From Pseudohongiella acticola (GTDB lineage Bacteria > Pseudomonadota > Gammaproteobacteria > Pseudomonadales > Pseudohongiellaceae): a stretch of DNA of 64,000 nt. The DNA lies in the NCBI RefSeq assembly GCF_001758195.1, contig NZ_MASR01000002.1, positions 62,001 through 126,000 of the forward strand. The letters are read 5' to 3'. The translations under genes were made by a program, and so were the position numbers. A model generated the notes under the pieces. It saw only the letters and a program-made list of their open reading frames with translations, was not told where the DNA came from and searched no databases. Of this stretch, positions 1-64,000 are shown one piece after another; within the stretch, counting starts at the first letter, position 1, and each line of letters opens with the position of its first letter.

Positions 1-1109
1 ATATCACCAGATAAACCCATCCGCAATCGCCGATAGTCAGAAGCGGTATTGGTTAAATACAGCCCGAAACCACGATTGCCCCCCGATGTGGTGAATTTCG
101 TCACTGCGGTTATGAAAGAAGTGAGGGCTGCCACCGAGCCTTTCCATACGACAGAGAAATCACCGGTGTTGAAGCTGTTTTGGAGATTGCTCGCCTGACT
201 GATACCGCCAACACTCGCGCTCTCTGTCATTGCAACTGCCGGGGCGCGGGCAAGTGGGCTTGTAAACGTCTGCACCTCATCGATATTCACAATCTCAGCA
301 GCAAGCTGAGCCTGGCCTGTGGCAATACCAGCCTGGGTGGTGGCGTCATTCTTTGCCGCAGTCGCAACGCCAGCCTGGGTGGTTGCTGTCGCGGCCGCTG
401 TTTCGGCCCCTTCCTCTGCATCCTCGGCCGACTCCTTCAGAGCAGTAACATCAACAATGGCACCACTGGCAAGTTCATTCTTCTGCGTCGGGGTCAGGTC
501 ATCGTATGTGAATGCCTCGCCCTGCAGAGTGCCTGCAAAGTCACGGATATCTGCGATGCGTGAATCTGGTATCCCGGTTACATCGTCCTCGACATAGATT
601 CGAGCAACCGGCATGACCCCCACCGGCAGCGCAGCGTCAGTTCCGGAGTCATAGGGTGTGGTTACCAGGCCATCGTTATCATAAGCAGTCTTGACACCTT
701 CAGAGGGTGTGCCCGTGGCCACCGCGAAGCCGGGCCCTGCCGGACCATTGAATATGTAGGCGATGTCATAACGCGCCAGCCCGGTACCCGGCACAGCAGC
801 CAGAGTGGCTTCAAGATCACCCGAGAAGAAACCACCAGACTTTGTGAATGCGATGTTGGCGTATTCAAATGGGTAAGCCGGTGTTGCTGAAAGGTCCGGA
901 TTCAAGTTGTCGGTGTCGCCAGAGGCCTCGCCTTCCAAGGCGACGATCATGTCCGTGTCGTCAGAGCCCTCTGTGACCTTGCAGCCATAGCTGATTCGCT
1001 CACCAGTGGCGGCCAACAGATTAGGATCTGGAGACAGGCCGGTCAGGCGAGACTGGAGGCCGTTTATGCGGCGATACAGATCATTTAGCTGTTCGGTTAG
1101 ACTTGCCAC
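1..1109 (-). CDS. Phage tail fibre / receptor-binding protein, N-terminal part (cut by window edge)
   Basis: An open frame runs from a GTG at 1109 to the left edge, so at least 369 residues are present and the C-terminus is missing. The GTG has an AGAGGG ribosome site about 8 nt upstream and overlaps the previous gene by 29 bp. The N-terminus is a short helix (ASLTEQLNDLYRRINGLQ), followed by a beta-rich globular part, then an Ala/Thr/Glu-rich repetitive stretch (residues ~245-290, with TTQAG repeated) that looks like a coiled or collagen-like fibre stalk. Position, downstream of the tail tip genes, and the repetitive stalk suggest a distal fibre that contacts the host surface. I recognise no specific family. 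It could instead be a baseplate appendage protein. Confidence 0.7.
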   Translation of the reverse strand, partial: MASLTEQLNDLYRRINGLQSRLTGLSPDPNLLAATGERISYGCKVTEGSDDTDMIVALEGEASGDTDNLNPDLSATPAYPFEYANIAFTKSGGFFSGDLEATLAAVPGTGLARYDIAYIFNGPAGPGFAVATGTPSEGVKTAYDNDGLVTTPYDSGTDAALPVGVMPVARIYVEDDVTGIPDSRIADIRDFAGTLQGEAFTYDDLTPTQKNELASGAIVDVTALKESAEDAEEGAETAAATATTQAGVATAAKNDATTQAGIATGQAQLAAEIVNIDEVQTFTSPLARAPAVAMTESASVGGISQASNLQNSFNTGDFSVVWKGSVAALTSFITAVTKFTTSGGNRGFGLYLTNTASDYRRLRMGLSGD

Positions 1110-1269
1110 TTGGCTTACCCTCTTTTTCATCCACAATGAGAGCTGCAGCATCTTCCAGCACGCAGGCCATCAGGCCGGTCGCCAGCGCAGGTGTTAGTTT
1201 GCTGCCCACGTTATCCCCGAGCTCTGATTTGAGCGTCGCTGCCAGTTTTTCGTAATCTGATTTCGTCAT
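1081..1269 (-). CDS. Small phage protein near tail fibre
   Basis: This frame encodes 62 residues, mostly helical, with a charged Lys/Gly/Ser tail. Its ATG overlaps the stop of the preceding gene by 4 bp, as in translationally coupled phage genes, and its end overlaps the start of the fibre gene. No domain is recognised. Small proteins here in siphoviral tail operons are often fibre assembly or adaptor proteins, but that role is only inferred from position. Confidence 0.5.
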   Translation of the reverse strand: MTKSDYEKLAATLKSELGDNVGSKLTPALATGLMACVLEDAAALIVDEKEGKPSGKSNRTAK

Positions 1270-1559
1270 TTCGATCTGCTCCTGCCCTTCGTAGCGTGTT
1301 TTTTATCGATAACATTGAAAAGATCGTCTTTCCTGAACTCGCCTCGGGGCTTGCCATTGTCGCCAGCGGCCATGAGCTCATCGAAGTCAATCATCTCGTA
1401 GGTTGCCGTGGTCATGTCCGGTACGAACTCACCGTCGATGATTTCACCCTGGGCGGTACCGACTTCAGCCGTTTTATTCACATAGGAAATGCTCAGGGCT
1501 ATGATGTCCTCGGGCACCTCCTTGCGCCGGCGCGATGTGATGATTTTGGTTCTGGGCAT
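1266..1559 (-). CDS. Hypothetical phage tail-region protein
   Basis: I place the start at the ATG at 1559 (protein begins MPRTKIITSRRRKEV), 13 bp after the stop of the upstream gene; a longer frame would run into that gene. The product is 97 residues, basic at both ends with an acidic middle. No known domain is recognised. It is followed with a 4-bp overlap by the next small gene, so the two are probably translated together. It may assist the fibre proteins around it, but nothing in the sequence proves this. Confidence 0.55.
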   Translation of the reverse strand: MPRTKIITSRRRKEVPEDIIALSISYVNKTAEVGTAQGEIIDGEFVPDMTTATYEMIDFDELMAAGDNGKPRGEFRKDDLFNVIDKKHATKGRSRSK

Positions 1560-1572
1560 GATGTGTATCCTG

Positions 1573-2730
1573 TTATGGTGAGCCGAAGCGGTATTCGAAT
1601 TTACCGACATAGGTACCGTCTGAATGGTTCCAAATCTCTATGACTTGATTTGTCACGCGCACTTTCGCGAGCAGTCCAACAATGGTCAGGGCCGTACCTC
1701 CGTTGCCATCTGCAAGGATTGCCTGGCTTCCACTTGAACCACGGCTGGCATACAGACCGCTGCCGCCTACAGCGCCGCAAATAGCATGCATCGCGGCGAG
1801 CTGGCCTGAAACAGTTTCCCCGCCGCTCGCAACGACTCGCCCAACAGTTACAACGTCACCCGAGAAGGTGGCGCCACCGCTGGCCGCCAAAACGAACGTG
1901 GGGGAGCCCGCCTGGTACCAGCGCAGGCCGTTGACATCGATAATCCCGCCGTTTAACGGATTGCTGCCGCTGATAGCGATCTTCTGGGTACCGAGCGTGC
2001 GGATGTAATCGAATGAGCTGTCCAGAGCGCTGAAAGCCCGCCCCGCACCGTTTAGCTGGTTGATGTTGGCCCTGAAATACGTCGAGCCGTCAGCTATGTC
2101 GTCCAGATCGCCAGAAACCTGCGTCAGCGATGTACCGTGAGGGTTACCACTGGCGCCAGCGTGACTGGCACCGGTAGCTGAGTTGCTTTTGATGGTGCCC
2201 ATCTCAACGCCATCGACGGTGACAGTGTTGGCTATAACCGAGTCGGCAGTGATCGTTCCGGTCAGCGTCAGATCGGTGCCATCGTACTCAAATGTAGGGC
2301 TATCGCTGCCACCGATGATGATCGTGCCATCGTTGAGGTTGATCGCAGTGCCTGCACTGGTGCCCCAGTTGTTCGAGACAATCGTGCCAGTGCGAATCAC
2401 ATCGCCACGGATCTGGGTGATTGCCAGCGGGACATTGCCGGTGGTGGTTCCGTTCTGCTCATCGATGATGGCAGCGACAGTAAACGTGCCCAGCACACCG
2501 ACGTCCTTCGCCTCCAGCAGGATGGACTCGGGGGATATCCTGATGGCGGATCGGAGGGTGTCGTTATCCGCTTTGCGCTCGACCAGGGTTTCGAGGTTTT
2601 GGAACCTGGCGGTCAGGCGTGCAACTTCATCTGCCAGTGTCGGTATCTGCTGAGGCAGCGGCAACGTGGGCGAAGAGGCACGGACGCTGCTCATGCCGAT
2701 AGACGCATTGCCTCGACCGATAGTCGTCAT
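1573..2730 (-). CDS. Phage tail protein, fibre-like, beta-rich
   Basis: The product is 385 residues. A short coiled coil (residues ~30-60, IPTLADEVARLTARFQNLE) is followed by beta-rich repeats full of Gly, Thr, Asn and Ser, typical of trimeric tail fibre or tail-tip shaft proteins (for example GTITADSVIANTVTVDGVEM). The gene starts inside the last codons of the tail-tip gene (4-bp overlap), so it belongs to the same transcript. It probably forms a side or central fibre attached to the tip protein. No enzymatic motif is visible and the C-terminus is not a recognised chaperone domain. Confidence 0.7.
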   Translation of the reverse strand: MTTIGRGNASIGMSSVRASSPTLPLPQQIPTLADEVARLTARFQNLETLVERKADNDTLRSAIRISPESILLEAKDVGVLGTFTVAAIIDEQNGTTTGNVPLAITQIRGDVIRTGTIVSNNWGTSAGTAINLNDGTIIIGGSDSPTFEYDGTDLTLTGTITADSVIANTVTVDGVEMGTIKSNSATGASHAGASGNPHGTSLTQVSGDLDDIADGSTYFRANINQLNGAGRAFSALDSSFDYIRTLGTQKIAISGSNPLNGGIIDVNGLRWYQAGSPTFVLAASGGATFSGDVVTVGRVVASGGETVSGQLAAMHAICGAVGGSGLYASRGSSGSQAILADGNGGTALTIVGLLAKVRVTNQVIEIWNHSDGTYVGKFEYRFGSP

Positions 2731-5700
2731 GCTGGTCCCGCCTGAATCAATTGAACAATGTTGCTGCGGACGTACTGCGTACCTGTGCTTTCAGTAGCGC
2801 GCCGCGCCAGGCAACAGCTGACCGAACCCCATACCATCTCGCTGGGTATGCTTACTGGGATGGTGCCGCTGTAAACGAATCTACCGTCAACCAGCTGGAA
2901 ATCGCTGGCCATAATCTCAACAGTATTCGTCAACGGGCCCAGTGCAGGATAATAGTGCGCCAGTTGCCCACCCTGGTCTGACTGGGTGGTACCCTCTGCC
3001 CCGCGCTGCTGCGCCACGACATAATACTGGCCATCAAAATCGATGCCGCCATGACGTATCACTTCACCGTTTACCCATAGCAGGCTGAACTCGGGCAGAC
3101 GACTATCGGCATACTCGAGTTCAACCACCTGGATCGTGTCTCCAGGCGCTGGTATGAAAGGGAACTCATCGGCTGCGGCTAGTACAAATTCAGTGGTGCT
3201 GCTCTCAGCTATTTTGAAAAAGCGGGTGTTGCCGTTACCTGGAGACTCGATTGCAATCCACCACATCCCGGACAAATCGATATCAATGCCGGTGTTGCTG
3301 AATCTCACTCTCTTTGCGGTACTGCCGGCGACCACCGACAGACTGAACGTGCCTGCAATGCTTGCATCGGGGTCGATGTAGAGTTTGTTGCCATCGTCCG
3401 ATGTTATTTGCAGGGTGGCCGGAGCCTGTGCAGCAGAATAAAACAGGAGGAAACGGTCAGGTGCCGCGCCCTCTCCCTCATACCCCACGCTGATACGAAT
3501 ATCTGCAGTGGACTTCTCGGTATCAGTGGTGATGAACAGAAGCGGATCCACTGGGTCAGGAAGGCCGACAGCAGCGATTGAGTCGAAGGTTCCCAGGCTA
3601 GTGATCTGCGCCTCCGCCCAGTCGCTGAAAACCTCCCCCTGGACATAAACCGAACGCACCCTGACTTGGTGCACGCCGATCTCGGCGCTCTGCCACTCCC
3701 AACGTGTTTCCAATGCGTTATACAAAGGCTTCCAGTCGGCGTGTCGCGCCAGCTTATACTGGGCCTCAAACGTTTTGATGTGATAGTCGTCTTCTTCAGG
3801 GCTAAACGTGAATACCAAGTTCGTCACGTAATCACCGCTGGTAGACAGGGCCAGCTCAGCTGTGAGACTAAGTCCCGTTGGGGAGTGGATGTCATACTCT
3901 CCGACAGTCCCTGACCAATACTTCCAGGGACCCCGGGCACGACCAACACCGGCAACGCGAACGCTAAGGTCGCCCGTTGGTGCTGGCAGTGTTATCTGCG
4001 TGTTGGTGGTAGTAGTCCACAGGCTCCACGTGTCCCCATCATCAAGGCTGCGCTCTATAACGTATTCGGTGGCACCAGGCGCTGGGGACCAAGCAATGTG
4101 GAGTATGGCCGGATTGCTGGCGTTCTCAACCAGCAACGTTCTGATTACGGGGCCATCCGGATTACCTGCGATGGGCCCAGGCGTATTGTCCGGCGGAACC
4201 TCGGCCTCATCAACGCTATGGACTGAGTCCACAACACCCAGGCATACCAGCTCTACCTCAAGCCTCCCGCGTGGCCGCATCTCTTTAATCAGGAAATCGC
4301 TGAGCGTCGAGCCCAAAACGCCAAAATGATAAAGAGTGCGCACCATTGTGCCGTCAGTTTGCGGCGTCCAGTCCAGGGCTTCATTGAGCTCCACCTGATT
4401 TGGGTTCGGCCCAGCAAGAGCAAGGTGCGGACCATCGACACTCCCGTCGGCCTTGCGAAGACGGATTGCATGCGCCACGGACGGAGTCCAGGTCAGCGGC
4501 TCTGACAACGTCAGCACCAGCCCATCTACCTCTACGACCTCTCCGCCTTGGTCGTACCGGAAATCCTCGTTTGCGACGGCAACAAGCTCACCCTGCTGCG
4601 GGATGTACCCTTCCAACTCAGTGGTGAATTTACAGGTTTTGCGCTGCTTGCGTTCGACCTCGGCATCATAGATGCCCTCTCGGAAAGCCTGCTCGCGATT
4701 GATGATGCCGTTGTAGCGCACGCGTTTTGGATTCGTGCCCGCGCTGCCCGGGGGCTGGCAAAGGACCTGATGCACTTGCCAGCCAAGGTCGGGGGCAACA
4801 TATTCAGCCAACACACTGTCCGGTGATTCCTCGTTTAGAAATTGGTACTCGACTGTAAAATCGCGCAGGTTCTTTCTGTTGAATATCGTGGCCGGAACAC
4901 TCTGCGGTGCGGCGCGCATGAAGCTGATCACCTGGTTATTCATGACAGGTATCGCGCGGCCGGCACGGGCGGCAAGCTTCAGCGACTCCCACATGGTAGT
5001 GGTCACATCGAAGCGATAGTCGAACATGTCTCCTCGGTCGCTCCAGGTGGCATCCAGAGCCAGCAGCTTCTGCAGGTCAATCAAGTCATCCGCACGGGCT
5101 GCTCCATACTCAGCGCGTATGATGTCAGCCAACGCCCACGCAATGGATCGGGTGGCCGTCGGGGCGGACCATTGTGAGCCATCCCATATTGGCAGCTTGC
5201 GCGTGCCAACCAGGTTGAAACGCCGGCTGCTGTTCTGATTCAGGTTACCGGTGGCCCGGGCACGCACTGCGAGAACCGTGAGGCCCTCGTATGTCTCGGC
5301 ATCATCCTCCAGGTAGGCGCGCAGAGATTCCCAAACGCAGCGGGTAAACATCTTCGGACCGGTCTGGCTTATCTCACCGCGGCGCAGTCTCACTTCATAA
5401 CGACCAGGCGTTACGGCAACTGCCCGGGTAAGACGCTTGGGCACGCGGGTGGTATCGGTGATCACCTCGTTTAAGAAGGTCGTCCAGGATCCGGTAGGTT
5501 CGCCTAGGTCATCGATGGCTCGGTAATCGGCTATCAGTGTCGTCGTCGCTGGATCCGTGTCGCCTTCTGAGCGAGCTCGGAAAAGCCCCTGATCCCACAC
5601 AATGTCAATCTCAAGCCGGTTGGCCTGGGTCCCGCCAGCGGACGCGATGAACGGACCGGTGAAATCAGTACCAAGTTCCTGAGCGCCAACCTCACTGGCC

Positions 5701-6305
5701 GTAACAACGTTGGTCGGGAACAGCGTCACCGGCGTGTTGTAGTAGTACTCGTAGTCAATCTCACTGAAGTTCTCGACGACTGTGTCATCGATCTGCAGAT
5801 CTTCAGTGTCGTACTCGCCGGCACCGACACAAAAAAGTTGGTACAGGTACTGATCGTTGCTGGCATAGGTGCTGAACGGCTGCGACAGGAGATCCGGCCA
5901 GATCCGGTGTCGACCATACTGCACGGGCACCACAGCGCCCAGGCGCGCTTCATTGGACTGGGCATTGATTGAATACGTCGGGCTTTCTTCTGGAGTGTTT
6001 GGAGCGTTTGGCCGGTTGACCAGGGAATAGACAACGGAGCCGATTGCCAAGGCAGTATTGATGACCGTGAATACTGTCATCGGATCGCCGGGCTTGAGCA
6101 TTATGTGGATCTGCTCGCCTTTCAAATCATCGCGCCAGCGCTCACGCGCCAGCGGCTCTCCATCCAGCACGACCAGAGCAACGCTGTATTCTCGACCACG
6201 GTAGTGTATCTCGTACCAGTCAGCGAAAGTCGTGCCTGGGGCTGGGCTGTAAAACGCGCGATCATGCTGCAGGTCGAAGCCGTTCTGGTACTCAGTGATC
6301 AGCAT
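2727..6305 (-). CDS. Tail-tip attachment protein, TipJ / host specificity protein J family
   Basis: This large protein (1192 residues) lies directly after the NlpC/P60 gene, where lambda has J. The N-terminal ~75 residues (starting MLITEYQNGFDLQ, with a PGTTFADW motif) resemble the TipJ-type N-terminus, followed by a hydrophobic segment and the PVQYGRHRI region of phage tail-hub proteins. A fibronectin-III-like domain lies around residues 715-810, and beta-rich receptor-facing sequence follows. In the J family the N-terminal half builds the tail hub and the C-terminal part binds the receptor. The start overlaps the preceding gene by 14 bp. The family assignment is solid; the receptor cannot be predicted. 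Confidence 0.88.
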   Translation of the reverse strand: MLITEYQNGFDLQHDRAFYSPAPGTTFADWYEIHYRGREYSVALVVLDGEPLARERWRDDLKGEQIHIMLKPGDPMTVFTVINTALAIGSVVYSLVNRPNAPNTPEESPTYSINAQSNEARLGAVVPVQYGRHRIWPDLLSQPFSTYASNDQYLYQLFCVGAGEYDTEDLQIDDTVVENFSEIDYEYYYNTPVTLFPTNVVTASEVGAQELGTDFTGPFIASAGGTQANRLEIDIVWDQGLFRARSEGDTDPATTTLIADYRAIDDLGEPTGSWTTFLNEVITDTTRVPKRLTRAVAVTPGRYEVRLRRGEISQTGPKMFTRCVWESLRAYLEDDAETYEGLTVLAVRARATGNLNQNSSRRFNLVGTRKLPIWDGSQWSAPTATRSIAWALADIIRAEYGAARADDLIDLQKLLALDATWSDRGDMFDYRFDVTTTMWESLKLAARAGRAIPVMNNQVISFMRAAPQSVPATIFNRKNLRDFTVEYQFLNEESPDSVLAEYVAPDLGWQVHQVLCQPPGSAGTNPKRVRYNGIINREQAFREGIYDAEVERKQRKTCKFTTELEGYIPQQGELVAVANEDFRYDQGGEVVEVDGLVLTLSEPLTWTPSVAHAIRLRKADGSVDGPHLALAGPNPNQVELNEALDWTPQTDGTMVRTLYHFGVLGSTLSDFLIKEMRPRGRLEVELVCLGVVDSVHSVDEAEVPPDNTPGPIAGNPDGPVIRTLLVENASNPAILHIAWSPAPGATEYVIERSLDDGDTWSLWTTTTNTQITLPAPTGDLSVRVAGVGRARGPWKYWSGTVGEYDIHSPTGLSLTAELALSTSGDYVTNLVFTFSPEEDDYHIKTFEAQYKLARHADWKPLYNALETRWEWQSAEIGVHQVRVRSVYVQGEVFSDWAEAQITSLGTFDSIAAVGLPDPVDPLLFITTDTEKSTADIRISVGYEGEGAAPDRFLLFYSAAQAPATLQITSDDGNKLYIDPDASIAGTFSLSVVAGSTAKRVRFSNTGIDIDLSGMWWIAIESPGNGNTRFFKIAESSTTEFVLAAADEFPFIPAPGDTIQVVELEYADSRLPEFSLLWVNGEVIRHGGIDFDGQYYVVAQQRGAEGTTQSDQGGQLAHYYPALGPLTNTVEIMASDFQLVDGRFVYSGTIPVSIPSEMVWGSVSCCLARRATESTGTQYVRSNIVQLIQAGPA

Positions 6306-6705
6306 GGATATACCGGTAGAAAGTGATGTGCTGAAAGTTCATGCGCCGCAGCCCCGCCAGGTCATTGCAAAGAACACCTTGTGGTGTGGCATGCAGCACC
6401 TTGCCATCATCGACGCCAAGCCAACATCCAACGTGGTACGCCTCTCCTGCCCTGCGCATGACAACCGCGTCGAAGTCTTGTGGGGCGCTTACCTCTCGCC
6501 AGTCGCTGGAGAGAACGGCGCCGTCGATCGCGGCGTTTATCCGCGCCAGCTGACCGGCGTAGTCATCAAACCTTGGCAGCTCTATACCGCCATGATGCTT
6601 AGCAATGTGCCAGACAAGGCCGTAACAGTCGAAGCAGCCATCTTCCCCGTACGCGTCGTGACGGAACCGGGCGCCCATGTAATCGCGGATGTAGGAATAC
6701 TTCAT
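6292..6705 (-). CDS. NlpC/P60-type tail peptidoglycan hydrolase (lambda K-like)
   Basis: This 137-residue protein has the NlpC/P60 active-site pattern: a Cys in GCFDCYGLVWH near residue 26 and a His in HVGCWLGV near residue 91. Such tail-tip cysteine peptidases cut peptide stems of peptidoglycan during DNA entry. The length fits the bare catalytic domain. It overlaps the DUF1833-like gene upstream by 4 bp and the TipJ gene downstream, matching the L-K-(I)-J order of lambda tails. Of two Cys in the motif the second, before YGL, best matches the catalytic one. Confidence 0.85.
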   Translation of the reverse strand: MKYSYIRDYMGARFRHDAYGEDGCFDCYGLVWHIAKHHGGIELPRFDDYAGQLARINAAIDGAVLSSDWREVSAPQDFDAVVMRRAGEAYHVGCWLGVDDGKVLHATPQGVLCNDLAGLRRMNFQHITFYRYIHADH

Positions 6706-7208
6706 CTGGCCAGCCCTGGGTGGTCGAACGTGTTATAGACCCAGCCAGGGAATTTGCGGTTTATGTTGTCCGCATTCTTGGCCTTTGCTCTCAAACTGAC
6801 ATAGTCGGCGGCGGCACTCTCAATTGTGAGCCGTGTCGGCGGGTCGATAGCCGGGCCGGATGTGTCACTTGACAGGTACACGCGGAATATCAGGCTGACC
6901 GGCCCAGGGTTCGCCATCGCAATCTCCATGCGATCAGCCGCAACCTGGTCGATGTTCGTGATATTTACATCAATGATCTCGGTGCCACCGTTGTTAGCAT
7001 TGGGCAATATGAGCTCAAAATATGCAGGCTGAAACGCTACCAGCTGCCCAGCATCATGTGGCGCCGTGTCCTCAAGGGTGGCGCTGAAAGCCTCGAGCTG
7101 ATTAGTCACCCGGATCGGGGATGGGAAGCTGTCGTGAAGAACCTCAAGCGTCTCGACGATAACTATGCCGGACGGCGCCGAGGCGCGTACAGTATTCAGG
7201 TTACTCAT
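6702..7208 (-). CDS. DUF1833-like minor tail protein (lambda L position)
   Basis: The product is 168 residues. Its central pattern, strands interrupted by short turns and an IRVTNQ element near the N-terminus, resembles the DUF1833 phage tail family that commonly sits before an NlpC/P60 hydrolase. By position it corresponds to lambda L, a tail-tip component. Both ends overlap neighbours by 4 bp. I assign the family from general resemblance and synteny rather than a diagnostic motif, so the placement in the tail tip is firmer than the family name. Confidence 0.65.
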   Translation of the reverse strand: MSNLNTVRASAPSGIVIVETLEVLHDSFPSPIRVTNQLEAFSATLEDTAPHDAGQLVAFQPAYFELILPNANNGGTEIIDVNITNIDQVAADRMEIAMANPGPVSLIFRVYLSSDTSGPAIDPPTRLTIESAAADYVSLRAKAKNADNINRKFPGWVYNTFDHPGLAR

Positions 7209-7618
7209 GACAGAGCAGCATCCAGTGTAGCTTCAGCGGGGATGGAGTTCGTGCGCTGAACAATTGAGAAAGTGACCGTCACATACCTGTTTTGCTGGGG
7301 CTGTGCCTGGTATATGCCGGTCATCTTCACCTCTTCCCATTCAACCTCTGCGCCAGCTCGTACCTGAAAATTGAACCAGTCACTGCCACTGGCGATCTTG
7401 TGCTGGTGCCAGGACTGGAACAGCAGGTACTTTGCATTGGTCATCAGCAACGAATAAGAACCGGTGATAACTGGGGTGATAAAGCGCCGGCGCGATTTGA
7501 ATCCGTCGTCCATGGGCGTGCGGATCACCGGATCAATAACGCCGACACCAGGGTCACGTAGCGGCTTGCCAAACAGAGCCGGCCATGTCTCCAGAGCTGA
7601 GTTCGGGTTTGCTGCCAT
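7205..7618 (-). CDS. Minor tail protein (lambda M position)
   Basis: The product is 137 residues and lies between the tape measure and the L-like protein, the position of lambda M, a tail-tip initiator protein. It contains the element GFKSRRRFITPVITGSYSLL and a run of beta strands, in keeping with a small beta-sandwich. The start codon overlaps the stop of the tape measure gene (TGATG arrangement). No diagnostic motif is visible, so the assignment rests on order and size. Confidence 0.6.
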   Translation of the reverse strand: MAANPNSALETWPALFGKPLRDPGVGVIDPVIRTPMDDGFKSRRRFITPVITGSYSLLMTNAKYLLFQSWHQHKIASGSDWFNFQVRAGAEVEWEEVKMTGIYQAQPQQNRYVTVTFSIVQRTNSIPAEATLDAALS

Positions 7619-9789
7619 CAGCTATTTCCCCCGGCTCGGGTTATGCCATAGGTAGCGGCAAGGTCCTGGTCAAGATCGCCCTGGCGCATGCCTGTGCGGA
7701 CGGCTTCGATAACAACATCAATCATTGTCCGCCCGCCATCAAACCGAGTCTCACCCTGGCGCACATTGACGCCGGCGTTGTTTATCACATTGATGCTGAC
7801 GTTCGCGCCCAAGGCGCGCGCCGTGTCGGTCCTGCTGGTTACCATCGCTGGGCCCCGAACAATCTCCGGCCCGATCTCGCCGGCGATGCCCCACTGGCCC
7901 GCGGGGATGTTCCCGCCGCTGTCAAATGCGCCAGCAAATGAATCTCCAAGTGATGACAACCAGCCAACATTGGAATTAGACATGCCACTGAACAGTGAGG
8001 ACAGCAGCTTCTGCGACGCGATCTGGGTGGCCATTCGGCGGAGCGTGTCTCCCAAGCCTTTGAGCATGCCCTTCAACCCCTCATCGAATGGGTCAAACAG
8101 GTATTCTGCAAGCGAGTTCTGAACATTCCTGGCCGCCTGGATGGCGAACTGCTCCGTGACCTTTCGTTGCTGATCAAGCCGTTCTTGGCGCTCCAGATCG
8201 GCTTTTGTTTCCTCATCCATCGCATCAAGCTGTTGCTGCATATACAACAGCCGCTCTTTCATCATGGGGTTTAGTTCGGCCAACGAGCCCTGTTCCATCT
8301 CGTACATCAGGTTGGCAATGGCGGAGGTATCGCCATACAGAGTCAATTGACGGTGCAACGCTTCTTCCTGCGCTTGGTAGATCGCTAAAAGTTCTTCCTG
8401 ATCCTCTGGCGGGAAGCCGTCAGGGCGACCATCACCCCCAGACGAGCCCGGTGGAGCGCCGCTTGAAAGGGTCTGCAAGCTGTCTGCAGCCTCCCTCAAA
8501 AAGCCTGAAAAGCCCTCTGCGGAAGATTCAGCCTCGCCAAAATACTTGTTGAAATCAGCCCAAGCAGCCGGACCCATAGCCTCCCTCAGCTCAGCTGCGG
8601 CGGCGACAGTTTCGTCAATTTTTGCCTGGAGTCCGTCTGGGTTAGGCCCGCGACCCATGACCGCAGCCGTTGCCTCGTCTTGAGATGCGAGACGCGCCTG
8701 TTGCGCGGTAAGCGCGGCAGCTCTCTCTTCCAGACGAATGAGTTCGGCTGCCTGCTCGTCTACACCGATACCCAAACGCGCCATGTTCATGCGCAGCTCA
8801 GAAAACAGGTAGCCAACTGCAGCGCCAATGGCAGCGCCTGCGCGGCCAGTTTTACCAAAAAACAGATACCCGATCAGGCCGAATGTGGCCATGTCGCCGC
8901 CGCGCAGCTCCATAAAGTCGACGAGATCAGCGGTAGCGTCGAGGGCGCCTGCCACTGAGCTTCGGAAACTCTCTTCGAATTCCACTGACGCCAGCCCAAA
9001 ATTATCAGTCTGGATCCACGCCTCTTCGATGGACTCAGCGATGGACAGGATCGACGGGGCAACGGCGGTGGTCAGGCGGTTGGCGATCGACAGTTGCATG
9101 TCGTTGAAAATGCCCAGGGCATCATTCATCTGCTCCACACGCTGAGCGTCCAGATCATCCATGGACAAACCCAGGCCGTCGACTTCCTTTCGGTACCGGT
9201 CTACGGCATCAGAGCCATCGCGGAACAATTCGATCGCTGCGGCCTGCTCAAAGCCCAACTGCTGCAGGTGTCTGGCCGCCTCCTCGTTGGAGACATTCAT
9301 CTCCCGAATACGGTCACCGATGTAACCTATCCGCTCGTCTACTCCCATATTGGCCATGGCCTCAAGGTCCAGGCGCAATGCCTTCACTGTCTTCACCGCG
9401 GGGCCTGCGTTCATCTCAACGGCGCCCAAGCGGCGATTCATCCTGTTAAGCGACGCCTCCAGACCATCGATGCCCGAATCACCAGCGCGCATCTGCAAAG
9501 CGGTCAGGGAGTCATATGTCGTATCGAGAGATCTGGCCAGCTTTGCCTGGGAATCAATAGACTGTCGGGCGCTGTTGACCATGGCTGCGGTTATCGCTGC
9601 GCCAGTAGCGACAGCGGCCGCTCCGACGGCAATAAAGTTCTTCACCCGCTTGGCGGTTTCATCAACGCTTTTCTGAATCTCACGCATGCGCTTTTTGGTT
9701 TCGCGCGAGGCACGTGACATGCCCTGCTCGAATCCACCCATCTTCACGATGAGGTCAACGGTTAATGTGCCCAGCGATCGTCGTGACAT
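7618..9789 (-). CDS. Tail length tape measure protein
   Basis: I choose the ATG at 9789 (MSRRSLGTLTVDL), which overlaps the TAA of the preceding gene as TAATG; the product is 723 residues. It has the usual tape-measure features: a charged N-terminal helix, an Ala/Gly-rich hydrophobic segment near residues 50-75, long alpha-helical and coiled regions (for example ~465-535), further hydrophobic segments near 310-330, and a Gly-rich C-terminal block (SGGNIPAGQWGIAGEIGPE) common in this family. Tape measures set the tail length, so a tail of roughly 100 nm is expected at about 0.15 nm per residue. Confidence 0.9.
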   Translation of the reverse strand: MSRRSLGTLTVDLIVKMGGFEQGMSRASRETKKRMREIQKSVDETAKRVKNFIAVGAAAVATGAAITAAMVNSARQSIDSQAKLARSLDTTYDSLTALQMRAGDSGIDGLEASLNRMNRRLGAVEMNAGPAVKTVKALRLDLEAMANMGVDERIGYIGDRIREMNVSNEEAARHLQQLGFEQAAAIELFRDGSDAVDRYRKEVDGLGLSMDDLDAQRVEQMNDALGIFNDMQLSIANRLTTAVAPSILSIAESIEEAWIQTDNFGLASVEFEESFRSSVAGALDATADLVDFMELRGGDMATFGLIGYLFFGKTGRAGAAIGAAVGYLFSELRMNMARLGIGVDEQAAELIRLEERAAALTAQQARLASQDEATAAVMGRGPNPDGLQAKIDETVAAAAELREAMGPAAWADFNKYFGEAESSAEGFSGFLREAADSLQTLSSGAPPGSSGGDGRPDGFPPEDQEELLAIYQAQEEALHRQLTLYGDTSAIANLMYEMEQGSLAELNPMMKERLLYMQQQLDAMDEETKADLERQERLDQQRKVTEQFAIQAARNVQNSLAEYLFDPFDEGLKGMLKGLGDTLRRMATQIASQKLLSSLFSGMSNSNVGWLSSLGDSFAGAFDSGGNIPAGQWGIAGEIGPEIVRGPAMVTSRTDTARALGANVSINVINNAGVNVRQGETRFDGGRTMIDVVIEAVRTGMRQGDLDQDLAATYGITRAGGNS

Positions 9790-10082
9790 TACGTCCAACT
9801 CTCCATAGCGTCTTCGAATGAAATGGTGTCGTCTGCCTTTGTATGAGGCATGTAGTCAGCAAGTGTGTTGTGGCCGCCCAGGGCATGATTGATCTGAACC
9901 GATACCTGAGCCAGGCTGAACTCGATACGCCGGGACGGGTTGATGGAGCCGTACTGATTGACGTACATCACCCAGCTCGCAAACTCAGCTGGACTTAGAT
10001 TTTGCTTGGCCTCTTGGACTGTTCTTCCCCCGACCCCGTTTAGCACCAGCTCGTGCCAAACTACTTCCTCTGGCGAGAGCTT
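9789..10082 (-). CDS. Tail assembly chaperone, T part made by frameshift (GT fusion)
   Basis: This frame stays open to the A9 run at 10081-10089 on the minus strand and continues the chaperone after a ribosomal frameshift. Read after the slip the product begins KLSPEEVVWHELVLNG, then the AEFASWVMYVNQYG element typical of phage T-type proteins. It has no ribosome site of its own; the only internal start is a GTG at 10046. In lambda and many siphoviruses the G and GT products coat the tape measure before tail tube assembly. The next gene, as expected, is the tape measure. The shift needed is -2 or +1, not -1. Confidence 0.7.
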   Translation of the reverse strand, partial: KLSPEEVVWHELVLNGVGGRTVQEAKQNLSPAEFASWVMYVNQYGSINPSRRIEFSLAQVSVQINHALGGHNTLADYMPHTKADDTISFEDAMESWT

Positions 10083-10473
10083 TTTTTTTAACAGGCGTGG
10101 GATTCACCAGGTTGATCGCATCGAGCATTGCGCGCGCCAGGTTTGGCTCAAGCTGCCTGGCTTGGTCGTAAGTCAGCTCCTCACTGGCGTCGTCACCCAG
10201 GCGGATAGCAACGCAGATAAGAGCAGCGGTCGTGCTGTCATGCTGAGCAGGCTGAACAGCATCTTCATCATCATCCGATGCATCTCGGCTGCTCCTGAAT
10301 GCCATGCGCAGCATTCGTTCCTGATCGATATATGCCAAGCGCCGGACGTGCACGTCAAAGACATCTACCAACTCATCGCCCGAGGATTCATCTATTCGGG
10401 CCCAAGTGATCTCTTTCTTGATCAGTTCCGTCGGGCGGACCGCGCCCGAGGCTATAAGTTGTTCAACGTTCAC
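9985..10473 (-). CDS. Tail assembly chaperone, G part
   Basis: The product is 162 residues, starting MNVEQLIASGAVRPTELIKK, which is the helical N-terminal domain expected of G-type tail chaperones. After the sequence NPTPVKKK the unshifted frame reads into a low-complexity basic tail (RAGAKRGRGKNSPRGQAKSK), which looks like read-through of DNA selected in another frame. It overlaps the T frame by about 100 bp. The gene lies between the tail tube and tape measure genes, the conserved place of G/GT. Most of the protein made should be this unshifted form. Confidence 0.8.
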   Translation of the reverse strand: MNVEQLIASGAVRPTELIKKEITWARIDESSGDELVDVFDVHVRRLAYIDQERMLRMAFRSSRDASDDDEDAVQPAQHDSTTAALICVAIRLGDDASEELTYDQARQLEPNLARAMLDAINLVNPTPVKKKALARGSSLARAGAKRGRGKNSPRGQAKSKSS

Positions 10474-10483
10474 TGGCTACTCC

Positions 10484-10978
10484 TTACGCCGGCACCTTCC
10501 GGCTGACGATCAGCTTGCTTGCACGGCGAATAGAAACCGGTACCGGCACGCTACTGTTGAGCTGAAAATCAATCGGCCAGTCGATTACCCAGCCTTTGAT
10601 TGCCATGAATGTGCGAGTGTCCGGGTAGGTAAACTCCCCGGTAGTGATTGTGGGAGGCGCGGCGCCGTCATTGAAGCCAACAGCAAATGTGGTTTGCATG
10701 CTGTCGTTGGCGTCGTCCATATCCTTGAGCAGCTTGTGGGAAGCTTCTCCCACGCTGTGCAACACGTTCAGTGTCGCTTGGCCCGGGTCCTTGAGGCCAG
10801 CAATGCGTGTCATGACCTCCTCGTTGTCCCACGTGGTGTCATCAATTTCGGTTGCAGGCGCACCGCCGAAGTTGAAGCTGGTGACTTTCTTCAGCTCGAC
10901 GACAGCGCCAGCACCATCATTGGCCGCCGGATCGATCATGTAAACCTTCATGCCTTTTGTGATATCAACCTTTGACAT
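10484..10978 (-). CDS. Major tail tube protein
   Basis: The product is 164 residues, of the size of siphoviral tail tube proteins. It has alternating beta-strand segments and a central acidic turn (EIDDTTWDNEEVMTRIAG) that resembles tail tube families of HK97/lambda type. It follows the tail-completion gene and precedes the chaperone, the conserved slot for the tube protein. Tube proteins polymerise as hexameric rings around the tape measure. The start is the ATG at 10978. Confidence 0.8.
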   Translation of the reverse strand: MSKVDITKGMKVYMIDPAANDGAGAVVELKKVTSFNFGGAPATEIDDTTWDNEEVMTRIAGLKDPGQATLNVLHSVGEASHKLLKDMDDANDSMQTTFAVGFNDGAAPPTITTGEFTYPDTRTFMAIKGWVIDWPIDFQLNSSVPVPVSIRRASKLIVSRKVPA

Positions 10979-10996
10979 GTCTGTGCTCCTGTAGAG

Positions 10997-11362
10997 TTAA
11001 TTTGCAATTAGCCATTCAATATCGAACTGGTAACTGTAGTGCCTGGTTTTCGCACTTCGGGATTCACGGCCGACTGAGTCAACGTCCGCAAAGTCTTGTA
11101 CTGCGGCGCGCAGGGCGCCAGCGACAGCTCGTGCTTCAGTAAGCGTTTTGGCGTAGCTATCGATCTGGATCAGATAACGATCGGTCGCCGACCCACCGGA
11201 AAGCTGGTTCTCGGTTGGTCCGCCGATTTGCGTGATGACTGCATATGGCACAGGCGTGCCCTGGTCGGCCTCGATGGGGTACAGGCGCATATCGGCACCA
11301 GAGCCCAGCAATTGCGCAACCTCTGCCGAGGCGGAGAGCGTGGCGAATACTGGTGCGAACAT
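10997..11362 (-). CDS. Tail completion protein, DUF3168-like
   Basis: The product is 121 residues, starting MFAPVFATLSASAEVAQLLG, with the element PYAVITQIGGPTENQLSG followed by RYLIQIDSYA, which matches the DUF3168 pattern (first helix, then a PYxV strand, then a strand pair). These proteins act at the head-tail interface, capping the tail tube. The ATG overlaps the stop of the gp10-like gene by one base. The head-connector gene order before it supports the call. Confidence 0.78.
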   Translation of the reverse strand: MFAPVFATLSASAEVAQLLGSGADMRLYPIEADQGTPVPYAVITQIGGPTENQLSGGSATDRYLIQIDSYAKTLTEARAVAGALRAAVQDFADVDSVGRESRSAKTRHYSYQFDIEWLIAN

Positions 11363-11832
11363 CAGTTATCCCTCTCCAATCGGTCGAGCCGTTTATTGAA
11401 CTCATCCGCCATCGCGCTGAACACCGCCTGCTGCGACTCAGCGGCGGCCGGGCGGAATATGGGCTGGGCTGGCATGTGCTGCGTGCCGAACTCCAGCATT
11501 CTCCAGTGCTGTGTTGAGCCACCGGGGTTCGCGTCGGTACCGGACTCCGAGCTGGGACGGGCGCCGCCCAGGACACCGACGCGCATTGCCACCCCGCCGT
11601 TCTCACGGCCAAGCCGGGCGGCGCTCTGGGCAACAATGTTCAATGAGATGTTGCGTGGCGTATCTGGATCGTCGAGTTTGGACGCGCGCAGCCGAGCGGC
11701 ATCTCGTAACACATTGGCACCCTTGCGTGCTGCAGCTGTAGCCACTCGCTTTTGTACCCGGTCAGGGTATTGACTGAGACGATCAACGACATCGTCAATG
11801 CCGGCGATACTATGTGTCAGCCCATCAGTCAC
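11362..11832 (-). CDS. HK97 gp10-like head-tail / tail component protein
   Basis: The product is 156 residues. Its N-terminal part (IAGIDDVVDRLSQYPDRVQKRVATAAARKGANVLRD-type helix, split here as residues ~8-45) is the usual HK97 gp10 pattern: a linker, then a long helix rich in Ala, Arg and Lys. A central disordered stretch and a C-terminal RPAAAESQQAVF helix also fit. The family joins the head completion proteins to the tail. The ATG overlaps the small gene upstream by 8 bp. Confidence 0.72.
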   Translation of the reverse strand: MTDGLTHSIAGIDDVVDRLSQYPDRVQKRVATAAARKGANVLRDAARLRASKLDDPDTPRNISLNIVAQSAARLGRENGGVAMRVGVLGGARPSSESGTDANPGGSTQHWRMLEFGTQHMPAQPIFRPAAAESQQAVFSAMADEFNKRLDRLERDN

Positions 11833-12040
11833 GCAGCGTAACCTCTACATTCCCCCGCAGTGTGCGCGTCAGCGCCCGCTTGCCATGTTTGTCCGTCTGA
11901 AACGGATCGCGAAACGCGCGCACTACACCCCGGCGCGTATCTGCATAAATTACTTTGGGAACCGGCACCCCGTTAACGCGGACCTCTTCGACACGTCGGC
12001 TTTGCGGATCACCGGCCTGGTAAATGTGCTTAGCTGCCAT
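11825..12040 (-). CDS. Small head-tail region protein
   Basis: The product is 71 residues, starting MAAKHIYQAGDPQSRRVEEV, with the pattern VNGVPVPKVIYADTRRGVV predicted to be a beta hairpin. It overlaps both neighbours by 8-11 bp, so it belongs to the head-tail connector operon. Similar small beta proteins are found between the adaptor and gp10-like genes of other siphoviral prophages; I do not know a defined function. Confidence 0.6.
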   Translation of the reverse strand: MAAKHIYQAGDPQSRRVEEVRVNGVPVPKVIYADTRRGVVRAFRDPFQTDKHGKRALTRTLRGNVEVTLRD

Positions 12041-12371
12041 CAGAAACTCCTGTCGACGCCATTATCAAAAGGTACTTCCGCCCTGACCTGGGATCGGGCA
12101 TGGGCGGCCCTTCGAATTTGTAGATTGTGCCCTTGTGTTCGCCTCGCCAATTTGCCGAGTCCAGCCCTGGGCGAAAGCGTATTGTGATCTTTGCTGTGAT
12201 CTGCGCCTGGGTCGCAGATGATTCAATGAACTCGCTGGCATTGGCCGGTTCAATTTCAGCCCATACGGTAACTTGAGTCTGCCAACTGTCGATGAACTCA
12301 CCAGAATCCAGATCTCTGGTCTTTGCCTTTTGCTGAAGCTGCAGTCTGTGTCGTAGTCTTCCAGCCCTCAC
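12030..12371 (-). CDS. Phage head-tail adaptor (head closure) protein
   Basis: The product is 113 residues. The start MRAGRLRHRLQLQQ followed by WQTQVTVWAEIEPANASEF is the characteristic pattern of the head-tail joining family (SPP1 gp16 / HK97 gp7 type), which closes the portal after DNA packaging. Size and position directly after the gp6-like connector agree. The next gene downstream overlaps it by 11 bp. Confidence 0.82.
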   Translation of the reverse strand: MRAGRLRHRLQLQQKAKTRDLDSGEFIDSWQTQVTVWAEIEPANASEFIESSATQAQITAKITIRFRPGLDSANWRGEHKGTIYKFEGPPMPDPRSGRKYLLIMASTGVSDGS

Positions 12372-12372
12372 G

Positions 12373-12921
12373 TCAGCCCACCGCCGTTATCACGTAGTCC
12401 GCCAAAAGAGCTTTCACACCAAAAGGCAATTCAACTGCAGAGCTGCCAATAACAACGCTCTCACGGTTTTCATACAGGTGCCCTATGGTCAACAAGATCG
12501 CGGCTGTAATGTCCGCCGGCTCATCGTCTTCTGCGAATCCAACATCGAGCGTTATCGTCACGCTCTCTGGCTCAGCTATTGCCACGGGCCAGCTCGTACC
12601 AAATTGCGGATAGATACTGGCGTAGATTGATCGTGAGTCTAGACGCAGAGTCTCTGGATCAAGCGATTGCTCCTGGCCATCCTGGTCGATGTACTCCAAA
12701 CTGGAAATCGCCCGCACCGGAGTCCATGGAACTTCGATAGGGTTGCTATTGACCGGGAACCTGTCCAAGACCAAAACAACTTGCGTAGGCGCAATCCGGG
12801 TCTGCGTGTGCGCTTCTGCAAACCGGTACGCAGCGCGTATCAATACGTCGAGCAGCGCGTTCTCCGCTGTGTCCTCAGCCTCCAAATGGACCTGAAGTTT
12901 TGCAAATTCGAGATCAACCAT
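12373..12921 (-). CDS. Head-tail connector protein, gp6-like
   Basis: The product is 182 residues. It starts with a long-helix pattern (LEFAKLQVHLEAEDTAENAL, then LIRAAYRFAEAHTQTRI) typical of HK97 gp6-like connectors, continues with beta segments and ends with a helix that includes LTIGHLYENRESV, another hallmark of the family. These proteins form the ring beneath the portal. It comes after the capsid gene and a small linker gene and is followed by the adaptor one base later. Confidence 0.85.
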   Translation of the reverse strand: MVDLEFAKLQVHLEAEDTAENALLDVLIRAAYRFAEAHTQTRIAPTQVVLVLDRFPVNSNPIEVPWTPVRAISSLEYIDQDGQEQSLDPETLRLDSRSIYASIYPQFGTSWPVAIAEPESVTITLDVGFAEDDEPADITAAILLTIGHLYENRESVVIGSSAVELPFGVKALLADYVITAVG

Positions 12922-12958
12922 AATTCAGCTCAGTAAGTCGCCGTCCTTGGCGATGGCG

Positions 12959-13258
12959 TTACACCTTGTCGGCGCCCTCGGTGCCTTTAGCGCCGGCATC
13001 GGCAGCAACTTTACCGTCGTCTTTCTTGCCGGCGCCAGCAGAGCCTGCTGCACCTTTGCCGGCACCGCCTTTGTCCGGGTCAGCTGGGCCAGCGCCACCC
13101 TTTTTTAGCGAAGCACTGGGCACTGCAATCTTGCGCTCCTCCAGCTGCTTGGCCAGATCCGCGTTGAAGCCCGCACGATCACCGGCCGCGTGACGGCCCC
13201 ACGATTTCCTGAATGTCATGGAAATCGTTTTTTCCTTTCCTGCTTTACTTTTTGGCAT
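12959..13258 (-). CDS. Small Ala/Gly/Lys-rich protein after the capsid gene
   Basis: The product is 99 residues. The first half (MPKSKAGKEKTISMTFRKSW) may be folded; the second half is low complexity, dominated by Gly, Ala, Lys and Asp. Small genes with such tails often follow the major capsid gene; they can be capsid decoration proteins or DNA-binding proteins, but I cannot decide. The gene lies on the late transcript with no overlap to its neighbours (about 80 bp from the capsid stop). Confidence 0.55.
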   Translation of the reverse strand: MPKSKAGKEKTISMTFRKSWGRHAAGDRAGFNADLAKQLEERKIAVPSASLKKGGAGPADPDKGGAGKGAAGSAGAGKKDDGKVAADAGAKGTEGADKV

Positions 13259-13299
13259 GGGTAAAACCCTCAGTTTATGTAGCGGTGTGTGTGAGAAAT

Positions 13300-13316
13300 G
13301 GCGGGCAGCGCCCGCC
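13300..13316 (-). terminator. GC-rich hairpin after the capsid gene
   Basis: A perfect 7-bp stem (GGCGGGC / GCCCGCC) with a 3-nt loop lies 22 bp after the capsid stop. The following bases, ATTTC, are only weakly U-rich, so it may be a weak terminator or an mRNA stabiliser that keeps the capsid message abundant. Confidence 0.4.
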
Positions 13317-13337
13317 TATTTCACGGTTTATGCACGA

Positions 13338-14630
13338 TTACCAGGGGATCTCGGTACCCAGCACCAGGCCTTCCGGATGACGGAAACCGACATCGTGTTC
13401 CTTGACGACGCGGATCAACGACTGGTTGCGACTGAAAGCACTGACCATGTTGCCGCCGGCGTCCTTATATGCCGCCTCGTTTGAGAATGCGATCGACATG
13501 GTGTCGCTTTCACCGATTACGACATCCGCCCAGTCGGCGAAGTAGATTTCGGTTTCGTCGTTGTTCGCCGCTTCCGATGTATCCAGATTCACGGGGATGG
13601 TTGTAGAGTGCTTGATGGGCCAGCCCTTCAGCATGTTTTGCGCCATTTCCGGGTAAACCTTGTTCCCATTGCCATCACGCAGACCAAACAGCTTCATGAA
13701 CGTGCGAGGCGCCAGCGCCCAGCCAGGTGACACCAACAGGCTGTCGCTTTCCATCAGCTCAAGAATCAAGCTGTCCAGGTAGGCATCGATTGTTGCCAGG
13801 TCAACCGTACCGCTCCAGGCCACGACCCGACCTTCGTCGAGACACACTTTTGCAAAACCCGTTGGGGTATCACTTGCGCCTGTGTCACGCAGGAAGGCCT
13901 TGTCTTCGCGAACCGCCATGCTGGCCAGTGCGTCATTCAGGAAGATCTGCTCAACCTGGAAGCCGGCGCGACCGATAAGCTGGTTCGAAATAGGAACCAG
14001 AGTGATCATGGTCTTGGCTGTCAGCGCGACATCGTCTGTGGTGCCCCCGCTGGCCAGCACGTCACTACCCTCACCAACGTAGCTGGACGTTGCGCCAGAG
14101 GCCATGCGAGGCAAGCTCAGGTTGCCGTTGGGCAACGGCATTGTGCGCGCTCCCAGGTTGCGCACCACCGTACGGGGACGCAGCAGTTCGATAACCTCAT
14201 CGTGCAGGTTCTGAGGAATCAATGATCCGCCGCTGTTGGCAGAAGTTTCCACCGCCATTGCAACGGACTCATCACCGATCTCAGCGCGAGCGAACTTAAC
14301 AGCCTGGGACAGATCACCCTTGCCTGCAGCGATCGACATCGCAACTCGCGCGAAGCCGGCGCCAGGATATTGCTGCAGCTCTTTCTTAACGTGAACGGCA
14401 GCAGAAGTATTGCCCAGAGTGGACACCGGTACCGCAGCGGCAGCAGCTGTGCGCTCGGCAGTTTCTTTCCGAGTGAGGCTGGCTGTCAGTGCATCGAACT
14501 CGGTAGACAGCTTGTCAAACTCAGCAAGCTGCTCTTCATTCAGACTGCCTTGATCGTTCTCGGTAGTAGCAAGCGCCTGAATCTGGGCGTTAACCTCTGA
14601 TCGCTTGCGGCGAAGTTCTTCGATAGTCAT
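13338..14630 (-). CDS. Major capsid protein, HK97 fold
   Basis: I choose the ATG at 14630 (MTIEELRRKRSEVNAQ) because it has the strong ribosome site AAAGGAGA 6 nt upstream; the product is 430 residues. The first ~90 residues form a charged helical scaffold (delta) domain ending in an Ala-rich stretch, which in HK97-type phages is removed by the prohead protease encoded just upstream. The rest shows the HK97 capsid pattern (PQNLHDEVIELLRPRTVVR, later PLPNGNLSLPRM and YVGEGSDV). The gene is preceded by an intrinsic terminator, so it may be differently expressed from its neighbours. Confidence 0.93.
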   Translation of the reverse strand: MTIEELRRKRSEVNAQIQALATTENDQGSLNEEQLAEFDKLSTEFDALTASLTRKETAERTAAAAAVPVSTLGNTSAAVHVKKELQQYPGAGFARVAMSIAAGKGDLSQAVKFARAEIGDESVAMAVETSANSGGSLIPQNLHDEVIELLRPRTVVRNLGARTMPLPNGNLSLPRMASGATSSYVGEGSDVLASGGTTDDVALTAKTMITLVPISNQLIGRAGFQVEQIFLNDALASMAVREDKAFLRDTGASDTPTGFAKVCLDEGRVVAWSGTVDLATIDAYLDSLILELMESDSLLVSPGWALAPRTFMKLFGLRDGNGNKVYPEMAQNMLKGWPIKHSTTIPVNLDTSEAANNDETEIYFADWADVVIGESDTMSIAFSNEAAYKDAGGNMVSAFSRNQSLIRVVKEHDVGFRHPEGLVLGTEIPW

Positions 14631-14653
14631 AGCGTATCTCCTTTCGGGTGGCA

Positions 14654-14676
14654 TAAAAAAAGCGCCCGAAGGCGCT
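14654..14676 (-). terminator. Intrinsic terminator between protease and capsid genes
   Basis: On the minus strand the stem AGCGCC / GGCGCT encloses a TTCG tetraloop and is followed by seven T. It sits in the 69-bp gap between the S49 protease stop and the capsid start, directly before the capsid ribosome site. It is as good as any host terminator by eye, so late transcripts must read through it by antitermination, or the capsid gene has its own promoter. Confidence 0.75.
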
Positions 14677-14699
14677 GTAAAGGTCGCTCCGCCGCGTGG

Positions 14700-15629
14700 C
14701 TAGAAACGACAATTCAGGTCAACCGCCTTGGCGCGGGCTTGCACTCGCCGGCCATTGGGCTGAGTTGATTGGGTGTACTTCTGGGCAATCGCGTTGACTG
14801 CCTGCTGACCAGGCGCGATCTCGTCAATAAGCTTCAAGGCCAGGGCTTCTTCGGCACTGAAGCAACGGGCCTGGGTATCGATCACGGCCTCTGCAGACAA
14901 ACCCCTATAGGAGGCAACGGATTCAACAAACATGTTGTAGGAGTAATCCAGGCGAGTGTTGATTTGCTCTACGGCTTGATCAGTGATCGGCTCGTGCGGA
15001 GAGAAGTCGTTCTTGTGGTCGCCGCGGTAGAAGGTGTTGTACTTGATGCCGATCTCTTCTTCCCACTTACTTACTTCGTAGGTTTCGATGATCACTCCGA
15101 CTGATCCGACACCGCCGGTTGGGCTACAAACAATCCGGCTGCAGGCGCTGGCCAGATAGTACCCGGCGCTGTAGGCGGCGAAATTCACAACCGCAGTAAT
15201 CGGTTTGATCTGACTCCATGCACGGATGTTATCTGCGAGCTCTTTGCAGCCGATGGCCTGGCCGCCGCCGGTGTGGAAGTCCAGCACGATCTCCTCGACC
15301 AGGTCGTGCTTTACTGCAGCATGAATGACTGTAGCCAGGCGCTCGTACGAAATCAGCTCCTGGCACGCGGCATCGATCTGCCCGCGGCGAGCAACCAGAA
15401 TCCCGTGCACCGGGATGATCGCAACTCGACCATGGATCTCAACGTCCTTGATCGCACGCTCCTCATCACGAGACAGCTCCATCAGCTCGGTTATCATGTC
15501 GCCGGATGCGGATTTACCCAGCAGTCTCGGCTCCAGCGCAGCGCGCACCGAACGCACAAGATCAGGCGTTGCATACAATGGCGTGTTGAACACCATCATG
15601 GCGATGTGGGGGTAGTTTATTGCAGGCAT
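14700..15629 (-). CDS. Prohead protease, S49 (SppA/ClpP-fold) family
   Basis: The product is 309 residues. The serine nucleophile is seen in AAYSAGYYLASAC (residues ~158-170) and the following GGVGSVGVI element is the usual S49 motif; the general-base Lys is probably in GDHKNDF near residue 210. It cleaves the capsid scaffold domain during head maturation. Location between portal and capsid genes is that of HK97-type modules. Its start overlaps the end of the portal gene by 13 bp. Confidence 0.9.
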   Translation of the reverse strand: MPAINYPHIAMMVFNTPLYATPDLVRSVRAALEPRLLGKSASGDMITELMELSRDEERAIKDVEIHGRVAIIPVHGILVARRGQIDAACQELISYERLATVIHAAVKHDLVEEIVLDFHTGGGQAIGCKELADNIRAWSQIKPITAVVNFAAYSAGYYLASACSRIVCSPTGGVGSVGVIIETYEVSKWEEEIGIKYNTFYRGDHKNDFSPHEPITDQAVEQINTRLDYSYNMFVESVASYRGLSAEAVIDTQARCFSAEEALALKLIDEIAPGQQAVNAIAQKYTQSTQPNGRRVQARAKAVDLNCRF

Positions 15630-16885
15630 AGGATTCCCTCGATCTCTTTGATTTGCTGGGGAGTAGCGTTCAGGGTTGCGCCCACATCACCGGTAGCGGT
15701 CATGTTCAGGGGCGTCAGATATCGATCTCCGCCGGCAACCGGCGGCATATTTTCCAGACGGCGAATATCATTCACCGACAACCATCCCCACTGCCTGGCA
15801 ATGGCATAGGCTTCGTAGCGCGACTTCAGGTCCCCGCGCAGCAGCCCACTGACATTGAATTCAATGTAGTGCTGCTTGCGCTCACCTGGTAACAGCAGGT
15901 CGCGCATCATCGCTCCCTCGATGCGCTTGATCCATGGCAGCAGCGTGTAGATCACGAACTGCAGACCGAGGTGTTCGATGTTATTAAACGTCGCTTTCTC
16001 CAGCTCCTGGATCATGTGAGGTGGGATCTTGTACAGCCGGCATATCTCCACCACACCGAGTTTGCGCGACTCGATCAGCTGCGCCTTCTCGTTGTCCATC
16101 GAGAGCTGCTTGTACTGCATGCCTTCCTGCAGCAAAGCCACCGAGAACAGGTTGCGCAGTCCTGCGTGACGCTCAGCAAACTTTGCCAGCAGGTTATCGA
16201 CCTTGGCCTGCTCGCTAATTGGCGCTGCTTCTCTGGGGCGCTCGATGACACCAGACATTGTGGCACCGCGGCTAAATACGGCGGCCGCGTGTTGCTCAGT
16301 CGCCAGCGACAGGCCGATGGTATCCGGATTGGTGTAGATCGGTGACAGGCCTACATAACCGTCAATCGAAAATGCCCGCACATGGTGGACCTGGCGCATC
16401 GACAATATCTCGTTGCCCATCTCAGGGAACTGATAGTAAGGGAGCGCATCAGGGCCCTTGAGGACCACTACCTTCTTCGGATGTATCGGGATCAACTCTG
16501 TCGGATAACCGGCCCCATCGCGCTCTATCAGCGCTATGTGGTTTCCCTCCAGTCCGAGGGCGCCCTGAGCCTGCTCGTAATACTCGAACGCCGTGTCCTT
16601 GCGGTTGGGCTGCGAGTGAATCATGTCGTAACAAGGATGGTCGGTGGCGCGCTCCCGCCCGCCTTTGTCGTCGCGCACATACAATTCGCACGGCAGCTGA
16701 GCTACCGACTCTGCCAGCAGGGTTACACAACCGCGCAGAGCTGCCAGCCCCATGGCTGTTTCAGTATTGACCATTGTGCCGGCAGAGCTCTGCCGACTAC
16801 CCCAGGCTGATATGGCCGTTGTCCAGTCCGCGCCTTTGACCTGCTGTCCGGTCGCTGCGCTCTGAAACATCCGTGGAAAGAACAT
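15617..16885 (-). CDS. Portal protein, HK97 family
   Basis: The product is 422 residues, starting MFFPRMFQSAATGQQVKG. Family features include ALRGCVTLLAESVAQLPCEL, a YYEQAQGALGLEGNHI segment and, near the C-terminus, the YEAYAIARQWGWLSVNDIRR region that is typical of HK97 portals. Twelve copies form the ring through which DNA enters. It starts at the last base of the small membrane gene and overlaps the protease gene. Confidence 0.93.
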   Translation of the reverse strand: MFFPRMFQSAATGQQVKGADWTTAISAWGSRQSSAGTMVNTETAMGLAALRGCVTLLAESVAQLPCELYVRDDKGGRERATDHPCYDMIHSQPNRKDTAFEYYEQAQGALGLEGNHIALIERDGAGYPTELIPIHPKKVVVLKGPDALPYYQFPEMGNEILSMRQVHHVRAFSIDGYVGLSPIYTNPDTIGLSLATEQHAAAVFSRGATMSGVIERPREAAPISEQAKVDNLLAKFAERHAGLRNLFSVALLQEGMQYKQLSMDNEKAQLIESRKLGVVEICRLYKIPPHMIQELEKATFNNIEHLGLQFVIYTLLPWIKRIEGAMMRDLLLPGERKQHYIEFNVSGLLRGDLKSRYEAYAIARQWGWLSVNDIRRLENMPPVAGGDRYLTPLNMTATGDVGATLNATPQQIKEIEGILCLQ

Positions 16886-17070
16886 CAGTGCTTACCGCCT
16901 GCGTCAGTCGGTGGTTGCTGGGACGCCACGGCGCGCGACACCAGCCACGACCAAGCCAGGCAAAGGAATCCTCCAACAATCAACCCAAGGCCCGGGTAGA
17001 TCATCCAGAAACCGGTGGCCATAAGTACAGCGCCTGCCAGGCCGATTAGAAAAGATATTGCATTCAGCAT
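16885..17070 (-). CDS. Small membrane protein between terL and portal
   Basis: The product is 61 residues with two closely spaced hydrophobic segments (residues ~4-22 and ~26-46), so it is probably a two-pass inner-membrane peptide. It is overlapped by the end of terL (7 bp) and the portal start (1 bp), so it must be translated with them. I know no function; similar tiny membrane genes occur at this site in some HK97-like prophages. Confidence 0.6.
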   Translation of the reverse strand: MLNAISFLIGLAGAVLMATGFWMIYPGLGLIVGGFLCLAWSWLVSRAVASQQPPTDAGGKH

Positions 17071-18776
17071 GTCACATCCGAGGTGTCGTAAATGGATTCT
17101 TGAGGCTCTTCAACGTCAACGGTTATCGCGCGCCCCATCGCCATCAACAGCGACAAGATGCCGTCTATCTTGTTTTCCGGTTTCTCTTTCACCGGGTAGA
17201 TGTTGTCTTTCTTGTCAGCCCTGGAAACTACGTTCGAGGCCATCCAGGTCAACACCGGATCGCATGAGTGGATGAACCTTTTCCCCGTGATTGCTGCCTC
17301 AAACTCGCGCATCGCAGGACTCATGTTCTGCACCGTGTTCCGGTACTCGACCACTGTCGCCCCATCCTTCATCAGCTGATGCGCCAGCTGCGTCGCGCGC
17401 CACGGGTCGTACGCCACCTCTTTGATGGCGAACTGCGAAGCCAGGTCTTTCACATCCTCGCGAATCTCGTCGAAGTCGATCTCCTCACCGTCGGTGATGA
17501 TGAGGTGTCCGCTGTTTATCCAGGTCTCGTAAGCGGCCTTATTGGTGCTGGCCCGCTCGATCGCTCCCTCTGGAAGGTAGTTGCGCACGAAGCCCGTCCA
17601 GCGAATCTTCTGTTTTTTGCGTACCAGTATCTCTTCTCGGAAGAGAAGCCCGACGCTGGCAATATCAGTCTTGCTCGCAAGGTCGATGCCGAGCCAACAC
17701 TCCATGCCCAGAAACTGATCCAACGTGATACGAGGTTTGCCGCACGCCTGCCAGTCGGCAATGTTCAGCCAGGCGGTGCGCGCGCTCACCCAGATATCCA
17801 GGTGTTTGGTCAGGAAACTGTTCTGGCGGCTTGGGTACCGGATAGCATCGCGCTGCTGGCGGATCAGGTAGTCTTTGGCTACCGATACCCCGAAGTTCGG
17901 GTTGGCTTTCTTCAGCGCCTCGAGCGACTTCCAGTCGTCGCCAACATCAATCGTGTAGATGATCCCGAACAGCTCATCATTCGGCAGGGTGTTATCCAAC
18001 ATCTGCTGGACCTGCCGACGCTTGTCATAACAGGGCCCGGCAATGTTGGAACCGGCCGTCGTGATGATGAAGTTCAGCGGCTGGTCGCGGGCGCCCATCC
18101 CAGACACCATGGTGTCGTAAAGGTTCGGGGTCTTGTGCTCGTGAAATTCATCAATCACCGAGCAGCTGGGACTTGACCCGTCTCCAGGGTCACCGATCAA
18201 TGGCTCCAGTCTGGATCCGTCTACCGGGACAGAGACGTTCTTCGCCATCACCTCGATGCCGGCAGCATTGATTAGCGCTGGCGATTTCGTGAGCATCAAA
18301 CGGGCCGGGCGGAAAACCTCCCAGGCCTGTTTCTCAGTGGTTGCACCGCAGTACACCTCAGCACCATATTCACCATCAGCACAAAGCATGTAGATCGCGA
18401 TGCCGGCAGCCAATGCGGACTTACCATTCTTCCGGCAGACCTCGATATACACTTCCAGGAAGCGGCGCATCCCGGTCTTCTTTTTGAGCCAGCCGAAAAT
18501 GCAGCAGATTATGAACAGCTGCCAGGGCTCAAGTTTGATCAGCTCACGCTTTCGTGCCCAGGCACCTTTGACGTGTGGCAGTAGTTGAATAAACCTGCAG
18601 GCCTTCTCCGCCGCCTCTCGGTCGAAGCGGTACCGGAAGTTTCGGTTTCGTTCAGACTTCAGATCATCAATGTGCCGCTGGCAGGCCTGCCGAACCTCTT
18701 TGCACGCTATGACACGGCCAGCCACCACGTCGCGCGCGTACTTGTTCGCTGCATTGACGTTCGGGAAACTGGCCAT
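17064..18776 (-). CDS. terL: Terminase large subunit, HK97-like
   Basis: The product is 570 residues. The ATPase part has an adenine/Walker A region (YIEVCRKNGKSALAAG, residues ~109-124) and Walker B (CSVIDEFHEHK, residues ~204-214). The nuclease part has an RNase H-like first strand (GIDLASKTDIASVG, near residue 363). Together with the small subunit it recognises and cuts concatemeric DNA and pumps it into the prohead. The gene lies 6 bp after terS. The HK97-like type suggests cos packaging with single-stranded ends, but no cos site was identified. Confidence 0.93.
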   Translation of the reverse strand: MASFPNVNAANKYARDVVAGRVIACKEVRQACQRHIDDLKSERNRNFRYRFDREAAEKACRFIQLLPHVKGAWARKRELIKLEPWQLFIICCIFGWLKKKTGMRRFLEVYIEVCRKNGKSALAAGIAIYMLCADGEYGAEVYCGATTEKQAWEVFRPARLMLTKSPALINAAGIEVMAKNVSVPVDGSRLEPLIGDPGDGSSPSCSVIDEFHEHKTPNLYDTMVSGMGARDQPLNFIITTAGSNIAGPCYDKRRQVQQMLDNTLPNDELFGIIYTIDVGDDWKSLEALKKANPNFGVSVAKDYLIRQQRDAIRYPSRQNSFLTKHLDIWVSARTAWLNIADWQACGKPRITLDQFLGMECWLGIDLASKTDIASVGLLFREEILVRKKQKIRWTGFVRNYLPEGAIERASTNKAAYETWINSGHLIITDGEEIDFDEIREDVKDLASQFAIKEVAYDPWRATQLAHQLMKDGATVVEYRNTVQNMSPAMREFEAAITGKRFIHSCDPVLTWMASNVVSRADKKDNIYPVKEKPENKIDGILSLLMAMGRAITVDVEEPQESIYDTSDVTC

Positions 18777-18782
18777 TTAATC

Positions 18783-19265
18783 TCATCGCTGTTTGCCCAC
18801 CAGATCCCGGAAAGGGTTCGCCGCATCTTTCGCACCAGGTACCGCGAGTCGGCTTCGTGTAGCAGGATCAAGTCCGAGCGCCGCGCCGTATGTGCTCATT
18901 TGCTTGGTTGCCTCGTTTGCCGCTGTGCACGCTGGATTCTTTATATCGTTGTTCATGCCGGGCACCGTCACGCCATTCTTGGCAATGTTCTTCTCGGCCT
19001 CGCGCCAGCGACTGTAGGCGCAACAAAATACCTCGAGGTTATGCAAATCGCTGGCAGCGAGAATCTTGGCGCTGACCAGCCAGGGCGCCAGCTTTTTCCA
19101 TGCTTCCTTCGCAAGTTCCGGCATCCACGTCGGTGGGGGCGGAACTTGAGAAAGCGTGTCAGCCAATGGCTCGTCCTGATTGATCTTCCGCTTGCCTGCA
19201 TTGCCCTGAATCACCTTGAGCTGGGTGGGCTTCGGCTTGCGGCCACTGCGTGAGGTGCCTGGCAT
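18783..19265 (-). CDS. terS: Terminase small subunit, P27 family
   Basis: I prefer the ATG at 19265 (MPGTSRSGRKPKPTQLKVIQ) over one 24 bp upstream because the basic GRKPKP start with LKVIQGNAGKRK is the usual P27-family N-terminus; the product is 160 residues. The later CAYSRWREAEKNIAKNG helix also fits. It binds the packaging site and recruits the large subunit. An HNH nuclease gene lies just upstream, as in HK97, where it is needed for cos cleavage. Confidence 0.88.
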   Translation of the reverse strand: MPGTSRSGRKPKPTQLKVIQGNAGKRKINQDEPLADTLSQVPPPPTWMPELAKEAWKKLAPWLVSAKILAASDLHNLEVFCCAYSRWREAEKNIAKNGVTVPGMNNDIKNPACTAANEATKQMSTYGAALGLDPATRSRLAVPGAKDAANPFRDLVGKQR

Positions 19266-19360
19266 TTTGCCTCCCGGGCTGAATTTCATTTTTCGCGGCT
19301 GTAAAAATTAAATGGGGGCTGCGGTGTCCGTTTGTCAAAGGCTGTAGGGATTCACCCCCC

Positions 19361-19714
19361 CTACCCCCGGGCGGCGCTGGCCGCTGCCGCCGTCTTGGCT
19401 TTGTGGCATGTGCTGCAGATCGATTCCAGATTGCTGTCCGCATCCGTGCCACCACTGGCGAGCTCGATGATGTGATCAACCTGGCTCGCGGGGCTGACCC
19501 GTCCCGTGCGCCGGCACGGCTGGCACAAGCCTTTGTCGCGCTGCAGGATCCGATCACGCTTGCGCCGCCAAGGCCTGCCGCCCCGCCCCTTGCCAGCGCT
19601 GCCGGTGGACCAGGGCTTGTGTAGGTGTTCGTGCTTATCGCAATAACCATGAGGCTTGATCGTCAGGCCGCCACACATCGGCGACCGGCACGGGCGCGGC
19701 GGCTTACTCGGCAT
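19361..19714 (-). CDS. HNH endonuclease of the packaging module
   Basis: The product is 117 residues. It has the HNH core: a first Cys pair (LCQPCRRTGR), then VDHIIELASGG with the His, and a second Cys pair ESICSTCHKAK. A further Cys pattern near the N-terminus (SPMCGG, GYCDKH) may bind another zinc. HNH proteins next to terS stimulate cos cleavage by the terminase in HK97-like phages. Its start overlaps the stop of the small gene upstream. Confidence 0.88.
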   Translation of the reverse strand: MPSKPPRPCRSPMCGGLTIKPHGYCDKHEHLHKPWSTGSAGKGRGGRPWRRKRDRILQRDKGLCQPCRRTGRVSPASQVDHIIELASGGTDADSNLESICSTCHKAKTAAAASAARG

Positions 19715-19914
19715 CAGGCATCTGATCCGTCGAGAAACATTCCGCTACCATGCTCCTCCTGCTCATCCATCTCTCCAGCAACCACGATGTCCAGCAGCTG
19801 GTGATTGATGTGCAGCAGCTGATCAACCTGAGCAGTGAGTCGCTCCGTCTGCCTGGCACTTCGCTCGATCGCCTTTACCATGCGGTCGAACTGTCGATTC
19901 GAAATGTTGACCAC
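19714..19914 (-). CDS. Small helical protein between spanin and HNH gene
   Basis: Two starts are possible: a GTG at 19914 overlapping the Rz stop as TAGTG, which I prefer, and an ATG at 19932. The product is 66 residues and mostly one long amphipathic helix (MVKAIERSARQTERLTAQVD) with an acidic end. It overlaps both neighbours, so it is probably translated by coupling. No function is recognised. Confidence 0.5.
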   Translation of the reverse strand: MVNISNRQFDRMVKAIERSARQTERLTAQVDQLLHINHQLLDIVVAGEMDEQEEHGSGMFLDGSDA

Positions 19915-20417
19915 TATCGCTCCACCACACACGCAGTGTTTATGTATGCCTGCAGGCCCTCCACCTGGGCGGTGACGGTCGCTATTCGATCTCTGAGGGT
20001 GAAATAATTCCGTTCAGCGGCCCGAGTAAGTCCGGGGCCGGCTGCATCATCCATGCCGGTGGTGGCGGTGGCGCTTCGCACTTCACCGCGACCGGGATCT
20101 GGACAGGTGGCCTGGACGCGCAGCTGGCGTTGATTGTCAGCAACAGCACTGCGCAGCCTATCGCTCTCAGCGCGGGCATCGGTAAGCTCCTGGGTATATT
20201 GGTGGTCAATGACTGACAACGCGGCCTGTGCCTTGCGCTGGCGCTCCAGGGCATCACTTGCAGCCGCAGAGGCCACTGACACAATGTCGGTGATCTGGGC
20301 AGCGTGATCAGCCTTTATGCTTTCCACTCGGCCGCCAAGGCGCCAGCCGTTGACAGTCGCGCCCACTATGAAGCCGAGCGCCAGCACCAGTGCATACTTG
20401 ATAAGCGCCGGGTGCAT
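19914..20417 (-). CDS. Rz-like inner-membrane spanin
   Basis: The start at 20417 overlaps the endolysin stop (TGATG), giving 167 residues. An N-terminal signal-anchor (ALIKYALVLALGFIVGATV) is followed by a long periplasmic coiled coil with many Gln, Glu and Arg, as in Rz. The i-spanin pairs with the lipoprotein o-spanin encoded in another frame inside this gene and fuses inner and outer membranes in the last step of lysis. Confidence 0.88.
   Translation of the reverse strand: MHPALIKYALVLALGFIVGATVNGWRLGGRVESIKADHAAQITDIVSVASAAASDALERQRKAQAALSVIDHQYTQELTDARAESDRLRSAVADNQRQLRVQATCPDPGRGEVRSATATTGMDDAAGPGLTRAAERNYFTLRDRIATVTAQVEGLQAYINTACVVER
19982..20179 (-). CDS. Rz1-like outer-membrane spanin lipoprotein, nested in Rz
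   Basis: This 65-residue frame lies wholly within the Rz gene in another frame. From MPALRAIGCAVLLLTINASC it has a signal peptide ending in a lipobox-like NASC, then a short Pro-rich mature part with five consecutive Pro (KCEAPPPPPAW), which is the standard Rz1 composition. It would be anchored in the outer membrane and bind Rz across the periplasm. The lipobox is not perfect (Asn at -3), but the context is decisive. Confidence 0.82.
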   Translation of the reverse strand: MPALRAIGCAVLLLTINASCASRPPVQIPVAVKCEAPPPPPAWMMQPAPDLLGPLNGIISPSEIE

Positions 20418-20872
20418 CACGGACCGAATAGCGGCGGGGATAAGCACAGCTTCATCTCTTGGGCTCTGCGCCGCTCGAGGCCTCTCAGCTTCTGACCGTC
20501 GGCGAACACCCATCGCGACAGCTCCTTACAGGCTCCTTCGTAATCGCCGGCATTGAGCTTCTTGAGCAGCGTCGAGTCTCTGTATGCGCCCTCGCCCACG
20601 TTGTAGACAAACGATGTCAGGGCTGCCAGCTGATTGTCATTGAGTGGCACCTTTGCATACTTCAGGACAATTGTCTGGCGCTCTCTCACATCATTGATCA
20701 GCAGGTTCTCGCAGCCAGCCAGGTCACGCTGGGTACCCAATGAAGCAGTCTCTGTGTGACCAAAGCAGGCCGTGGGAATGCCTACCGGGTCTGAATAATC
20801 TATCTGACGATAACCCTCAAACAGCGCCAGCACAGCAATGGAAATGCCGACGGCTGCTGTTCTAACTTTCAT
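20417..20872 (-). CDS. SAR endolysin, GH24 lysozyme (P21 R type)
   Basis: I start at the ATG at 20872 (MKVRTAAVGISIAVLALFEGY), which overlaps the holin end by 11 bp; the product is 151 residues. The glycosidase triad E-8aa-D-5aa-T is seen directly in E-GYRQIDYS-D-PVGIP-T, starting at residue 19. The N-terminus is a weakly hydrophobic signal-arrest-release segment rather than a cleaved signal, so the enzyme is probably exported by Sec, held in the membrane and released when the membrane is depolarised. It cuts peptidoglycan at N-acetylmuramic acid. Confidence 0.92.
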   Translation of the reverse strand: MKVRTAAVGISIAVLALFEGYRQIDYSDPVGIPTACFGHTETASLGTQRDLAGCENLLINDVRERQTIVLKYAKVPLNDNQLAALTSFVYNVGEGAYRDSTLLKKLNAGDYEGACKELSRWVFADGQKLRGLERRRAQEMKLCLSPPLFGP

Positions 20873-21161
20873 TGCCACTGTCCCGGATCGACATGCGCTG
20901 GCGATGGAAGATTGTCTCTCGGCGATCGCGGCGATAGGCAACGACTACCTGAACAATAAAGCCTGCCAGGCCTATGACGATCCCGCAGATAACACCGATA
21001 TCTGCCCAGGCCATGGCATTGTTGGCAATTTCTGGATTTTCAGTAGTGATCCGCAAGGTCTTGCCGGCGACGCCTGAACCAACGGCAGTAACGCCACCGC
21101 CCGCAGTCATCTTTGTGCTGACGCTGATAATCGTCTGTTCGGTAGTGGATCGCATAAACAC
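20862..21161 (-). CDS. Holin / pinholin with possible dual start
   Basis: The product is 99 residues from GTG 21161 or 97 from ATG 21155. The sequence begins M-F-M-R, two starts two codons apart, like the dual start of lambda S and P21 S. A main hydrophobic segment lies at residues ~51-75 (WADIGVICGIVIGLAGFIVQ) and the C-terminus is strongly basic. An AAGGAG site lies 10 nt before the GTG. It is directly upstream of a SAR endolysin, so a pinholin that collapses the membrane potential is likely. The N-terminal half (TTEQTIISVSTKMTAGGGVT) is only mildly hydrophobic. Confidence 0.8.
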   Translation of the reverse strand: MFMRSTTEQTIISVSTKMTAGGGVTAVGSGVAGKTLRITTENPEIANNAMAWADIGVICGIVIGLAGFIVQVVVAYRRDRRETIFHRQRMSIRDSGNES

Positions 21162-21246
21162 GTGTTATCGGCTCCTTAACCGGCCAAAAAGAAAGCCGCT
21201 GGATTGTTGGATCGCAGCGGCTCGAAGTTTCCCTGGTAGCGGAAAT

Positions 21247-21268
21247 AAAAAACCCGCTCAAAGGCGGG
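21247..21268 (-). terminator. Intrinsic terminator before the lysis cassette
   Basis: On the minus strand the stem CCCGC / GCGGG with loop CTTTGA is followed by TTTTTT. It comes 18 bp after the stop of the small gene at 21286 and ~85 bp before the holin start. In lambdoid phages a terminator here, crossed only with Q-type antitermination, controls late gene expression. Confidence 0.75.
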
Positions 21269-21285
21269 CGAAAGTTCTTACTGTT

Positions 21286-21561
21286 TCAGGCTGATGCATA
21301 GCCCCTGGACTTCAGCATCGATACATGACCGGCTGCAATTGATACCCTGCTGGTCGTTACTTTACGCACCGAAGCGCAAACAACCGCCTTGAACGAGTGC
21401 GCGCTGGCAACAACGCGATCGACTGCATGCTCTACAGTGACCTGCACCACTTCCATAGCGGTGACGAAAAATGATTCAATTTGAGCAATGCACGTATGAG
21501 CCATCGACAACATCAGTGTCGAGAGCGCTCGCCACAATCCTACTGTTCTGGGGGTTCGCAT
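21286..21561 (-). CDS. Small protein lying between two terminators
   Basis: The product is 91 residues with the ATG at 21561 and a good ribosome site (AGGAGA, 6 nt upstream). The N-terminal third is hydrophobic (LWRALSTLMLSMAHTCIAQI), the rest is rich in Val, Ala and His without known motifs. It is framed by one terminator upstream (21606-21630) and one downstream (21247-21268), so it needs its own promoter or antitermination. It may be a small late-switch or lysis-related peptide, or the DNA could mainly serve as a leader RNA. No family is recognised. Confidence 0.5.
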   Translation of the reverse strand: MRTPRTVGLWRALSTLMLSMAHTCIAQIESFFVTAMEVVQVTVEHAVDRVVASAHSFKAVVCASVRKVTTSRVSIAAGHVSMLKSRGYASA

Positions 21562-21605
21562 TTTTGTTCTCCTGGGGAGTTAAGAAAGTGCTACGTCAGA
21601 AACGC

Positions 21606-21630
21606 AAAAACCCAGCTTTTGAGGGCTGGG
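21606..21630 (-). terminator. Intrinsic terminator after the candidate late regulator
   Basis: On the minus strand stem CCCAGC / GCTGGG with an 8-nt loop is followed by TTTTTG. It lies ~65 bp after the stop of the gene ending at 21697 and is the natural end of the PR-driven early transcript. Confidence 0.7.
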
Positions 21631-21696
21631 CTTCTGGCTTAGTTACCAATCGGTAGTATGGGGAAATATACCCTGTTTTTGGGGGGGTCACAACAT

Positions 21697-22281
21697 CTAG
21701 GTAAATAATTCTATTTTTCGCACAGCCACGTCATCAAGCTCGGCGACGACCCGGCGCAGATCACTATACCTCCGTGCCCAGCGATCCGACCAACCCTTGT
21801 GATCCTTCAGGCCGATTCGGCGCGCCCATTCCCTGCCGGACATGTCGATAAACAGATGCGGATTGCACACATCCTCAATGACAACTTCGCAGCAGGCGCT
21901 CAACGTTCCTCGAGCATCGCTGACCTCTGCGCTTCTGGCCCGACCATCCGGCATCTCAGCTACCAGTTGCGACACCATAACTAGGCGCGTCCAGTGGAAA
22001 AGCTTTCTCCCAGCAGCCAGGTCAAGCTGATACTTCCTGAACACCAGGAGCGCCATCATGTCCATACAATGCCTGTAGTCCAGGTGGCGGGCGCACTCCA
22101 GCCTGGGCGGCTCGCCAAAGCGCAAGGCTGCCAGCACATCACCACCGCAAAGCCGGATGCTGGATCTGGGGCCGCCTACGCCAGTGAGATCGCAGGACCT
22201 GAGATTCATCAAGGCAGTACGGGACTCCAGCTTGCTGGGCCGATCGTACGTATAGGCGTCAGTCGTTTTATTTTGAGGCAT
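21697..22281 (-). CDS. Unknown protein in the late-regulator (Q) position
   Basis: The product is 194 residues, mostly helical and basic, with several Cys and His (LRSCDLTGVGG, LECARHLDYRHCMDMM, LSACCEVV) and a C-terminal segment (GREWARRIGLKDHKGWSDRWARRYSDLRRVV) that could form an HTH. It is the last gene of the PR operon, directly followed by two terminators and the lysis cassette, which is where lambdoid phages keep the late antiterminator Q. I do not recognise it by sequence; the role is inferred from position only. The start overlaps the resolvase gene by 14 bp. Confidence 0.6.
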   Translation of the reverse strand: MPQNKTTDAYTYDRPSKLESRTALMNLRSCDLTGVGGPRSSIRLCGGDVLAALRFGEPPRLECARHLDYRHCMDMMALLVFRKYQLDLAAGRKLFHWTRLVMVSQLVAEMPDGRARSAEVSDARGTLSACCEVVIEDVCNPHLFIDMSGREWARRIGLKDHKGWSDRWARRYSDLRRVVAELDDVAVRKIELFT

Positions 22282-22723
22282 GTCTGCTCCTGGCCGATAA
22301 GGCTACCCAACCGAAGAACGCGGCCGATCGGGTCTCAACGTTACTGCTGCCCTTCCATCCAGTCTGCTTTGCAAACTGGTCTTTGTTCTTTGCCCAGTTA
22401 TAGCCAGTCGGCGCATGCACCTCGTAAGCTATCCCCATGAAGTCCAGTTCACGCATAAGCTCTGCCTGGGCCTGCTGACAGCGGCCGACACTGAGGGCAA
22501 CCTTAGCGTGAGCTGCCTTCTTCCCGAGAGCGTTGCGCGAGTAAACAAAATTCTGCGCCAAGACGTTCTCGATGCTGAAGATCAAATTGTTAGTCGACTC
22601 CAGCGCTGCTATCCATTGCCGGATCTGCGGCAGACTGAGCTCAGCGAGCTCCGTGAGCTCACCATCTCGGTAGACCGCCACGCCATGAGCCGTGCTATCG
22701 GGATCGATACCTACAATGATCAT
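22268..22723 (-). CDS. RuvC-like Holliday junction resolvase of phage type
   Basis: The product is 151 residues with an RNase H-like N-terminus: MIIVGIDPDSTAHGVAVY has the first catalytic Asp (D7) in GIDPD, and a second acidic residue is the Glu in LIFSIENV near residue 52. Later Asp and basic residues complete the RuvC pattern, for example in YNWAKNKDQFAK. Such enzymes resolve branched DNA before packaging, filling the role of RusA in lambdoid phages. It touches the preceding gene (stop and start share one base) and overlaps the following gene. Confidence 0.75.
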   Translation of the reverse strand: MIIVGIDPDSTAHGVAVYRDGELTELAELSLPQIRQWIAALESTNNLIFSIENVLAQNFVYSRNALGKKAAHAKVALSVGRCQQAQAELMRELDFMGIAYEVHAPTGYNWAKNKDQFAKQTGWKGSSNVETRSAAFFGWVALSARSRHASK

Positions 22724-23115
22724 CAGGAAGGCACTCCCTTTTCGACGTGGCGCGTCCAGTCATAGCCCGCCAGAGTGAATAGATCGATGCCAAGCTTGAG
22801 CTGCAAATCAATGAGATGATCCAGCTGGGCGCCATGCTCTGCCTCCCATGACCTGACGCCTTTGCCGCCATCGATGCCCTGGGGGCCGACATGCAGGTCC
22901 ATGATGATTGGTATCACCAGCCAGTCAGAGGGTCGTTGGCTCATCCCGCGGGTGATACCTATGTCAGCCAGGCTGCCCCCATGGCAGTGGTGCAACGTCA
23001 CCGGCCTCTTCCCAGTGACCACACAAGCCATCTCAGCCACTAATGCATGATATTTTTCTATAGCTTTCTTTTCATCCTTTGGGATCCGCTTCCACTGTTT
23101 GGTACTACGCGCCAT
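22723..23115 (-). CDS. HNH-like nuclease, Ref/DUF968-type
   Basis: I take the ATG at 23115 (MARSTKQWKRIP), inside the end of the preceding gene; the product is 130 residues. A single conserved-looking core, CVVTGKRPVTLHHCHGGS, with a Cys, then paired His, and later IPIIMDLHVG with another His, resembles the minimal HNH of RecA-dependent Ref nucleases and of DUF968 recombination proteins. It is probably a recombination nuclease next to the resolvase. The exact family is uncertain. Confidence 0.6.
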   Translation of the reverse strand: MARSTKQWKRIPKDEKKAIEKYHALVAEMACVVTGKRPVTLHHCHGGSLADIGITRGMSQRPSDWLVIPIIMDLHVGPQGIDGGKGVRSWEAEHGAQLDHLIDLQLKLGIDLFTLAGYDWTRHVEKGVPS

Positions 23116-23596
23116 ATTCAGCTCCGACCGGGCCTTGATAGATTTCTGGCAAGTAACCACGAATAGTGAGCCGGCGCAGGGCTGATACCAGCATCATGTT
23201 TTCAGCTACTTTGTTCCCCTGAAATGGCTTTCCCCGGTGGTAATGACAGTTGCGCGGGAATCCAGTCACCCGTTCCACTTTTCTAGGATGAACCCACAAC
23301 AAACCCCAGCCGGCTGGAAGGTCCTCGGGCATGATGACGTTTGGCGGACACATGTAGAACCGCCAATCGCCCATGCCGGTCTCCGGTGCTGACCGGAACT
23401 TCTTCTTCCTGTCAGCGAGAAAGTCAGCCCGACTCGCTTTAGCCTCAATTAGAAAAGACAACCCGTCACGCCAGCCGATCGCGTCAGGCTGTTCGCCGGT
23501 GTGAGTGTGGGCTCGAAACGGGTCTCGGATAACGACTTTACAGTTCATTGACTGCAGGAATCTCTCAGCGCGCTGTACTATTTCATCGTGAGTCAT
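23105..23596 (-). CDS. PD-(D/E)xK-type nuclease
   Basis: The product is 163 residues. The catalytic pattern is seen as QPDAIGW (Asp) followed by SFLIEAKASRADF (E-x-K) at residues ~36-58, the hallmark of the PD-(D/E)xK fold. A C-terminal WGLLWVHPRKVERV strand pair also fits. Standalone enzymes of this kind in phage replication regions act in recombination or as structure-specific nucleases. It is coupled to its neighbours by short overlaps (4 and 11 bp). Confidence 0.65.
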   Translation of the reverse strand: MTHDEIVQRAERFLQSMNCKVVIRDPFRAHTHTGEQPDAIGWRDGLSFLIEAKASRADFLADRKKKFRSAPETGMGDWRFYMCPPNVIMPEDLPAGWGLLWVHPRKVERVTGFPRNCHYHRGKPFQGNKVAENMMLVSALRRLTIRGYLPEIYQGPVGAEYGA

Positions 23597-23844
23597 GCCG
23601 CCCCCATCTGCTCGGGTGGTGGTAATTCCTGCATCTGCTGCAGGGCAGACATGACTCCGATGCCGGTCAGAGGAAAGCTGGCCAAAACGTTACCCAGACG
23701 CATATCGAATGGTGTGTTGTACTCGCGTATTTGGCAGCGGAAGTCACCGAAGCGGCAACGATTACAGATGTCAGAATCAGATTGGAATATCCCGATAGGT
23801 CGGATGAACTGGCACCGCTCACAGGTTTTGTGTCCACGTCTCAT
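23593..23844 (-). CDS. Small zinc-ribbon-like protein
   Basis: The product is 83 residues. Two Cys pairs (KTCERCQF and DICNRCRF) about 16 residues apart suggest a treble-clef or zinc-ribbon finger; the rest is helical. It sits with 4-bp overlaps in the replication operon. The role is unknown; a DNA- or protein-binding helper is likely. Confidence 0.55.
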   Translation of the reverse strand: MRRGHKTCERCQFIRPIGIFQSDSDICNRCRFGDFRCQIREYNTPFDMRLGNVLASFPLTGIGVMSALQQMQELPPPEQMGAA

Positions 23845-24074
23845 GCACAGGCCCTCGAGCGATAGTCAACTACCGGATCGATCGCCGGAGTGGCCAGTTG
23901 CAGATTAAGCCGCTCTCGCGCGATCTGGTACAGCCATTCGGTTTGCGCCGGGCTCAGGCGCCAGTGGCTGGGCTGGCGCGACAGTTTCATCACAAATTTC
24001 ATCTGATTGGTGGTCAGCAGGCCTGGGTGATCCAGTGCCTGGCAGATTATGACTCGGTCTTTTGTGCGTGACAT
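23841..24074 (-). CDS. Small helical protein downstream of the O-like gene
   Basis: I prefer the ATG at 24074 (MSRTKDRVIICQAL), 2 bp after the O-like gene stop. The product is 77 residues; the central segment LTTNQMKFVMKLSRQPSHWRLSPAQTEWLYQI resembles small phage replication or HTH-like helpers, but no family is certain. It occupies the place of lambda P (helicase loader) although it is far too small for that. Confidence 0.5.
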   Translation of the reverse strand: MSRTKDRVIICQALDHPGLLTTNQMKFVMKLSRQPSHWRLSPAQTEWLYQIARERLNLQLATPAIDPVVDYRSRACA

Positions 24075-24076
24075 GC

Positions 24077-25000
24077 TCAACCCTCCGCCCATGATCGATC
24101 ACCCAGGCGATCCATGATATTGCGCGAGTCACGGCGCACCGAGACGGCAGAACCGGCCTGCGGCGAAATATCCTGTTGTTCAGTGATCACCCAGGAATTG
24201 TCAAACTCAAGAGATGGGCCAAAAAAGCGCTGACCCTGCATCACAAAGGCCGTGCCTAAGATCCCCTTCATTCGGCAGTAGTGGAAATATCGGTTAACGC
24301 CTGCAGAGATTTTCTCGGGCTTGATGCCATCGCGCAGTCGAGCGCGGTATGCCTGGAAAGCTTGGCGTTTTGAATTGCTGCCCTCGCGCTGTGGATAACT
24401 CTTCCAGATCACTTCGAATTGCAGTGGGTAATCAACAACGTTTTTCTTTGCTGACGACTCATCCGATTCGTCGGATGGGTCATGATTGTTTTTACTGATC
24501 TGTTCCTGATCTGTTCCTGATCTGTTCTTAGCCTCTACCCGATTCGGTAACTGTTTAGTTCCTGATTCGGTAACTGTTTCGTCACTGATTCGGGAACCGT
24601 TACTGATCTGGTTACTGTTACCGATTCGGTCACTGTTTTCATTGCTGTTATCAGTTCCTAAATCGGGCACTGCTTTGGCGGCAGAATCAGTTACTGATTC
24701 GGGGACCTCTTTCGACTCTGAAACAGTTACTAAATCAGGAACCGTTATTCTGTAAACGCAGGATCTGGATCGGCCTCGCTGAACCTTCTCCAACCAGCCC
24801 AGTTTTTGCAGTTGCGTGGTTGTAGTGCTGACCTTGTTCACTGGATATCCGCATCGCGCCGCAATTTTCTCGCGGCCTGGCCAGATAGTGTCGGTGTTCT
24901 TCTGGCGAAAGCTCAGCAACCCCAGCAACACACGCGTTTGCATCAGTGTGAGGCGCTGATCCTGCAGGACTTCAAGCGGTGTGATGATAAAAGTGTTCAT
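24077..25000 (-). CDS. Lambda O-like replication initiator
   Basis: The product is 307 residues. An N-terminal winged-helix part (IITPLEVLQDQRLTLMQTRV, then WPGREKIAARCGYPVNKVST) matches the helix-turn-helix domain of phage replication proteins that bind origin iterons. A central region (~100-185) is low complexity, rich in Ser, Glu, Asp, Asn and Thr, and its DNA holds an iteron-like array. The C-terminal part (FEVIWKSYPQREGSNSKRQAFQAYRARL) is a helical domain found in many phage initiators. Lambda O has the same layout with the origin inside the gene. A separate helicase loader was not identified. Confidence 0.72.
   Translation of the reverse strand: MNTFIITPLEVLQDQRLTLMQTRVLLGLLSFRQKNTDTIWPGREKIAARCGYPVNKVSTTTTQLQKLGWLEKVQRGRSRSCVYRITVPDLVTVSESKEVPESVTDSAAKAVPDLGTDNSNENSDRIGNSNQISNGSRISDETVTESGTKQLPNRVEAKNRSGTDQEQISKNNHDPSDESDESSAKKNVVDYPLQFEVIWKSYPQREGSNSKRQAFQAYRARLRDGIKPEKISAGVNRYFHYCRMKGILGTAFVMQGQRFFGPSLEFDNSWVITEQQDISPQAGSAVSVRRDSRNIMDRLGDRSWAEG
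24495..24747. repeat. Iteron-like array, candidate phage replication origin
   Basis: Three perfect tandem 11-mers CTGATCTGTTC lie at 24495-24527. They are followed by about eight copies of a 16-mer near GATTCGGTAACTGTTT starting at 24541, 24564, 24588, 24605, 24623, 24660, 24696 and 24732; copies one and two are identical, the others differ at several bases. The last gaps are 36-37 bp. The array lies in the middle of the O-like gene, as lambda ori does in O. It also encodes a low-complexity linker, so selection at the protein level is an alternative. Confidence 0.6.
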
Positions 25001-25323
25001 ACAACACCGCCTTGAGCATCCTGCCTGCGCGCCAGCTCACTGCGGATGAGATCCATGGTCTGAGGAGCGCCAGCACGCAGCGCACTGAGTAACCGCAAGT
25101 AGCCCGGCAGCAGCGTGACGACAATGCTGAAGCCTGGCGGGCGCTCAATTGCCCTGGTGCGGAACAGGTATCCGTAGCTGCGCTCCGCTGTGATGAACTC
25201 CACCAGGCAGCGCTGCTCTGCGCGCGTCATCAAACAACCTCTGGCAGCGTCAACCAGATCCTGGACAGCCCCATCATAGATGCTGTGATCAAAAGAAAGT
25301 GGCAACATCTCACGACCCACCAT
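24997..25323 (-). CDS. Hypothetical protein of the PR operon
   Basis: The ATG at 25323 has a strong ribosome site (GGAGG, 5 nt upstream); a GTG 48 bp upstream is less likely. The product is 108 residues, largely helical (MVGREMLPLSFDHSIYDG, then MTRAEQRCLVEFITAERSYG), without recognised motifs. It overlaps the O-like gene by 4 bp and is presumably co-translated. Function unknown, possibly a replication accessory protein. Confidence 0.55.
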   Translation of the reverse strand: MVGREMLPLSFDHSIYDGAVQDLVDAARGCLMTRAEQRCLVEFITAERSYGYLFRTRAIERPPGFSIVVTLLPGYLRLLSALRAGAPQTMDLIRSELARRQDAQGGVV

Positions 25324-25510
25324 GCGCACCTCCAGCTGCTGGCGCAGTAAACTGACCAGCACAAAAGTCACATAGGTCGGTGCCGGGGTTTTTAAGCTGG
25401 TGAGCGCTGGGGATCAGTCCACCGCAAGTTTCACAGCAGTCCGGTGGCCGGCGGCTTAGGTTTGTTTCCAGCGCCCGCTCAAGCGGGTCGAGTTGATCTT
25501 CTTTTTGCAT
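25310..25510 (-). CDS. TraR/DksA-type zinc-finger protein
   Basis: I take the ATG at 25510 (MQKEDQLDPLERAL), which has AGGAG 5 nt upstream, and reject a longer frame that runs back through structured non-coding DNA. The product is 66 residues. CETCGGLIPSAHQL followed by LCDFCAGQ is the DksA/TraR signature (CxxC, about 17 residues, CxxC with IP and a basic helix). Phage and plasmid TraR-like proteins bind the RNA polymerase secondary channel and mimic ppGpp with DksA, altering host transcription. Confidence 0.75.
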   Translation of the reverse strand: MQKEDQLDPLERALETNLSRRPPDCCETCGGLIPSAHQLKNPGTDLCDFCAGQFTAPAAGGAHGGS

Positions 25511-25599
25511 TGCGGCTCCTGCTACCTGTACCGGGCATGTTTTTGTAATCGGGGCCGGGTTACCTTCGTCCCGGCGGTGGTCATTGCCGCGTGCCCATT

Positions 25600-25975
25600 C
25601 GTCGAGGCCGGCTACCACGGGTGGCAGATAATCCACTTCTGCTGTGCCAGGCGCCTGTCGCGAAGACAGCCAGGTCGCTATTGCGGGGCTACCAGGATGG
25701 ATCGTCGTGACGTCACCATCCTGGATTCCGGCGATAATGCTGCCGGGCGCCCCTCTCGGGTTGTATATGGCTGCAATGGCGGGAATCAAACCCGCTCCGA
25801 TCAACTCCTCATTGATCTACACATTTCCTGCGCTAGCGTGGGATGGACTGGCGCAGTGTGTGTCGCCGGGGGTCACCCAGCCGCTCTACCGGTGAGCTTC
25901 ATCACATACTGCTGACCGCCCTGCACAAGCAGAAATGGGGAGAATTCCCCGCAGGACGATCAGCGCTATGCGCTT
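25600..25975 (-). ncRNA. Structured non-coding region around a tRNA-like element
   Basis: The 478 bp between the gene ending at 25989 and the TraR-like start at 25510 contain no convincing coding frame but many hairpins. Besides the tRNA-like core there are a 9-bp stem CCAGGATGG/CCATCCTGG (25692-25724, loop includes TGACGTCA), CTGTC/GACAG (25654-25668), GGGGA/TCCCC (25937-25950) and AGCGC/GCGCT (25962-25974). Early phage operons rarely leave such gaps. This suggests a processed or regulatory RNA on the PR transcript. Confidence 0.45.
25768..25906 (-). ncRNA. tRNA-like element with an extra 68-nt two-hairpin insertion
   Basis: On the minus strand a 7-bp acceptor (TGTGATG / CATTGCA, two G-U pairs) closes a D arm (GCTC-ACCGGTA-GAGC), an anticodon-like arm (GCTGG-GTGACCC-CCGGC) and a T arm (GCGGG-TTTGATT-CCCGC), and ends G-CCA. 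Between the anticodon-like and T arms lie 68 nt instead of 4-24; they fold as an extended CTGCGC/GCGCAG hairpin flanked by ACACA/TGTGT, and GATCAA/TTGATC. Base 8 is A, not the usual U. The formal anticodon is GAC (Val). It may be a decayed tRNA, an intron-bearing tRNA or a tRNA mimic. Confidence 0.5.
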
Positions 25976-25988
25976 TCACTTCTACCGA

Positions 25989-26324
25989 TCACTTACCTTT
26001 CACGAGCCTCAGACTGATTTTGTAGCGCGAGGCGATGTTTGAGAGATTGGCCATGGAGATGCCTACCCTGTTTGCAATATCTACACTCGGCACCTTTCCT
26101 GCGAGCTGCTTAATAAGAACCACCCTTTGCTCCATGTCTGCGCCTACCACCCTTTTCTTCTGACGCGCACCGGTGTTCAGGTTTTCTTGTTTTCTCGGAC
26201 TGACACTGCGTGCGGCCTGCTGGGCATCCCTGAACGGATCCGGCCTCAGAACTGTATAGCCATGGCGCCTGAGCAGATCACTGGCTTGATCCAGCTTGTC
26301 CTCTGATGCTTGTGGTTCACTCAT
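25989..26324 (-). CDS. Small HTH protein of the PR operon
   Basis: The product is 111 residues. The C-terminal part (VPSVDIANRVGISMANLSNI) has the spacing of a helix-turn-helix; the N-terminal half is charged and partly disordered. Its position, downstream of cro and before the replication genes, is that of cII in lambda, but there is no clear CII similarity. It could be a delayed-early activator or an adaptor for the replication proteins. Confidence 0.55.
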   Translation of the reverse strand: MSEPQASEDKLDQASDLLRRHGYTVLRPDPFRDAQQAARSVSPRKQENLNTGARQKKRVVGADMEQRVVLIKQLAGKVPSVDIANRVGISMANLSNIASRYKISLRLVKGK

Positions 26325-26461
26325 GCGCTAGCTCCCGCTCACTATAAATTCTTGGCTTCTTCGACCAGGTTTACTCCCAATCCTTGAGGGCTTCGGCCTT
26401 TGCCCTATCCCGTGCTAATTTGGCGGTCACCACAAACAACAAACCAACACGGAGATTCTTC

Positions 26462-26722
26462 ATGAACGAACCATATGAAAACGATGTAAGCTCAGTCCCC
26501 TTGGCTAAAGTCGAGGTTTTGAACAGCCACCTCCACGGCGTGATCGTACTTCGCGCCTCGTTAATTTCTTCACCAAGGCGCGGAGAGATCCCAGAAAAGC
26601 TTTCAGTGACAGCCTTTCACATGGATTCTTCTCAATGTCTGGAAATGGTTCGACTCCTTCTTGAGGCAGTTCAATCGATTGAATCTGAACAGAGCCCACC
26701 AACTCAAGGTCTCTCCCATTAA
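26462..26722 (+). CDS. Small protein on the strand opposite the PR operon
   Basis: The ATG at 26462 has a GGAGA ribosome site about 6 nt upstream and gives 86 residues (MNEPYENDVSSVPLAKVEVL onwards) with a mixed alpha/beta look. Hexamers resembling -35 (TTGAGG, 26383) and -10 (TAATTT) lie upstream. It overlaps the 3' 218 bp of the minus-strand frame 26505-26885, so only one of the two may be used. If real it would be expressed against the PR transcript, as a prophage-state gene. No family is recognised. Confidence 0.45.
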   Translation: MNEPYENDVSSVPLAKVEVLNSHLHGVIVLRASLISSPRRGEIPEKLSVTAFHMDSSQCLEMVRLLLEAVQSIESEQSPPTQGLSH

Positions 26723-26885
26723 AAGAAACAGCAATCAGCGATCGAGTTAAATCAGCATCCGCCGGATGGATGGCCTTGATCAGCTCGTCATCCAGCCGCC
26801 GGCGCAGCGAAGCGATACATTCAGCGATGGTGGACACCCCATCACCAATGAGGCGGTCTCGGGCTTCAATTTGCATGTTTTCCAT
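26505..26885 (-). CDS. Putative PR-operon protein overlapping an opposite-strand gene
   Basis: The product is 126 residues. The first half (MENMQIEARDRLIGDGVSTI, then CIASLRRRLDDELIKAIHPA) looks like a normal folded phage protein; the last third is Arg-rich and resembles antisense read-through. It begins 8 nt after a GGGG ribosome site within TAGCGGGGTAG, a sequence that also follows the stop of cro and precedes the next gene. That repeated arrangement supports a real operon gene. Confidence 0.45.
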   Translation of the reverse strand: MENMQIEARDRLIGDGVSTIAECIASLRRRLDDELIKAIHPADADLTRSLIAVSFNGRDLELVGSVQIQSIELPQEGVEPFPDIEKNPCERLSLKAFLGSLRALVKKLTRREVRSRRGGGCSKPRL

Positions 26886-26898
26886 CTGATCTACCCCG

Positions 26899-27603
26899 CT
26901 ATGAAAAATACCAGTTCAGATAAACTGACTGATCTGGATGGCTGTATCGGGTTTTAATAATCTGAGAAATGGGCTCACCGCTCTCCCGATGAGATGCCTC
27001 AATCTCCCGCACCCACCGGCTTCTGATGGCCCTGCGAGCAATCTCATTGCCAAGGTGTGCACCAATCATTCCGGCGAAGCAGACAACTACAGCCCAAATG
27101 AATAAAATCAGCGCTACAAAAACAATATCTGGCGCTGTCGCCAGGCAACGAACGAGGCCTCCATGTACGACTTCGTAGTAGCAAATCCCGAAGCCGCTAG
27201 TTACATCGCTCTCATAAGTGCGTCTGTCAGCGCCTTGGTCAGCATGATTTTCACTGCCCTGATCAATCACAAATTCGCTTTGTGGCGCCAGCGAAGAGAG
27301 GAATTCAACGAAATTGCCGATCGTATCGATGCTCGGATCCAAGTTAGCCCAACCATGGCGTGGCTGACCTTCGCCCAGAGCGATATAAGAAACTTCGACA
27401 GGCGTGCCGGGTTCATACGGCGGTGGCGCTTCCATCGCATACACGGCCTGTTCAACGAAGAGCAGCAGAAAGGGAAGAAAGACCCAAGAAGCGGCGAACA
27501 CACCCTTGAGGGATGCGATCTGGCAAAGATGCGCCAGCTGGCACTTGCACTGAGAAAGCAGGTGCGTCGCAAATAACGCGATGTTGTGATATTTCCAATT
27601 CAT
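26899..27603 (-). CDS. Putative membrane protein after cro (overlaps opposite-strand frame)
   Basis: The product is 234 residues. A hydrophobic segment with an A-x-A-like end (FLPFLLLFVEQAVYA, residues ~43-57), a polar middle of ~100 residues and a second hydrophobic segment (IVFVALILFIWAVVVCFAGM, ~160-179) with a basic tail give a coherent membrane topology. The first ~35 residues look unnatural, so the true start may be later. It follows cro and is followed by another gene, each junction sharing an identical 12-mer. An equally plausible frame lies antisense at 27163-27576; the codon register makes each hydrophobic segment of one the mirror of a polar part of the other. Confidence 0.42.
   Translation of the reverse strand: MNWKYHNIALFATHLLSQCKCQLAHLCQIASLKGVFAASWVFLPFLLLFVEQAVYAMEAPPPYEPGTPVEVSYIALGEGQPRHGWANLDPSIDTIGNFVEFLSSLAPQSEFVIDQGSENHADQGADRRTYESDVTSGFGICYYEVVHGGLVRCLATAPDIVFVALILFIWAVVVCFAGMIGAHLGNEIARRAIRSRWVREIEASHRESGEPISQIIKTRYSHPDQSVYLNWYFS
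27163..27576 (+). CDS. Putative single-pass membrane protein antisense to the PR operon
   Basis: The product is 137 residues with one N-terminal transmembrane segment (YIALISASVSALVSMIFTALI, split by short polar residues, ~14-34), followed by a basic cytoplasmic part (WRQRREEFNEIADRID, later RRWRFHRIHGLF). A GAGG site lies 5 nt before the ATG. The amino acid pattern looks like a genuine small phage protein, but the frame is exactly antisense to the 234-residue frame, and only one need be real. If used, it would be expressed from the prophage. Confidence 0.48.
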   Translation: MYDFVVANPEAASYIALISASVSALVSMIFTALINHKFALWRQRREEFNEIADRIDARIQVSPTMAWLTFAQSDIRNFDRRAGFIRRWRFHRIHGLFNEEQQKGKKDPRSGEHTLEGCDLAKMRQLALALRKQVRRK

Positions 27604-27626
27604 GCTCGTCTTAACCTACCCCGCTA

Positions 27627-27878
27627 TTACTGTATGGATGCACATATAGGTTTACTGACTGATTGGGCGACGCTCTCATGAGAAGATTCTGCTATGGACC
27701 CAGCAACAGGCTTTTCTTCCACGAGAATAAGGCGACCACCAGACTCAATAACGAATATCTGCCTTCGCCGGAGGATCATTTTGCTTATAGCTCCCTGAGT
27801 TAAGCCGACGGCTGCCGCCATTTCGGATTGACTTAGTTTCTTGTCCTGCATGTATTTATCAATCGGTGTGCGAGTCAT
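27627..27878 (-). CDS. cro: Cro-like repressor
   Basis: I start at the ATG at 27878 (MTRTPIDKYMQDKKLSQSEM), about 28 bp downstream of the PR -10; the product is 83 residues. The HTH is seen in LSQSEMAAAVGLTQGAISKMIL, matching Cro-type proteins (Gln-Ser/Ala in the turn region). It is divergent from cI and its promoter contains the same operators. It should turn down cI during lytic growth. The C-terminal ~30 residues are Ser-rich and probably disordered. Confidence 0.82.
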   Translation of the reverse strand: MTRTPIDKYMQDKKLSQSEMAAAVGLTQGAISKMILRRRQIFVIESGGRLILVEEKPVAGSIAESSHESVAQSVSKPICASIQ

Positions 27879-27905
27879 TTGAGAATTCCCATCGAAGATT
27901 TTTTC

Positions 27906-27935
27906 ATAATAGTACCGCCGGTATTTGTTTGTCAA
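27906..27935 (-). promoter_or_regulatory. PR promoter (cro side)
   Basis: On the minus strand TTGACA (27935-27930) and TATTAT (27911-27906) are separated by 18 bp. The operator centred at 27918 lies inside the spacer, so repressor binding would block polymerase directly. The PL promoter at 36.0 kb has the same hexamers and spacing. Confidence 0.8.
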
Positions 27936-27969
27936 TACCGGCGGTCTTAGGATTTTATGACCGCTCGTA
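27911..27969. promoter_or_regulatory. Operator cluster OR with three sites
   Basis: Sites with the half-site ACCG and one central base are centred at 27918 (GTACCGCCGGTAT), 27941 (ATACCGGCGGTCT) and 27964 (GACCGCTCGTAA, weaker). The centre-to-centre distance is 23 bp in both cases, close to the spacing of lambda OR1-OR3. The site nearest cI is the most degenerate, in the position of OR3. The cI coding start at 27983 lies 19 bp from the third centre. Confidence 0.78.
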
Positions 27970-27982
27970 ATATCATGTGCAT

Positions 27983-28732
27983 ATGGATAGCAAAGGGAAA
28001 AAAGTCGAACCAACCGAATTAGAGAGGCAGGAAGCTGCCTCTCTGAAGAAACTGTACGACTCGAAAAAAAGAACCCTGAAATTGACCCAAGAAGCGATAG
28101 CGGACACTTTGCAAATTACGCAGGGCGGCGTAAGTCACTATCTAAATGGAAGGAATCCACTAAATCTCAAAGTCGCTTCAGTTATTGCGCGACTCCTGCA
28201 GGTAGATATCTCGGAATTCAGCGAACGGCTTGCCGATGAGCAAAAACAGATGCAGGCGTTTTTAAGATTCGCAGACACAGTCGAATATATAAAGCCTTCA
28301 GAGCGAAACGTATTAGAAATCTCCGAACCCACAATAGCCTTTATACCCCTAATATCGTGGGTTCAAGCTGGGCAGTGGTGCGAATCACCGGATCCATACC
28401 AGCCAGGTGATGCAGAAGACTGGATGCCTGCGCCTCCCAACGCAGGACCGCGCACCTTTGCTCTGGGCGTAGTGAATGACAGTATGACCAGCCCGTACCC
28501 CGGGCAACGCTCCTACCCTCACGGATGTATTATTTACATTGACCCAGATCGGCAAGCAACCAATGGCGCCCGAGTAGTAGCCAGAGTTGGTGGCGAATAC
28601 ACGTTCAAGGCTTATGTGGAAGACGCTGGTCGCAAGTACCTAAAGCCAATCAATCCCACATACGACAAGATTGAAATTACCGAAGATGTGCATATTTGCG
28701 GGGTGGTGATTGGCAGCTATATGCCGGAGTAA
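27983..28732 (+). CDS. cI: CI-like repressor with LexA/S24 self-cleavage domain
   Basis: I take the ATG at 27983 (MDSKGKKVEPTELERQEA); the product is 249 residues. There is little ribosome-site sequence before it, so, as for lambda cI, a leaderless message from PRM is possible. The HTH is TQEAIADTLQITQGGVSHYL (residues ~35-54). The C-terminal S24 domain has the cleavage site Ala-Gly in SWVQAGQW, the Ser in VVNDSMTSPY and the Lys in GEYTFKAY. It should hold the lysogenic state and be inactivated by RecA during SOS. Confidence 0.93.
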   Translation: MDSKGKKVEPTELERQEAASLKKLYDSKKRTLKLTQEAIADTLQITQGGVSHYLNGRNPLNLKVASVIARLLQVDISEFSERLADEQKQMQAFLRFADTVEYIKPSERNVLEISEPTIAFIPLISWVQAGQWCESPDPYQPGDAEDWMPAPPNAGPRTFALGVVNDSMTSPYPGQRSYPHGCIIYIDPDRQATNGARVVARVGGEYTFKAYVEDAGRKYLKPINPTYDKIEITEDVHICGVVIGSYMPE

Positions 28733-28826
28733 GACATAGCCATTTGGGTATGTAAGGTTGTAACGCAATTTGCTGCAGGATTGTTGCGATGCTGCCATGA
28801 CCCTAAAAAACAATAAAGGACACCCA

Positions 28827-29966
28827 ATGAACGCCGTCTCAATGCTTGGACTTACCGTTTTCTTTGTCGCAGTCATGTTGCCAACAGAGGGCGACGCCCA
28901 CCCGGGCCGCACGAATGCCTCTGGGTGCCACAACGTCACGGCTACCGGCAGCTACCACTGCCACAATACCCCAGCCCCGACGCCCACGCCGACTCCTACT
29001 CCGTCTCCCGGGTCCGGTGCGCCCGGCTCTTTTGTGCCTGCGTACAATCGGGATGAATATATGACATCCTGGCGGGACTCCGACGGCGACTGCATGGACA
29101 CAAGGCATGAGGTCCTATTAAGCGCCTCGCGCATCCCTGCAACGCTCGATGCCGGCGGGTGCAACGTACTCTCCGGGGAGTGGTATGACCCGTTTACTGG
29201 TCAGGTGTTCACGGACCCCGGCGAATTGGACATTGACCACATGGTTCCGCTTGAAGAGGCCCATGGCAGCGGGGCTCACGCCTGGGGATCGGATAGGAAA
29301 CGTGCTTATGCCAATGACCTGCTCAATGCCAAGTCGCTGATTGCTGTCTCGGCGAGTGCCAACCGATCCAAGGGATCACGCGGCCCCGCCGAGTGGTTGC
29401 CGCCTAACACGGCCCATCATTGCGAATATGTGCGTAACTGGACAGAGGTGAAGCACCGCCATGGGTTAGATGTCGATGATGCAGAGAAAGCCGCTGTAGA
29501 AAGCGTGCTAGGAGCCGATATTGCACTGGCAGTCAGAGCCGAATCATCTGGATGGGATGAAATCCAGCGTGCACCCTCACCCGCCGTGTTTGGGCTGGGC
29601 ATCAGAAAGCAGGATCAATGTAGCTACACCCGCCAGGCGCTGCCCTCAGACCAAATTGAAGTAACTGTATCCATCCTGCCCGATCCGAACCACATCGAGC
29701 GGAAGTTTGATATCTTCCTGGTGGCAGATCTGCCAGCGGGTCTTTTTTCGTTGGATATGTGGGGCAATTTCATTCCGTTCAATGGTGACATAGCCACCCT
29801 GGTACCGCATCGAGAAAATATCTACCTAGCTCAAAGCCACGAAATATCCGTGTTCACTGGAGCGCTCAATGATGAACTGGTGATGAACCTGTTCATTGGA
29901 TACGGTACGGATAGTGGCGATTTCGTGTACACCAGTGCACCCCTGCCCCTGGCCATTAAAGAGTAG
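28827..29966 (+). CDS. Secreted HNH (DUF1524-type) nuclease with YHYH-like N-terminus
   Basis: The ATG at 28827 has AAAGGA upstream and gives 379 residues. A signal peptide (MNAVSMLGLTVFFVAVMLPT) leads to a metal-binding motif HPGRTNASGCHN...GSYHCHN, then a Thr-Pro linker (residues ~50-60), then the HNH domain: ELDIDHMVPLEEAHGSG, YANDLLNAKSLIAVSASANR, and KGSRGPAEWLPPN, all standard DUF1524 elements. A C-terminal beta domain of ~120 residues is unknown. The protein is probably exported and degrades DNA outside the cytoplasm. It is the first cargo gene after cI and may be expressed from the lysogen. Confidence 0.82.
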   Translation: MNAVSMLGLTVFFVAVMLPTEGDAHPGRTNASGCHNVTATGSYHCHNTPAPTPTPTPTPSPGSGAPGSFVPAYNRDEYMTSWRDSDGDCMDTRHEVLLSASRIPATLDAGGCNVLSGEWYDPFTGQVFTDPGELDIDHMVPLEEAHGSGAHAWGSDRKRAYANDLLNAKSLIAVSASANRSKGSRGPAEWLPPNTAHHCEYVRNWTEVKHRHGLDVDDAEKAAVESVLGADIALAVRAESSGWDEIQRAPSPAVFGLGIRKQDQCSYTRQALPSDQIEVTVSILPDPNHIERKFDIFLVADLPAGLFSLDMWGNFIPFNGDIATLVPHRENIYLAQSHEISVFTGALNDELVMNLFIGYGTDSGDFVYTSAPLPLAIKE

Positions 29967-30315
29967 GCAAGCAGACACTAAGCGATAGGGTAAACAAGTG
30001 ATCGGCTACATAGCGGTTTGGGCGGATGCCGGGCCCCCCCCACTTTTAAGGGCCCTGCATAGGGTGAAATGAGTATGGATCCCCCCCACTGAGGTCTCCT
30101 TCGCCGCCCTTAACATGTGGATTTCACTCTCTCCCAACGAATAGTGTGTGGCCAAACGGCGGGAAAAACTGAACATCCTGAATTAACGCGGCTGACAATG
30201 GACGCCTACGATACAGTTTATAGCCAACAAGCTTAATTTGTTATTTTATGTTCACTTATTGATATCTATGTTCATATATGGCCTAATTTGTTCATATTTT
30301 ACGAGCGCCATTATT
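29967..30315 (+). promoter_or_regulatory. AT-rich leader of ietA with 20-bp-phased repeats
   Basis: No gene is seen in these 349 bp. The first half holds C-rich runs (GGCCCCCCCCAC, GATCCCCCCCAC). The second half turns strongly AT-rich and carries ATGTTCA at 30248 and 30268 and TTGTTCA at 30288, spaced exactly 20 bp apart, ending 22 bp before the ietA start. Such two-turn phasing on one DNA face suggests a regulator-binding array or promoter. Confidence 0.5.
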
Positions 30316-31425
30316 ATGAACCATTTGCCATTATTTTTGAAAATCATCGAGAGTGGGATATTAGCGAACCCTGCTAAGGTTGCTTCATACACTAGAACCT
30401 TGGCGGCAAAATTGGCCGACGACGGGGAGACTAAAGCAGCTGAGAAAATACTTCGAGCAGTCGAAAGCGCTAATTTGCCAAAAACCCGGACAACCGGACA
30501 AGTGTTGAGCCCACAATCTATGCCTGTGGACCGAGATAGCCGCTTTTCACTAGCAGATGAATCGAATCCAGAGATGTCTGAGCTAAACATTTACCTGGAG
30601 CCACTGATACAAAAATCTGTATTGGAATTTATTTCTTTTGTTGAGAACGCATACCTGCTCACCCAGGCAGGCGTGGGCGTAAGCCCATCTATGCTGATAT
30701 ATGGGCCGCCGGGTTGCGGTAAGTCTTACTTAGCGAAATATGTTGCAGCAAGATTGGAATTACCACTTTTAACTGCACGCTGTGATTCCCTCATATCCTC
30801 CCTACTGGGGTCTACCGCGAAGAACATAAGGAGCTTATTTGAGCATGCATCGAATAGACCATGCGTCCTATTTCTGGATGAATTTGATGCTCTCGCAAAA
30901 GCGAGAGATGATCAGCATGAGGTCGGCGAGTTGAAACGAGTAGTTGTAAGTCTTTTGCAAAATATTGATAGCCTACCTTCGGGCACTATATTGCTTGCAG
31001 CCACTAACCATGAAGACTTGCTAGATCCTGCCGTATGGAGGCGGTTCGCCTACAAGATGAATATTCAACTACCCTCCAACGAGTCCCGTGAAAAATTAAT
31101 AAAACAGTCTTTAGGCCACTTCTGTTCATCTAACGTTAAAGCGATCACAACTGCTACCGATGGAATGAGCGGGGCTCTGATCAAGCAAGCCTGCGAAGCA
31201 TCTGTTAGAGCTGCCCTCATCGCGGGGAAGGAGGCGGTAGACGATAACAAATTGCTCTCAAAAATTGCTGAAATTCAATACCACGATTTAATCCATGCGA
31301 AGATTCCGGACGAAGAGAAAATAAAGAAATTAAAAGAAGTTAACAATCGTTTGTTTACCACTCGCGTGTTAAATGAGCTGCTGGGCGTGTCAACAGGGAA
31401 AATATCTAAAATCCTTAACAGCTAG
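30316..31425 (+). CDS. ietA: IetA-like AAA+ ATPase of a two-gene defence system
   Basis: I take the ATG at 30316 (MNHLPLFLKIIESGILANP) because a longer frame begins in the AT-rich leader; the product is 369 residues. The AAA+ motifs are Walker A GPPGCGKS (residues 130-137), Walker B VLFLDEFDAL, sensor 1 LLAATNH and an Arg in DPAVWRRF. A helical N-terminal part of ~90 residues precedes it and a helical lid follows. With the subtilase 9 bp downstream it forms the ATPase-protease pair known as IetAS, which gives anti-phage protection in experiments on other members. Base composition is clearly more AT-rich than the phage genes around it. Confidence 0.82.
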   Translation: MNHLPLFLKIIESGILANPAKVASYTRTLAAKLADDGETKAAEKILRAVESANLPKTRTTGQVLSPQSMPVDRDSRFSLADESNPEMSELNIYLEPLIQKSVLEFISFVENAYLLTQAGVGVSPSMLIYGPPGCGKSYLAKYVAARLELPLLTARCDSLISSLLGSTAKNIRSLFEHASNRPCVLFLDEFDALAKARDDQHEVGELKRVVVSLLQNIDSLPSGTILLAATNHEDLLDPAVWRRFAYKMNIQLPSNESREKLIKQSLGHFCSSNVKAITTATDGMSGALIKQACEASVRAALIAGKEAVDDNKLLSKIAEIQYHDLIHAKIPDEEKIKKLKEVNNRLFTTRVLNELLGVSTGKISKILNS

Positions 31426-31434
31426 GACAATAAT

Positions 31435-33723
31435 ATGAATAAAAAAGATTATCCAATTAAAGTCGTTGAGATTAGAGGCACTGACCATCGGCCGCCGCGA
31501 GAAAACCAGGGAGGGAGTCCGAAATCGTTTTGTGTGGTAACTGAAGATTTGCGCGAAAATTTGTCTGAGCAAGTCATCGCTGCGCACGACTATTTTTCAG
31601 AGCAATTTGAAAGATGGCCTGATATTCCAGCTGTTGTGAAAATTACTCTTAAAGAAGAGGCTTTGGCAAAGTCGCATCGACCGACGTCACTTCTCAGGAA
31701 AAGGACATGTCCAATTATCGGTGTACTAAGTTTTGGCGAGGTTCTGGTTAGTGCATCACCGGATGGTTTAGAGAAACTGGCGGATGAAATAAACAACACC
31801 ACCAGCGAAAAGCCGATTGCGAATATTTCTGCCATCGAAAAAATTGAACCTTATCGCGTCCATGAAAACAGAATGGGGAGTGATATCGAGGATATTAATG
31901 CGTCCATTCAAGAGAATATCCCTCTAAAAATTCATACGTTCGATCATGGGGACGCCGAAGTCAACCGCCGTATCAAGAGGGCATTGGTGGAGTTTGCTCA
32001 AGAGCAGGGCGTTGGGCTTGAGGAGCTTAAATACGGCACAAGATTTTCTGAGTTCAAAACCGATCCTCAGACTAAGAAAATCAGCGAGGCGTTTGAATCA
32101 TTCATGGGATTGCAGTCTTTAACTCCTATGCCTACATATCGGCCATTAGACTTGGAGCTACAAACCACTCCAGTTGGATTAGTCGACCAGTTTCAGCTGC
32201 CTCCTCCTTCGAGCGAGGCCGACTATCCGATCGTTGGTGTAGTGGACTCTGGAGTTTGCCCGCATAGTACTCTGATAGCGCCCTGGGTCGTTGGTAGAGA
32301 AGAATATGTGCCTCAAGAACTACAAGATCACTCTCACGGAACTATGGTGGCTGGCCTTATTGCAGGGGCCTATACGCTAAATAACCAAGACGATCGCTAT
32401 CCCCGTTCACAGGCAAAGATTTTGGATGTGCCGGTTTTCGAAAAAGGTGCTAACTTGCGCGAGGATGTATTAGTCGCGATTTTGGAAGATGTCATACCTA
32501 AGCACCCGGAGGTTCGTGTTTGGAATCTGTCAATGGGCGGCACCAAACCTTGTATAGATTCGGCATTTTCAGACTTAGCATGTTTTCTTGATGAGATGCA
32601 CGATGCGCATAAATGTTTGTTTGTAATAGCTGCCGGCAATCACTCTCACGTTCAGAAGTGGCCGCAGGTGACAGATATGGGAGGAGCCGACAGAGTCTCA
32701 TCACCTGGCGATTCAGTACGAGCGTTAACGGTAGGTGGCTTAGCTAGTCTTCACAATGCAAACTCTCTCTCCAAGTCGGAAGAGCCATCACCTTTTTCCC
32801 GCAGAGGTCCGGGCCCGTGCTTTATTCCCAAGCCGGAAGTAACTCACTATGGTGGCAATTGCACGGAGCGACTTGCCTTTGCCCAAACCGGAATATTGAC
32901 TACAGGGGCAAATAATACTCTTTGTGAAACTCTTGGCACTAGCTTCGCAACCCCGTTAGTGAGCGCCCAAGCAGCAGTTCTTTGGCAATATTTAGATACG
33001 CAAGAATCGCCTGTTACCCCCGAGCGTATTAAAGCGCTACTGATCCACTCAGCGCTACTACAATCCCGCAAAATTACCTCGGAGACGGTACATCACTATG
33101 GCTTTGGAAAGCCAGGCGACGTTATAGACTCGTTATATTGCGAGCCTAATGCCATAACGCTGATGTTCGAGACCGATCTTCGCCATGGCGGACACGAATT
33201 TGAGCGCTGGCCCTTTCCGATAGCTGACTGTTTAAATACAGAAGATAGAAAATTCCGCGGCCAAATGTTGATGACTGTAGTTTATTCTCCCATTACCGAT
33301 AGCAGATACAAGTCCGAGTATTGCAGGACCAATGTGGATGTCGGCCTCGGCAATTATGCGTTAGTGGAGGATGAGGATGGGACTAGAAAGTACAAATTCG
33401 ACAGCTTTGTTCCGGTCGCCCCAGAAGATATCCGGAAATTGTATGAAAAGCATCAGATTGAAAACGGATTTAAGTGGTCGCCCGTAAAGGCCTATTATGC
33501 GAGATTCCCGCAAGGAAAGGACGTTGAGACTTGGCGATTAAGGATGAAGGTAACTCGCCGTGCAGAGCTACAAATGCCTGACATCCCTCAGAGGGCTACG
33601 CTGCTGCTTACAATGCGGGGAAATACCCCGGAACTACCTGTATATAACGAAGCCATACGCACGATGAATCAGGCTGGGTGGATAGTAACCGATATAGACC
33701 AACATATAAGGGTAGGCGTTTAA
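31435..33723 (+). CDS. ietS: IetS-like subtilisin-family serine protease
   Basis: The product is 762 residues. The S8 triad is directly visible: Asp271 in VGVVDSGVC, His301 in HSHGTMVAG and Ser503 in LGTSFATPLV, with the oxyanion Asn in VIAAGNHSH. About 250 residues precede the protease domain and ~200 follow, without known motifs; there is no signal peptide, so it acts in the cytoplasm. It is presumably gated by the AAA+ partner, which would sense infection and unleash proteolysis. Together with ietA it forms one AT-rich unit without other genes. Confidence 0.85.
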   Translation: MNKKDYPIKVVEIRGTDHRPPRENQGGSPKSFCVVTEDLRENLSEQVIAAHDYFSEQFERWPDIPAVVKITLKEEALAKSHRPTSLLRKRTCPIIGVLSFGEVLVSASPDGLEKLADEINNTTSEKPIANISAIEKIEPYRVHENRMGSDIEDINASIQENIPLKIHTFDHGDAEVNRRIKRALVEFAQEQGVGLEELKYGTRFSEFKTDPQTKKISEAFESFMGLQSLTPMPTYRPLDLELQTTPVGLVDQFQLPPPSSEADYPIVGVVDSGVCPHSTLIAPWVVGREEYVPQELQDHSHGTMVAGLIAGAYTLNNQDDRYPRSQAKILDVPVFEKGANLREDVLVAILEDVIPKHPEVRVWNLSMGGTKPCIDSAFSDLACFLDEMHDAHKCLFVIAAGNHSHVQKWPQVTDMGGADRVSSPGDSVRALTVGGLASLHNANSLSKSEEPSPFSRRGPGPCFIPKPEVTHYGGNCTERLAFAQTGILTTGANNTLCETLGTSFATPLVSAQAAVLWQYLDTQESPVTPERIKALLIHSALLQSRKITSETVHHYGFGKPGDVIDSLYCEPNAITLMFETDLRHGGHEFERWPFPIADCLNTEDRKFRGQMLMTVVYSPITDSRYKSEYCRTNVDVGLGNYALVEDEDGTRKYKFDSFVPVAPEDIRKLYEKHQIENGFKWSPVKAYYARFPQGKDVETWRLRMKVTRRAELQMPDIPQRATLLLTMRGNTPELPVYNEAIRTMNQAGWIVTDIDQHIRVGV

Positions 33724-34045
33724 TCGAGCAGCAGGAGCTGTCGCTAATGATGCATTCCAAGACTAGAAGGTTTTGCTAGCAGTTCTCGGCAAAGCTGAAA
33801 TCCGGAGGTCTTGTCTGGATAACTGTCTGAGAATGCGATTGCTCTCGGGCAGTTACAGCGCCTTTCGCGCTTGTCGCCACCCATCCAGACGCATTCTTTT
33901 TTATAAATTCAGAGCAGCCACCGCTTGTCGCTGCTATAACCCTATTACAACCAGCAGGAAGCAGCAGTACCAAGCCCACTTCAGTAGGATTTAGAATCAT
34001 AGACGATGGAGGATGAGTCAAAGATCGGATTGTATTGGCGCTGGT
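33724..34045. other. Intergenic remnant after ietS
   Basis: These 322 bp carry short frames on both strands without ribosome sites and look non-coding. At 33950-33990 there is a degenerate copy of a ~40-bp sequence that recurs at 35063-35105. No clear promoter is seen for the minus-strand genes that end here. Confidence 0.5.
33950..33990 (+). repeat. Direct repeat, copy 1 (degenerate)
   Basis: CCAGCAGGAAGC-AGCAGTAC-AAGCCCACTTC aligns with the copy at 35063-35105 over about 40 bp with a two-base gap and a few substitutions. In this copy the terminator stem is broken (CAGTAGG instead of CGGTGGG). Confidence 0.6.
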
Positions 34046-34408
34046 CTAGAGGAATTTAGATTGTGCCAAAAAGCCGAATACTAAGCCGACAATCACGCTA
34101 GTGATTGTGTCTTTGATGGTCGCCACCTCAGCGACACTGAGCCAACGCCACTCAGCTGGCAAGATCATGTGGGCAACTATAACAAGTGTGGCAATTATGG
34201 CGAGGACGAAGGCCGCTATGATTCCCCAGTGCAGGCATCCTGCAATAAGATCTCGAACCGTCTCTCTGCGCCCATGCTGGCTCTTGTCAGCCTGACGCTG
34301 GAGGTCTTCGCCCTCATCTAGCGCCAAGGCCTCTCTTTTTGCAAGACTGTCTGTATGAGAAGACGGTTCGGGCAACCCTTGAGCCGGGATCCTTTTAGTT
34401 TCTGTCAT
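34046..34408 (-). CDS. Small two-helix membrane protein, candidate toxin partner of Panacea
   Basis: The product is 120 residues. A polar N-terminus of ~55 residues is followed by a hydrophobic segment (IIAAFVLAIIATLVIVAHMI) and, after a short loop, a second one (TSVIVGLVFGFLAQSKF) at the extreme C-terminus. Its ATG overlaps the stop of the Panacea-domain gene by 4 bp, so it is made with it. Panacea antitoxins pair with many toxins, some of them membrane proteins that depolarise the cell; that is the likely role here. Alternatively it is an exclusion protein. Confidence 0.6.
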   Translation of the reverse strand: MTETKRIPAQGLPEPSSHTDSLAKREALALDEGEDLQRQADKSQHGRRETVRDLIAGCLHWGIIAAFVLAIIATLVIVAHMILPAEWRWLSVAEVATIKDTITSVIVGLVFGFLAQSKFL

Positions 34409-34893
34409 TGGCTCGCAGCGCTTTCCGGTGCCGTCGCGTAAAGCGATCTATAGTGATCGGAAATTATATCGTTGGATATCGAGCTATTTTGACCTTTGAG
34501 CTTCCAGACAACATCCCAAGGCGAGCCGCTCTCATGCGTAAGGTTGGACAGGGCCACCCCACTATAGCGTCCATAGATCTCGAATACCTGGCTAATTAAG
34601 TCGCTCTCTTGTTCGTCGAACGTCTCATCCGGAGCGCTAATCCTCAATCCTTGCTTTAGAGGGCCTTTGACAGGGTTATCTCGAAAATCTTTGACTTTTG
34701 CGTAGAGGGATCTAATTACGGGCCCATAACGCCATGCTTCTATATTTTCTGCAAGCAAAGGACGCCCATAAAGACCGAGCATCCAGCCGTGGCATAAATA
34801 AACTAACTTAATCAACTGCATAGGAGTTACGCTGCGACCATTTTCAGTTGCAAGATCTAGTATTTTGTTAGCTACAGCGATAGCACTGTGCAT
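34405..34893 (-). CDS. Panacea-domain (SocA/GepA-like) antitoxin
   Basis: The product is 162 residues with a GAGGAGA ribosome site. The Panacea/DUF4065 pattern is clear: SVTPMQLIKLVYLCHGWMLG (residues ~20-39), then ENIEAWRYGPVIRSLYAKV, and later ALSNLTHESGSPWDVVW. The family neutralises partner toxins by direct binding and is known in SocAB and in many prophage toxin-antitoxin pairs. The two-gene unit is flanked by direct repeats of ~40 bp and is oriented against the IetAS genes. Confidence 0.85.
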   Translation of the reverse strand: MHSAIAVANKILDLATENGRSVTPMQLIKLVYLCHGWMLGLYGRPLLAENIEAWRYGPVIRSLYAKVKDFRDNPVKGPLKQGLRISAPDETFDEQESDLISQVFEIYGRYSGVALSNLTHESGSPWDVVWKLKGQNSSISNDIISDHYRSLYATAPESAASQ

Positions 34894-34923
34894 ATATCTC
34901 TCCTCAGATGCATAACTCTCCGG

Positions 34924-34953
34924 ATAATTAGACCACCTTAATATGGTAATTAT
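34924..34953. promoter_or_regulatory. Inverted repeat upstream of the Panacea gene
   Basis: ATAATTA (34924-34930) and its complement TAATTAT (34947-34953) flank an inner ACC/GGT repeat, 31 bp before the Panacea start. The whole stretch is AT-rich and could be the promoter with an operator for autoregulation. No other gene is near it; it is the only strong symmetry in 34,894-35,060. Confidence 0.45.
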
Positions 34954-35062
34954 TCCAATAGTTAGCAGAATGGCGCAGGATTTTACACCTTTTGACGATA
35001 TTCCTCATTAAGTTCTGAAATAATCTCGTGCTTAGTACACTGGCATGCTATACCAAATATAA

Positions 35063-35110
35063 CGCCAGCAGGAAGCAAGCAGTACTAAGCCCACTTCGGT
35101 GGGCTTTTTT
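35063..35110 (+). terminator. Direct repeat copy 2 with intrinsic terminator
   Basis: After the 40-bp repeat shared with 33950-33990 comes the stem GCCCAC-TTCG-GTGGGC followed by TTTTTT on the + strand. No + strand gene ends here, so the terminator probably came with an inserted cassette, or protects the TA pair from PRM-side read-through. It lies 17 bp beyond the stop of the lipoprotein gene on the minus strand. Confidence 0.65.
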
Positions 35111-35127
35111 ATGCTCTCGTGCCTTTG

Positions 35128-35817
35128 TCACAGTTCGGCTTCGTTGAAGTTTCGGAGCACACGGTATCGAATCTGTTCATTTGTCGCCTCGATTATCTCC
35201 AGGCGCGCACCTCGATAACCGATGGTACTGGATTCGGACAGGTCATATTCAACGTCATTGTTGAAAGCGGGTCGAGCCGCGTTGGATGAGAATTCTCTGT
35301 AACCGATATTGACTCTGTCCCCTACTCGACCACTGTAAATCAATGTCTGTTGAAACGAGTCGTCAGACAGCAATGGCAGCTGGCGGCGCTCATATGAAGC
35401 AGTGTCTGTGCAGCTCCTTACATTGAATGTCGTAATTACACACAGGCGATTATCAGTCTTGTAGGTGATCATTGCTCTCCAAGGATCGGCGAGTAACGAT
35501 TTTTCAATTCTTCCAGGCTCGTTCCCACCAGGGAGGTAAGTTTCCGTGTTTTCATCCTCACCTTGTTTCAGGTAAGTACCAGGATGTAAATCATAGGCAA
35601 AGCCAATATCTACTTTGACTGGCAGATAAATCGCATCCCGCTCGGTGTATCTTCCCTGCCTAAGCATTGGTTCGCCGACAAATGCCGTGACCAGCTCTTC
35701 CAAAGGCGGCTCAGAGAGCGCAACAGACTGGGGGACATAATTGAAGCTTGGGCTGGCGCAACTGATCAACGCGATACCCAGTGCCAAAATAGTAAACACA
35801 CGTGTAATGGCTTTCAT
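35128..35817 (-). CDS. Prophage lipoprotein, possible superinfection-exclusion factor
   Basis: The product is 229 residues. MKAITRVFTILALGIALISC is a lipoprotein signal peptide with lipobox LISC; the residue after Cys is Ala, which directs to the outer membrane. The mature part is a globular domain with four more Cys or acidic patches (CVITTFNVRSC) and no known fold. It is the last cargo gene before PL and reads away from it. Surface lipoproteins made by lysogens commonly block receptors or DNA entry; that role is inferred. Confidence 0.65.
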   Translation of the reverse strand: MKAITRVFTILALGIALISCASPSFNYVPQSVALSEPPLEELVTAFVGEPMLRQGRYTERDAIYLPVKVDIGFAYDLHPGTYLKQGEDENTETYLPGGNEPGRIEKSLLADPWRAMITYKTDNRLCVITTFNVRSCTDTASYERRQLPLLSDDSFQQTLIYSGRVGDRVNIGYREFSSNAARPAFNNDVEYDLSESSTIGYRGARLEIIEATNEQIRYRVLRNFNEAEL

Positions 35818-35982
35818 GAAACCCTCTTTTTGTAGTTGTTCATTGCACCTACTGCCATCAATGTTTTACCCGCTAGTTGGCTTCAGCGCAACAAAAGATC
35901 CTCTACCCGACCATTTGGCTCTTATGTGAATCGTCCTTTTCGGAGATAGACATTCGCGGAATTTTTTGGCCAGAGAATTAAT

Positions 35983-36025
35983 AATACCGGCGGTATTGAC
36001 TTACTAATAATACCGGCTGTATTAT
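35983..36025 (+). promoter_or_regulatory. PL promoter with two operators
   Basis: A perfect 15-bp palindrome AATACCGGCGGTATT (centre 35990) and a second site AATACCGGCTGTATT (centre 36016) carry the same half-sites as the OR cluster. Between and over them lies TTGACT (35996-36001), 18 bp, TATTAT (36020-36025), the same arrangement as PR. The first gene starts at 36056. This fixes the prophage's left operator. Confidence 0.82.
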
Positions 36026-36055
36026 TTAACCAAGTCGAAATTACTGGAAGCAACT

Positions 36056-36502
36056 ATGAATCTGATTGCAGAAGGCCTGCCAGATAAACAGCGAGAAATT
36101 TTAATTCACACCGCAAACGGCCTTACTAGGAAAGAGGCGGCAAGGAAGATGGGTTGCAGCCCACAAAATGCATCGCAGCTAATGGACGCCGTTTGTTTCA
36201 AGTTGCGTGCTCGAAACGCGCCTCAGGCTATAGCCATTGCTTTCCAGCAAGGCCTGCTTCGCACTCTGTGCCTGCTGGCGCTCATCACTGCCGGAGCAGT
36301 TACCTCCATACCAGTTGCCCAGGCCGACGATGATCCTCTGATCCGTCGCGCCCGATCTCGCCCTAACCCGCGCCTGACACGCCGCGTGCGTCGCACTGTC
36401 TGCGGGGTGGCGATTATGCCAAACGACCAGGGCTTTATTGATTACTTCGGCCTGTCTCACACGCTTGTGTGGGATGACGCCCTCTATGTCGTTTACCAAT
36501 AG
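36056..36502 (+). CDS. LuxR/GerE-type HTH protein with a membrane-like segment, first PL gene
   Basis: The product is 148 residues. The first ~65 residues (LPDKQREILIHTANGLTRKE, then KMGCSPQNASQLMDAV) match the GerE-type helix-turn-helix. Then follows a hydrophobic stretch (LLRTLCLLALITAGAVTSIP) ending in an A-x-A-like site before a basic, Arg-rich part. As first gene of PL it holds the position of lambda N, but nothing indicates an antiterminator. The combination of HTH, hydrophobic segment and Arg-rich tail is odd. Confidence 0.65.
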   Translation: MNLIAEGLPDKQREILIHTANGLTRKEAARKMGCSPQNASQLMDAVCFKLRARNAPQAIAIAFQQGLLRTLCLLALITAGAVTSIPVAQADDDPLIRRARSRPNPRLTRRVRRTVCGVAIMPNDQGFIDYFGLSHTLVWDDALYVVYQ

Positions 36503-36512
36503 GAGCGCGGGC

Positions 36513-36842
36513 ATGAACCAGACAGCACTGGATTTCACATCAGGCCAATCACGCCGCGATGCCGGCATGAACGCGGCCCTGGATAACGCTGATTTTGATT
36601 CAAAGGGTTGGTCAGACAAAGCCCTTGGGTTCGTTCGATCGTTCCCATCTGCGCAGTTCCAGACTGAGGATGTTCGTCAGTACGCCACCAATCACGGGTT
36701 GCCAGTACCGCCCAGCGCCAGAGCCTGGGGCGCCGTTATCACCCGGGCTGCTCGGTTGGGAATAATTCGCCGGGTGGGTTACCGCCCTGTCAGTAATGCA
36801 AACGCACACTGCACACCTGCTGCAGTGTGGGAGCGGGTTTAG
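36513..36842 (+). CDS. Early protein with winged-helix look
   Basis: The ATG at 36513 follows an AGGAG site by 8 nt; the product is 109 residues. The segment KALGFVRSFPSAQFQTEDVR, then YATNHGLPVPPSARAWGAVI resembles small winged-helix proteins of phage replication or regulation. No family is certain. It precedes other small genes of the PL operon. Confidence 0.6.
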   Translation: MNQTALDFTSGQSRRDAGMNAALDNADFDSKGWSDKALGFVRSFPSAQFQTEDVRQYATNHGLPVPPSARAWGAVITRAARLGIIRRVGYRPVSNANAHCTPAAVWERV

Positions 36843-36850
36843 GAGGCTAT

Positions 36851-37282
36851 ATGTCATTCGCACAACCAATACAGAGCGTTGATTCAGGATTGGAAGAAAG
36901 CCAGGTGTCGAGGCACTGGTGGAAAGGCTCTGCCGCCGTCGGCGGGATTAAGGGTGCCTTCTTTGCCCGCACCCGGGGCGAGCTGGTGTTTAAGTACCGC
37001 GAGTGGATGAAACAGTTCCAGCGCCAGCCAGTGACCAGCGAAGAGCGTGCCACGTTCCGAGATCGGCACGGCTTTGGCGCCGGCGACCAAGTGCATTACA
37101 CACCAGATTACTCAGGCCTTGGGTACACGGTGCAATCCCTGCGCCAGCCCCACCGTGTTTACACGATTGCACTGACTGCGCACCAGAACGATGGAACTCC
37201 AGTGGCATGGCTTAACGGTGTGCCCGGGTGCGTGCCGGTGTCCCGCCTTTCTCACTCAGCCACCGGGGGTGACGCAGCATGA
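36851..37282 (+). CDS. Hypothetical early protein
   Basis: The ATG at 36851 has a GGAGG site 5 nt upstream; the product is 143 residues (MSFAQPIQSVDSGLEESQVS onwards). The middle contains a helical part (ELVFKYREWMKQFQRQ) and the C-terminal half a beta-rich domain (VYTIALTAHQNDGTPVAWLN). I recognise no family. The end overlaps the next gene by 4 bp. Confidence 0.6.
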   Translation: MSFAQPIQSVDSGLEESQVSRHWWKGSAAVGGIKGAFFARTRGELVFKYREWMKQFQRQPVTSEERATFRDRHGFGAGDQVHYTPDYSGLGYTVQSLRQPHRVYTIALTAHQNDGTPVAWLNGVPGCVPVSRLSHSATGGDAA

Positions 37283-37518
37283 CCGTTAACTCTGAAAACG
37301 TTACCGAGAAAACAGAATTCTTGCTCCGTCACTGGCTCGAGCGCGCGCTCAAGGAAATGGACAGCGGGGATCGGGTGTTGATGTCGTTGATTGCCAACTC
37401 GGCCAACGGCTGCCTGATGTTGTGGGAATGCCTGCATGAAAGCATCAGCGACGAGCAGAACAGAGCCAAGTTAAGGGCGATTGTTAAACAGATCGAGGAC
37501 TTGGCGTGGCCGGTTTAA
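37279..37518 (+). CDS. Small helical early protein
   Basis: The product is 79 residues, all helical (FLLRHWLERALKEMDSGDRV, then LMLWECLHESISDEQNRAKL). It starts inside the last codon of the preceding gene. No function is recognised. Confidence 0.55.
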   Translation: MTVNSENVTEKTEFLLRHWLERALKEMDSGDRVLMSLIANSANGCLMLWECLHESISDEQNRAKLRAIVKQIEDLAWPV

Positions 37519-37730
37519 TGGGCGAATCAGTCGATATGGCTCTATTCGAGCGGCAGTTCCAGTCAGTGTTCGACCCTGCTGGCGCCAAAACAAAAAATAA
37601 CGTGAAAGGAGAAAGTTCTCATGTACGCAGTTTTCGGAATGACAGAGATGCTGGCGCGCAAAAGAGTGAAGGTCGATGGCTTCGAGAAGGGCAAGCCCAA
37701 ACCGCTCTCGCAGATCCGGTCAGAGATTAA
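37518..37730 (+). CDS. Doubtful small early protein
   Basis: An ATG at 37518 overlaps the stop of the preceding gene (TAATG), giving up to 70 residues. The first ~35 residues (MGESVDMALFERQFQSVFDP) look normal, but the rest overlaps the ribosome site and start of the next gene at 37621 and is probably read-through. It could be a short peptide or a non-coding spacer. Confidence 0.3.
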   Translation: MGESVDMALFERQFQSVFDPAGAKTKNNVKGESSHVRSFRNDRDAGAQKSEGRWLREGQAQTALADPVRD

Positions 37731-37983
37731 CACCAAGGTTGAGCGGATGATGGCCGGTACCCGCACAGAGCAGCTGAGCACCGTGTATGGCGTAACCAGC
37801 TGTGCATTCCAGTTCGCTGAGCTGGCCTGCCGACAGGGGGGGGTCCGGATAGAGGTACGCAGGCGAGTTGCCGACGGCGAGCCCGTCTTCGACAAAAAGA
37901 AGAAGGCCTATGTCCAGCGCTACACATGGGAACAGGTAAAGGCCTTTGCGCCAGCGGGGAAACAGCATGCTGATTGTGCTTGA
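37621..37983 (+). CDS. Hypothetical early protein
   Basis: The ATG at 37621 has a strong AAAGGAGA site; the product is 120 residues, basic. It starts MYAVFGMTEMLARKRVKVDG and has a later RIEVRRRVADGEPVFDKKKK beta hairpin. Its 3' end overlaps the dTMP kinase gene by 17 bp. No family is recognised; it could be a nucleic-acid-binding protein. Confidence 0.6.
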   Translation: MYAVFGMTEMLARKRVKVDGFEKGKPKPLSQIRSEINTKVERMMAGTRTEQLSTVYGVTSCAFQFAELACRQGGVRIEVRRRVADGEPVFDKKKKAYVQRYTWEQVKAFAPAGKQHADCA

Positions 37984-38602
37984 GGGAATCGACGGCTGCG
38001 GAAAGACCACCGTTATTGAGGGTGTCCGCAAACACCTTGCCGATCTGGGGTTCGATGCGCTGGCCACTTCAGAGTTCGGGCATCAACATCCCTGGGCAAA
38101 GCGCCTGCGTCAGGAGCTCATGGATAACGTGCGCGATCCCATTGAGCAATACCGCACTGTACTCAAGGCGCGGGATGAGCACATGAACGGCGTTCTGATC
38201 CCAGCTGCAGGACTTCAAAAGATTGTCCTGATGGATCGTTACATCATGTCGACCATGGCCTACCAGGGTCAGTCTGAGTTCACGCCAGTGCGCCAGATCA
38301 TGGATGACCACGCCAACGTTTTCAACTTCCCCGTGGCAGACCTGACCATTGTTCTGAGCTGTACGGTAAGCACCGCTATCAAGCGCCAGCAGGCCAGCGG
38401 CAAAGCCATGGATGCCATTGATAGCGCTGGCAGAGAGTTCTTTTCCCGGGCGTCAGAGATTTACATCAGTAGCGCCAACGCCATTGCCAGGCAAAGACCA
38501 AACAAGATCCGAATCGTAGATGCAGAGCAGCCCCTGGACGATGTTCTGCATGAGGTCATTAACGCAGTGTCCGGACTGATTATGACGAGGGACGTGGCAT
38601 GA
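37967..38602 (+). CDS. tmk: Thymidylate (dTMP) kinase
   Basis: I take the ATG at 37967 (MLIVLEGIDGCGKTTVIEGV); the product is 211 residues, the usual Tmk length. The P-loop EGIDGCGKTT, the DRY motif in VLMDRYIMSTMAYQG and the C-terminal helices are clear. It phosphorylates dTMP to dTDP to supply dTTP. The gene is in the early operon, so it probably boosts nucleotide supply during replication. No thymidylate synthase or other dNTP gene accompanies it in this window. Confidence 0.88.
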   Translation: MLIVLEGIDGCGKTTVIEGVRKHLADLGFDALATSEFGHQHPWAKRLRQELMDNVRDPIEQYRTVLKARDEHMNGVLIPAAGLQKIVLMDRYIMSTMAYQGQSEFTPVRQIMDDHANVFNFPVADLTIVLSCTVSTAIKRQQASGKAMDAIDSAGREFFSRASEIYISSANAIARQRPNKIRIVDAEQPLDDVLHEVINAVSGLIMTRDVA

Positions 38603-39054
38603 GCACTTTCAAACGAGAACCCCGGTACTTGGTATTCAAGATCAAAGACCTGAACCCGCAGCCCAATGAGGCTCCCGCCACCCAGCGAATACGCGAATGG
38701 CTGGGTAGAGCTGTCAACGCTGATGCCCGGCACTATTCTGAGCTGCGCACAAACATCATGGGCAAGCCGGAGCTGGAATGCTTAGTGATCGAGAAGGATT
38801 GGCCAGAATACGAACTGGCCTGGCACCTGATCGAGGCGCGCATGTCTGGCAACCCCGGCCACCTGGTGGATGCGCAAGAATTTGCCGAACTTATCTCAAT
38901 GGCGGCTGAGGTCATAGACACAGTTACCGGCTCGGTGCCAGTCACTGATGAATACAAGCGCAATGCGAAAGCTGCCGTCGCGAAGCTGTACGATCTGGCT
39001 GAGAACTTACAAGCGCCAGCGAAAAACCAAAACGCAGTCGAGATAAGCGCGTGA
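38599..39054 (+). CDS. Hypothetical early protein
   Basis: The product is 151 residues. The first half (PRYLVFKIKDLNPQPNEAPA, then LECLVIEKDWPEYELAWHLI) looks alpha/beta, the second half helical. It overlaps the kinase and the protease genes by 4 bp each, so it is co-translated with them. No family is recognised. Confidence 0.6.
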   Translation: MSTFKREPRYLVFKIKDLNPQPNEAPATQRIREWLGRAVNADARHYSELRTNIMGKPELECLVIEKDWPEYELAWHLIEARMSGNPGHLVDAQEFAELISMAAEVIDTVTGSVPVTDEYKRNAKAAVAKLYDLAENLQAPAKNQNAVEISA

Positions 39055-39971
39055 GAAAGAAATACACAGAAGAGGACTTCCACCGGTTAGCGAAGCAGAC
39101 GAATCGTGCCCGCTGGGGCCTGACCATTGGCTTTATTACCTGGTGCATTGTGGCAATCATCATTGAAAGCCGTGGCAGCGAACCAGAATGGATCGCCCTG
39201 CCCGAATACACCGAGGACGGGCGGCAGATCGTTGCTCAGACAGAAGGCCCACTGCATTGGCCAATGGACAAGGTTGATCTGTACTACAACTCAACAGGCG
39301 CACCACTGGATGCCGGCACCCTTCTGGCCTATTCAATCTGGACATGGGGTCAGCGTGTCGGGCTGGAGATCACTTACAAAGGCCTGACTTACGAAACAGC
39401 CGTCGATGGCGCCATAGTCATCAACTGGCAATCATTCTTTGCCATGTGGGCAGAGCACGGCTCCTATGAAGTCAAAGGCTACGCTTCATCCAGGTACTAC
39501 CCTTCAACCGGGGAACTGGCCAGCTCTTCCATTTACCTGCGCGATGACCTGATAGGCAGCCCGCTGCTGGCTGTATCCGTACATGAGCATGGTCACGCTC
39601 TCGGCATCCGTGGCCACAACACAGACCCGAACGGCGTCATGTATGACACTGCCCCACGTTATGCGCTCACTGCCTCTGACGCTGCGCTGACGGCATACGA
39701 TTACAGTCCCTGTCACGCCGAGCTGTCACCCGCTGGTGATGTGTACCTGCCAGGCGTGGGCGGCAAAGGCTTCACCCTCTCCCCTGTTGACGATTACTAC
39801 CAGATCACCCATGAGCACGATACCGATCTGTACTGCACTGGTTTTTCTGGCGATGGAACGGTGACGATCACTGAGGTTCGCGGCATGGACGAGACTTATC
39901 ACGATGCCGTGCTGGCACCTATCAATAATGATTCAGGGTGGCAGGTTGTCGCCGTGGGAGAACAGCCATGA
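39051..39971 (+). CDS. Membrane-anchored matrixin-like zinc metalloprotease
   Basis: The product is 306 residues. A basic N-terminus and one transmembrane segment (WGLTIGFITWCIVAIII, residues ~23-39) predict that the rest faces the periplasm. The zinc motif HExxHxxGxxH is complete: His178-Glu-His-Gly-His182 to His188 (HEHGHALGIRGH), followed by a GVMYD Met-turn, as in matrixins. The C-terminal ~90 residues are a beta domain. Such an enzyme is unusual in a phage early operon; exclusion, receptor trimming or host-protein attack are possible roles. Confidence 0.8.
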   Translation: MRKKYTEEDFHRLAKQTNRARWGLTIGFITWCIVAIIIESRGSEPEWIALPEYTEDGRQIVAQTEGPLHWPMDKVDLYYNSTGAPLDAGTLLAYSIWTWGQRVGLEITYKGLTYETAVDGAIVINWQSFFAMWAEHGSYEVKGYASSRYYPSTGELASSSIYLRDDLIGSPLLAVSVHEHGHALGIRGHNTDPNGVMYDTAPRYALTASDAALTAYDYSPCHAELSPAGDVYLPGVGGKGFTLSPVDDYYQITHEHDTDLYCTGFSGDGTVTITEVRGMDETYHDAVLAPINNDSGWQVVAVGEQP

Positions 39972-40255
39972 CCTTCAAATCATACCGTGACGAAAGCAGA
40001 AAAAACTACGGGGCCACTGTTAATAGTGACGCAGGCATAACACGCGACCAACTGGATGCTGGCTCCTTGATGCGTATAGCAGATGCCTGCGAAAAGATGT
40101 GCCTTGACCGTGAAAAGCTGGAGCGCGATTACAAATACATGAGGTCTGAGCGTGACCGTTATCGGGAACACTTCTATCGATCGGAGCGCCGCCTGTCTGC
40201 GACGAAGGGCGTTGTTACCAAGCTGAAAAGGAAACTGGCGGAGGCGCTGTCATGA
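39968..40255 (+). CDS. Small coiled-coil early protein
   Basis: The ATG at 39968 overlaps the protease stop by 4 bp; the product is 95 residues. The second half is a highly charged coiled coil (DREKLERDYKYMRSERDRYR onward) with many Arg and Lys. It is followed with a 4-bp overlap by the methyltransferase gene. The function is unknown; it might bind nucleic acid or a partner protein. Confidence 0.6.
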   Translation: MTFKSYRDESRKNYGATVNSDAGITRDQLDAGSLMRIADACEKMCLDREKLERDYKYMRSERDRYREHFYRSERRLSATKGVVTKLKRKLAEALS

Positions 40256-42186
40256 CAGGCATGGAATTCAAAACACAATACGGACTGTCATTCGACGGCA
40301 AGATCAACGTCGATTTGTTCGCCGGCGGCGGTGGCGCCAGCACCGGTATTGAAATGGGTACCAATCGACCGGTGCACATTGCGATCAATCATGACCCTGA
40401 TGCGATCAGCATGCACCAGGCCAATCACCCTGCAGCAAAGCATTTTGTCAGCGACGTCTATGACGTGGATCCGGTTGAGGCCTGTGAAGGTCGTCCAGTG
40501 GGTCACCTTCATGCCAGCCCCGATTGCACCCATCACAGTCAGGCCAGTGGCGGGCAGCCTCGCAAGGCGGCTATTCGCTCCCTTTCGTGGGTTGTGCACC
40601 GCTGGGCGGGAAAGGTTCGCCCGGACGTCATCACGCTGGAGAACGTCGCGCAGATCCTGCAGTGGTCGCCACTGGTCGCAAAGCGTTGCTCCAAAACGGG
40701 CCGGGTAGTAACTCTGGACACTGTTAAGTGCGCAAAGACCGGGCGGATGGTTTCGCGCGTCGCCGGCAAAGGAGAGCAGGTTCCTGTTGATCGACAACAC
40801 CTGGTGCCCAACAAGCGAAAGCGTGGTCACAACTGGCAACATTTCGTTGGCGGCCTGCGCGCAATGGGCTACCAGGTTGAATGGAGATCACTGAAAGCAT
40901 GCGAGTATGGCGCGCCCACTACCCGGGAACGCCTGTACCTGGTGGCGCGATGCGACGGCAAGCCAATTGTGTGGCCTGCCCCTACACATGCTCAGAAACC
41001 GAAACGCGGCCAAAAGAAATGGCGCACCGCGGCAGACTGCATTGACTGGAGCATTCCGGGCAAATCGATCTTTGGACGCAAGCGGCCGCTGGCTGATGCC
41101 ACCATGCGCCGGATCGCCAAGGGCGTGAAAAAGTACGTACTGGATACGGCAGAGCCTTTCATTGTCACCTGCAACCACGGCGGCGAACGGTTCCGAGGTC
41201 AGTCGATACATGAGCCCATGTGCACAATAACCGCTGCGCATGATGCGCACGGAGTTGTCGACGCGACACTGGCACCCTTCCTCACTGAGCATGCCAACAG
41301 CAGTAACCAGCGAAGCATGGCGGCTGACGAACCGCTGCGCACGATCACCGGTTACCCGAAAGGTGGATCGTTTGCTATGGCTTCCGCTGTCATGGCCCCG
41401 TGCATTATGGTGAACCAGACCAATAACGAAGGTGGTCCAGTAACAGCCCCCGTTACCACAATCACAACTGGCCAGCACCATGCAGTGACTACTGCATACC
41501 TCGCTCAGATGAACGGCGGGTTTAACACCAACCCCGGGCACGATGCGCGCGATCCCATTAGCACGATCACCAACACTGGCAGCCAGCAGCAGCTGGTGAC
41601 TGCGCACCTGGCACACCTTCGCGGAAACTGTGATGCACGGGCGGCTGACGAGCCAGTGAGAACTATCAGCGCTGGTGGTGAGCATCACGGCATGGTCACT
41701 GCGTTCCTGTCCCGGCAGTTCGGCGCCAGCGTTGGCCAGGGTGTCGACCAGCCATCCCCGACGGCCACCGGGAGAGAGAAAACGGCGCTGATCGAGTGCC
41801 AGCTGTCGCCAGAGGACGAAGCTGGCGCCATGCGGGTGTCCGGGTTCCTAATGCAGTACTACAGCGAGGGTGGCCAATGGAGCGGGCTGGATAAGCCCAC
41901 CAATACCATCACTACAAAGGAACGGCTGGCGCTGGTCACCGTGTACCTGCAAGGCGCTCCGTATGTGATCGTGGATATCCGGCTGCGCATGCTCACGCCG
42001 CGCGAATTGTTCAGGGCCCAAGGTTTCCCCGACAGCTACATCATTGATCGCGGTCACGATGGCCGTGTGTTTCCGAAATACAAACAGGTGCGCTTCGTCG
42101 GCAATTCGGTCAGCCCTTTACCTATGAAAGCGCTTTCCCGTGCCAATCTGGATCCGGAACCGGTTCGGATGGAGGCTGCTGCATGA
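40252..42186 (+). CDS. DNA cytosine-5 methyltransferase, phage type with repeated central region
   Basis: The product is 644 residues. C5 MTase motifs: I (VDLFAGGGGASTG, residues ~21-33), IV (HASPDCTHHS, with the catalytic Cys after Asp rather than Pro), VI (LENV), VIII-like (EYGAPTTRERLYLVA) and X (QVRFVGNSVSPLP, near 615). Between ~300 and ~560 lie several copies of a ~40-60-residue unit marked by P-x-x-T-I-T/S (EPLRTITGYP, DPISTITNTG, EPVRTISAGG, KPTNTITTKE). No restriction enzyme accompanies it, so it probably protects phage DNA against host restriction. Confidence 0.88.
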   Translation: MTGMEFKTQYGLSFDGKINVDLFAGGGGASTGIEMGTNRPVHIAINHDPDAISMHQANHPAAKHFVSDVYDVDPVEACEGRPVGHLHASPDCTHHSQASGGQPRKAAIRSLSWVVHRWAGKVRPDVITLENVAQILQWSPLVAKRCSKTGRVVTLDTVKCAKTGRMVSRVAGKGEQVPVDRQHLVPNKRKRGHNWQHFVGGLRAMGYQVEWRSLKACEYGAPTTRERLYLVARCDGKPIVWPAPTHAQKPKRGQKKWRTAADCIDWSIPGKSIFGRKRPLADATMRRIAKGVKKYVLDTAEPFIVTCNHGGERFRGQSIHEPMCTITAAHDAHGVVDATLAPFLTEHANSSNQRSMAADEPLRTITGYPKGGSFAMASAVMAPCIMVNQTNNEGGPVTAPVTTITTGQHHAVTTAYLAQMNGGFNTNPGHDARDPISTITNTGSQQQLVTAHLAHLRGNCDARAADEPVRTISAGGEHHGMVTAFLSRQFGASVGQGVDQPSPTATGREKTALIECQLSPEDEAGAMRVSGFLMQYYSEGGQWSGLDKPTNTITTKERLALVTVYLQGAPYVIVDIRLRMLTPRELFRAQGFPDSYIIDRGHDGRVFPKYKQVRFVGNSVSPLPMKALSRANLDPEPVRMEAAA

Positions 42187-42464
42187 ATATTGCACTCAGC
42201 CCCAACCACCCGCTGCGCACCGATCCGCTCAAGCCATGGCCCTATGAGGTCACCGTCTGGTATCGAAAGCCAGGAAGCAGGAAATTGATTCACTGTCGTC
42301 GGCTATTCGTGAAAGCCCGGGGCACAGCCGCAGCCCTGCGTGCTGGTATTCGGCTGGCGCGTGAGCAAGGGTCAATACCCTATGACGGTAAACGGGTGAT
42401 CCCATCGAGGCCGACATCAGCCAGGCCATTTGATCTGCAGGATCGCATAGGTATACCGGCATGA
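42183..42464 (+). CDS. Small early protein
   Basis: The product is 93 residues, basic, starting MNIALSPNHPLRTDPLKPWP, with a WYRKPGSRKLIHCRRLFVKA hairpin and a helix. It overlaps the methyltransferase stop by 4 bp. No family is recognised; small basic proteins like this in the region may bind nucleic acids. Confidence 0.55.
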   Translation: MNIALSPNHPLRTDPLKPWPYEVTVWYRKPGSRKLIHCRRLFVKARGTAAALRAGIRLAREQGSIPYDGKRVIPSRPTSARPFDLQDRIGIPA

Positions 42465-42718
42465 TTGTCGTCATCGATGCGAAGGAGAATTGTGTTTGGG
42501 GTTTGGGTAAAACCGAAGATGAAGCCTGGGCGGATTCCAGAGAAGAGATAGCCGGGAAAATACCCGTGGTTAGGCCGGATATTTCAGCGCTGACCACGGC
42601 ACAGCTATCGCCTGATGCAGATCTTGATGCTGACGGGGAATCAATGTGGCAGTGGGTTGTCCAGGACACCGCGCCAGCAAATTCAGAAGCAGTAAAACAG
42701 ATGGGGTTGTTCTCATGA
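42461..42718 (+). CDS. Small acidic early protein
   Basis: The product is 85 residues, acidic (MIVVIDAKENCVWGLGKTED, later LSPDADLDADGESMWQWVV). It is overlapped at both ends by 4 bp. The acidity could mark a DNA-mimic or inhibitor type, but nothing proves it. Confidence 0.55.
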   Translation: MIVVIDAKENCVWGLGKTEDEAWADSREEIAGKIPVVRPDISALTTAQLSPDADLDADGESMWQWVVQDTAPANSEAVKQMGLFS

Positions 42719-42828
42719 CAAAGGGCAACTGGCAACAATACAAGCGCCAGCGTCGGTTGGATTTCATACTCAGAATGAAGTACGGCCGGTGTATGACAAT
42801 CATGCAGGCAGCGAGGGTTATGACGTGA
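42715..42828 (+). CDS. Tiny basic early peptide
   Basis: The product is 37 residues and very basic (MTKGNWQQYKRQRRLDFILR). It starts in the stop of the preceding gene and its own stop overlaps the GTG start of the next one (GTGA), so it appears to be part of the coupled string. Function unknown. Confidence 0.45.
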   Translation: MTKGNWQQYKRQRRLDFILRMKYGRCMTIMQAARVMT

Positions 42829-43130
42829 GTGCTACAGCAGCAGTAAATGACAGTATCGTTCCTCTGGAGGACTACCCTGCCCTTCGCAGGCCTCATGAGA
42901 AAAAACACTCTTCATCATGGATTCGGGATGCCGCCGGCGGGAAGATACCCGGTGCATTCAAATTCAATGGCAAGGGGAAATGGTTCGTGCACCTTGACAT
43001 CCATGATACCGAGGTGCGAAAAATGGCATCCCCGTCACGAAAAGAGATGACATCTATCGAGAGCCTGGCCAGTCGCCTGGGTCTTGATCAGGATGACATC
43101 CGGACGGCCATGGAAGCTGCGAGCCGATAA
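42825..43130 (+). CDS. Probable excisionase / integrase-associated protein
   Basis: I choose the GTG at 42825, overlapping the stop of the small gene before it; the product is 101 residues. WIRDAAGGKIPGAFKFNGKGKWFVHLDIHD resembles the winged part of small excisionases (an HTH followed by a hairpin ending in a W or R-rich strand), and the C-terminal helix fits. It lies directly before int (sharing one base), where xis is expected. The similarity is structural in style only. Confidence 0.55.
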   Translation: MSATAAVNDSIVPLEDYPALRRPHEKKHSSSWIRDAAGGKIPGAFKFNGKGKWFVHLDIHDTEVRKMASPSRKEMTSIESLASRLGLDQDDIRTAMEAASR

Positions 43131-44410
43131 TGCCGAGACCGCGCAACAGTGAAAACTCACGCCTGGGGAATTATCCCGGGCTGGGTCGTTATTCTGACGG
43201 CAGGTATTACTTCAAGAATCCTTTCACCGGTCGGCAGGCCAGTCTGAAGACCCGAGACTTTGAAAAGGCTGTCGCGCTGTGGGCGCTATCGAAGGCAATC
43301 TGCGAGAAGGCCTACGGGGCCCAAGACACAGAGAAGCTGATCGCCACCATCCAGGGCACCAACACACCGGTAAGCAAGGGCGCCAACATCCATCTGCGTG
43401 ACTTCCTCAAACAGTGGCGCACCGAGATGCTGGAGCCAGGCAAGGTCATGATCAAGATCAAGCGTGGCCAGGGCAAACCATTGGCACCGCGCACCCAGTC
43501 GGACTACATCAAACAGTGCAAACAACTTGAGCGTGAGAGCGCCGGCAAGTTCGCGATGTCATCACCAGACCTGCTCAGAAAAATACGAGCGCTGCTGGCG
43601 CCATGGGCAACCAGGGGAACGACCTACAATCATCTGAAAGCAATGCTGGGCCGGGTGTTTGATCACGCGGTTATTACTGGCCTGATCGACAGAAACCCGA
43701 TGCGCGACATCGACAAGGTGCCAGTCGCAAAACGTGAGGTACTGGTACCGGACAAAGCCTATATCGGAATCACTGACCAGTTGGTCGTCCACAACTACCA
43801 GTCCAAAGAGTTTGATGGTCAGTGGCGCGTCGAGATCTGCGACTTGCTCTACATGGTAAGCCAGCAGCCGGTCGACTTCTTCAGTTTGCGAACGAACCAA
43901 GTCGATCTAAATGCGGTTGATAAATCCGATCCGGATCCGGCGAACTGGATATGGGGCGAGATCAACCTGGCACGCTCGAAAACATCCGTTGCCGGCATCA
44001 TCGGCATGAACCGCGAGATGCGTGAGAAAGTTGAATGGCTACTCCGATTCCGGGATGAGCAGTTTAGGATGAATGGCAACGTCTTCCAAAAACCAGAGCA
44101 CGATCGCCTGCTGATTTATCCAATGTATATGGATCGCCGGTACCGGCTCAAACCGCTCACGCACAGAACGTTTTCAAAGTGGTGGGCCGAGGCATCAGAG
44201 CGTGCTGGTTACAAACAAATGGGGGAGCCTGGTCAATACTGGATAATGGATATGAGGAAAAGAGGTCTGACTGACGAGTTCGTTTCACAGGGTGATAACG
44301 ACAAGGGGCTACACTCAACCGAGGCTATGAAAGCTCACTACCGGCTGATCAATCCACCGAAGCGATCACGCAATACTCTGGTGTCGATCAGGGGTCGAAA
44401 GGCTGTTTGA
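43130..44410 (+). CDS. int: Tyrosine recombinase integrase with altered catalytic motif
   Basis: The product is 426 residues with a basic N-terminal arm-binding part (MPRPRNSENSRLGNYPGLGR), a core-binding domain (~90-205) and a catalytic domain. Lys is in LARSKTSV, the second Arg in MDMRKRGLTDEF, a His in KGLHSTEA and the Tyr nucleophile in KAHYRLIN. The first Arg box reads VSQQPVDFFSL where TGxR is expected, so Gln appears to replace the Arg, and the first His of H-x-x-R is also missing. It ends 87 bp before the tRNA-Cys 3' end, the usual place of an integrase at its attachment site. Confidence 0.85.
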   Translation: MPRPRNSENSRLGNYPGLGRYSDGRYYFKNPFTGRQASLKTRDFEKAVALWALSKAICEKAYGAQDTEKLIATIQGTNTPVSKGANIHLRDFLKQWRTEMLEPGKVMIKIKRGQGKPLAPRTQSDYIKQCKQLERESAGKFAMSSPDLLRKIRALLAPWATRGTTYNHLKAMLGRVFDHAVITGLIDRNPMRDIDKVPVAKREVLVPDKAYIGITDQLVVHNYQSKEFDGQWRVEICDLLYMVSQQPVDFFSLRTNQVDLNAVDKSDPDPANWIWGEINLARSKTSVAGIIGMNREMREKVEWLLRFRDEQFRMNGNVFQKPEHDRLLIYPMYMDRRYRLKPLTHRTFSKWWAEASERAGYKQMGEPGQYWIMDMRKRGLTDEFVSQGDNDKGLHSTEAMKAHYRLINPPKRSRNTLVSIRGRKAV

Positions 44411-44412
44411 TA

Positions 44413-44445
44413 GTTGCGGAATTGTTGCGGAATTGTTGCGGGTTC
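44413..44445. repeat. Tandem 11-bp repeats between int and tRNA-Cys
   Basis: GTTGCGGAATT occurs twice in tandem (44413-44423, 44424-44434) and once in diverged form (44435-44445). In front of an attachment site such repeats are likely arm-type sites for the integrase, or binding sites for the excisionase. Confidence 0.55.
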
Positions 44446-44496
44446 CCGGGTTGGGAAATTCAGTCTTCGTAGGGTGTTGATCTGTCGCAGGAAAAT

Positions 44497-44540
44497 TGGA
44501 GGCTGGGGTCGGAATCGAACCGGCGTACGCGGAGTTGCAG
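44497..44540. other. Probable prophage attachment junction (core within tRNA-Cys 3' half)
   Basis: The integrase gene reads towards this tRNA and ends 87 bp from it. Integrases of this kind recombine in the 3' half of a tRNA gene, which spans the T arm and acceptor. The matching copy should lie at the other prophage end beyond the left window edge and was not seen in the window. The core length cannot be determined here. Confidence 0.55.
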
Positions 44541-44570
44541 TCCGCTGCATGACCACTCTGCCACCCAGCC
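44497..44570 (-). tRNA. tRNA-Cys (GCA)
   Basis: The 74 nt fold as a normal cloverleaf: acceptor GGCTGGG/CCCAGCC, anticodon loop CTGCAAC with GCA at 44536-44538, T arm GCCGGTTCGATTCCGAC with standard loop, discriminator T and encoded CCA. It follows tRNA-Gly on the same strand. The prophage lies directly beyond its 3' end, so the gene was probably regenerated by integration. Confidence 0.95.
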
Positions 44571-44685
44571 TTTATTGTTGCAAATTCACCTGTCTGGTCG
44601 CAAAGTCCCGTGCAGGTAATTTCCGGACTGGCCAACGCTACCCCGAGGGGGATGTTGCGCTGTGAATGGCCTGTGGCCGTAAGTT

Positions 44686-44761
<76 letters not shown>

Positions 44762-44895
44762 TTAACTTGGTACTACTGAACAGGCCCGGATCATGTGGTC
44801 TGTCAGCTCTTTTGCAGTGCGTTTTTGCTCACTCCGAAAGAGGCGCTTATTCTAATGCCATTCGGTGTGAAGTCAAGCGCAAATCGTCAAAAATT

Positions 44896-45453
44896 TCACT
44901 GTTTTGACATCAAAACCGGCAGAGCCTTGATCAGGTATTGCGCCATTGACCAGATGCTCAAGGCGGCGGAAAGATATATCAAAGCATAGCCGGTTTGCAA
45001 GAAAAATTGTGGCCATTGCGGCGTATAGGCGAGCAGCACAATGATGGCGATCATCTGTACGGTGGTTTTCACCTTGCCGATGTACCCCACCGCCACGGCG
45101 TCGCGCTGGTTGTTGCTGGCCATCCATTCGCGCAGCGCGGATACAAAGACTTCGCGGCCAATAATGATGGCGGTTGGCACCACAAACCAGACACTGGGAT
45201 AGATGGCGGTGAGCAGCACCAGGGCCATCACCACCAGCAGCTTGTCGGCCACGGGGTCCAGGAAAGCGCCAAAGGGCGACGTCTGGTTCAGGCGCCGGGC
45301 CAGGTAGCCATCCAGCCAGTCAGTGAGACTGGCAATGGTGAACAGTATAGCTGCGACCAGCTGGCTGTGCGCGAAACCACTGTAATACACGACCACAATG
45401 ATCGGTACCAGCAGCACGCGGCAATACGTCGCCATATTGGCGGCATTCAACAT
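44896..45453 (-). CDS. pgsA: CDP-diacylglycerol-glycerol-3-phosphate 3-phosphatidyltransferase
   Basis: The product is 185 residues with GGGAG 7 nt before the ATG. The CDP-alcohol phosphotransferase motif DG-x2-AR-x8-G-x3-D-x3-D is seen in WLDGYLARRLNQTSPFGAFL (residues ~45-65) with the following DPVADK. Several membrane segments match PgsA. It makes phosphatidylglycerophosphate, the first step to phosphatidylglycerol and cardiolipin, in the inner membrane. It lies 202 bp after uvrC and just upstream of tRNA-Gly. Confidence 0.95.
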   Translation of the reverse strand: MLNAANMATYCRVLLVPIIVVVYYSGFAHSQLVAAILFTIASLTDWLDGYLARRLNQTSPFGAFLDPVADKLLVVMALVLLTAIYPSVWFVVPTAIIIGREVFVSALREWMASNNQRDAVAVGYIGKVKTTVQMIAIIVLLAYTPQWPQFFLQTGYALIYLSAALSIWSMAQYLIKALPVLMSKQ

Positions 45454-45655
45454 GCAAACACTCCCTGATTCAACGATCTATCCTCTTTATTCCAGTGTAC
45501 AACTTAATTGGGCTCAAATGCGTTTGAAAAGCGTCATTGAGGCAGCCAGTGCGAGGCAAAAACAAGCGCGAAAGCGCAGTTTACGAATAGTAAATGAGCA
45601 TTTTAAGTTTGTTTTTAACGAAGCAATGGCAACGCAAATAGCTTTTCATAGCATT

Positions 45656-47698
45656 TTACTCGTTGTGGAGGGCCTCATATATAACCCCTGCCAGTTTTTT
45701 ACTGATCCCCGGTGTTCTGGCCAGATCGGACTCGCTGGCCCGCATGATCTCCTGTTGACCACCAAAGTACTTCAACAGTTCACGACGTCGTGACGGGCCC
45801 AGCCCCGGGATCTGCTCCAGCGGCGACTGCTGGCGGGTCTTGGCGCGACGTGCGCGGTGGCCGGTGATAGCAAAACGGTGGGCTTCGTCGCGCACCTGCT
45901 GCAGCAGATGCAGCGCAGGCGAGTGCCCGGGGATGGCGAGTTCCTGCATGCCATCAACGGTGGCAACAAACAGGGTCTCCTGCCCTGCCCGGCGGCTGAT
46001 GCCCTTGGCAATGCCAATCAGCATGATTTCGGGCAGCTGACAGCCCTTAAGTACGTCGATGGCCTGCGCAAGCTGCCCTTTGCCACCGTCAATCAGCAGA
46101 ATGTCGGGTACTTTGCTGGCGAGTAGCTCCTGGTCTTTGACGCTGCCGATGTGTTCCGCGTCTGCACTCTGAGCCTCAGCTTCCTCGCCCGGTCCCAGCG
46201 TGGGCGCGTCCTGCAGTGCCTGCAATTGACTGCTGAGCTTGCCGTAGCGCCGGGTCAGGGCCTGATCCATGGCGGCATAGTCGTCGCCGCCCTGGATGCC
46301 TTCAATATTGTAGCGGCGGTAGTCGGATTTGAGCGGGCCGTTGTGATCAAACACAACACAGGCCCCGACCGTGCTTTCACCCATGGTATGGCTGATATCA
46401 AAACATTCGATGCGTTGCGGCAGCGCGTCCAGACTCAGTTCGGTCTGCAGCTGTTCAAAACGTTTGAACATGCTCTGGCGGTTGTTGATATGGCTCTGTA
46501 TCGCCAGTTGAGCATTGGACAGGGCCAGATCACGCCAGCGCGCGCGGTGACCGCGGACATTGCCACGCACCGACACCGCTTTGCCGGCGGCGGCGCTGAG
46601 CGCTTCCTGCAGGCCCTTCTGCTCCTTGATCACGGGAAACACCACGACCTCGGCAGGAATCGCCGCGGCGGCCAGTTCGCCGCTATCGCGCAGATAGTAT
46701 TGCGCAATAAATGCCGTCAGCAGGTCTGCCGGAGTCTCCGCCATCCGGTCTTTGGGAAAAAAGTTGCGACTGCCGATGATGCGTCCGCCGCGAATGACAA
46801 TAACGTGCACACAGGTGTAGGCGCCTTCCAGTACTGCCGCCAGCACATCGGCATCGTTACCGTCGCCGGAAATCACCTGCTGACTCTGAATACGGCGCAG
46901 GTCGGAAATTTTGTCACGGATGCGGGCGGCCTGCTCGTACTCCATCGCTTCCGCCTTCTGGTCCATGCGCTGACCCAGCGACTGAATCAATGTGTCACTG
47001 CGCCCCTGCAGAAACAGGCTGGCGTCCTGCACGTCCAGTGAATAGTCGGACGGTGAGATGTAACCGACACAGGGCGCGGTGCAGCGTCCAATCTGATATT
47101 GCAGACAGGGCCGGCTGCGGTTGCGGAAGTAACTGTCTTCACACTGACGTACCCGGAATACCTTCTGCAGCAACGACAGGCTTTCGCGCACGGCACTGGC
47201 GCTGGGATAGGGCCCGAAGAAGGTGGCATCGCGGCGACGGCTGCCGCGGTAGAACGCCAGCCGTGGGTAGGCGTCTTTATGGGTGAGCATGATGTAGGGA
47301 TAGGTTTTGTCGTCACGCAGCTGAATATTGTACGGCGGCTTCAGCTTTTTGATCAGGTTCTGTTCCAGCAGCAGCGCTTCGGTTTCGCTGTTGGTCACCG
47401 TGACATCGATGGCGTCTATGTGTGACACCAGCGCCATGGTTTTGGTATCCAGACCACTGGCACGAAAATAGTTACTGACACGTTTCTTCAGGTTGCGCGC
47501 CTTGCCCACGTACAGCACGTCACCGTCGCGGTCGAGCATGCGATAGACACCGGGGCGCTGGCTCATCACAGCGAGCACGGATTTGGCGTCGAAAGCGGAC
47601 TCCATAACCTTGTCGGCGGCAGACTTTTTGTCTTTGCCGGCAGGCTTGCTCTGAGCCTTGTCCAGAGCTTTATTTGAGTCGTCGCCAGCGCCAGTCAT
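45656..47698 (-). CDS. uvrC: Excinuclease ABC subunit C
   Basis: The product is 680 residues, longer than the usual ~610 because of a ~45-residue charged N-terminal extension (rich in Lys, Ala and Asp); a start at residue 32 is possible. The GIY-YIG domain begins in PGVYRMLDRDGDVLYVGKAR, a UVR motif lies near 225-250, the RNase H-like C nuclease has ECFDISHTMGESTV and ILLIDGGKGQL, and the helix-hairpin-helix end IPGLGPSRRRELLKYF is present. It cuts on both sides of UvrB-bound lesions. The ATG overlaps the murB stop by 4 bp. Confidence 0.95.
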   Translation of the reverse strand: MTGAGDDSNKALDKAQSKPAGKDKKSAADKVMESAFDAKSVLAVMSQRPGVYRMLDRDGDVLYVGKARNLKKRVSNYFRASGLDTKTMALVSHIDAIDVTVTNSETEALLLEQNLIKKLKPPYNIQLRDDKTYPYIMLTHKDAYPRLAFYRGSRRRDATFFGPYPSASAVRESLSLLQKVFRVRQCEDSYFRNRSRPCLQYQIGRCTAPCVGYISPSDYSLDVQDASLFLQGRSDTLIQSLGQRMDQKAEAMEYEQAARIRDKISDLRRIQSQQVISGDGNDADVLAAVLEGAYTCVHVIVIRGGRIIGSRNFFPKDRMAETPADLLTAFIAQYYLRDSGELAAAAIPAEVVVFPVIKEQKGLQEALSAAAGKAVSVRGNVRGHRARWRDLALSNAQLAIQSHINNRQSMFKRFEQLQTELSLDALPQRIECFDISHTMGESTVGACVVFDHNGPLKSDYRRYNIEGIQGGDDYAAMDQALTRRYGKLSSQLQALQDAPTLGPGEEAEAQSADAEHIGSVKDQELLASKVPDILLIDGGKGQLAQAIDVLKGCQLPEIMLIGIAKGISRRAGQETLFVATVDGMQELAIPGHSPALHLLQQVRDEAHRFAITGHRARRAKTRQQSPLEQIPGLGPSRRRELLKYFGGQQEIMRASESDLARTPGISKKLAGVIYEALHNE

Positions 47699-48732
47699 AA
47701 CCCACCCGCCGGCGCCGGAATCAGACAGACTTCCGGTTGCAGTCGCACATTAAATTTTTGCTGCACGCTGTTCATGATCTCCCGGGCCAGCGCCAGGATC
47801 TGTTGACCATTGCCACCGCCGTGGTTGACCAGCACCAGCGCCTGCTGATCATGCACACCGACGGTGCCACGCCGCACGCCTTTCCAGCCGGCCTGATCAA
47901 TCAACCAGGCAGCGGGGATTTTGACATCCGTGGTCGCGGTGGCAAAGTGCGGAATCTGCGGCCACTGTTGCTGCAGACTGGCAAAGGCCTGAGCACTGAC
48001 GACAGGGTTACGAAAGAAACTGCCGGCATTGCCCACCACGGCCGGGGCGGGCAGTTTGCTGCGACGAATAGCGCACACGGCATCAAACACCTGTTGCGGA
48101 CTCATGTCGGCACTGGCGCCGGGATGTTGCAGCAAGGCGGGATAAGTGACCACCGCACGTGGCGTTCGGCTGAGTCTGAACGTGCATGACAGAATGATCG
48201 CGGTGTCTTTTAAGGCGCGTTTAAAAATGCTGTCACGGTAGGCGAACTGACAGGCGTCGTTGTCCAGTTCTTTTACCTGCACGGTGCGGGTGTCGAAGTA
48301 GCGCAGCGACTCCAGTTTATCGGCCAGTTCAACACCGTAGGCGCCAATATTCTGCACCGGGGCAGCGCCGACACTGCCAGGAATCAGGGCCAGATTTTCC
48401 AGCCCGTGCCAGCCGTGCTGCAGGCAATGCTGCACCAATTGATGCCAGTTCTCGCCTGCGGCCGCCGTGACCAGCACCGCGTCATCATCCAACGGATCAG
48501 GTCGATGACGAATACCCAGCAAACGCATGCGCACCACCAGCCCAGGCACATCAGCCAGCAGCAGCAGGTTGCTGCCGCCGCCCAGCAGCGTCACCGGCAG
48601 ATCTTTCTGATCGGCCTGCTGCAGAGCAACCGGCAATTGATCTTCCTGATCAATGTTGCATAACCATTGCGCGCGTGCCGGCACACCGAAGGTAGTCAGC
48701 GTGCTCAGATCGGCTTCAGCCTGCCAGGCCAT
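47695..48732 (-). CDS. murB: UDP-N-acetylenolpyruvoylglucosamine reductase
   Basis: The product is 345 residues, of the type I (E. coli-like) length. The FAD-binding motifs are LPVTLLGGGSNLLLL and GLENLALIPGSVGAAPVQNI, and the catalytic Ser lies in GNAGSFFRNP. It reduces the enolpyruvyl group to lactyl in UDP-MurNAc synthesis. The ATG shares one base with the phosphatase stop and the end overlaps uvrC, so murB and uvrC are translated from one message. Confidence 0.95.
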   Translation of the reverse strand: MAWQAEADLSTLTTFGVPARAQWLCNIDQEDQLPVALQQADQKDLPVTLLGGGSNLLLLADVPGLVVRMRLLGIRHRPDPLDDDAVLVTAAAGENWHQLVQHCLQHGWHGLENLALIPGSVGAAPVQNIGAYGVELADKLESLRYFDTRTVQVKELDNDACQFAYRDSIFKRALKDTAIILSCTFRLSRTPRAVVTYPALLQHPGASADMSPQQVFDAVCAIRRSKLPAPAVVGNAGSFFRNPVVSAQAFASLQQQWPQIPHFATATTDVKIPAAWLIDQAGWKGVRRGTVGVHDQQALVLVNHGGGNGQQILALAREIMNSVQQKFNVRLQPEVCLIPAPAGGL

Positions 48733-49232
48733 TAACGCTCACCCGTAACTTGCTGTCGCCGACCTGATTGCACAACTGCCAGCAATGCATCACAGGCCTG
48801 TTCAACAAGATCCAGCACCTGTTCAAATCCGCCGTCACCACCGTAGTAGGGATCCGGCACATCCGTTGTACCTAATGACACATGCGACAACAACAGACTG
48901 ACTTTGTCGGCCGAACCATCAGGCGCCATGCGCTGCAGATGCAGCAGATTGCTGTTATCCATGGCAAGGATGTAATCGAACTGATGAAAATCGTCGACAC
49001 TGACCTGACGCGCCCTTTGTGTGCTCAAATCGTAACCACGACGAACGGCAGCGCTGGTTGAGCGTGGATCCGGCGCCTTGCCAATGTGATAGGCAGCCGT
49101 GCCGGCGGAGTCGACCGTCATGTGATGTTGCAGACCGGCATCGGCAATGCGTTTTTCCATGACAGCCTGCGCGGTCGGCGAGCGACAGATATTACCCAGG
49201 CAGACCATCAGGAAACGTGTTTGCGTGCTCAT
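48732..49232 (-). CDS. Low-molecular-weight protein tyrosine phosphatase
   Basis: The product is 166 residues. The P-loop CLGNICRSP at residues ~11-19 carries the catalytic Cys and Arg; the general-acid Asp is in DVPDPYYGG near residue 127. This is the classic LMW-PTP fold. In the Pseudomonas neighbourhood a like gene sits between kdsB and murB. Its substrates here are unknown; relatives act on exopolysaccharide kinases or on arginine-phosphorylated proteins. Confidence 0.92.
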   Translation of the reverse strand: MSTQTRFLMVCLGNICRSPTAQAVMEKRIADAGLQHHMTVDSAGTAAYHIGKAPDPRSTSAAVRRGYDLSTQRARQVSVDDFHQFDYILAMDNSNLLHLQRMAPDGSADKVSLLLSHVSLGTTDVPDPYYGGDGGFEQVLDLVEQACDALLAVVQSGRRQQVTGER

Positions 49233-49975
49233 CAGAATTCGCTTTCACTCAGAAATGCGCGCACGGCCTCAAGGTCTTCCGGCGTATCAACGCCGGCCGG
49301 CACGTGTTCGCAGGCTTCATCCATGATGATACGTACGCCATGATGCATGGCACGCAATTGCTCCAGGCGCTCACTGACTTCCAGCAGCGATCGTGGCCAG
49401 GACACAAAACGGTTCAGGGTTTCCACACGGTAGGCGTAGATACCGATGTGGCGTTTGCCATGCACGTCATCCGGTGTGGCACCCTGCCAGGGTAATGGCG
49501 AGCGACTGAAGTACAGGGCATATCCGTCAGCGTCGGTGACCACTTTAACGGCACTGGGATTGATCAACTCAGTGCCATCGTGAATGGCGTGATACAGACT
49601 GCTGATACCAGCACCGGCATGATGTTCCAGATTTGCGGCCACCTGATTGATGGTGGCCGGCGGAATCAGGGGTTCATCACCCTGCACATTAACAACAATG
49701 GCTGAGGCCGGCAGTGCCAGTGCCTGTGCAACTTCCTGAATACGGTCAGTGCCCGACTGGTGATCCTCGCGAGTCATCACCACTTCGGCGCCAAACTCGC
49801 GCGCGGCACTGGCGATCCGTTCATCATCGGTTGCGATGTAAACCGCCGAGGCACCGCTTTCGCAGGCACGCTCGTAGACATGACGGATCATCGGCTTGCC
49901 GGCAATATCCAGTAACGGTTTACCCGGCAGCCGGGTCGACGCATGACGCGCCGGTATCACCACAATAAAACTCAT
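49232..49975 (-). CDS. kdsB: 3-deoxy-manno-octulosonate cytidylyltransferase (CMP-Kdo synthetase)
   Basis: The product is 247 residues. The N-terminus [20 protein letters not shown] is the nucleotidyltransferase signature, followed by [12 protein letters not shown] and the [11 protein letters not shown] motif. It activates Kdo with CTP for attachment to lipid A. It lies between the Trm112-like and phosphatase genes, sharing bases with both (4-bp and 1-bp overlaps), and belongs to the LPS part of the operon with lpxK and msbA. Confidence 0.95.
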
Positions 49976-50160
49976 TTGCGATTCTCACGCTCATCAGAAC
50001 TCAGGGTTCGGGCTTCGTTTTCCAGCATCACCGGAATATCGTCGCGAATCGGGTAAGCCAGGGCATCGGCATAACAGATCATCTCGCTCTGTTCACGCAC
50101 AAATACCAGCGGTCCTTTACAGACCGGACATACCAGTATGCTGAGTAATTTTTTATCCAC
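49972..50160 (-). CDS. Trm112-family small protein (YcaR-like)
   Basis: The product is 62 residues. It has [20 protein letters not shown] (CxxC) and [15 protein letters not shown], the usual Trm112/YcaR signature. In this protein the second Cys pair is reduced to one Cys. It always sits between lpxK and kdsB in Gammaproteobacteria, but its role there is not well defined; Trm112 proteins stabilise methyltransferases. Confidence 0.9.
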
Positions 50161-50198
50161 GCTTATTCTCCGCGTTTATCTGATTGCTGCCAAATAAA

Positions 50199-51266
50199 TT
50201 ATTGCTGCTGTGCTTCCTGCTCGCTGACGGCCATGTGTGTCTGCTGTTTGCGCACCGCAAGCATGTGTGCCACCTGATCACAGAAGGCTTCGCTGAATCC
50301 CTGGTCAAGTTCTGCGCTGACCACCAGAGACCACCAATGCTCGCCCGCAAACGACTCGCATTTGACGGCGTCCTTTTCTGTCATCAGTAAAACCTTATCA
50401 CGGGCAAAGGCCAGCTCAACAGCGCTGTATGCATGATGATCATCGTAGGCATGACATTGTGCCTGCCAGCCCAGGTCCTGCAAACTGTCAAAGAAACGCT
50501 GCGGGTTGCCAATACCGGCCAGCGCGTGAATATCCTGGCTCAGCGCCGTGGGCACCGGCAGTGACTGCAACTCGGCTCGGGCACCGGTTTTAACATTAAC
50601 CCAGTACTCGGGCACCAGGCGCATGGTGGTGACCGGGGTCTCGCCCGCTGACAGCGCATCCTCGTTGAGTGCCCGGTTGGCGCCATTAATAACAATATAA
50701 TCCACCTGCGTCAGTCGTGCCGGTGGTTCGCGCAGCGGCCCTGCCGGCAGACACCAGCCATTGCCCAGGCCACGTGTGCCATCCACCACCGCGATCTCCA
50801 TATCGCGCCACAACCGGTAGTGCTGCAGACCATCATCGCTGATCACAACATCACATTGATGGCTGTCGATCAATGCCTGCAGGCCGCGCCGACGTTGCGG
50901 GTCTACCCACATCGGGCCGTCATGGTGACGGCGAAGCAGACGGGCTTCATCGCCGCTATGACGGACATCGCTGTCGACAGTGACTACAAAAGGATACTGC
51001 GGCGCCCTGCCGCCATAACCCCGGCTCAACACACCGGTGCTTATGCCGCGCTCATGCAGCGCCTGGCTCAGTGCCAGTACCAGTGGCGTTTTGCCGGTAC
51101 CACCCACCGAGATATTGCCCACGACAATAACCGGAACCGCTGCCTGTTGCTGCGATGCTTGCTGTCGCTGCCGTCGCCCCCGCGCCAGTGCACTGAACAA
51201 AAAACTCAGCGGCCGCAACAGGATCAACCAGCCTGCCTTGTTGTACCAGGCGCGGACCAGAAACAT
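50199..51266 (-). CDS. lpxK: Tetraacyldisaccharide 4'-kinase
   Basis: The product is 355 residues. The P-loop variant in VGNISVGGTGKTPLVLALSQ and the motif VVISDDGLQHYRL define LpxK. The N-terminal hydrophobic helix (LRPLSFLFSALAR) anchors it to the inner membrane. It phosphorylates the lipid A precursor at the 4' position. The ATG shares one base with the msbA stop. Confidence 0.95.
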   Translation of the reverse strand: MFLVRAWYNKAGWLILLRPLSFLFSALARGRRQRQQASQQQAAVPVIVVGNISVGGTGKTPLVLALSQALHERGISTGVLSRGYGGRAPQYPFVVTVDSDVRHSGDEARLLRRHHDGPMWVDPQRRRGLQALIDSHQCDVVISDDGLQHYRLWRDMEIAVVDGTRGLGNGWCLPAGPLREPPARLTQVDYIVINGANRALNEDALSAGETPVTTMRLVPEYWVNVKTGARAELQSLPVPTALSQDIHALAGIGNPQRFFDSLQDLGWQAQCHAYDDHHAYSAVELAFARDKVLLMTEKDAVKCESFAGEHWWSLVVSAELDQGFSEAFCDQVAHMLAVRKQQTHMAVSEQEAQQQ

Positions 51267-53158
51267 CAGTCTGCTGCTCCAGACTCAGTGCTGTTGTTAT
51301 CGTCAGAAGATCTCTCGCTGGCTGAAGGCTCGCTGTCAGCAGAATCATCAAGCGACGACTCGGCAAACTGCATCCGGTGCAGACGCGCATAATGCTGACC
51401 CAGCGCCAGCAGTTCTGCGTGAGTGCCTGATTCAACAATCCGGCCTTTGTCCATCACCAGAATGACATCGGCGTTTTCAATGGTCGACAGACGATGGGCA
51501 ATGACAAAGGTGGTGCGGCCGCGCATCAATTCATTCAGGGCTTGCTGAATACGCTGCTCGGATTCGGTATCCAGTGCTGAGGTGGCTTCATCCAGAATCA
51601 GCACCGGGGCATCTTTCAGGAATGCCCGGGCAATCGCCAGACGCTGCCGCTGACCGCCGGACAACAAGGTACCGCCGTCACCGACCTGGGAATCAAACCC
51701 TGCCGGCAACTGAGACGCAAACTCGGTGACGTGGGCGTTGTCCGCCGCGCGCTGAATCTGTTCCGGAGTGACTTTGTCGGCAATGCCATAGGCGATGTTT
51801 TCCGCCACACTGCCCTCAAACAACACGACATCCTGCGTGACAATGGCAATCTGTTCGCGCAGGTTGGCGAGCCGGTAATCCGTCAATGACACATCGTCCA
51901 GACGGATATCGCCGCTGCTGAGGTCATAAAACCGTGGCAATAAACTGACCAGTGTCGACTTGCCGCTGCCGGAGCGACCCACCAGCGCCACCGTGGTGCC
52001 CGGCTCCACCTGCAGGCTGAATCCCTGCAGCACCGGTTCGTCTTCATTATAGCAAAAACCAACATCGCTAAATTCAATCTGGCCACGGGCGCGTTTCGTT
52101 TCATCTGTTCCCTGATCGTTCTCGGGCGGTGTGTCGATCAGCTCAAAAATACTGGTAGCCGCAGAGATACCACGCTGTATCACCGCGTTCACGCCGGACA
52201 ACTGCCGCATGGGTGAACTGAGCATGCCGGCCACAGTCAGGAATGACACCAGTTCACCGGGCGTGGACGAGGCCAGCAGCTCTGGCGACAGCGCAAACCA
52301 GATAAGAATGGCCATGGCGATGCTGACAAACAACTGGATCAGAGGTTTTGCGGTCGACTCAGTCACCACCATTTTCATGTTCTGCCGACGGTTCTTTTCA
52401 CTGGCCGTGGTGAAGCGGCCGGACACGTAATCGCTGGCATTAAAGGTACGGATGACGCGCTGGCCTTTGATGGATTCGTTGGTGATCTGGGTGACGTCGC
52501 CCATGGAATCCTGCATCTGCCGACTGTAGCGGCGATAGCGTACCGTCGCAAGGTGCACAATATAGGCGACACAGGGTGCCACCAGCAGAAACACCAGACT
52601 CAGGCGCCAGTTCACCCAGAAAAGATAGACCAGCAGGCCGATCACGGTCAGACCCTCGCGCATGATCACGGTAATGGCGTTGGTTGAGGCACCCTTGATC
52701 TGGGCAACATCGTAAGTGACCTTGGACACCAGACGGCCAATGCTGTTTTTGTCGTAGTAGCGCACCGGCACGGTCAGCAATTTTTCCACGATCTGGCAAC
52801 GCAGTTTGTGCACCACATGATTGGCAACATGCTCCAGCGCATAATGGCCCAGAAAACCGCCAATGCCCCGACACACCACAATCAGGATACAAAGTGCCGG
52901 CGCCAGAATGCGCGCATCGGGATTACGGATGGCGACCTGGTCAATGGTCCAGCCCAGCCAGGCTGCTGTGGCAGGTGTGGTGGCAGCAAAGATCAGGTAA
53001 CCCAGCACACTGATGCCCATAAAACCCATGTAGGGCAGGATGTAAGCCAACAGCCGTTTATAAACCTGCCAACCGGTCATCTGCGACACGGCGGATTCAT
53101 CGGCGCCAGCGCTTTGATCTGATGATGGTTCGGGTTGTGGTATACCGGATTTACTCAT
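51266..53158 (-). CDS. msbA: Lipid A export ABC transporter MsbA
   Basis: The product is 630 residues, with ~50 extra residues split between an acidic N-terminal extension and a Ser/Asp-rich C-terminal tail. Six membrane segments are followed by an ABC domain with Walker A GRSGSGKSTLVSLL, signature LLSGGQRQRLAIARA and Walker B VLILDEATSALD. It flips lipid A-core across the inner membrane. The coupling to lpxK supports this role; the start overlaps exbD by 4 bp. Confidence 0.95.
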   Translation of the reverse strand: MSKSGIPQPEPSSDQSAGADESAVSQMTGWQVYKRLLAYILPYMGFMGISVLGYLIFAATTPATAAWLGWTIDQVAIRNPDARILAPALCILIVVCRGIGGFLGHYALEHVANHVVHKLRCQIVEKLLTVPVRYYDKNSIGRLVSKVTYDVAQIKGASTNAITVIMREGLTVIGLLVYLFWVNWRLSLVFLLVAPCVAYIVHLATVRYRRYSRQMQDSMGDVTQITNESIKGQRVIRTFNASDYVSGRFTTASEKNRRQNMKMVVTESTAKPLIQLFVSIAMAILIWFALSPELLASSTPGELVSFLTVAGMLSSPMRQLSGVNAVIQRGISAATSIFELIDTPPENDQGTDETKRARGQIEFSDVGFCYNEDEPVLQGFSLQVEPGTTVALVGRSGSGKSTLVSLLPRFYDLSSGDIRLDDVSLTDYRLANLREQIAIVTQDVVLFEGSVAENIAYGIADKVTPEQIQRAADNAHVTEFASQLPAGFDSQVGDGGTLLSGGQRQRLAIARAFLKDAPVLILDEATSALDTESEQRIQQALNELMRGRTTFVIAHRLSTIENADVILVMDKGRIVESGTHAELLALGQHYARLHRMQFAESSLDDSADSEPSASERSSDDNNSTESGAAD

Positions 53159-53595
53159 GGGGTAGCTCCGGCACCGTTGCTTTCATCGGCGCGGCGCGTG
53201 GCAATACTGAGCCGGCTGAAGCCGGACTGACCGATAGCATCCATGGCGGTCACCACGGATTGATGCGTGGCTTCAGCATCAGCGATCAACAATACCGGCG
53301 TGCTGCGATCACCACCGGCGGCATCAATCAGGGCACGGCCCAGGGTCAGCAACTGACTGTCGGAAAGAACCTGGTCATTGACGCTGTAACGCCCCCCCTG
53401 GCTCACCAGCACTTCAATCTGATTGGGAAGGGACTCGGCCTGTTCGGCATCGGCTTCCGGCAGATTAACCGCGATTCGGGTTTCCCGGGTAAACGTGGTT
53501 GTGACCATAAAAAAGATCAGCAACAGAAACACCACATCAATCAGTGGCGTCAGATTGATGGCGGGATCCTCCAGGGTGCGCCGGGGAAATTTCAC
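53155..53595 (-). CDS. ExbD/TolR-family energy-transducing protein
   Basis: The product is 146 residues. The N-terminus has the single membrane segment PLIDVVFLLLIFFMVTTTFT with the conserved Asp (LIDVVF), typical of ExbD/TolR. The periplasmic domain follows. Such proteins use the proton gradient with an ExbB/TolQ partner to energise outer-membrane processes. No tonB or tolA gene is next to it; the gene pair before msbA is conserved in Pseudomonas but its job is not established. Confidence 0.9.
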   Translation of the reverse strand: MKFPRRTLEDPAINLTPLIDVVFLLLIFFMVTTTFTRETRIAVNLPEADAEQAESLPNQIEVLVSQGGRYSVNDQVLSDSQLLTLGRALIDAAGGDRSTPVLLIADAEATHQSVVTAMDAIGQSGFSRLSIATRRADESNGAGATP

Positions 53596-54269
53596 GCCGG
53601 ATGCTCTTGTTCAGGGGCGGTGGTTGCCGGGGCCGGAGTGTCGCTGGCTTTTAAGTCCAGTTCAACCGGCACCTTGTCGAGGGCATCAACCAGTTTTGCC
53701 GACTCCTGCTCCAGCGCCAGCACCAGCGAATCCACTTTGCGAATAAAATACCGGTGACAGGCGTAGGATGGAATCGCCACACACAGACCGGCAGCCGTGG
53801 TAATCAGTGCTTCGGAAATGCCGCCAGCCAAGGCGCTGGCATTACCGGTGCCCTGAATCATGATCTCGGTAAACACCCTGATCATGCCAATCACGGTGCC
53901 CAGCAGGCCCAGCAACGGTGTTATCGCGGCAATGGTGCCCAATGTACTGAGATAACGCTCCAGCTCATGAATGACCACCGAGGCACTGTGGGCAATGGCG
54001 TCCTGCATCTGCGCACGGCCCTGCCGGGCGTGCAACAGGCCGGCGGCCAGAATCTGCCCCAACGGTGACGACAGGCGCAATTCACGCATGCGGGTGGAAT
54101 CCAGCTCGTTGTTCTTGATCCACGTCCATACCTGACCTACGGCATAACGCGGCGCGATCCGGTTGGCCGATAGAGACCAGGACCGCTCAATGACAATCGC
54201 AATCGCCAGAATGGAACACAGAATTATTGGCAGCATCAACCAGCCACCCGCCATCACGATCTCTACCAC
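53592..54269 (-). CDS. ExbB/TolQ/MotA-family proton channel protein
   Basis: The product is 225 residues from a GTG at 54269, which has GGGAGG 8 nt upstream and overlaps the comEC end by 83 bp. Three membrane segments are seen; the second and third (TLGTIAAITPLLGLLGTVIG, ~105-124, and ALITTAAGLCVAIPSYACHR) are the MotA/TolQ/ExbB signature. It pairs with the ExbD-like protein. The overlap with comEC ensures coordinated expression. Confidence 0.9.
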   Translation of the reverse strand: MVEIVMAGGWLMLPIILCSILAIAIVIERSWSLSANRIAPRYAVGQVWTWIKNNELDSTRMRELRLSSPLGQILAAGLLHARQGRAQMQDAIAHSASVVIHELERYLSTLGTIAAITPLLGLLGTVIGMIRVFTEIMIQGTGNASALAGGISEALITTAAGLCVAIPSYACHRYFIRKVDSLVLALEQESAKLVDALDKVPVELDLKASDTPAPATTAPEQEHPA

Positions 54270-56766
54270 AAATGTCGCCTCCCGCTGTTTCGGTCGCTAC
54301 TTTACCATATTCGCCCGACGGGATGTTATGCCAGAAACGGCGATATTGCTGACGATGCGTCGCTGACAATCGTGGCCCGGCGGCCCCGCCCAGCTCGACC
54401 TGAACGGCGCCCGTGGACGGCGTTTGACAGACCACACTGCCAACGTTGTATAAACGCTCAAGCACCACCGGCGCCGGATGTGAAAACCGGTTGCGATAAC
54501 CCGCCGACACCACTGTCAATTTGGGCTGCACGGCCTGCAGGAATGCCGGCAAGGATGAACTGGCGCTGCCGTGATGCGCCGCCTGCAGGACATCCGCACG
54601 CAACCCTGAGGTCCTGGCATGATCCTGTAGCAGGTCGCGTTCAGCTTCACGTTCGATATCACCGGTCAACAGCACGTGCTGGTCACCGGCACTGACCCGC
54701 AACACACAGGCGTTATTATTTTCACCGGCATAACGCTGCCCGGCCGGGTGCAATATCTCGAATACCACGCCGTCCCATTGCCAGCGCATGCCAGCCCGGC
54801 AACGTTCAAAGGACGCCGGTCCACCCAACGCCTCCGGCGCCGATTCCGAGCCGCCCGCCAGTCGGCGCTTTATGGCAAACTGCTGCGCCACCGACGCCGC
54901 CCCGCCGCTGTGATCCTGATGCCAGTGACTGATGATAAGCATGTCCAGCGCCCGCACATGCCGTGCACGCAAGTACGGGACGATGACTGCACGGCCGGTA
55001 TCGAATTGCGGCCCCATGGCCGGACCGGTATCAAACAGCAGATGGTGATTGTGTGTATGCACCACCACGGCAAGGCCCTGACCGACGTCGAGAAACTGCA
55101 GTTGCGCCTGTCCCGGTGGCGGTCGCACTGCTTCGGCCGGCCACAGCAGAGGCATCAACAGGCAGCCGGGCAACAACCAGGGAGTCCGCGTTGGTATCAG
55201 CCCTCTGGGCGCCAGCAACAGCACCACCGCCAGCGCTGCCAGCGTTGACGCCATCAGGCCCGGCGGTGAGGGTTGCCACAGCGCAGGCCCGAACTCGACC
55301 ACGCCGGCCAGTGCCACAAACAATCCGTTCAACAGCCAGTCAGCCAATGCCAGTGGCCAGATCGCCAGTGAGGGTATGAGCATCAACAATACGGCGCCAA
55401 GCAATGCCAGCGGCACCACCAGCAAACTCACCAACGGGATGGCCAGAACATTGGTCAGCGGTGATATCAGCGACATCTGCCCGGTCCACAGCAATAGGGG
55501 CAACAACAGTCCGACACTGACTGCCCACTGCGGTTGCACCCAGTTGTGCCACAGCCATTGGCCTGGTGATGCCAGCGATGGCGACGCTGGCCGACGATAG
55601 CCGCTGAAGGCAAATAACAGAGCCGCCACGGCGGTGAATGACAGCCAGAAACCGGCCTGGGTCACACTCATGGGCGCCAGCAGCAACACCAGCGAAGCTG
55701 CCAGCAACAGGCTGTAGCTGGGCAAAAACCGTCGTCCCAGCACATGCCCCGACATCAACACCAGCACCATGATCAAGGCTCGCTGGGTCGGTAGCGAAAA
55801 ACCCGCCAGACCGCTGTATACCAGAGCCGCCAGTACCGCAGCCAGGGCGCCGTAATGCTGCGCCGGCAACCGCAACAGTAAGGCCGGCAGCAGCCTCACC
55901 AGCAGGTTGATCACGGTATAGGCGGTCAAGGCAACAAAGCCGACATGCAGGCCGGAGATGACCAGCAGATGATTGGTGCCGGTGCGGGTCAGCAGTTCCC
56001 ATTGCGCTGAACTGACACCGTCACGATCGCCCAGGATCAGGGCACTGAGCAGGCCCGGGTTCTGCAACCGCGGCGCCAGCGCAAACAGACGTGCGCGCAG
56101 ACCGGCGCGGGCCGACTGTAACCCAGGCCCGGCCGCGCTCAGGCGTTTGTTGAAAGCGGTATCACGCACATACCCCCGAGCCATAATGCCCCGCCCGAAC
56201 AGGGCGGCTTCGTAGTCATAACCGCCGGGATTGGCAAAACCATGCGGCCGGTTCAGCCGCACCCGAAAGCGCCAGCGCTCGCCGGGCCACAGCGTCAGAC
56301 CGGCATACTCGTTGAGACTGATCCGCGCCCCGCGCATTGGTGTCGGCTGGTCTGAGTCGGGGATTGCATCCGGGGAGACACAATCGCGAGGATGCAGACG
56401 ATAGCAGGTAGAGTCGATACGCAACTCAAACTGCTGAAACTGCGCCCGCGGTGAGGGCAGACTGACAATGCGCCCGCTGACCCAGAAATCCACCCCTTCC
56501 AGTTCGGACGGCAACTGCTGCTGCATCTGGCGAGAGGCATCAAAGCAGAACCACAACAGACCCAGCACCAGGGCCATGACGAGTTGCAGGCTCAAGGCCG
56601 CAAGGCGCCATCGGCCCCTTTCTGGAGACCACGCCACCGCGACCAGCAGCACAGTAGTGGCCAGCAGCATCAAACAAACAATGGCGGCCACCGGCCAGGG
56701 CGGCAACACCGGCAACCGACTGAACAGCCAGATGCCCAGACAAAACGCCAGCATCCCTGCGCGCAT
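54187..56766 (-). CDS. comEC: ComEC/Rec2-type DNA uptake channel
   Basis: The product is 859 residues. N-terminal membrane segments and an OB-like domain are followed by the competence domain (LLTRTGTNHLLVISGLHVGF, near 262-281) and many further membrane helices, then a C-terminal metallo-beta-lactamase domain (MLIISHWHQDHSGGA and QLQFLDVGQGLAVVVHTHNH). ComEC conducts single-stranded DNA across the inner membrane in natural transformation. It is in the conserved lol-comEC-exbB location of Pseudomonas. Its presence suggests the organism may take up DNA, but that depends on pilus genes outside the window. Confidence 0.93.
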   Translation of the reverse strand: MRAGMLAFCLGIWLFSRLPVLPPWPVAAIVCLMLLATTVLLVAVAWSPERGRWRLAALSLQLVMALVLGLLWFCFDASRQMQQQLPSELEGVDFWVSGRIVSLPSPRAQFQQFELRIDSTCYRLHPRDCVSPDAIPDSDQPTPMRGARISLNEYAGLTLWPGERWRFRVRLNRPHGFANPGGYDYEAALFGRGIMARGYVRDTAFNKRLSAAGPGLQSARAGLRARLFALAPRLQNPGLLSALILGDRDGVSSAQWELLTRTGTNHLLVISGLHVGFVALTAYTVINLLVRLLPALLLRLPAQHYGALAAVLAALVYSGLAGFSLPTQRALIMVLVLMSGHVLGRRFLPSYSLLLAASLVLLLAPMSVTQAGFWLSFTAVAALLFAFSGYRRPASPSLASPGQWLWHNWVQPQWAVSVGLLLPLLLWTGQMSLISPLTNVLAIPLVSLLVVPLALLGAVLLMLIPSLAIWPLALADWLLNGLFVALAGVVEFGPALWQPSPPGLMASTLAALAVVLLLAPRGLIPTRTPWLLPGCLLMPLLWPAEAVRPPPGQAQLQFLDVGQGLAVVVHTHNHHLLFDTGPAMGPQFDTGRAVIVPYLRARHVRALDMLIISHWHQDHSGGAASVAQQFAIKRRLAGGSESAPEALGGPASFERCRAGMRWQWDGVVFEILHPAGQRYAGENNNACVLRVSAGDQHVLLTGDIEREAERDLLQDHARTSGLRADVLQAAHHGSASSSLPAFLQAVQPKLTVVSAGYRNRFSHPAPVVLERLYNVGSVVCQTPSTGAVQVELGGAAGPRLSATHRQQYRRFWHNIPSGEYGKVATETAGGDICGRDRDGGWLVDAANNSVFHSGDCDCH

Positions 56767-56889
56767 AACACGTCATGGCCGCCATCGTAGCGGCTTCCTG
56801 TTCAGATTGGGGTTAATCAGTGTGTAATGGCAGATATAGCAGATGCACCGGGGCTTTACCGGAAAAACCAGGGCTGATCACAGACGGCG

Positions 56890-58140
56890 CTATTCGCTGC
56901 GCAGGGCTTCCGCAGGCAACACACGGGCTGCTCGCCAGGCAGGATAGAGGCTGGCCAGCAGGCACAGGACCAGCACACCCAGGCTGACGCCAAGCAGATC
57001 GGACACACGCAATTGCGACGGCAGGAAATCGACCGGGTAGACATCAGCACTGAGCAGTTGGGCACCGGAAAGCTGTTCAATCCAGGCGAACAGATCACTG
57101 ACACTGAGAGCCAGCCCAATGCCCAGCACCAGCCCGGCCAGTGTACCCAGCAACCCCACCAGGCAACCCTGCAATACAAAAATGCGGCCAATCATGCCGG
57201 GAGATGCGCCCATCGTGCGCAAAATGGCGATATCGCCGCGTTTGTCACGCACAATCATGATCAGGCTCACCACCAGATTAAACGCCGCCACCGCGACCAG
57301 CAGCCACAATAAAAAGCCTACGATGGTGCGGGACAGACGGATATTCTCGTATATTGCGCCAAACCACTGGGTCCAGGTTTCCAGATAAACACCCTGCGGC
57401 AACAGCACCTCAATGTTATCGCGCAGCGCATTCACCGCCAGCACGTCATCGGTGCGCAGGCGCAGACCCGTGAAGCGGTCAGGCTGGCGATACAGGGCCT
57501 GGGCATCGGGCAGCGCAATCATCACCAGCCGCTCATCAAGCTCCTGCGTGCCCACCCGGTAAATGCCACCCACGGTAAAGCGTCGTTGCACCGGCAGCGG
57601 CGCCACCGGGTTGATGGACACATTCAGTGAGTACAGTGTGACGTTGTCGCCCAGACCGACGCCCAGACGTTGCGCCAGCGTTTCGCCAAGCACCAGCTGA
57701 AAACGTGATTCCGCCAGCGACATCAGGCTTCCTTGCCGCATAAAACGGGACAGGCGGGAAATGTCAGCTTCGCGCGCCGGATCAACACCATTGACCAGTA
57801 CGCCGACATTGTCTTCCGGCCCGGCAATCACGCCATTGGCCTCCAGTACCGGCGCACTCAGATTGACACCGGGCACCGCCAGCACCTCACTGTCGAGCTG
57901 CGCCCAGCGCTCACTGTCGATATGCTCTGGCGTGCGCAGGGTGGCGTGCGGCATGATACCGAGCACATTCTCCCGCACTTCGCGATCAAAGCCATTCATG
58001 ACCGACAACACGGTGATCAGAATACAGACGCTGAGTGCCAGCCCGCCAATGGTCAGCATGGACATAAAGCTCACCAGTTCACTGCGTCGCCCCACGCTGA
58101 CATAGCGCAAGGCAATAAATGCTGACAGGGAGCGCGTCAT
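56890..58140 (-). CDS. lolE: Lipoprotein-releasing permease subunit (second of the pair)
   Basis: The ATG at 58140 overlaps the lolD stop as ATGA; the product is 416 residues. It has the FtsX-like topology: one N-terminal membrane segment ([20 protein letters not shown]), a large periplasmic domain, and three C-terminal segments. [19 protein letters not shown] is the conserved start of the LolC/E family. With LolC and LolD it extracts lipoproteins from the inner membrane and hands them to LolA. I name it lolE from gene order. Confidence 0.9.
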
Positions 58141-58985
58141 GCCTGCAGACACCCGTTGTTCAGCAGCAGCACACGGTCCAGGCTGGCAGCGAACTGTTCA
58201 TCATGGGTCACCACCACAAAACTGGTGGCCAGTTGCTGATTCAGGTCCTGCATCAATTCGTGAATACCACTGGCGGTGCGGCGATCAAGGTTGCCTGTGG
58301 GCTCGTCCATCAGCACACAACGCGGGGAAGCCACCAACGCGCGGGCAATCGCCACACGCTGCCGCTCGCCGCCCGACAGTTCCGCCGGTTTGTGACTGAG
58401 CCGGTGCTGCAAACCGACCCGGCGCAACAGTTCTGCTGCCCGGTCTCGGGCATCAGCCACCCTGGCGCCGCCGATCAGCAGTGGCATGGCAACATTTTCC
58501 AGCGCACTGAATTCACCGAGCAAATGGTGAAACTGGTAAACAAACCCCAGATAACGATTACGCAGCAAACCACGCTCTTTGTCTGACAGCGCCGACAATG
58601 CCTGACCGGCGACGTCGATTTCGCCACCACTGGGCATATCCAGCCCGCCCAACATGTTGAGCAAGGTGGTTTTGCCCGAGCCCGAACTGCCCACGATGGC
58701 GATGCGCTCACCGGGCATGACGTTGAGGTTGATGTCCGTCAACACTTCGACCTGCTGCGGCCCCTGCGTGTAGATTTTGCTTAAATGGCGGCAACTGATC
58801 ACCGCGCCGCGTGCCACGGATTGCTCCGGACTGCTGTCGTTAGGCTGTCTTCGCTCTGTGTAGCGCGGCTCTTGCCCTGTGTCACGTGGCTCTTGCCTTT
58901 GGTCGCGTGGCTCTTGCCTTTTGTCGCGTGGCTCTGGCCCTTTATCGCCCGGCTCTGGCAGTGTCATATCTGGCTCCAGCGTCAT
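58137..58985 (-). CDS. lolD: Lipoprotein-releasing ABC ATPase, with N-terminal repeat extension if read from the first ATG
   Basis: Walker [19 protein letters not shown], signature [17 protein letters not shown] and Walker [13 protein letters not shown] define LolD. From the ATG at 58985 the product has 282 residues with ~56 extra N-terminal residues made of a repeated EPRD-x-R/G-Q unit. A GTG at 58817 with GGAG 5 nt upstream would give a standard 226-residue LolD. I keep the long frame because it starts one base before the lolC stop region (coupling), but the short form may be the real product. It powers lipoprotein release. Confidence 0.9.
58864..58968 (-). repeat. Five 21-bp tandem repeats at the lolD 5' end
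   Basis: On the + strand, about five 21-bp units such as CGTGGCTCTTGCCTTTGGTCG follow one another with small differences. In the lolD frame they encode seven-residue repeats of the EPRDKRQ type. Copy-number variation in such a repeat would not shift the frame. Confidence 0.75.
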
Positions 58986-60233
58986 TTATTCGTACCTGAG
59001 AACATCGGCGGGCTGGATGCGCGAGGCACGCCAGGCCGGGTAAAGCGTTGCCAGCAGGCTGACCAGCAACGCACTGGCGCAGACCAGCGCCACATCAGCC
59101 CACTGCAATTCCGACTGCAGGTGAGCAATCATGTAAACATCGCCGGGCGCCAGTGCACTGTTGAGCAGCGACTGGACGGCCTGGGTCAGGTCACCAATGC
59201 TGGCTGCCAGCGCCACACCCCCGAGCGCGCCCAGCAGGGTACCAAACACCCCGGCGGCCAGGCCCTGAATCACAAACACGGCCATCACCGTGCCGCGCCC
59301 GGCGCCCATGGTGCGCAGAATCGCAATGTCGGCGCTTTTATCAGCCACTGTCATCACCAGTGTGGCCACAATGTTAACGGCGCCAATAATGACAATCATC
59401 AATAACATGAACCCGGTCAGCACCTTTTCCAGGCGCAGGGCATCAAACAGGCTGCGACGGCTCTGATCCCAGCTGTTGACCCGATAGTCAGCCGGTGGCA
59501 GCGCCTGCGCTGCACGAGAGCTCAAGGCAGCGGCATTAAACAGATCATCCACCCGCAATCGCATCTGCATGCGCCCGGTGCCCGGACCGCTGCCGGCAAA
59601 CAGGGCCTGCGCCGCCGGCAAATTCACCAGCGCCGTGCTGGCATTGTCATAAAACCCGAAGTCGGCGACACCCAGCACCCGAAAACTGCGGGCATCGCCG
59701 GTATCCCGACTCAGCAGACTGGACAGGGGCGTCACCGACAACTGCATGCCATTAAACAGTGCCAGCCGGGAGGCCAGGCGGGTTCCGAGAATAATGCCAT
59801 CCGGCGTTTCTGCCAGCGCCGCCAGCAACTGCTCCAGATGAGGACTGTCCTGCTGCAACACAGCTGGCTCCGAGGCCGGATCGACACCGCGCACGGCAAC
59901 AAACTCGCCATTACCATCAGCGCGCAGCCAGGCTTCGCCCTCAACAAACGGCGCTGCCGCGACTATGCCGCTCTGTTGCTGCAGGGTCCGCGCCGCTTGC
60001 TGCCAGCCGATACCACCGGCAGGCAACACCAGGCCGGCATGCGGCACTGACTTCAGGGTTTCGTTACGCATGGTGCTGGTCGATGCATTGATTACCGACA
60101 TCACCGCAATCAGAGCCAGCACACCCAGTGCTATGCCCAGCATGGAGATCAGCGAGACAAAGGACATCAGCTGATTTTTTTTGCGGGCTCTGACAAAACG
60201 CAGCCCGACAAACAGGACCAGAGGTTGGTACAT
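58986..60233 (-). CDS. lolC: Lipoprotein-releasing permease subunit (first of the pair)
   Basis: The product is 415 residues. The N-terminus MYQPLVLFVGLRFVRARKKN is the classic LolC start, followed by the first membrane segment and VLALIAVMSVINAST. A periplasmic domain and three C-terminal membrane segments complete the FtsX-like topology. It abuts lolD directly. In the family LolC contacts LolA through its periplasmic Hook. It is the first gene of the minus-strand train and has a promoter-like sequence upstream. Confidence 0.93.
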   Translation of the reverse strand: MYQPLVLFVGLRFVRARKKNQLMSFVSLISMLGIALGVLALIAVMSVINASTSTMRNETLKSVPHAGLVLPAGGIGWQQAARTLQQQSGIVAAAPFVEGEAWLRADGNGEFVAVRGVDPASEPAVLQQDSPHLEQLLAALAETPDGIILGTRLASRLALFNGMQLSVTPLSSLLSRDTGDARSFRVLGVADFGFYDNASTALVNLPAAQALFAGSGPGTGRMQMRLRVDDLFNAAALSSRAAQALPPADYRVNSWDQSRRSLFDALRLEKVLTGFMLLMIVIIGAVNIVATLVMTVADKSADIAILRTMGAGRGTVMAVFVIQGLAAGVFGTLLGALGGVALAASIGDLTQAVQSLLNSALAPGDVYMIAHLQSELQWADVALVCASALLVSLLATLYPAWRASRIQPADVLRYE

Positions 60234-60272
60234 GAACGGTTTATCCTGAACGGCACGGGATCGACGGCAAGG

Positions 60273-60301
60273 ATTCTAGTCGAGGCACCGGAGTAAAACA
60301 A
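60273..60301 (-). promoter_or_regulatory. Candidate lolCDE promoter
   Basis: On the minus strand TTGTTT (60301-60296), a 17-bp spacer and TAGAAT (60278-60273) form a plausible sigma-70 promoter 40 bp before the lolC start. Confidence 0.5.
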
Positions 60302-60374
60302 ACTTCCATCGCCAGTGCCTGACCGCCTGCCCCGGCACAGTTAAAAACGGACTGTGAATAAGTAACACAGGTGA

Positions 60375-60403
60375 TTGAATGGGAAAGGTTTTGCTGTTAT
60401 AGT
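60375..60403 (+). promoter_or_regulatory. Candidate rne promoter
   Basis: TTGAAT (60375-60380), a 17-bp spacer and TATAGT (60398-60403) form a good sigma-70 promoter. A transcript from here would have a leader of about 715 nt before rne. In E. coli RNase E regulates its own message through a structured long leader. Confidence 0.55.
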
Positions 60404-61127
60404 CGCGGAGCTGTGAAAGTGGTTGGTTGCCAAACCGTGTATACACAAATTGTAGAACTTGCAGCACGGGACATGTCGATTACATGTCAGCGCCAACACG
60501 TTGTTAACACAGCAGTTATGCGAAACAAACATCGTGACAACGAATTTTGCAGTACCGGATTTTTAAAAGCAGTACTTAACCGAGCAACCAGACTGAAGAC
60601 TCGGGTGAATGATTTTTGCGCGGGGGCACACCGAAAGTGAATGCCCCGCCGCATCCCGCTCCAGCAGGATCTCAACCACACAAGTTGAGCCGCTGAGCCG
60701 GAAAGCCGGGCACACAAACGGCGACAACATACAAGCAAGGCGCTGCACTGATTTTGATGTTTGGGCTCTGATTTGCGAGCTCTGATTTTCGAGCAGATGC
60801 AGCCACCGAAAGACCGTGACCTCGACACGACCGGGCAACGATTCATCGACCCGATTCCGATACCGAAACACGGTTGCAGTGACAGCAGGACACCTGAACT
60901 TTATCCATGGGTTCGGTTAGCAGTAGCGGCAATACCAGTCCACCGGGCCCGGCAGTTTAAGGCACCGAGACCGGACACCGCCCTCTTTGCGCCCCCTGTC
61001 ACCGGCATGTCCCACAGCCTTATTCCGGCTGTTTGCGCATGCTCTCGGCTTGTCCTGTCCCGCCCCGCCTGCGCAAATCATCTCCCCCGAATTGACTGAT
61101 CTGGTTCAACAGAGATGTGAATTCACT
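60404..61127 (+). other. Long leader region of rne
   Basis: No supported gene is seen in these 724 bp; the short open frames lack ribosome sites and have unnatural composition. The stretch is probably the 5' untranslated region through which RNase E senses its own activity. Stem-forming segments are present, but I cannot fold the region by eye with confidence. Confidence 0.5.
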
Positions 61128-64000
61128 ATGAAAAGAATGTTGATCAATGCCACACAGGAAGAAGAGTTGCGGGTTGCCCTCGTTGACGGCCAGAAACTTT
61201 ACGACCTGGATATTGAAAACCGCACCCGTGTACAGAAAAAGGCCAGCATCTTCAAAGGCCGTATTACCCGCGTAGAACCCAGCCTGGAGGCCGCCTTTGT
61301 TGATTTCGGCGCCGAGCGTCACGGCTTCCTGCCCCTGAAAGAAATTGCCCCTTCGTATTTCCGTAAAGGCATCGAAGGCGGCCGCGTCAATATCAAAGAA
61401 GCGGTTGCTGAAGGCACTGAAGTGATTGTGCAGGTAGAAAAGGAAGAGCGCGGCAACAAAGGCGCGGCGCTGACCACCTTTATCAGCCTGGCCGGTCGTT
61501 ACCTGGTGCTGATGCCAAACAACCCGCGCGCCGGTGGTATCTCCCGCCGCATCGAAGGTGACGAACGCTCCGAGATCCGCGAAGCTATCAATGGTCTGAA
61601 TATTCCTGACGGCATGGGCATCATTGTGCGCACCGCAGGTGTCGGCAAGCAACAGGAAGAACTGCAGTGGGACCTGGATTACCTGCTGTCGCTGTGGCAG
61701 TCGATCACAGAAGCTGCCGAGAAAAAATCAGCGCCCTTCCTGATCTATCAGGAAAGCAACGTCATTATCCGTACCATTCGTGATTACCTGCGCCAGGACA
61801 TCGGCGAAGTGTTATTCGACACCCAGGAATCCTATGCCGAAGCCATCGACTTTGTACGTCAGGTGATGCCGCATTACGAATCGCGTATCAAGTTGTATCA
61901 GGAAGCCCTGCCGCTGTTCAATCGCTTCCAGATTGAAGCCCAGATTGAATCGGCGTTTCAGCGCGAAGTAAAACTGCCTTCGGGCGGCTCCATTGTCATC
62001 GACCCGACTGAAGCGTTGATCTCCATCGACATCAACTCTTCTCGCGCCACGCGCGGGTCGGACATCGAAGAAACCGCCTTGAACACCAACCTGGAAGCGG
62101 CCGATGAAATTGCCCGCCAGCTGCGCCTGCGCGACATGGGCGGCCTGGTGGTTATCGATTTCATCGACATGAGCGCTGCCAGAAACCAGAAAGAAGTTGA
62201 AAACCGCATGCGCGATGCGCTGGAAGCGGACCGTGCACGAGTACAGGTCGGCCGCATCTCCCGCTTCGGCCTGCTGGAAATGTCACGTCAGCGTCTACGT
62301 CCATCGCTGGAAGAAACCAGCGCCGTGGTATGCCCACGCTGCAATGGCCAGGGTGCGATTCGCGATGTGAAATCGCTGTGCCTGTCCATTCTTCGAATCC
62401 TGCAGGAAGAAGCCAACAAAAAGAAAAGCGCCGAGATCCATGCCATTGTGCCGTTGTCGGTCGCCTCTTACCTGCTGAACGAAAAGCGTTCTGCAGTGCT
62501 GGCCATTGAAGCACAGAGCAAAACCCGCCTGCTGATCATTGCCAACCCGGCCATGGAAACACCGCACTACGAAATCCAGAGCATCAGCGCACAGGATGGC
62601 AGCACCTCGTCGCATCGCGCCAGTTTCGAAATTGAAACCGGTGGTCCGGATGACGATGTCATTCAGGCGAAGAAATCGGCGCCGGCACAACAGGCCGCCG
62701 TACAGGCGCCAACGCTGGCCCAGGCACCGGCCCATGTGCCGACCACTCGTCTGGCACCGCCCGCACCAAAGAAAAAAGGTTTCCTGGGATCACTGATCTC
62801 CGTCTTCACCGAAGTCTTTACAGGCGCGGCCAATGACGAAGAAGATGAGAAAGAGGAAGAAAACAAGGATCGCAACTCGCGCAATCGCGAGCGTCGCCCG
62901 CAGAACAACCAGCAGCGACACCAGAAGCAGGGTCGCGGCAATCAGCGCGGCAACCGCAATGATCGTGGTGACAAGGCGGAGCGCGGCGAAAAATCGGAGA
63001 GAAACGACAAAGGCGGCGACGACAGGTCCGATCGCTCCGAGTCCTCGCAGGGCCAGAGTCAAGGGCAAGGCCAGGGTCGTCGACGTGGCGGCCGCAATCG
63101 TTCACAGAACGACGAGTCGGACACTCGCAAGGACAACAACGCTGCAAACAGCAACAACGATGCCGCGTCCGGTGACGCGTCAGACGACAACAAGGGCGGC
63201 GAAGGTCAGAGCCGTCGCCGTCGTGGCGATCGCCGTCCGCGCAACACCACCAAGCGTCAGCGTGGACCACATCCCGATGCGGCCGAGAATGAAAATGCAG
63301 TGACAGACACTGCCGCCAGCGACGATCAGTCCGCTAATCAGGACAACAAGGCTGCGGACGATAAAGGCAGCAAGCCCGGCGCTCGCACAAAGGCGGCTGA
63401 CACGTCAGACGACAGCAGCAACACTGAGAACTCAGGTGACAATTCGGCGAGCGAAACCAACGAAGACGGCACAGCAAAACCCCGTCGTCGTCGCAGCCGT
63501 GGTGGCAGCCGCCGCCGTGGCCGCGGCAACAACGCCGAGTCGCAGGACAAAGATGGCAACACCAGTGATGGCCAGGAGAGCCAGGAGAGCCAAAACAGCC
63601 AGGACGGCAATAGTGCTGCCGACGCTGATGGCAACACAGCAGACGAGCAGAAAAAACCCGCTGCTGCAAAAGCCAAAGACAGCAGCGATGATCTGCCCGA
63701 GGCGGCAAAAGCTGTGCAGGAAGCACAGGCCGCCGAAGCAGCCCTGAGAGAACCGAAGGCCAAAGCAGCGGGCGAAGACAAAGCCGCGGCCTCAGGTGAG
63801 GAAAAGGCCTCTGGCGAAGAGAAAGCCACTGACGAAGCGAAGGCCCCTAGCGAGAAGAAAGCTTCTAGCGCAGAAAAAGCCTCAAGCAAAACAAAGGCCG
63901 ACGCAGCTGCGAGTGATGAGAAAGCCGTGAGCGAAGAAGCAGCCGTGAGCGATAAGAAAGCCGCGAGCAACGAAGCAGCCTCGAGCGATAAAGCCGTCGA
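61128..64000 (+). CDS. rne: Ribonuclease E (C-terminus beyond window)
   Basis: The frame from ATG 61128 is open to the right edge (at least 957 residues). [20 protein letters not shown] starts the catalytic half; the S1 domain follows ([20 protein letters not shown]), the two catalytic Asp lie in [15 protein letters not shown] and [11 protein letters not shown], and the Zn-link is [28 protein letters not shown] segment near residue 550 is an amphipathic membrane-targeting helix. After it come Arg/Asn/Gly-rich RNA-binding stretches and a long acidic, Ala/Lys/Ser-rich tail that forms the degradosome scaffold. It cleaves mRNA and rRNA/tRNA precursors. Confidence 0.97.
63770..64000 (+). repeat. 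Low-complexity KA/SE-rich repeats in the rne tail
   Basis: The end of the visible rne frame consists of degenerate short units built on -EEKA-, -SDEKA- and -SSEKA-. They are disordered linker sequence of the degradosome scaffold and likely prone to length variation between strains. Confidence 0.6.

Follow-up and report, generated by a model that had tools for sequence, protein, structure and literature searches.

A 139-nt prophage RNA element and its relatives look like an undescribed family of phage tRNA mimics

Why phages carry arrays of tRNA genes is still debated. One well-known RNA of tRNA-like build, tmRNA (RF00023), combines a tRNA-like acceptor/T half with a large non-tRNA domain; it contains pseudoknots and an mRNA portion, and no D stem. 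Within its tRNA cluster, phage T4 encodes the 139-nt species 1 RNA (RNA C, rnaC), a small RNA whose function is listed as unknown in excerpts of PMC3014915, PMC9697503 and PMC12685909. In phages L and Sf6, tRNA genes annotated with ordinary anticodons (Asn, Leu, Thr) lie near the start of the late operon, ahead of the lysis genes (excerpts of PMC8022706).

We analyzed a prophage-bearing window (the whole stretch of DNA under study, 64,000 nt long) and found that a tRNA-like element at 25768-25906 on the minus strand is real. The arms, coordinates and CCA end named by the original prediction were all located at 25906..25768, as were the A at position 8 and the two-hairpin insertion between the anticodon-like and T arms (an ACACA/TGTGT arm and a GATCAA.TTGATC arm). 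Its parts are as follows.

25768..25906, minus strand: whole tRNA-like RNA, 139 nt with 3' CCA (minimum-energy fold, covariance-model family and covariation)
25900..25906, minus strand: 5' strand of the acceptor, TGTGATG, pairing with 25772-25778
25883..25897, minus strand: D arm, GCTC-ACCGGTA-GAGC, with A8 and A9 just before it; stem letters invariant in 10/10 members
25865..25881, minus strand: anticodon-like arm, GCTGG-GTGACCC-CCGGC; 4/5 pairs with both-side changes, loop not conserved across the family
25819..25863, minus strand: inserted arm 1, an ACACA/TGTGT helix, inner stem and A-rich internal loop; family letters CGACACAC ... AAAYGTGTA
25799..25817, minus strand: inserted arm 2, hairpin GATCAAT GAGGA GTTGATC; 7/7 pairs with both-side changes
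25779..25795, minus strand: T arm, GCGGG-TTTGATT-CCCGC; 4/5 pairs with both-side changes
25772..25778, minus strand: 3' strand of the acceptor, CATTGCA, pairing with 25900-25906
25768..25771, minus strand: G73 and encoded CCA, read from the sequence
25911..25964, minus strand: leader hairpin directly upstream; in the predicted fold of the unprocessed stretch it extends into the 5' acceptor strand

The acceptor stem has 7 bp, including two G-U pairs, and G26 is present between the D arm and the anticodon-like arm. At minimum energy (-54.6 kcal/mol) the 139 nt fold into the cloverleaf with two inserted hairpins, with a pair probability of at least 0.98 for 20 of the 21 listed cloverleaf pairs and 0.81 for the terminal T-A pair. 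By energy alone the fold stands out only modestly, with a z-score of -2.37 and 4 of 200 dinucleotide shuffles equally low; its layout is far less common. A strict layout scan (every pair of a 7-bp acceptor, a 4-bp D stem with GG loop, a 5-bp anticodon stem and a 5-bp T stem, insertion of 0-100 nt) returned two places in the 64-kb window, a tRNA-Gly gene and the element, and none in 200 dinucleotide-preserving shuffles of the window, although it did not recover the window's tRNA-Cys gene. When the natural 5' leader is included, the predicted fold instead pairs the 5' acceptor strand with the leader: in five leader-containing stretches of the window copy, the forced cloverleaf lay 0.3-9.2 kcal/mol above the optimum and the acceptor pairs were 0-12% probable. 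Given this predicted pairing, folding of the window copy may depend on prior processing or may be delayed.

Compared with tRNA (RF00005), the family to which the element belongs shares a 7-bp acceptor (8 in some members), a GCTC..GAGC D arm with a GG loop, tRNA arm spacing, and a 5-bp T arm with a TTCRA-type loop in most members, with CCA in 6/10; it differs in having no conserved anticodon loop, A8 in 6/10, and a conserved two-hairpin module of about 70 nt between the anticodon-like and T arms. T4 rnaC resembles it in length (139 nt), in its place in a phage tRNA cluster and in its T arm (CCGGGTTCGAATCCCGG) near the 3' end, but has neither the GCTC/GAGC D arm nor the CGACACAC/GTGTA module nor an encoded CCA. 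We rejected rnaC as a member: a covariance model built from the window sequence alone (R1), run with filters off, gave it 15.1 bits over its 3' part, like ordinary T4 tRNAs, and it was absent from the matches of models R2 (built from six sequences) and R3. T4 RNA C is thus the nearest known analogue, not a detectable member. The tRNA-like half joined to a large non-tRNA domain recalls tmRNA, but Rfam scans of the window and of seven of the nine relatives (those other than L133 and L138; relatives are named by locus handles) gave no tmRNA match over the element, the only trace being a 17-nt fragment on the T arm of L014 at 17 bits against a cut-off of 47. Some relatives share with the phage L and Sf6 tRNA genes a position near the late operon and lysis genes. 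Rfam 15 holds no family matching the element, and the window stretch had no match at E up to 1; the literature we found, mostly outside the subscription journals and including excerpts of PMC8022706, PMC2147016, PMC2864571, PMC3014915, PMC9697503 and PMC12685909, contains no description of it. We therefore file the element as a new form of tRNA-like RNA outside any named family.

Relatives were found among viral contigs. A D-arm/T-arm pattern scan gave at least 120 stretches, and among the 40 of 129 matches listed, a check of acceptor pairing picked out L082 as plainly related. R1 scored L133 at 102.9 bits, L082 at 99.8 (E 6.8e-27), L138 at 94.3, L014 at 55.1 and L143 at 47.9; over 97 of 130 loci, a set of viral loci that excludes L133, L138 and L143, its best match besides L082 and L014 reached 40.3 bits and its best match of ordinary tRNA length 36.0 bits. 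R2 then scored L195 at 86.1 bits, L208 at 74.2, L213 at 65.0 and L202 at 60.2; across 390 genomes of the order, in each of which 8 first-look candidates were scored, no non-member exceeded 44.4 bits. With the window this makes ten distinct members (window, L082, L133, L138, L014, L143, L195, L208, L213 and L202) with pairwise identities of 46-96%; L146 and L160 carry the same 139 nt as L138 and are counted with it once. ARAGORN reports the element in none of the ten, so more copies may lie unannotated.

Several candidates were set aside along the way. Pattern GGTAGAGCNGCTGGNTGACC returned the window's own contig and two chance matches without a tRNA fold. A pattern scan of genome contigs gave four loci (L146 to L149); among the three that were read, L146 is a member, and L147 and L149 were rejected for lack of the family fold. 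In a 17-locus scan, six loci were the own contig or members (L006, L014, L082, L133, L138, L143) and eleven were set aside on reading, seven of them being one repeated locus; L150 and L151, from a further scan, were set aside in the same way. A 37-locus scan held eight members (L014, L082, L133, L138, L195, L202, L208, L213), and the other 29 were dropped on sequence or score. A second match in L143 (21.2 bits) was dropped because it spans two ordinary tRNAs. Two borderline matches, L027 6432-6557 (minus; 49.6 bits with R2, 56.0 with R3) and L052 1812-1945 (minus; 47.8 bits with R3), are possibly distant members and are excluded from every family count; a 184-nt match taken for tandem tRNAs reaches 48.2 bits with R3.

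The family is rare in cellular genomes, although the three large searches scored 8 of several hundred first-look candidates in each genome and may have missed copies. R1 found it in 1/15 genomes of the genus, the window's own. R2 found it above 44.4 bits in 2/390 genomes of the order, the window's own (142.6 bits) and G288 (142.5 bits), whose element is identical to that of L138 and of an Alcanivorax sp. DSM 26293 contig. R2 in the class (1/369 genomes, E at most 1e-11) and R3 in the phylum (1/398, E at most 1e-12) each returned the window's own genome, the genus, order, class and phylum sets being overlapping ones. Some R2 match at E up to 1e-6 occurred in 93 of the 390 order genomes; besides the two copies, all were at or below 44.4 bits, and most of those listed, 73-77 nt long, are taken to be ordinary tRNAs. 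Direct comparison found no relatives: blastn with window stretches and the L138, L143, L208 and L213 copies gave none in a named phage collection (ten short chance-level matches at E up to 10), and a 251-nt window stretch had only short chance-level matches among plasmids. A DNA search across 56 related genomes matched only the window's own. The HTH-like protein upstream of the element had three weak partial matches in 56 genomes, and flanking-protein searches of viral contigs returned only the same prophage contig.

To characterize conservation, we aligned the ten members to the covariance model. In this model-fitted alignment, 94.4% of 409 cells were paired, as against 30-45% when the 3' partners were slid as a control, and 30 of 42 pairs showed changes on both sides; none of 500 shuffles reached any of five covariation measures. 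All 7 acceptor pairs changed on both sides, and in the acceptor, anticodon-like arm, inner insertion stem and second hairpin together 26 of 28 pairs did so, these 28 being untouched by any pattern that brought in a member. A sequence-only MAFFT alignment of five members recovered the same arms wholly (15 of 45 pairs changed on both sides), and one of all ten recovered the seven arms partially, 19 of its 32 pairs having changes on both sides. The covariation that the original prediction had proposed to look for in the four arms and both insertion hairpins is thus present in the acceptor, anticodon-like and T arms, the inner insertion stem and the second hairpin, but not in the D stem, which is without variation in ten members, nor in the nearly invariant ACACA/UGUGU helix, where variation is limited to three unpaired cells.

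The letters CGACACAC and AAA.GTGTA are identical in 10/10 members of the model-fitted alignment. The invariance of GACAC and AANGTGTA is partly by construction for members found with those letters; L082, L014, L133 and L138 were, however, also returned by patterns without the GACAC/GTGTA letters, and L195, L208, L213 and L202 came by a pattern without D-arm letters, so each block has confirmation from members whose retrieval did not depend on it. Every pattern that returned L143 contained both blocks. Individual members depart from the consensus: the family structure is not the minimum-energy fold of L213 and L014, that of L202 lacks the T arm, and the T loop of L143 (TGTAGCG) is atypical. CCA is encoded in 6/10 members, with 3' ends read by hand. 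From these sequence comparisons we conclude that the structure is under selection, and that the covarying seven-arm structure together with the CGACACAC/AAAYGUGUA module defines a phage RNA family. Of the identities first suggested for the element, a tRNA mimic is supported by this covarying family with acceptor, D and T arms and, in six members, CCA, and a decayed tRNA is contradicted by the both-side changes in 30/42 pairs.

We next considered whether members could decode. Acceptor, D, anticodon-like and T arms lie at tRNA spacing. Reading by hand gives a 7-nt anticodon-like loop in the window and L202, GTGACCC in each case, with U33, C37 and a Val-type GAC triplet; a loop of 6 nt in L082, L133, L138 and L208; one of 5 nt in L014; and one of 8 nt in L195. 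The L143 arm is much longer, and the L213 loop is ambiguous. A 7-nt loop with U33 and purine 37 is not kept family-wide, as 2/10 have a 7-nt U33 loop, both with C37. The discriminator base and the 1:72 pair vary among members, so no single aminoacylation identity is kept, and A8 replaces U8 in 6/10. With the Rfam tRNA model (RF00005, cut-off 29), L208 passes at 44.2 bits and L213 (28.5) and L082 (27.8) fall just below; the other five of the eight scanned members (all but L133 and L138) had no tRNA match at E up to 1. Most members are probably unable to decode, and because neither the size nor the letters of the anticodon-like loop are kept, we infer with moderate confidence that the family does not decode, although some copies could still do so, since the window and L202 share GTGACCC with U33 and GAC. 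An interrupted tRNA, another identity offered by the original prediction, is disfavored by the loops of 5, 6 or 8 nt or the much longer arm in seven members, since removing the insert would not yield a decoding tRNA in most.

The settings of the relatives differ. In L208, the copy (6578-6720) is flanked by tRNA-Phe (ending at 6575) and tRNA-Ile (starting at 6724) with spacers of 2 and 3 nt, in a stretch holding 23 tRNAs. The L143 copy runs from 2130 down to 1978/1979, 4 nt behind tRNA-Gly (ending at 2135); on its other side the nearest tRNA found, a tRNA-Val starting at 1838, is some 140 nt off, which leaves tight spacing on one side only. The same array contains, at 2243-2324 (minus), an 82-nt match to tmRNA RF00023 (61.6 bits, cut-off 47) covering the tRNA-like half only, in which G3-U70 and CCA are kept, by reading, and the message part is absent. 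In one lineage the element occupies the space between Q-like and lysis genes: the L138 copy has a Q-like gene (phrog_127) on one side and holin, endolysin and spanin genes on the other, with a candidate promoter and terminator-like hairpins before it and another terminator-like hairpin after it. L082 has the same promoter-like site as L138, a terminator-like hairpin behind the element and, upstream, two hairpins with T-runs read from the sequence and unlisted by the terminator scan; L082 and L133 carry a Q-like frame resembling that of L138, their placement being judged the same from ORFs alone. The L195 copy is near a terminase gene and ORFs read as lysis-type. L014 also has two C4 antisense RNAs (RF01695), at 3828-3910 (minus) and 10835-10920 (plus); some 0.9 kb separates one of them from the family member, which lies upstream of it.

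In the window, the element sits within a Cro-side operon, with the following neighbors and, farther off, an integrase-like ORF.

27906..27935, minus strand: candidate early PR-like promoter, TTGACA-18-TATTAT (consensus match 11/12 only)
27627..27878, minus strand: Cro-like protein, encoded by the operon's first gene (Pfam Cro E 3.3e-6, which falls short of the curated cut-off; scanned as 27627-27902)
25989..26324, minus strand: HTH-like protein just upstream of the element (weak PHROG matches only)
25310..25510, minus strand: DksA-like zinc-finger protein of 66 aa just downstream (phrog_54 E 4e-4)
43130-44410: integrase-like ORF (phrog_1 E 3e-9), 17-18 kb from the element

The candidate promoter is about 2 kb upstream on the same strand; promoter-like sites in this region number 3, with 2.3 expected. 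A role as an RNA of the PR operon, put forward at the outset, fits the window copy, but the relatives sit among tRNA genes or near late genes. The gap around the element measures 478 bp, as first described, from the end of the HTH-like ORF at 25989 to the ATG at 25510. A TTG-started frame (25310-25804) crosses the T arm and gap, with its PHROG/Pfam match in the zinc-finger part only; the element thus holds only a partial frame, without a family match there. The integrase-like ORF (43130-44761 region) ends about 90 nt from the tRNA-Cys gene, so the prophage probably ends beside the tRNA-Cys/Gly pair, about 18 kb from the element; a Pfam PF00589 search listed no match in this ORF's part of the contig. 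A pair matching IetAS (AAA ATPase and subtilase; 30238-33723, plus; IetA E 1.4e-139, IetS E 7.4e-278) adjoins the CI-like gene of the prophage, and three imperfect 23-nt direct repeats at 24538-24642, inside the O-like replication gene, are possibly origin iterons.

The explanation we favor as a whole, at about even confidence, is that the element is a tRNA-derived or tRNA-shaped phage RNA, matured like a tRNA, that acts as a decoy or inhibitor of a tRNA-handling host factor. The family RNA would have descended from a tRNA, or at least be tRNA-shaped, and the host tRNA pathway would cut it out of phage transcripts, with RNase P making the 5' end and tRNA-type processing the 3' end. Such excision is fairly strongly suggested by the 2- and 3-nt spacers in L208 and the L143 start 4 nt behind a tRNA. 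In the window prophage, the RNA would be made early from the Cro-side operon. The retained acceptor/elbow part is what tRNA-processing, tRNA-end and elbow-binding proteins read, and keeping these protein-read parts together with a private module favors a decoy or inhibitor. The acceptor/elbow half might then dock in trans on a tRNA-handling protein, with the CGACACAC/AAAYGUGUA module as a second, family-specific contact. By analogy, a trans-acting decoy or inhibitor role is weakly suggested; as a guess, partners could include a defense enzyme that targets tRNA ends, EF-Tu, or an enzyme of tRNA processing or modification. More specifically, though we hold this only tentatively, the RNA could be an anticodon-less mimic, matured by host tRNA enzymes, that blocks a tRNA-directed factor of the host (a tRNA-end toxin, for instance) or titrates it, and so an RNA anti-defense element among phage tRNA genes. 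If so, the L143 array would hold two tRNA mimics, the family member and the stripped 82-nt tmRNA. A conserved RNA with a tRNA end and elbow, without an anticodon, in arrays would point to non-decoding uses of the tRNA shape, and the family offers a compact target for pull-down and deletion tests.

Other explanations make different use of the same features. The tRNA-like body might serve maturation or stability only, in a trans-acting sRNA whose hairpins or anticodon-like loop pair with phage or host mRNAs; the inserted-hairpin and anticodon-like loops do vary between phages, as target-specific regions would, and a ribosome-binding-like TGAGGNG loop is kept in the window, L082, L133 and L138, but the TGAGG loop is missing in the other six members and conservation within the insert peaks in a helix (ACACA/UGUGU), not in a single-stranded part, which leaves this account unlikely. 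The unit might alternatively be a processing signal, cut by RNase P and 3' tRNA nucleases to separate upstream from downstream genes of a polycistronic phage mRNA. It would suit the intergenic copies within apparent operons (window, L195) and those with terminator-like hairpins on one side and lysis genes on the other (L138, L082); a plain acceptor-T domain would suffice, however, yet the invariant-letter module is kept in 10/10, and the L208 tRNA array offers no mRNA to separate, so that we consider this improbable.

Decoding after all, by an unusual tRNA whose variable region is giant and structured or whose intron-like insert is excised post-transcription, is in our view rather improbable too. 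The 7-nt GTGACCC loops of the window and L202, the L208 score above the Rfam tRNA cut-off, and the D-loop GG and T-loop TTCRA kept in most copies argue for it; the deviant loop sizes or longer arm in seven members, C37 in the two 7-nt loops, the varying discriminator and the A8 for U8 in 6/10 argue against. Prophages carry tRNA ends at att sites, as at thrW (excerpts of PMC8022706), and the element could in principle be such an attP fragment or a decayed tRNA, but this is very improbable given the strong covariation in ten members. The integrase-like ORF and tRNA-Cys/Gly genes put the likely prophage end about 18 kb away rather than beside the element, elsewhere in the host genome the element matches over 19 nt at most, and a host genome search revealed within it no att core identical to a host tRNA; we accordingly rejected the attP candidate, as the element is not beside int and has no identical host tRNA end.

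Other tRNA-like genes with extra sequence emerged from the viral contigs. Among the matches listed, L013, L056, L072, L092 and L121 have 7/7 acceptor pairs and inserts right after the D arm, which often end TTACTTC or TTACTTA ahead of an anticodon-like stretch; they appear to be another type of phage tRNA that is interrupted or extended. L154, L044, L155 and L153 are tRNA-like, with GTAAGCTCANNGGTAGAGCT D arms and other hairpins replacing the anticodon/variable region, and L044 and L155 seem to hold a second T-arm-like hairpin.
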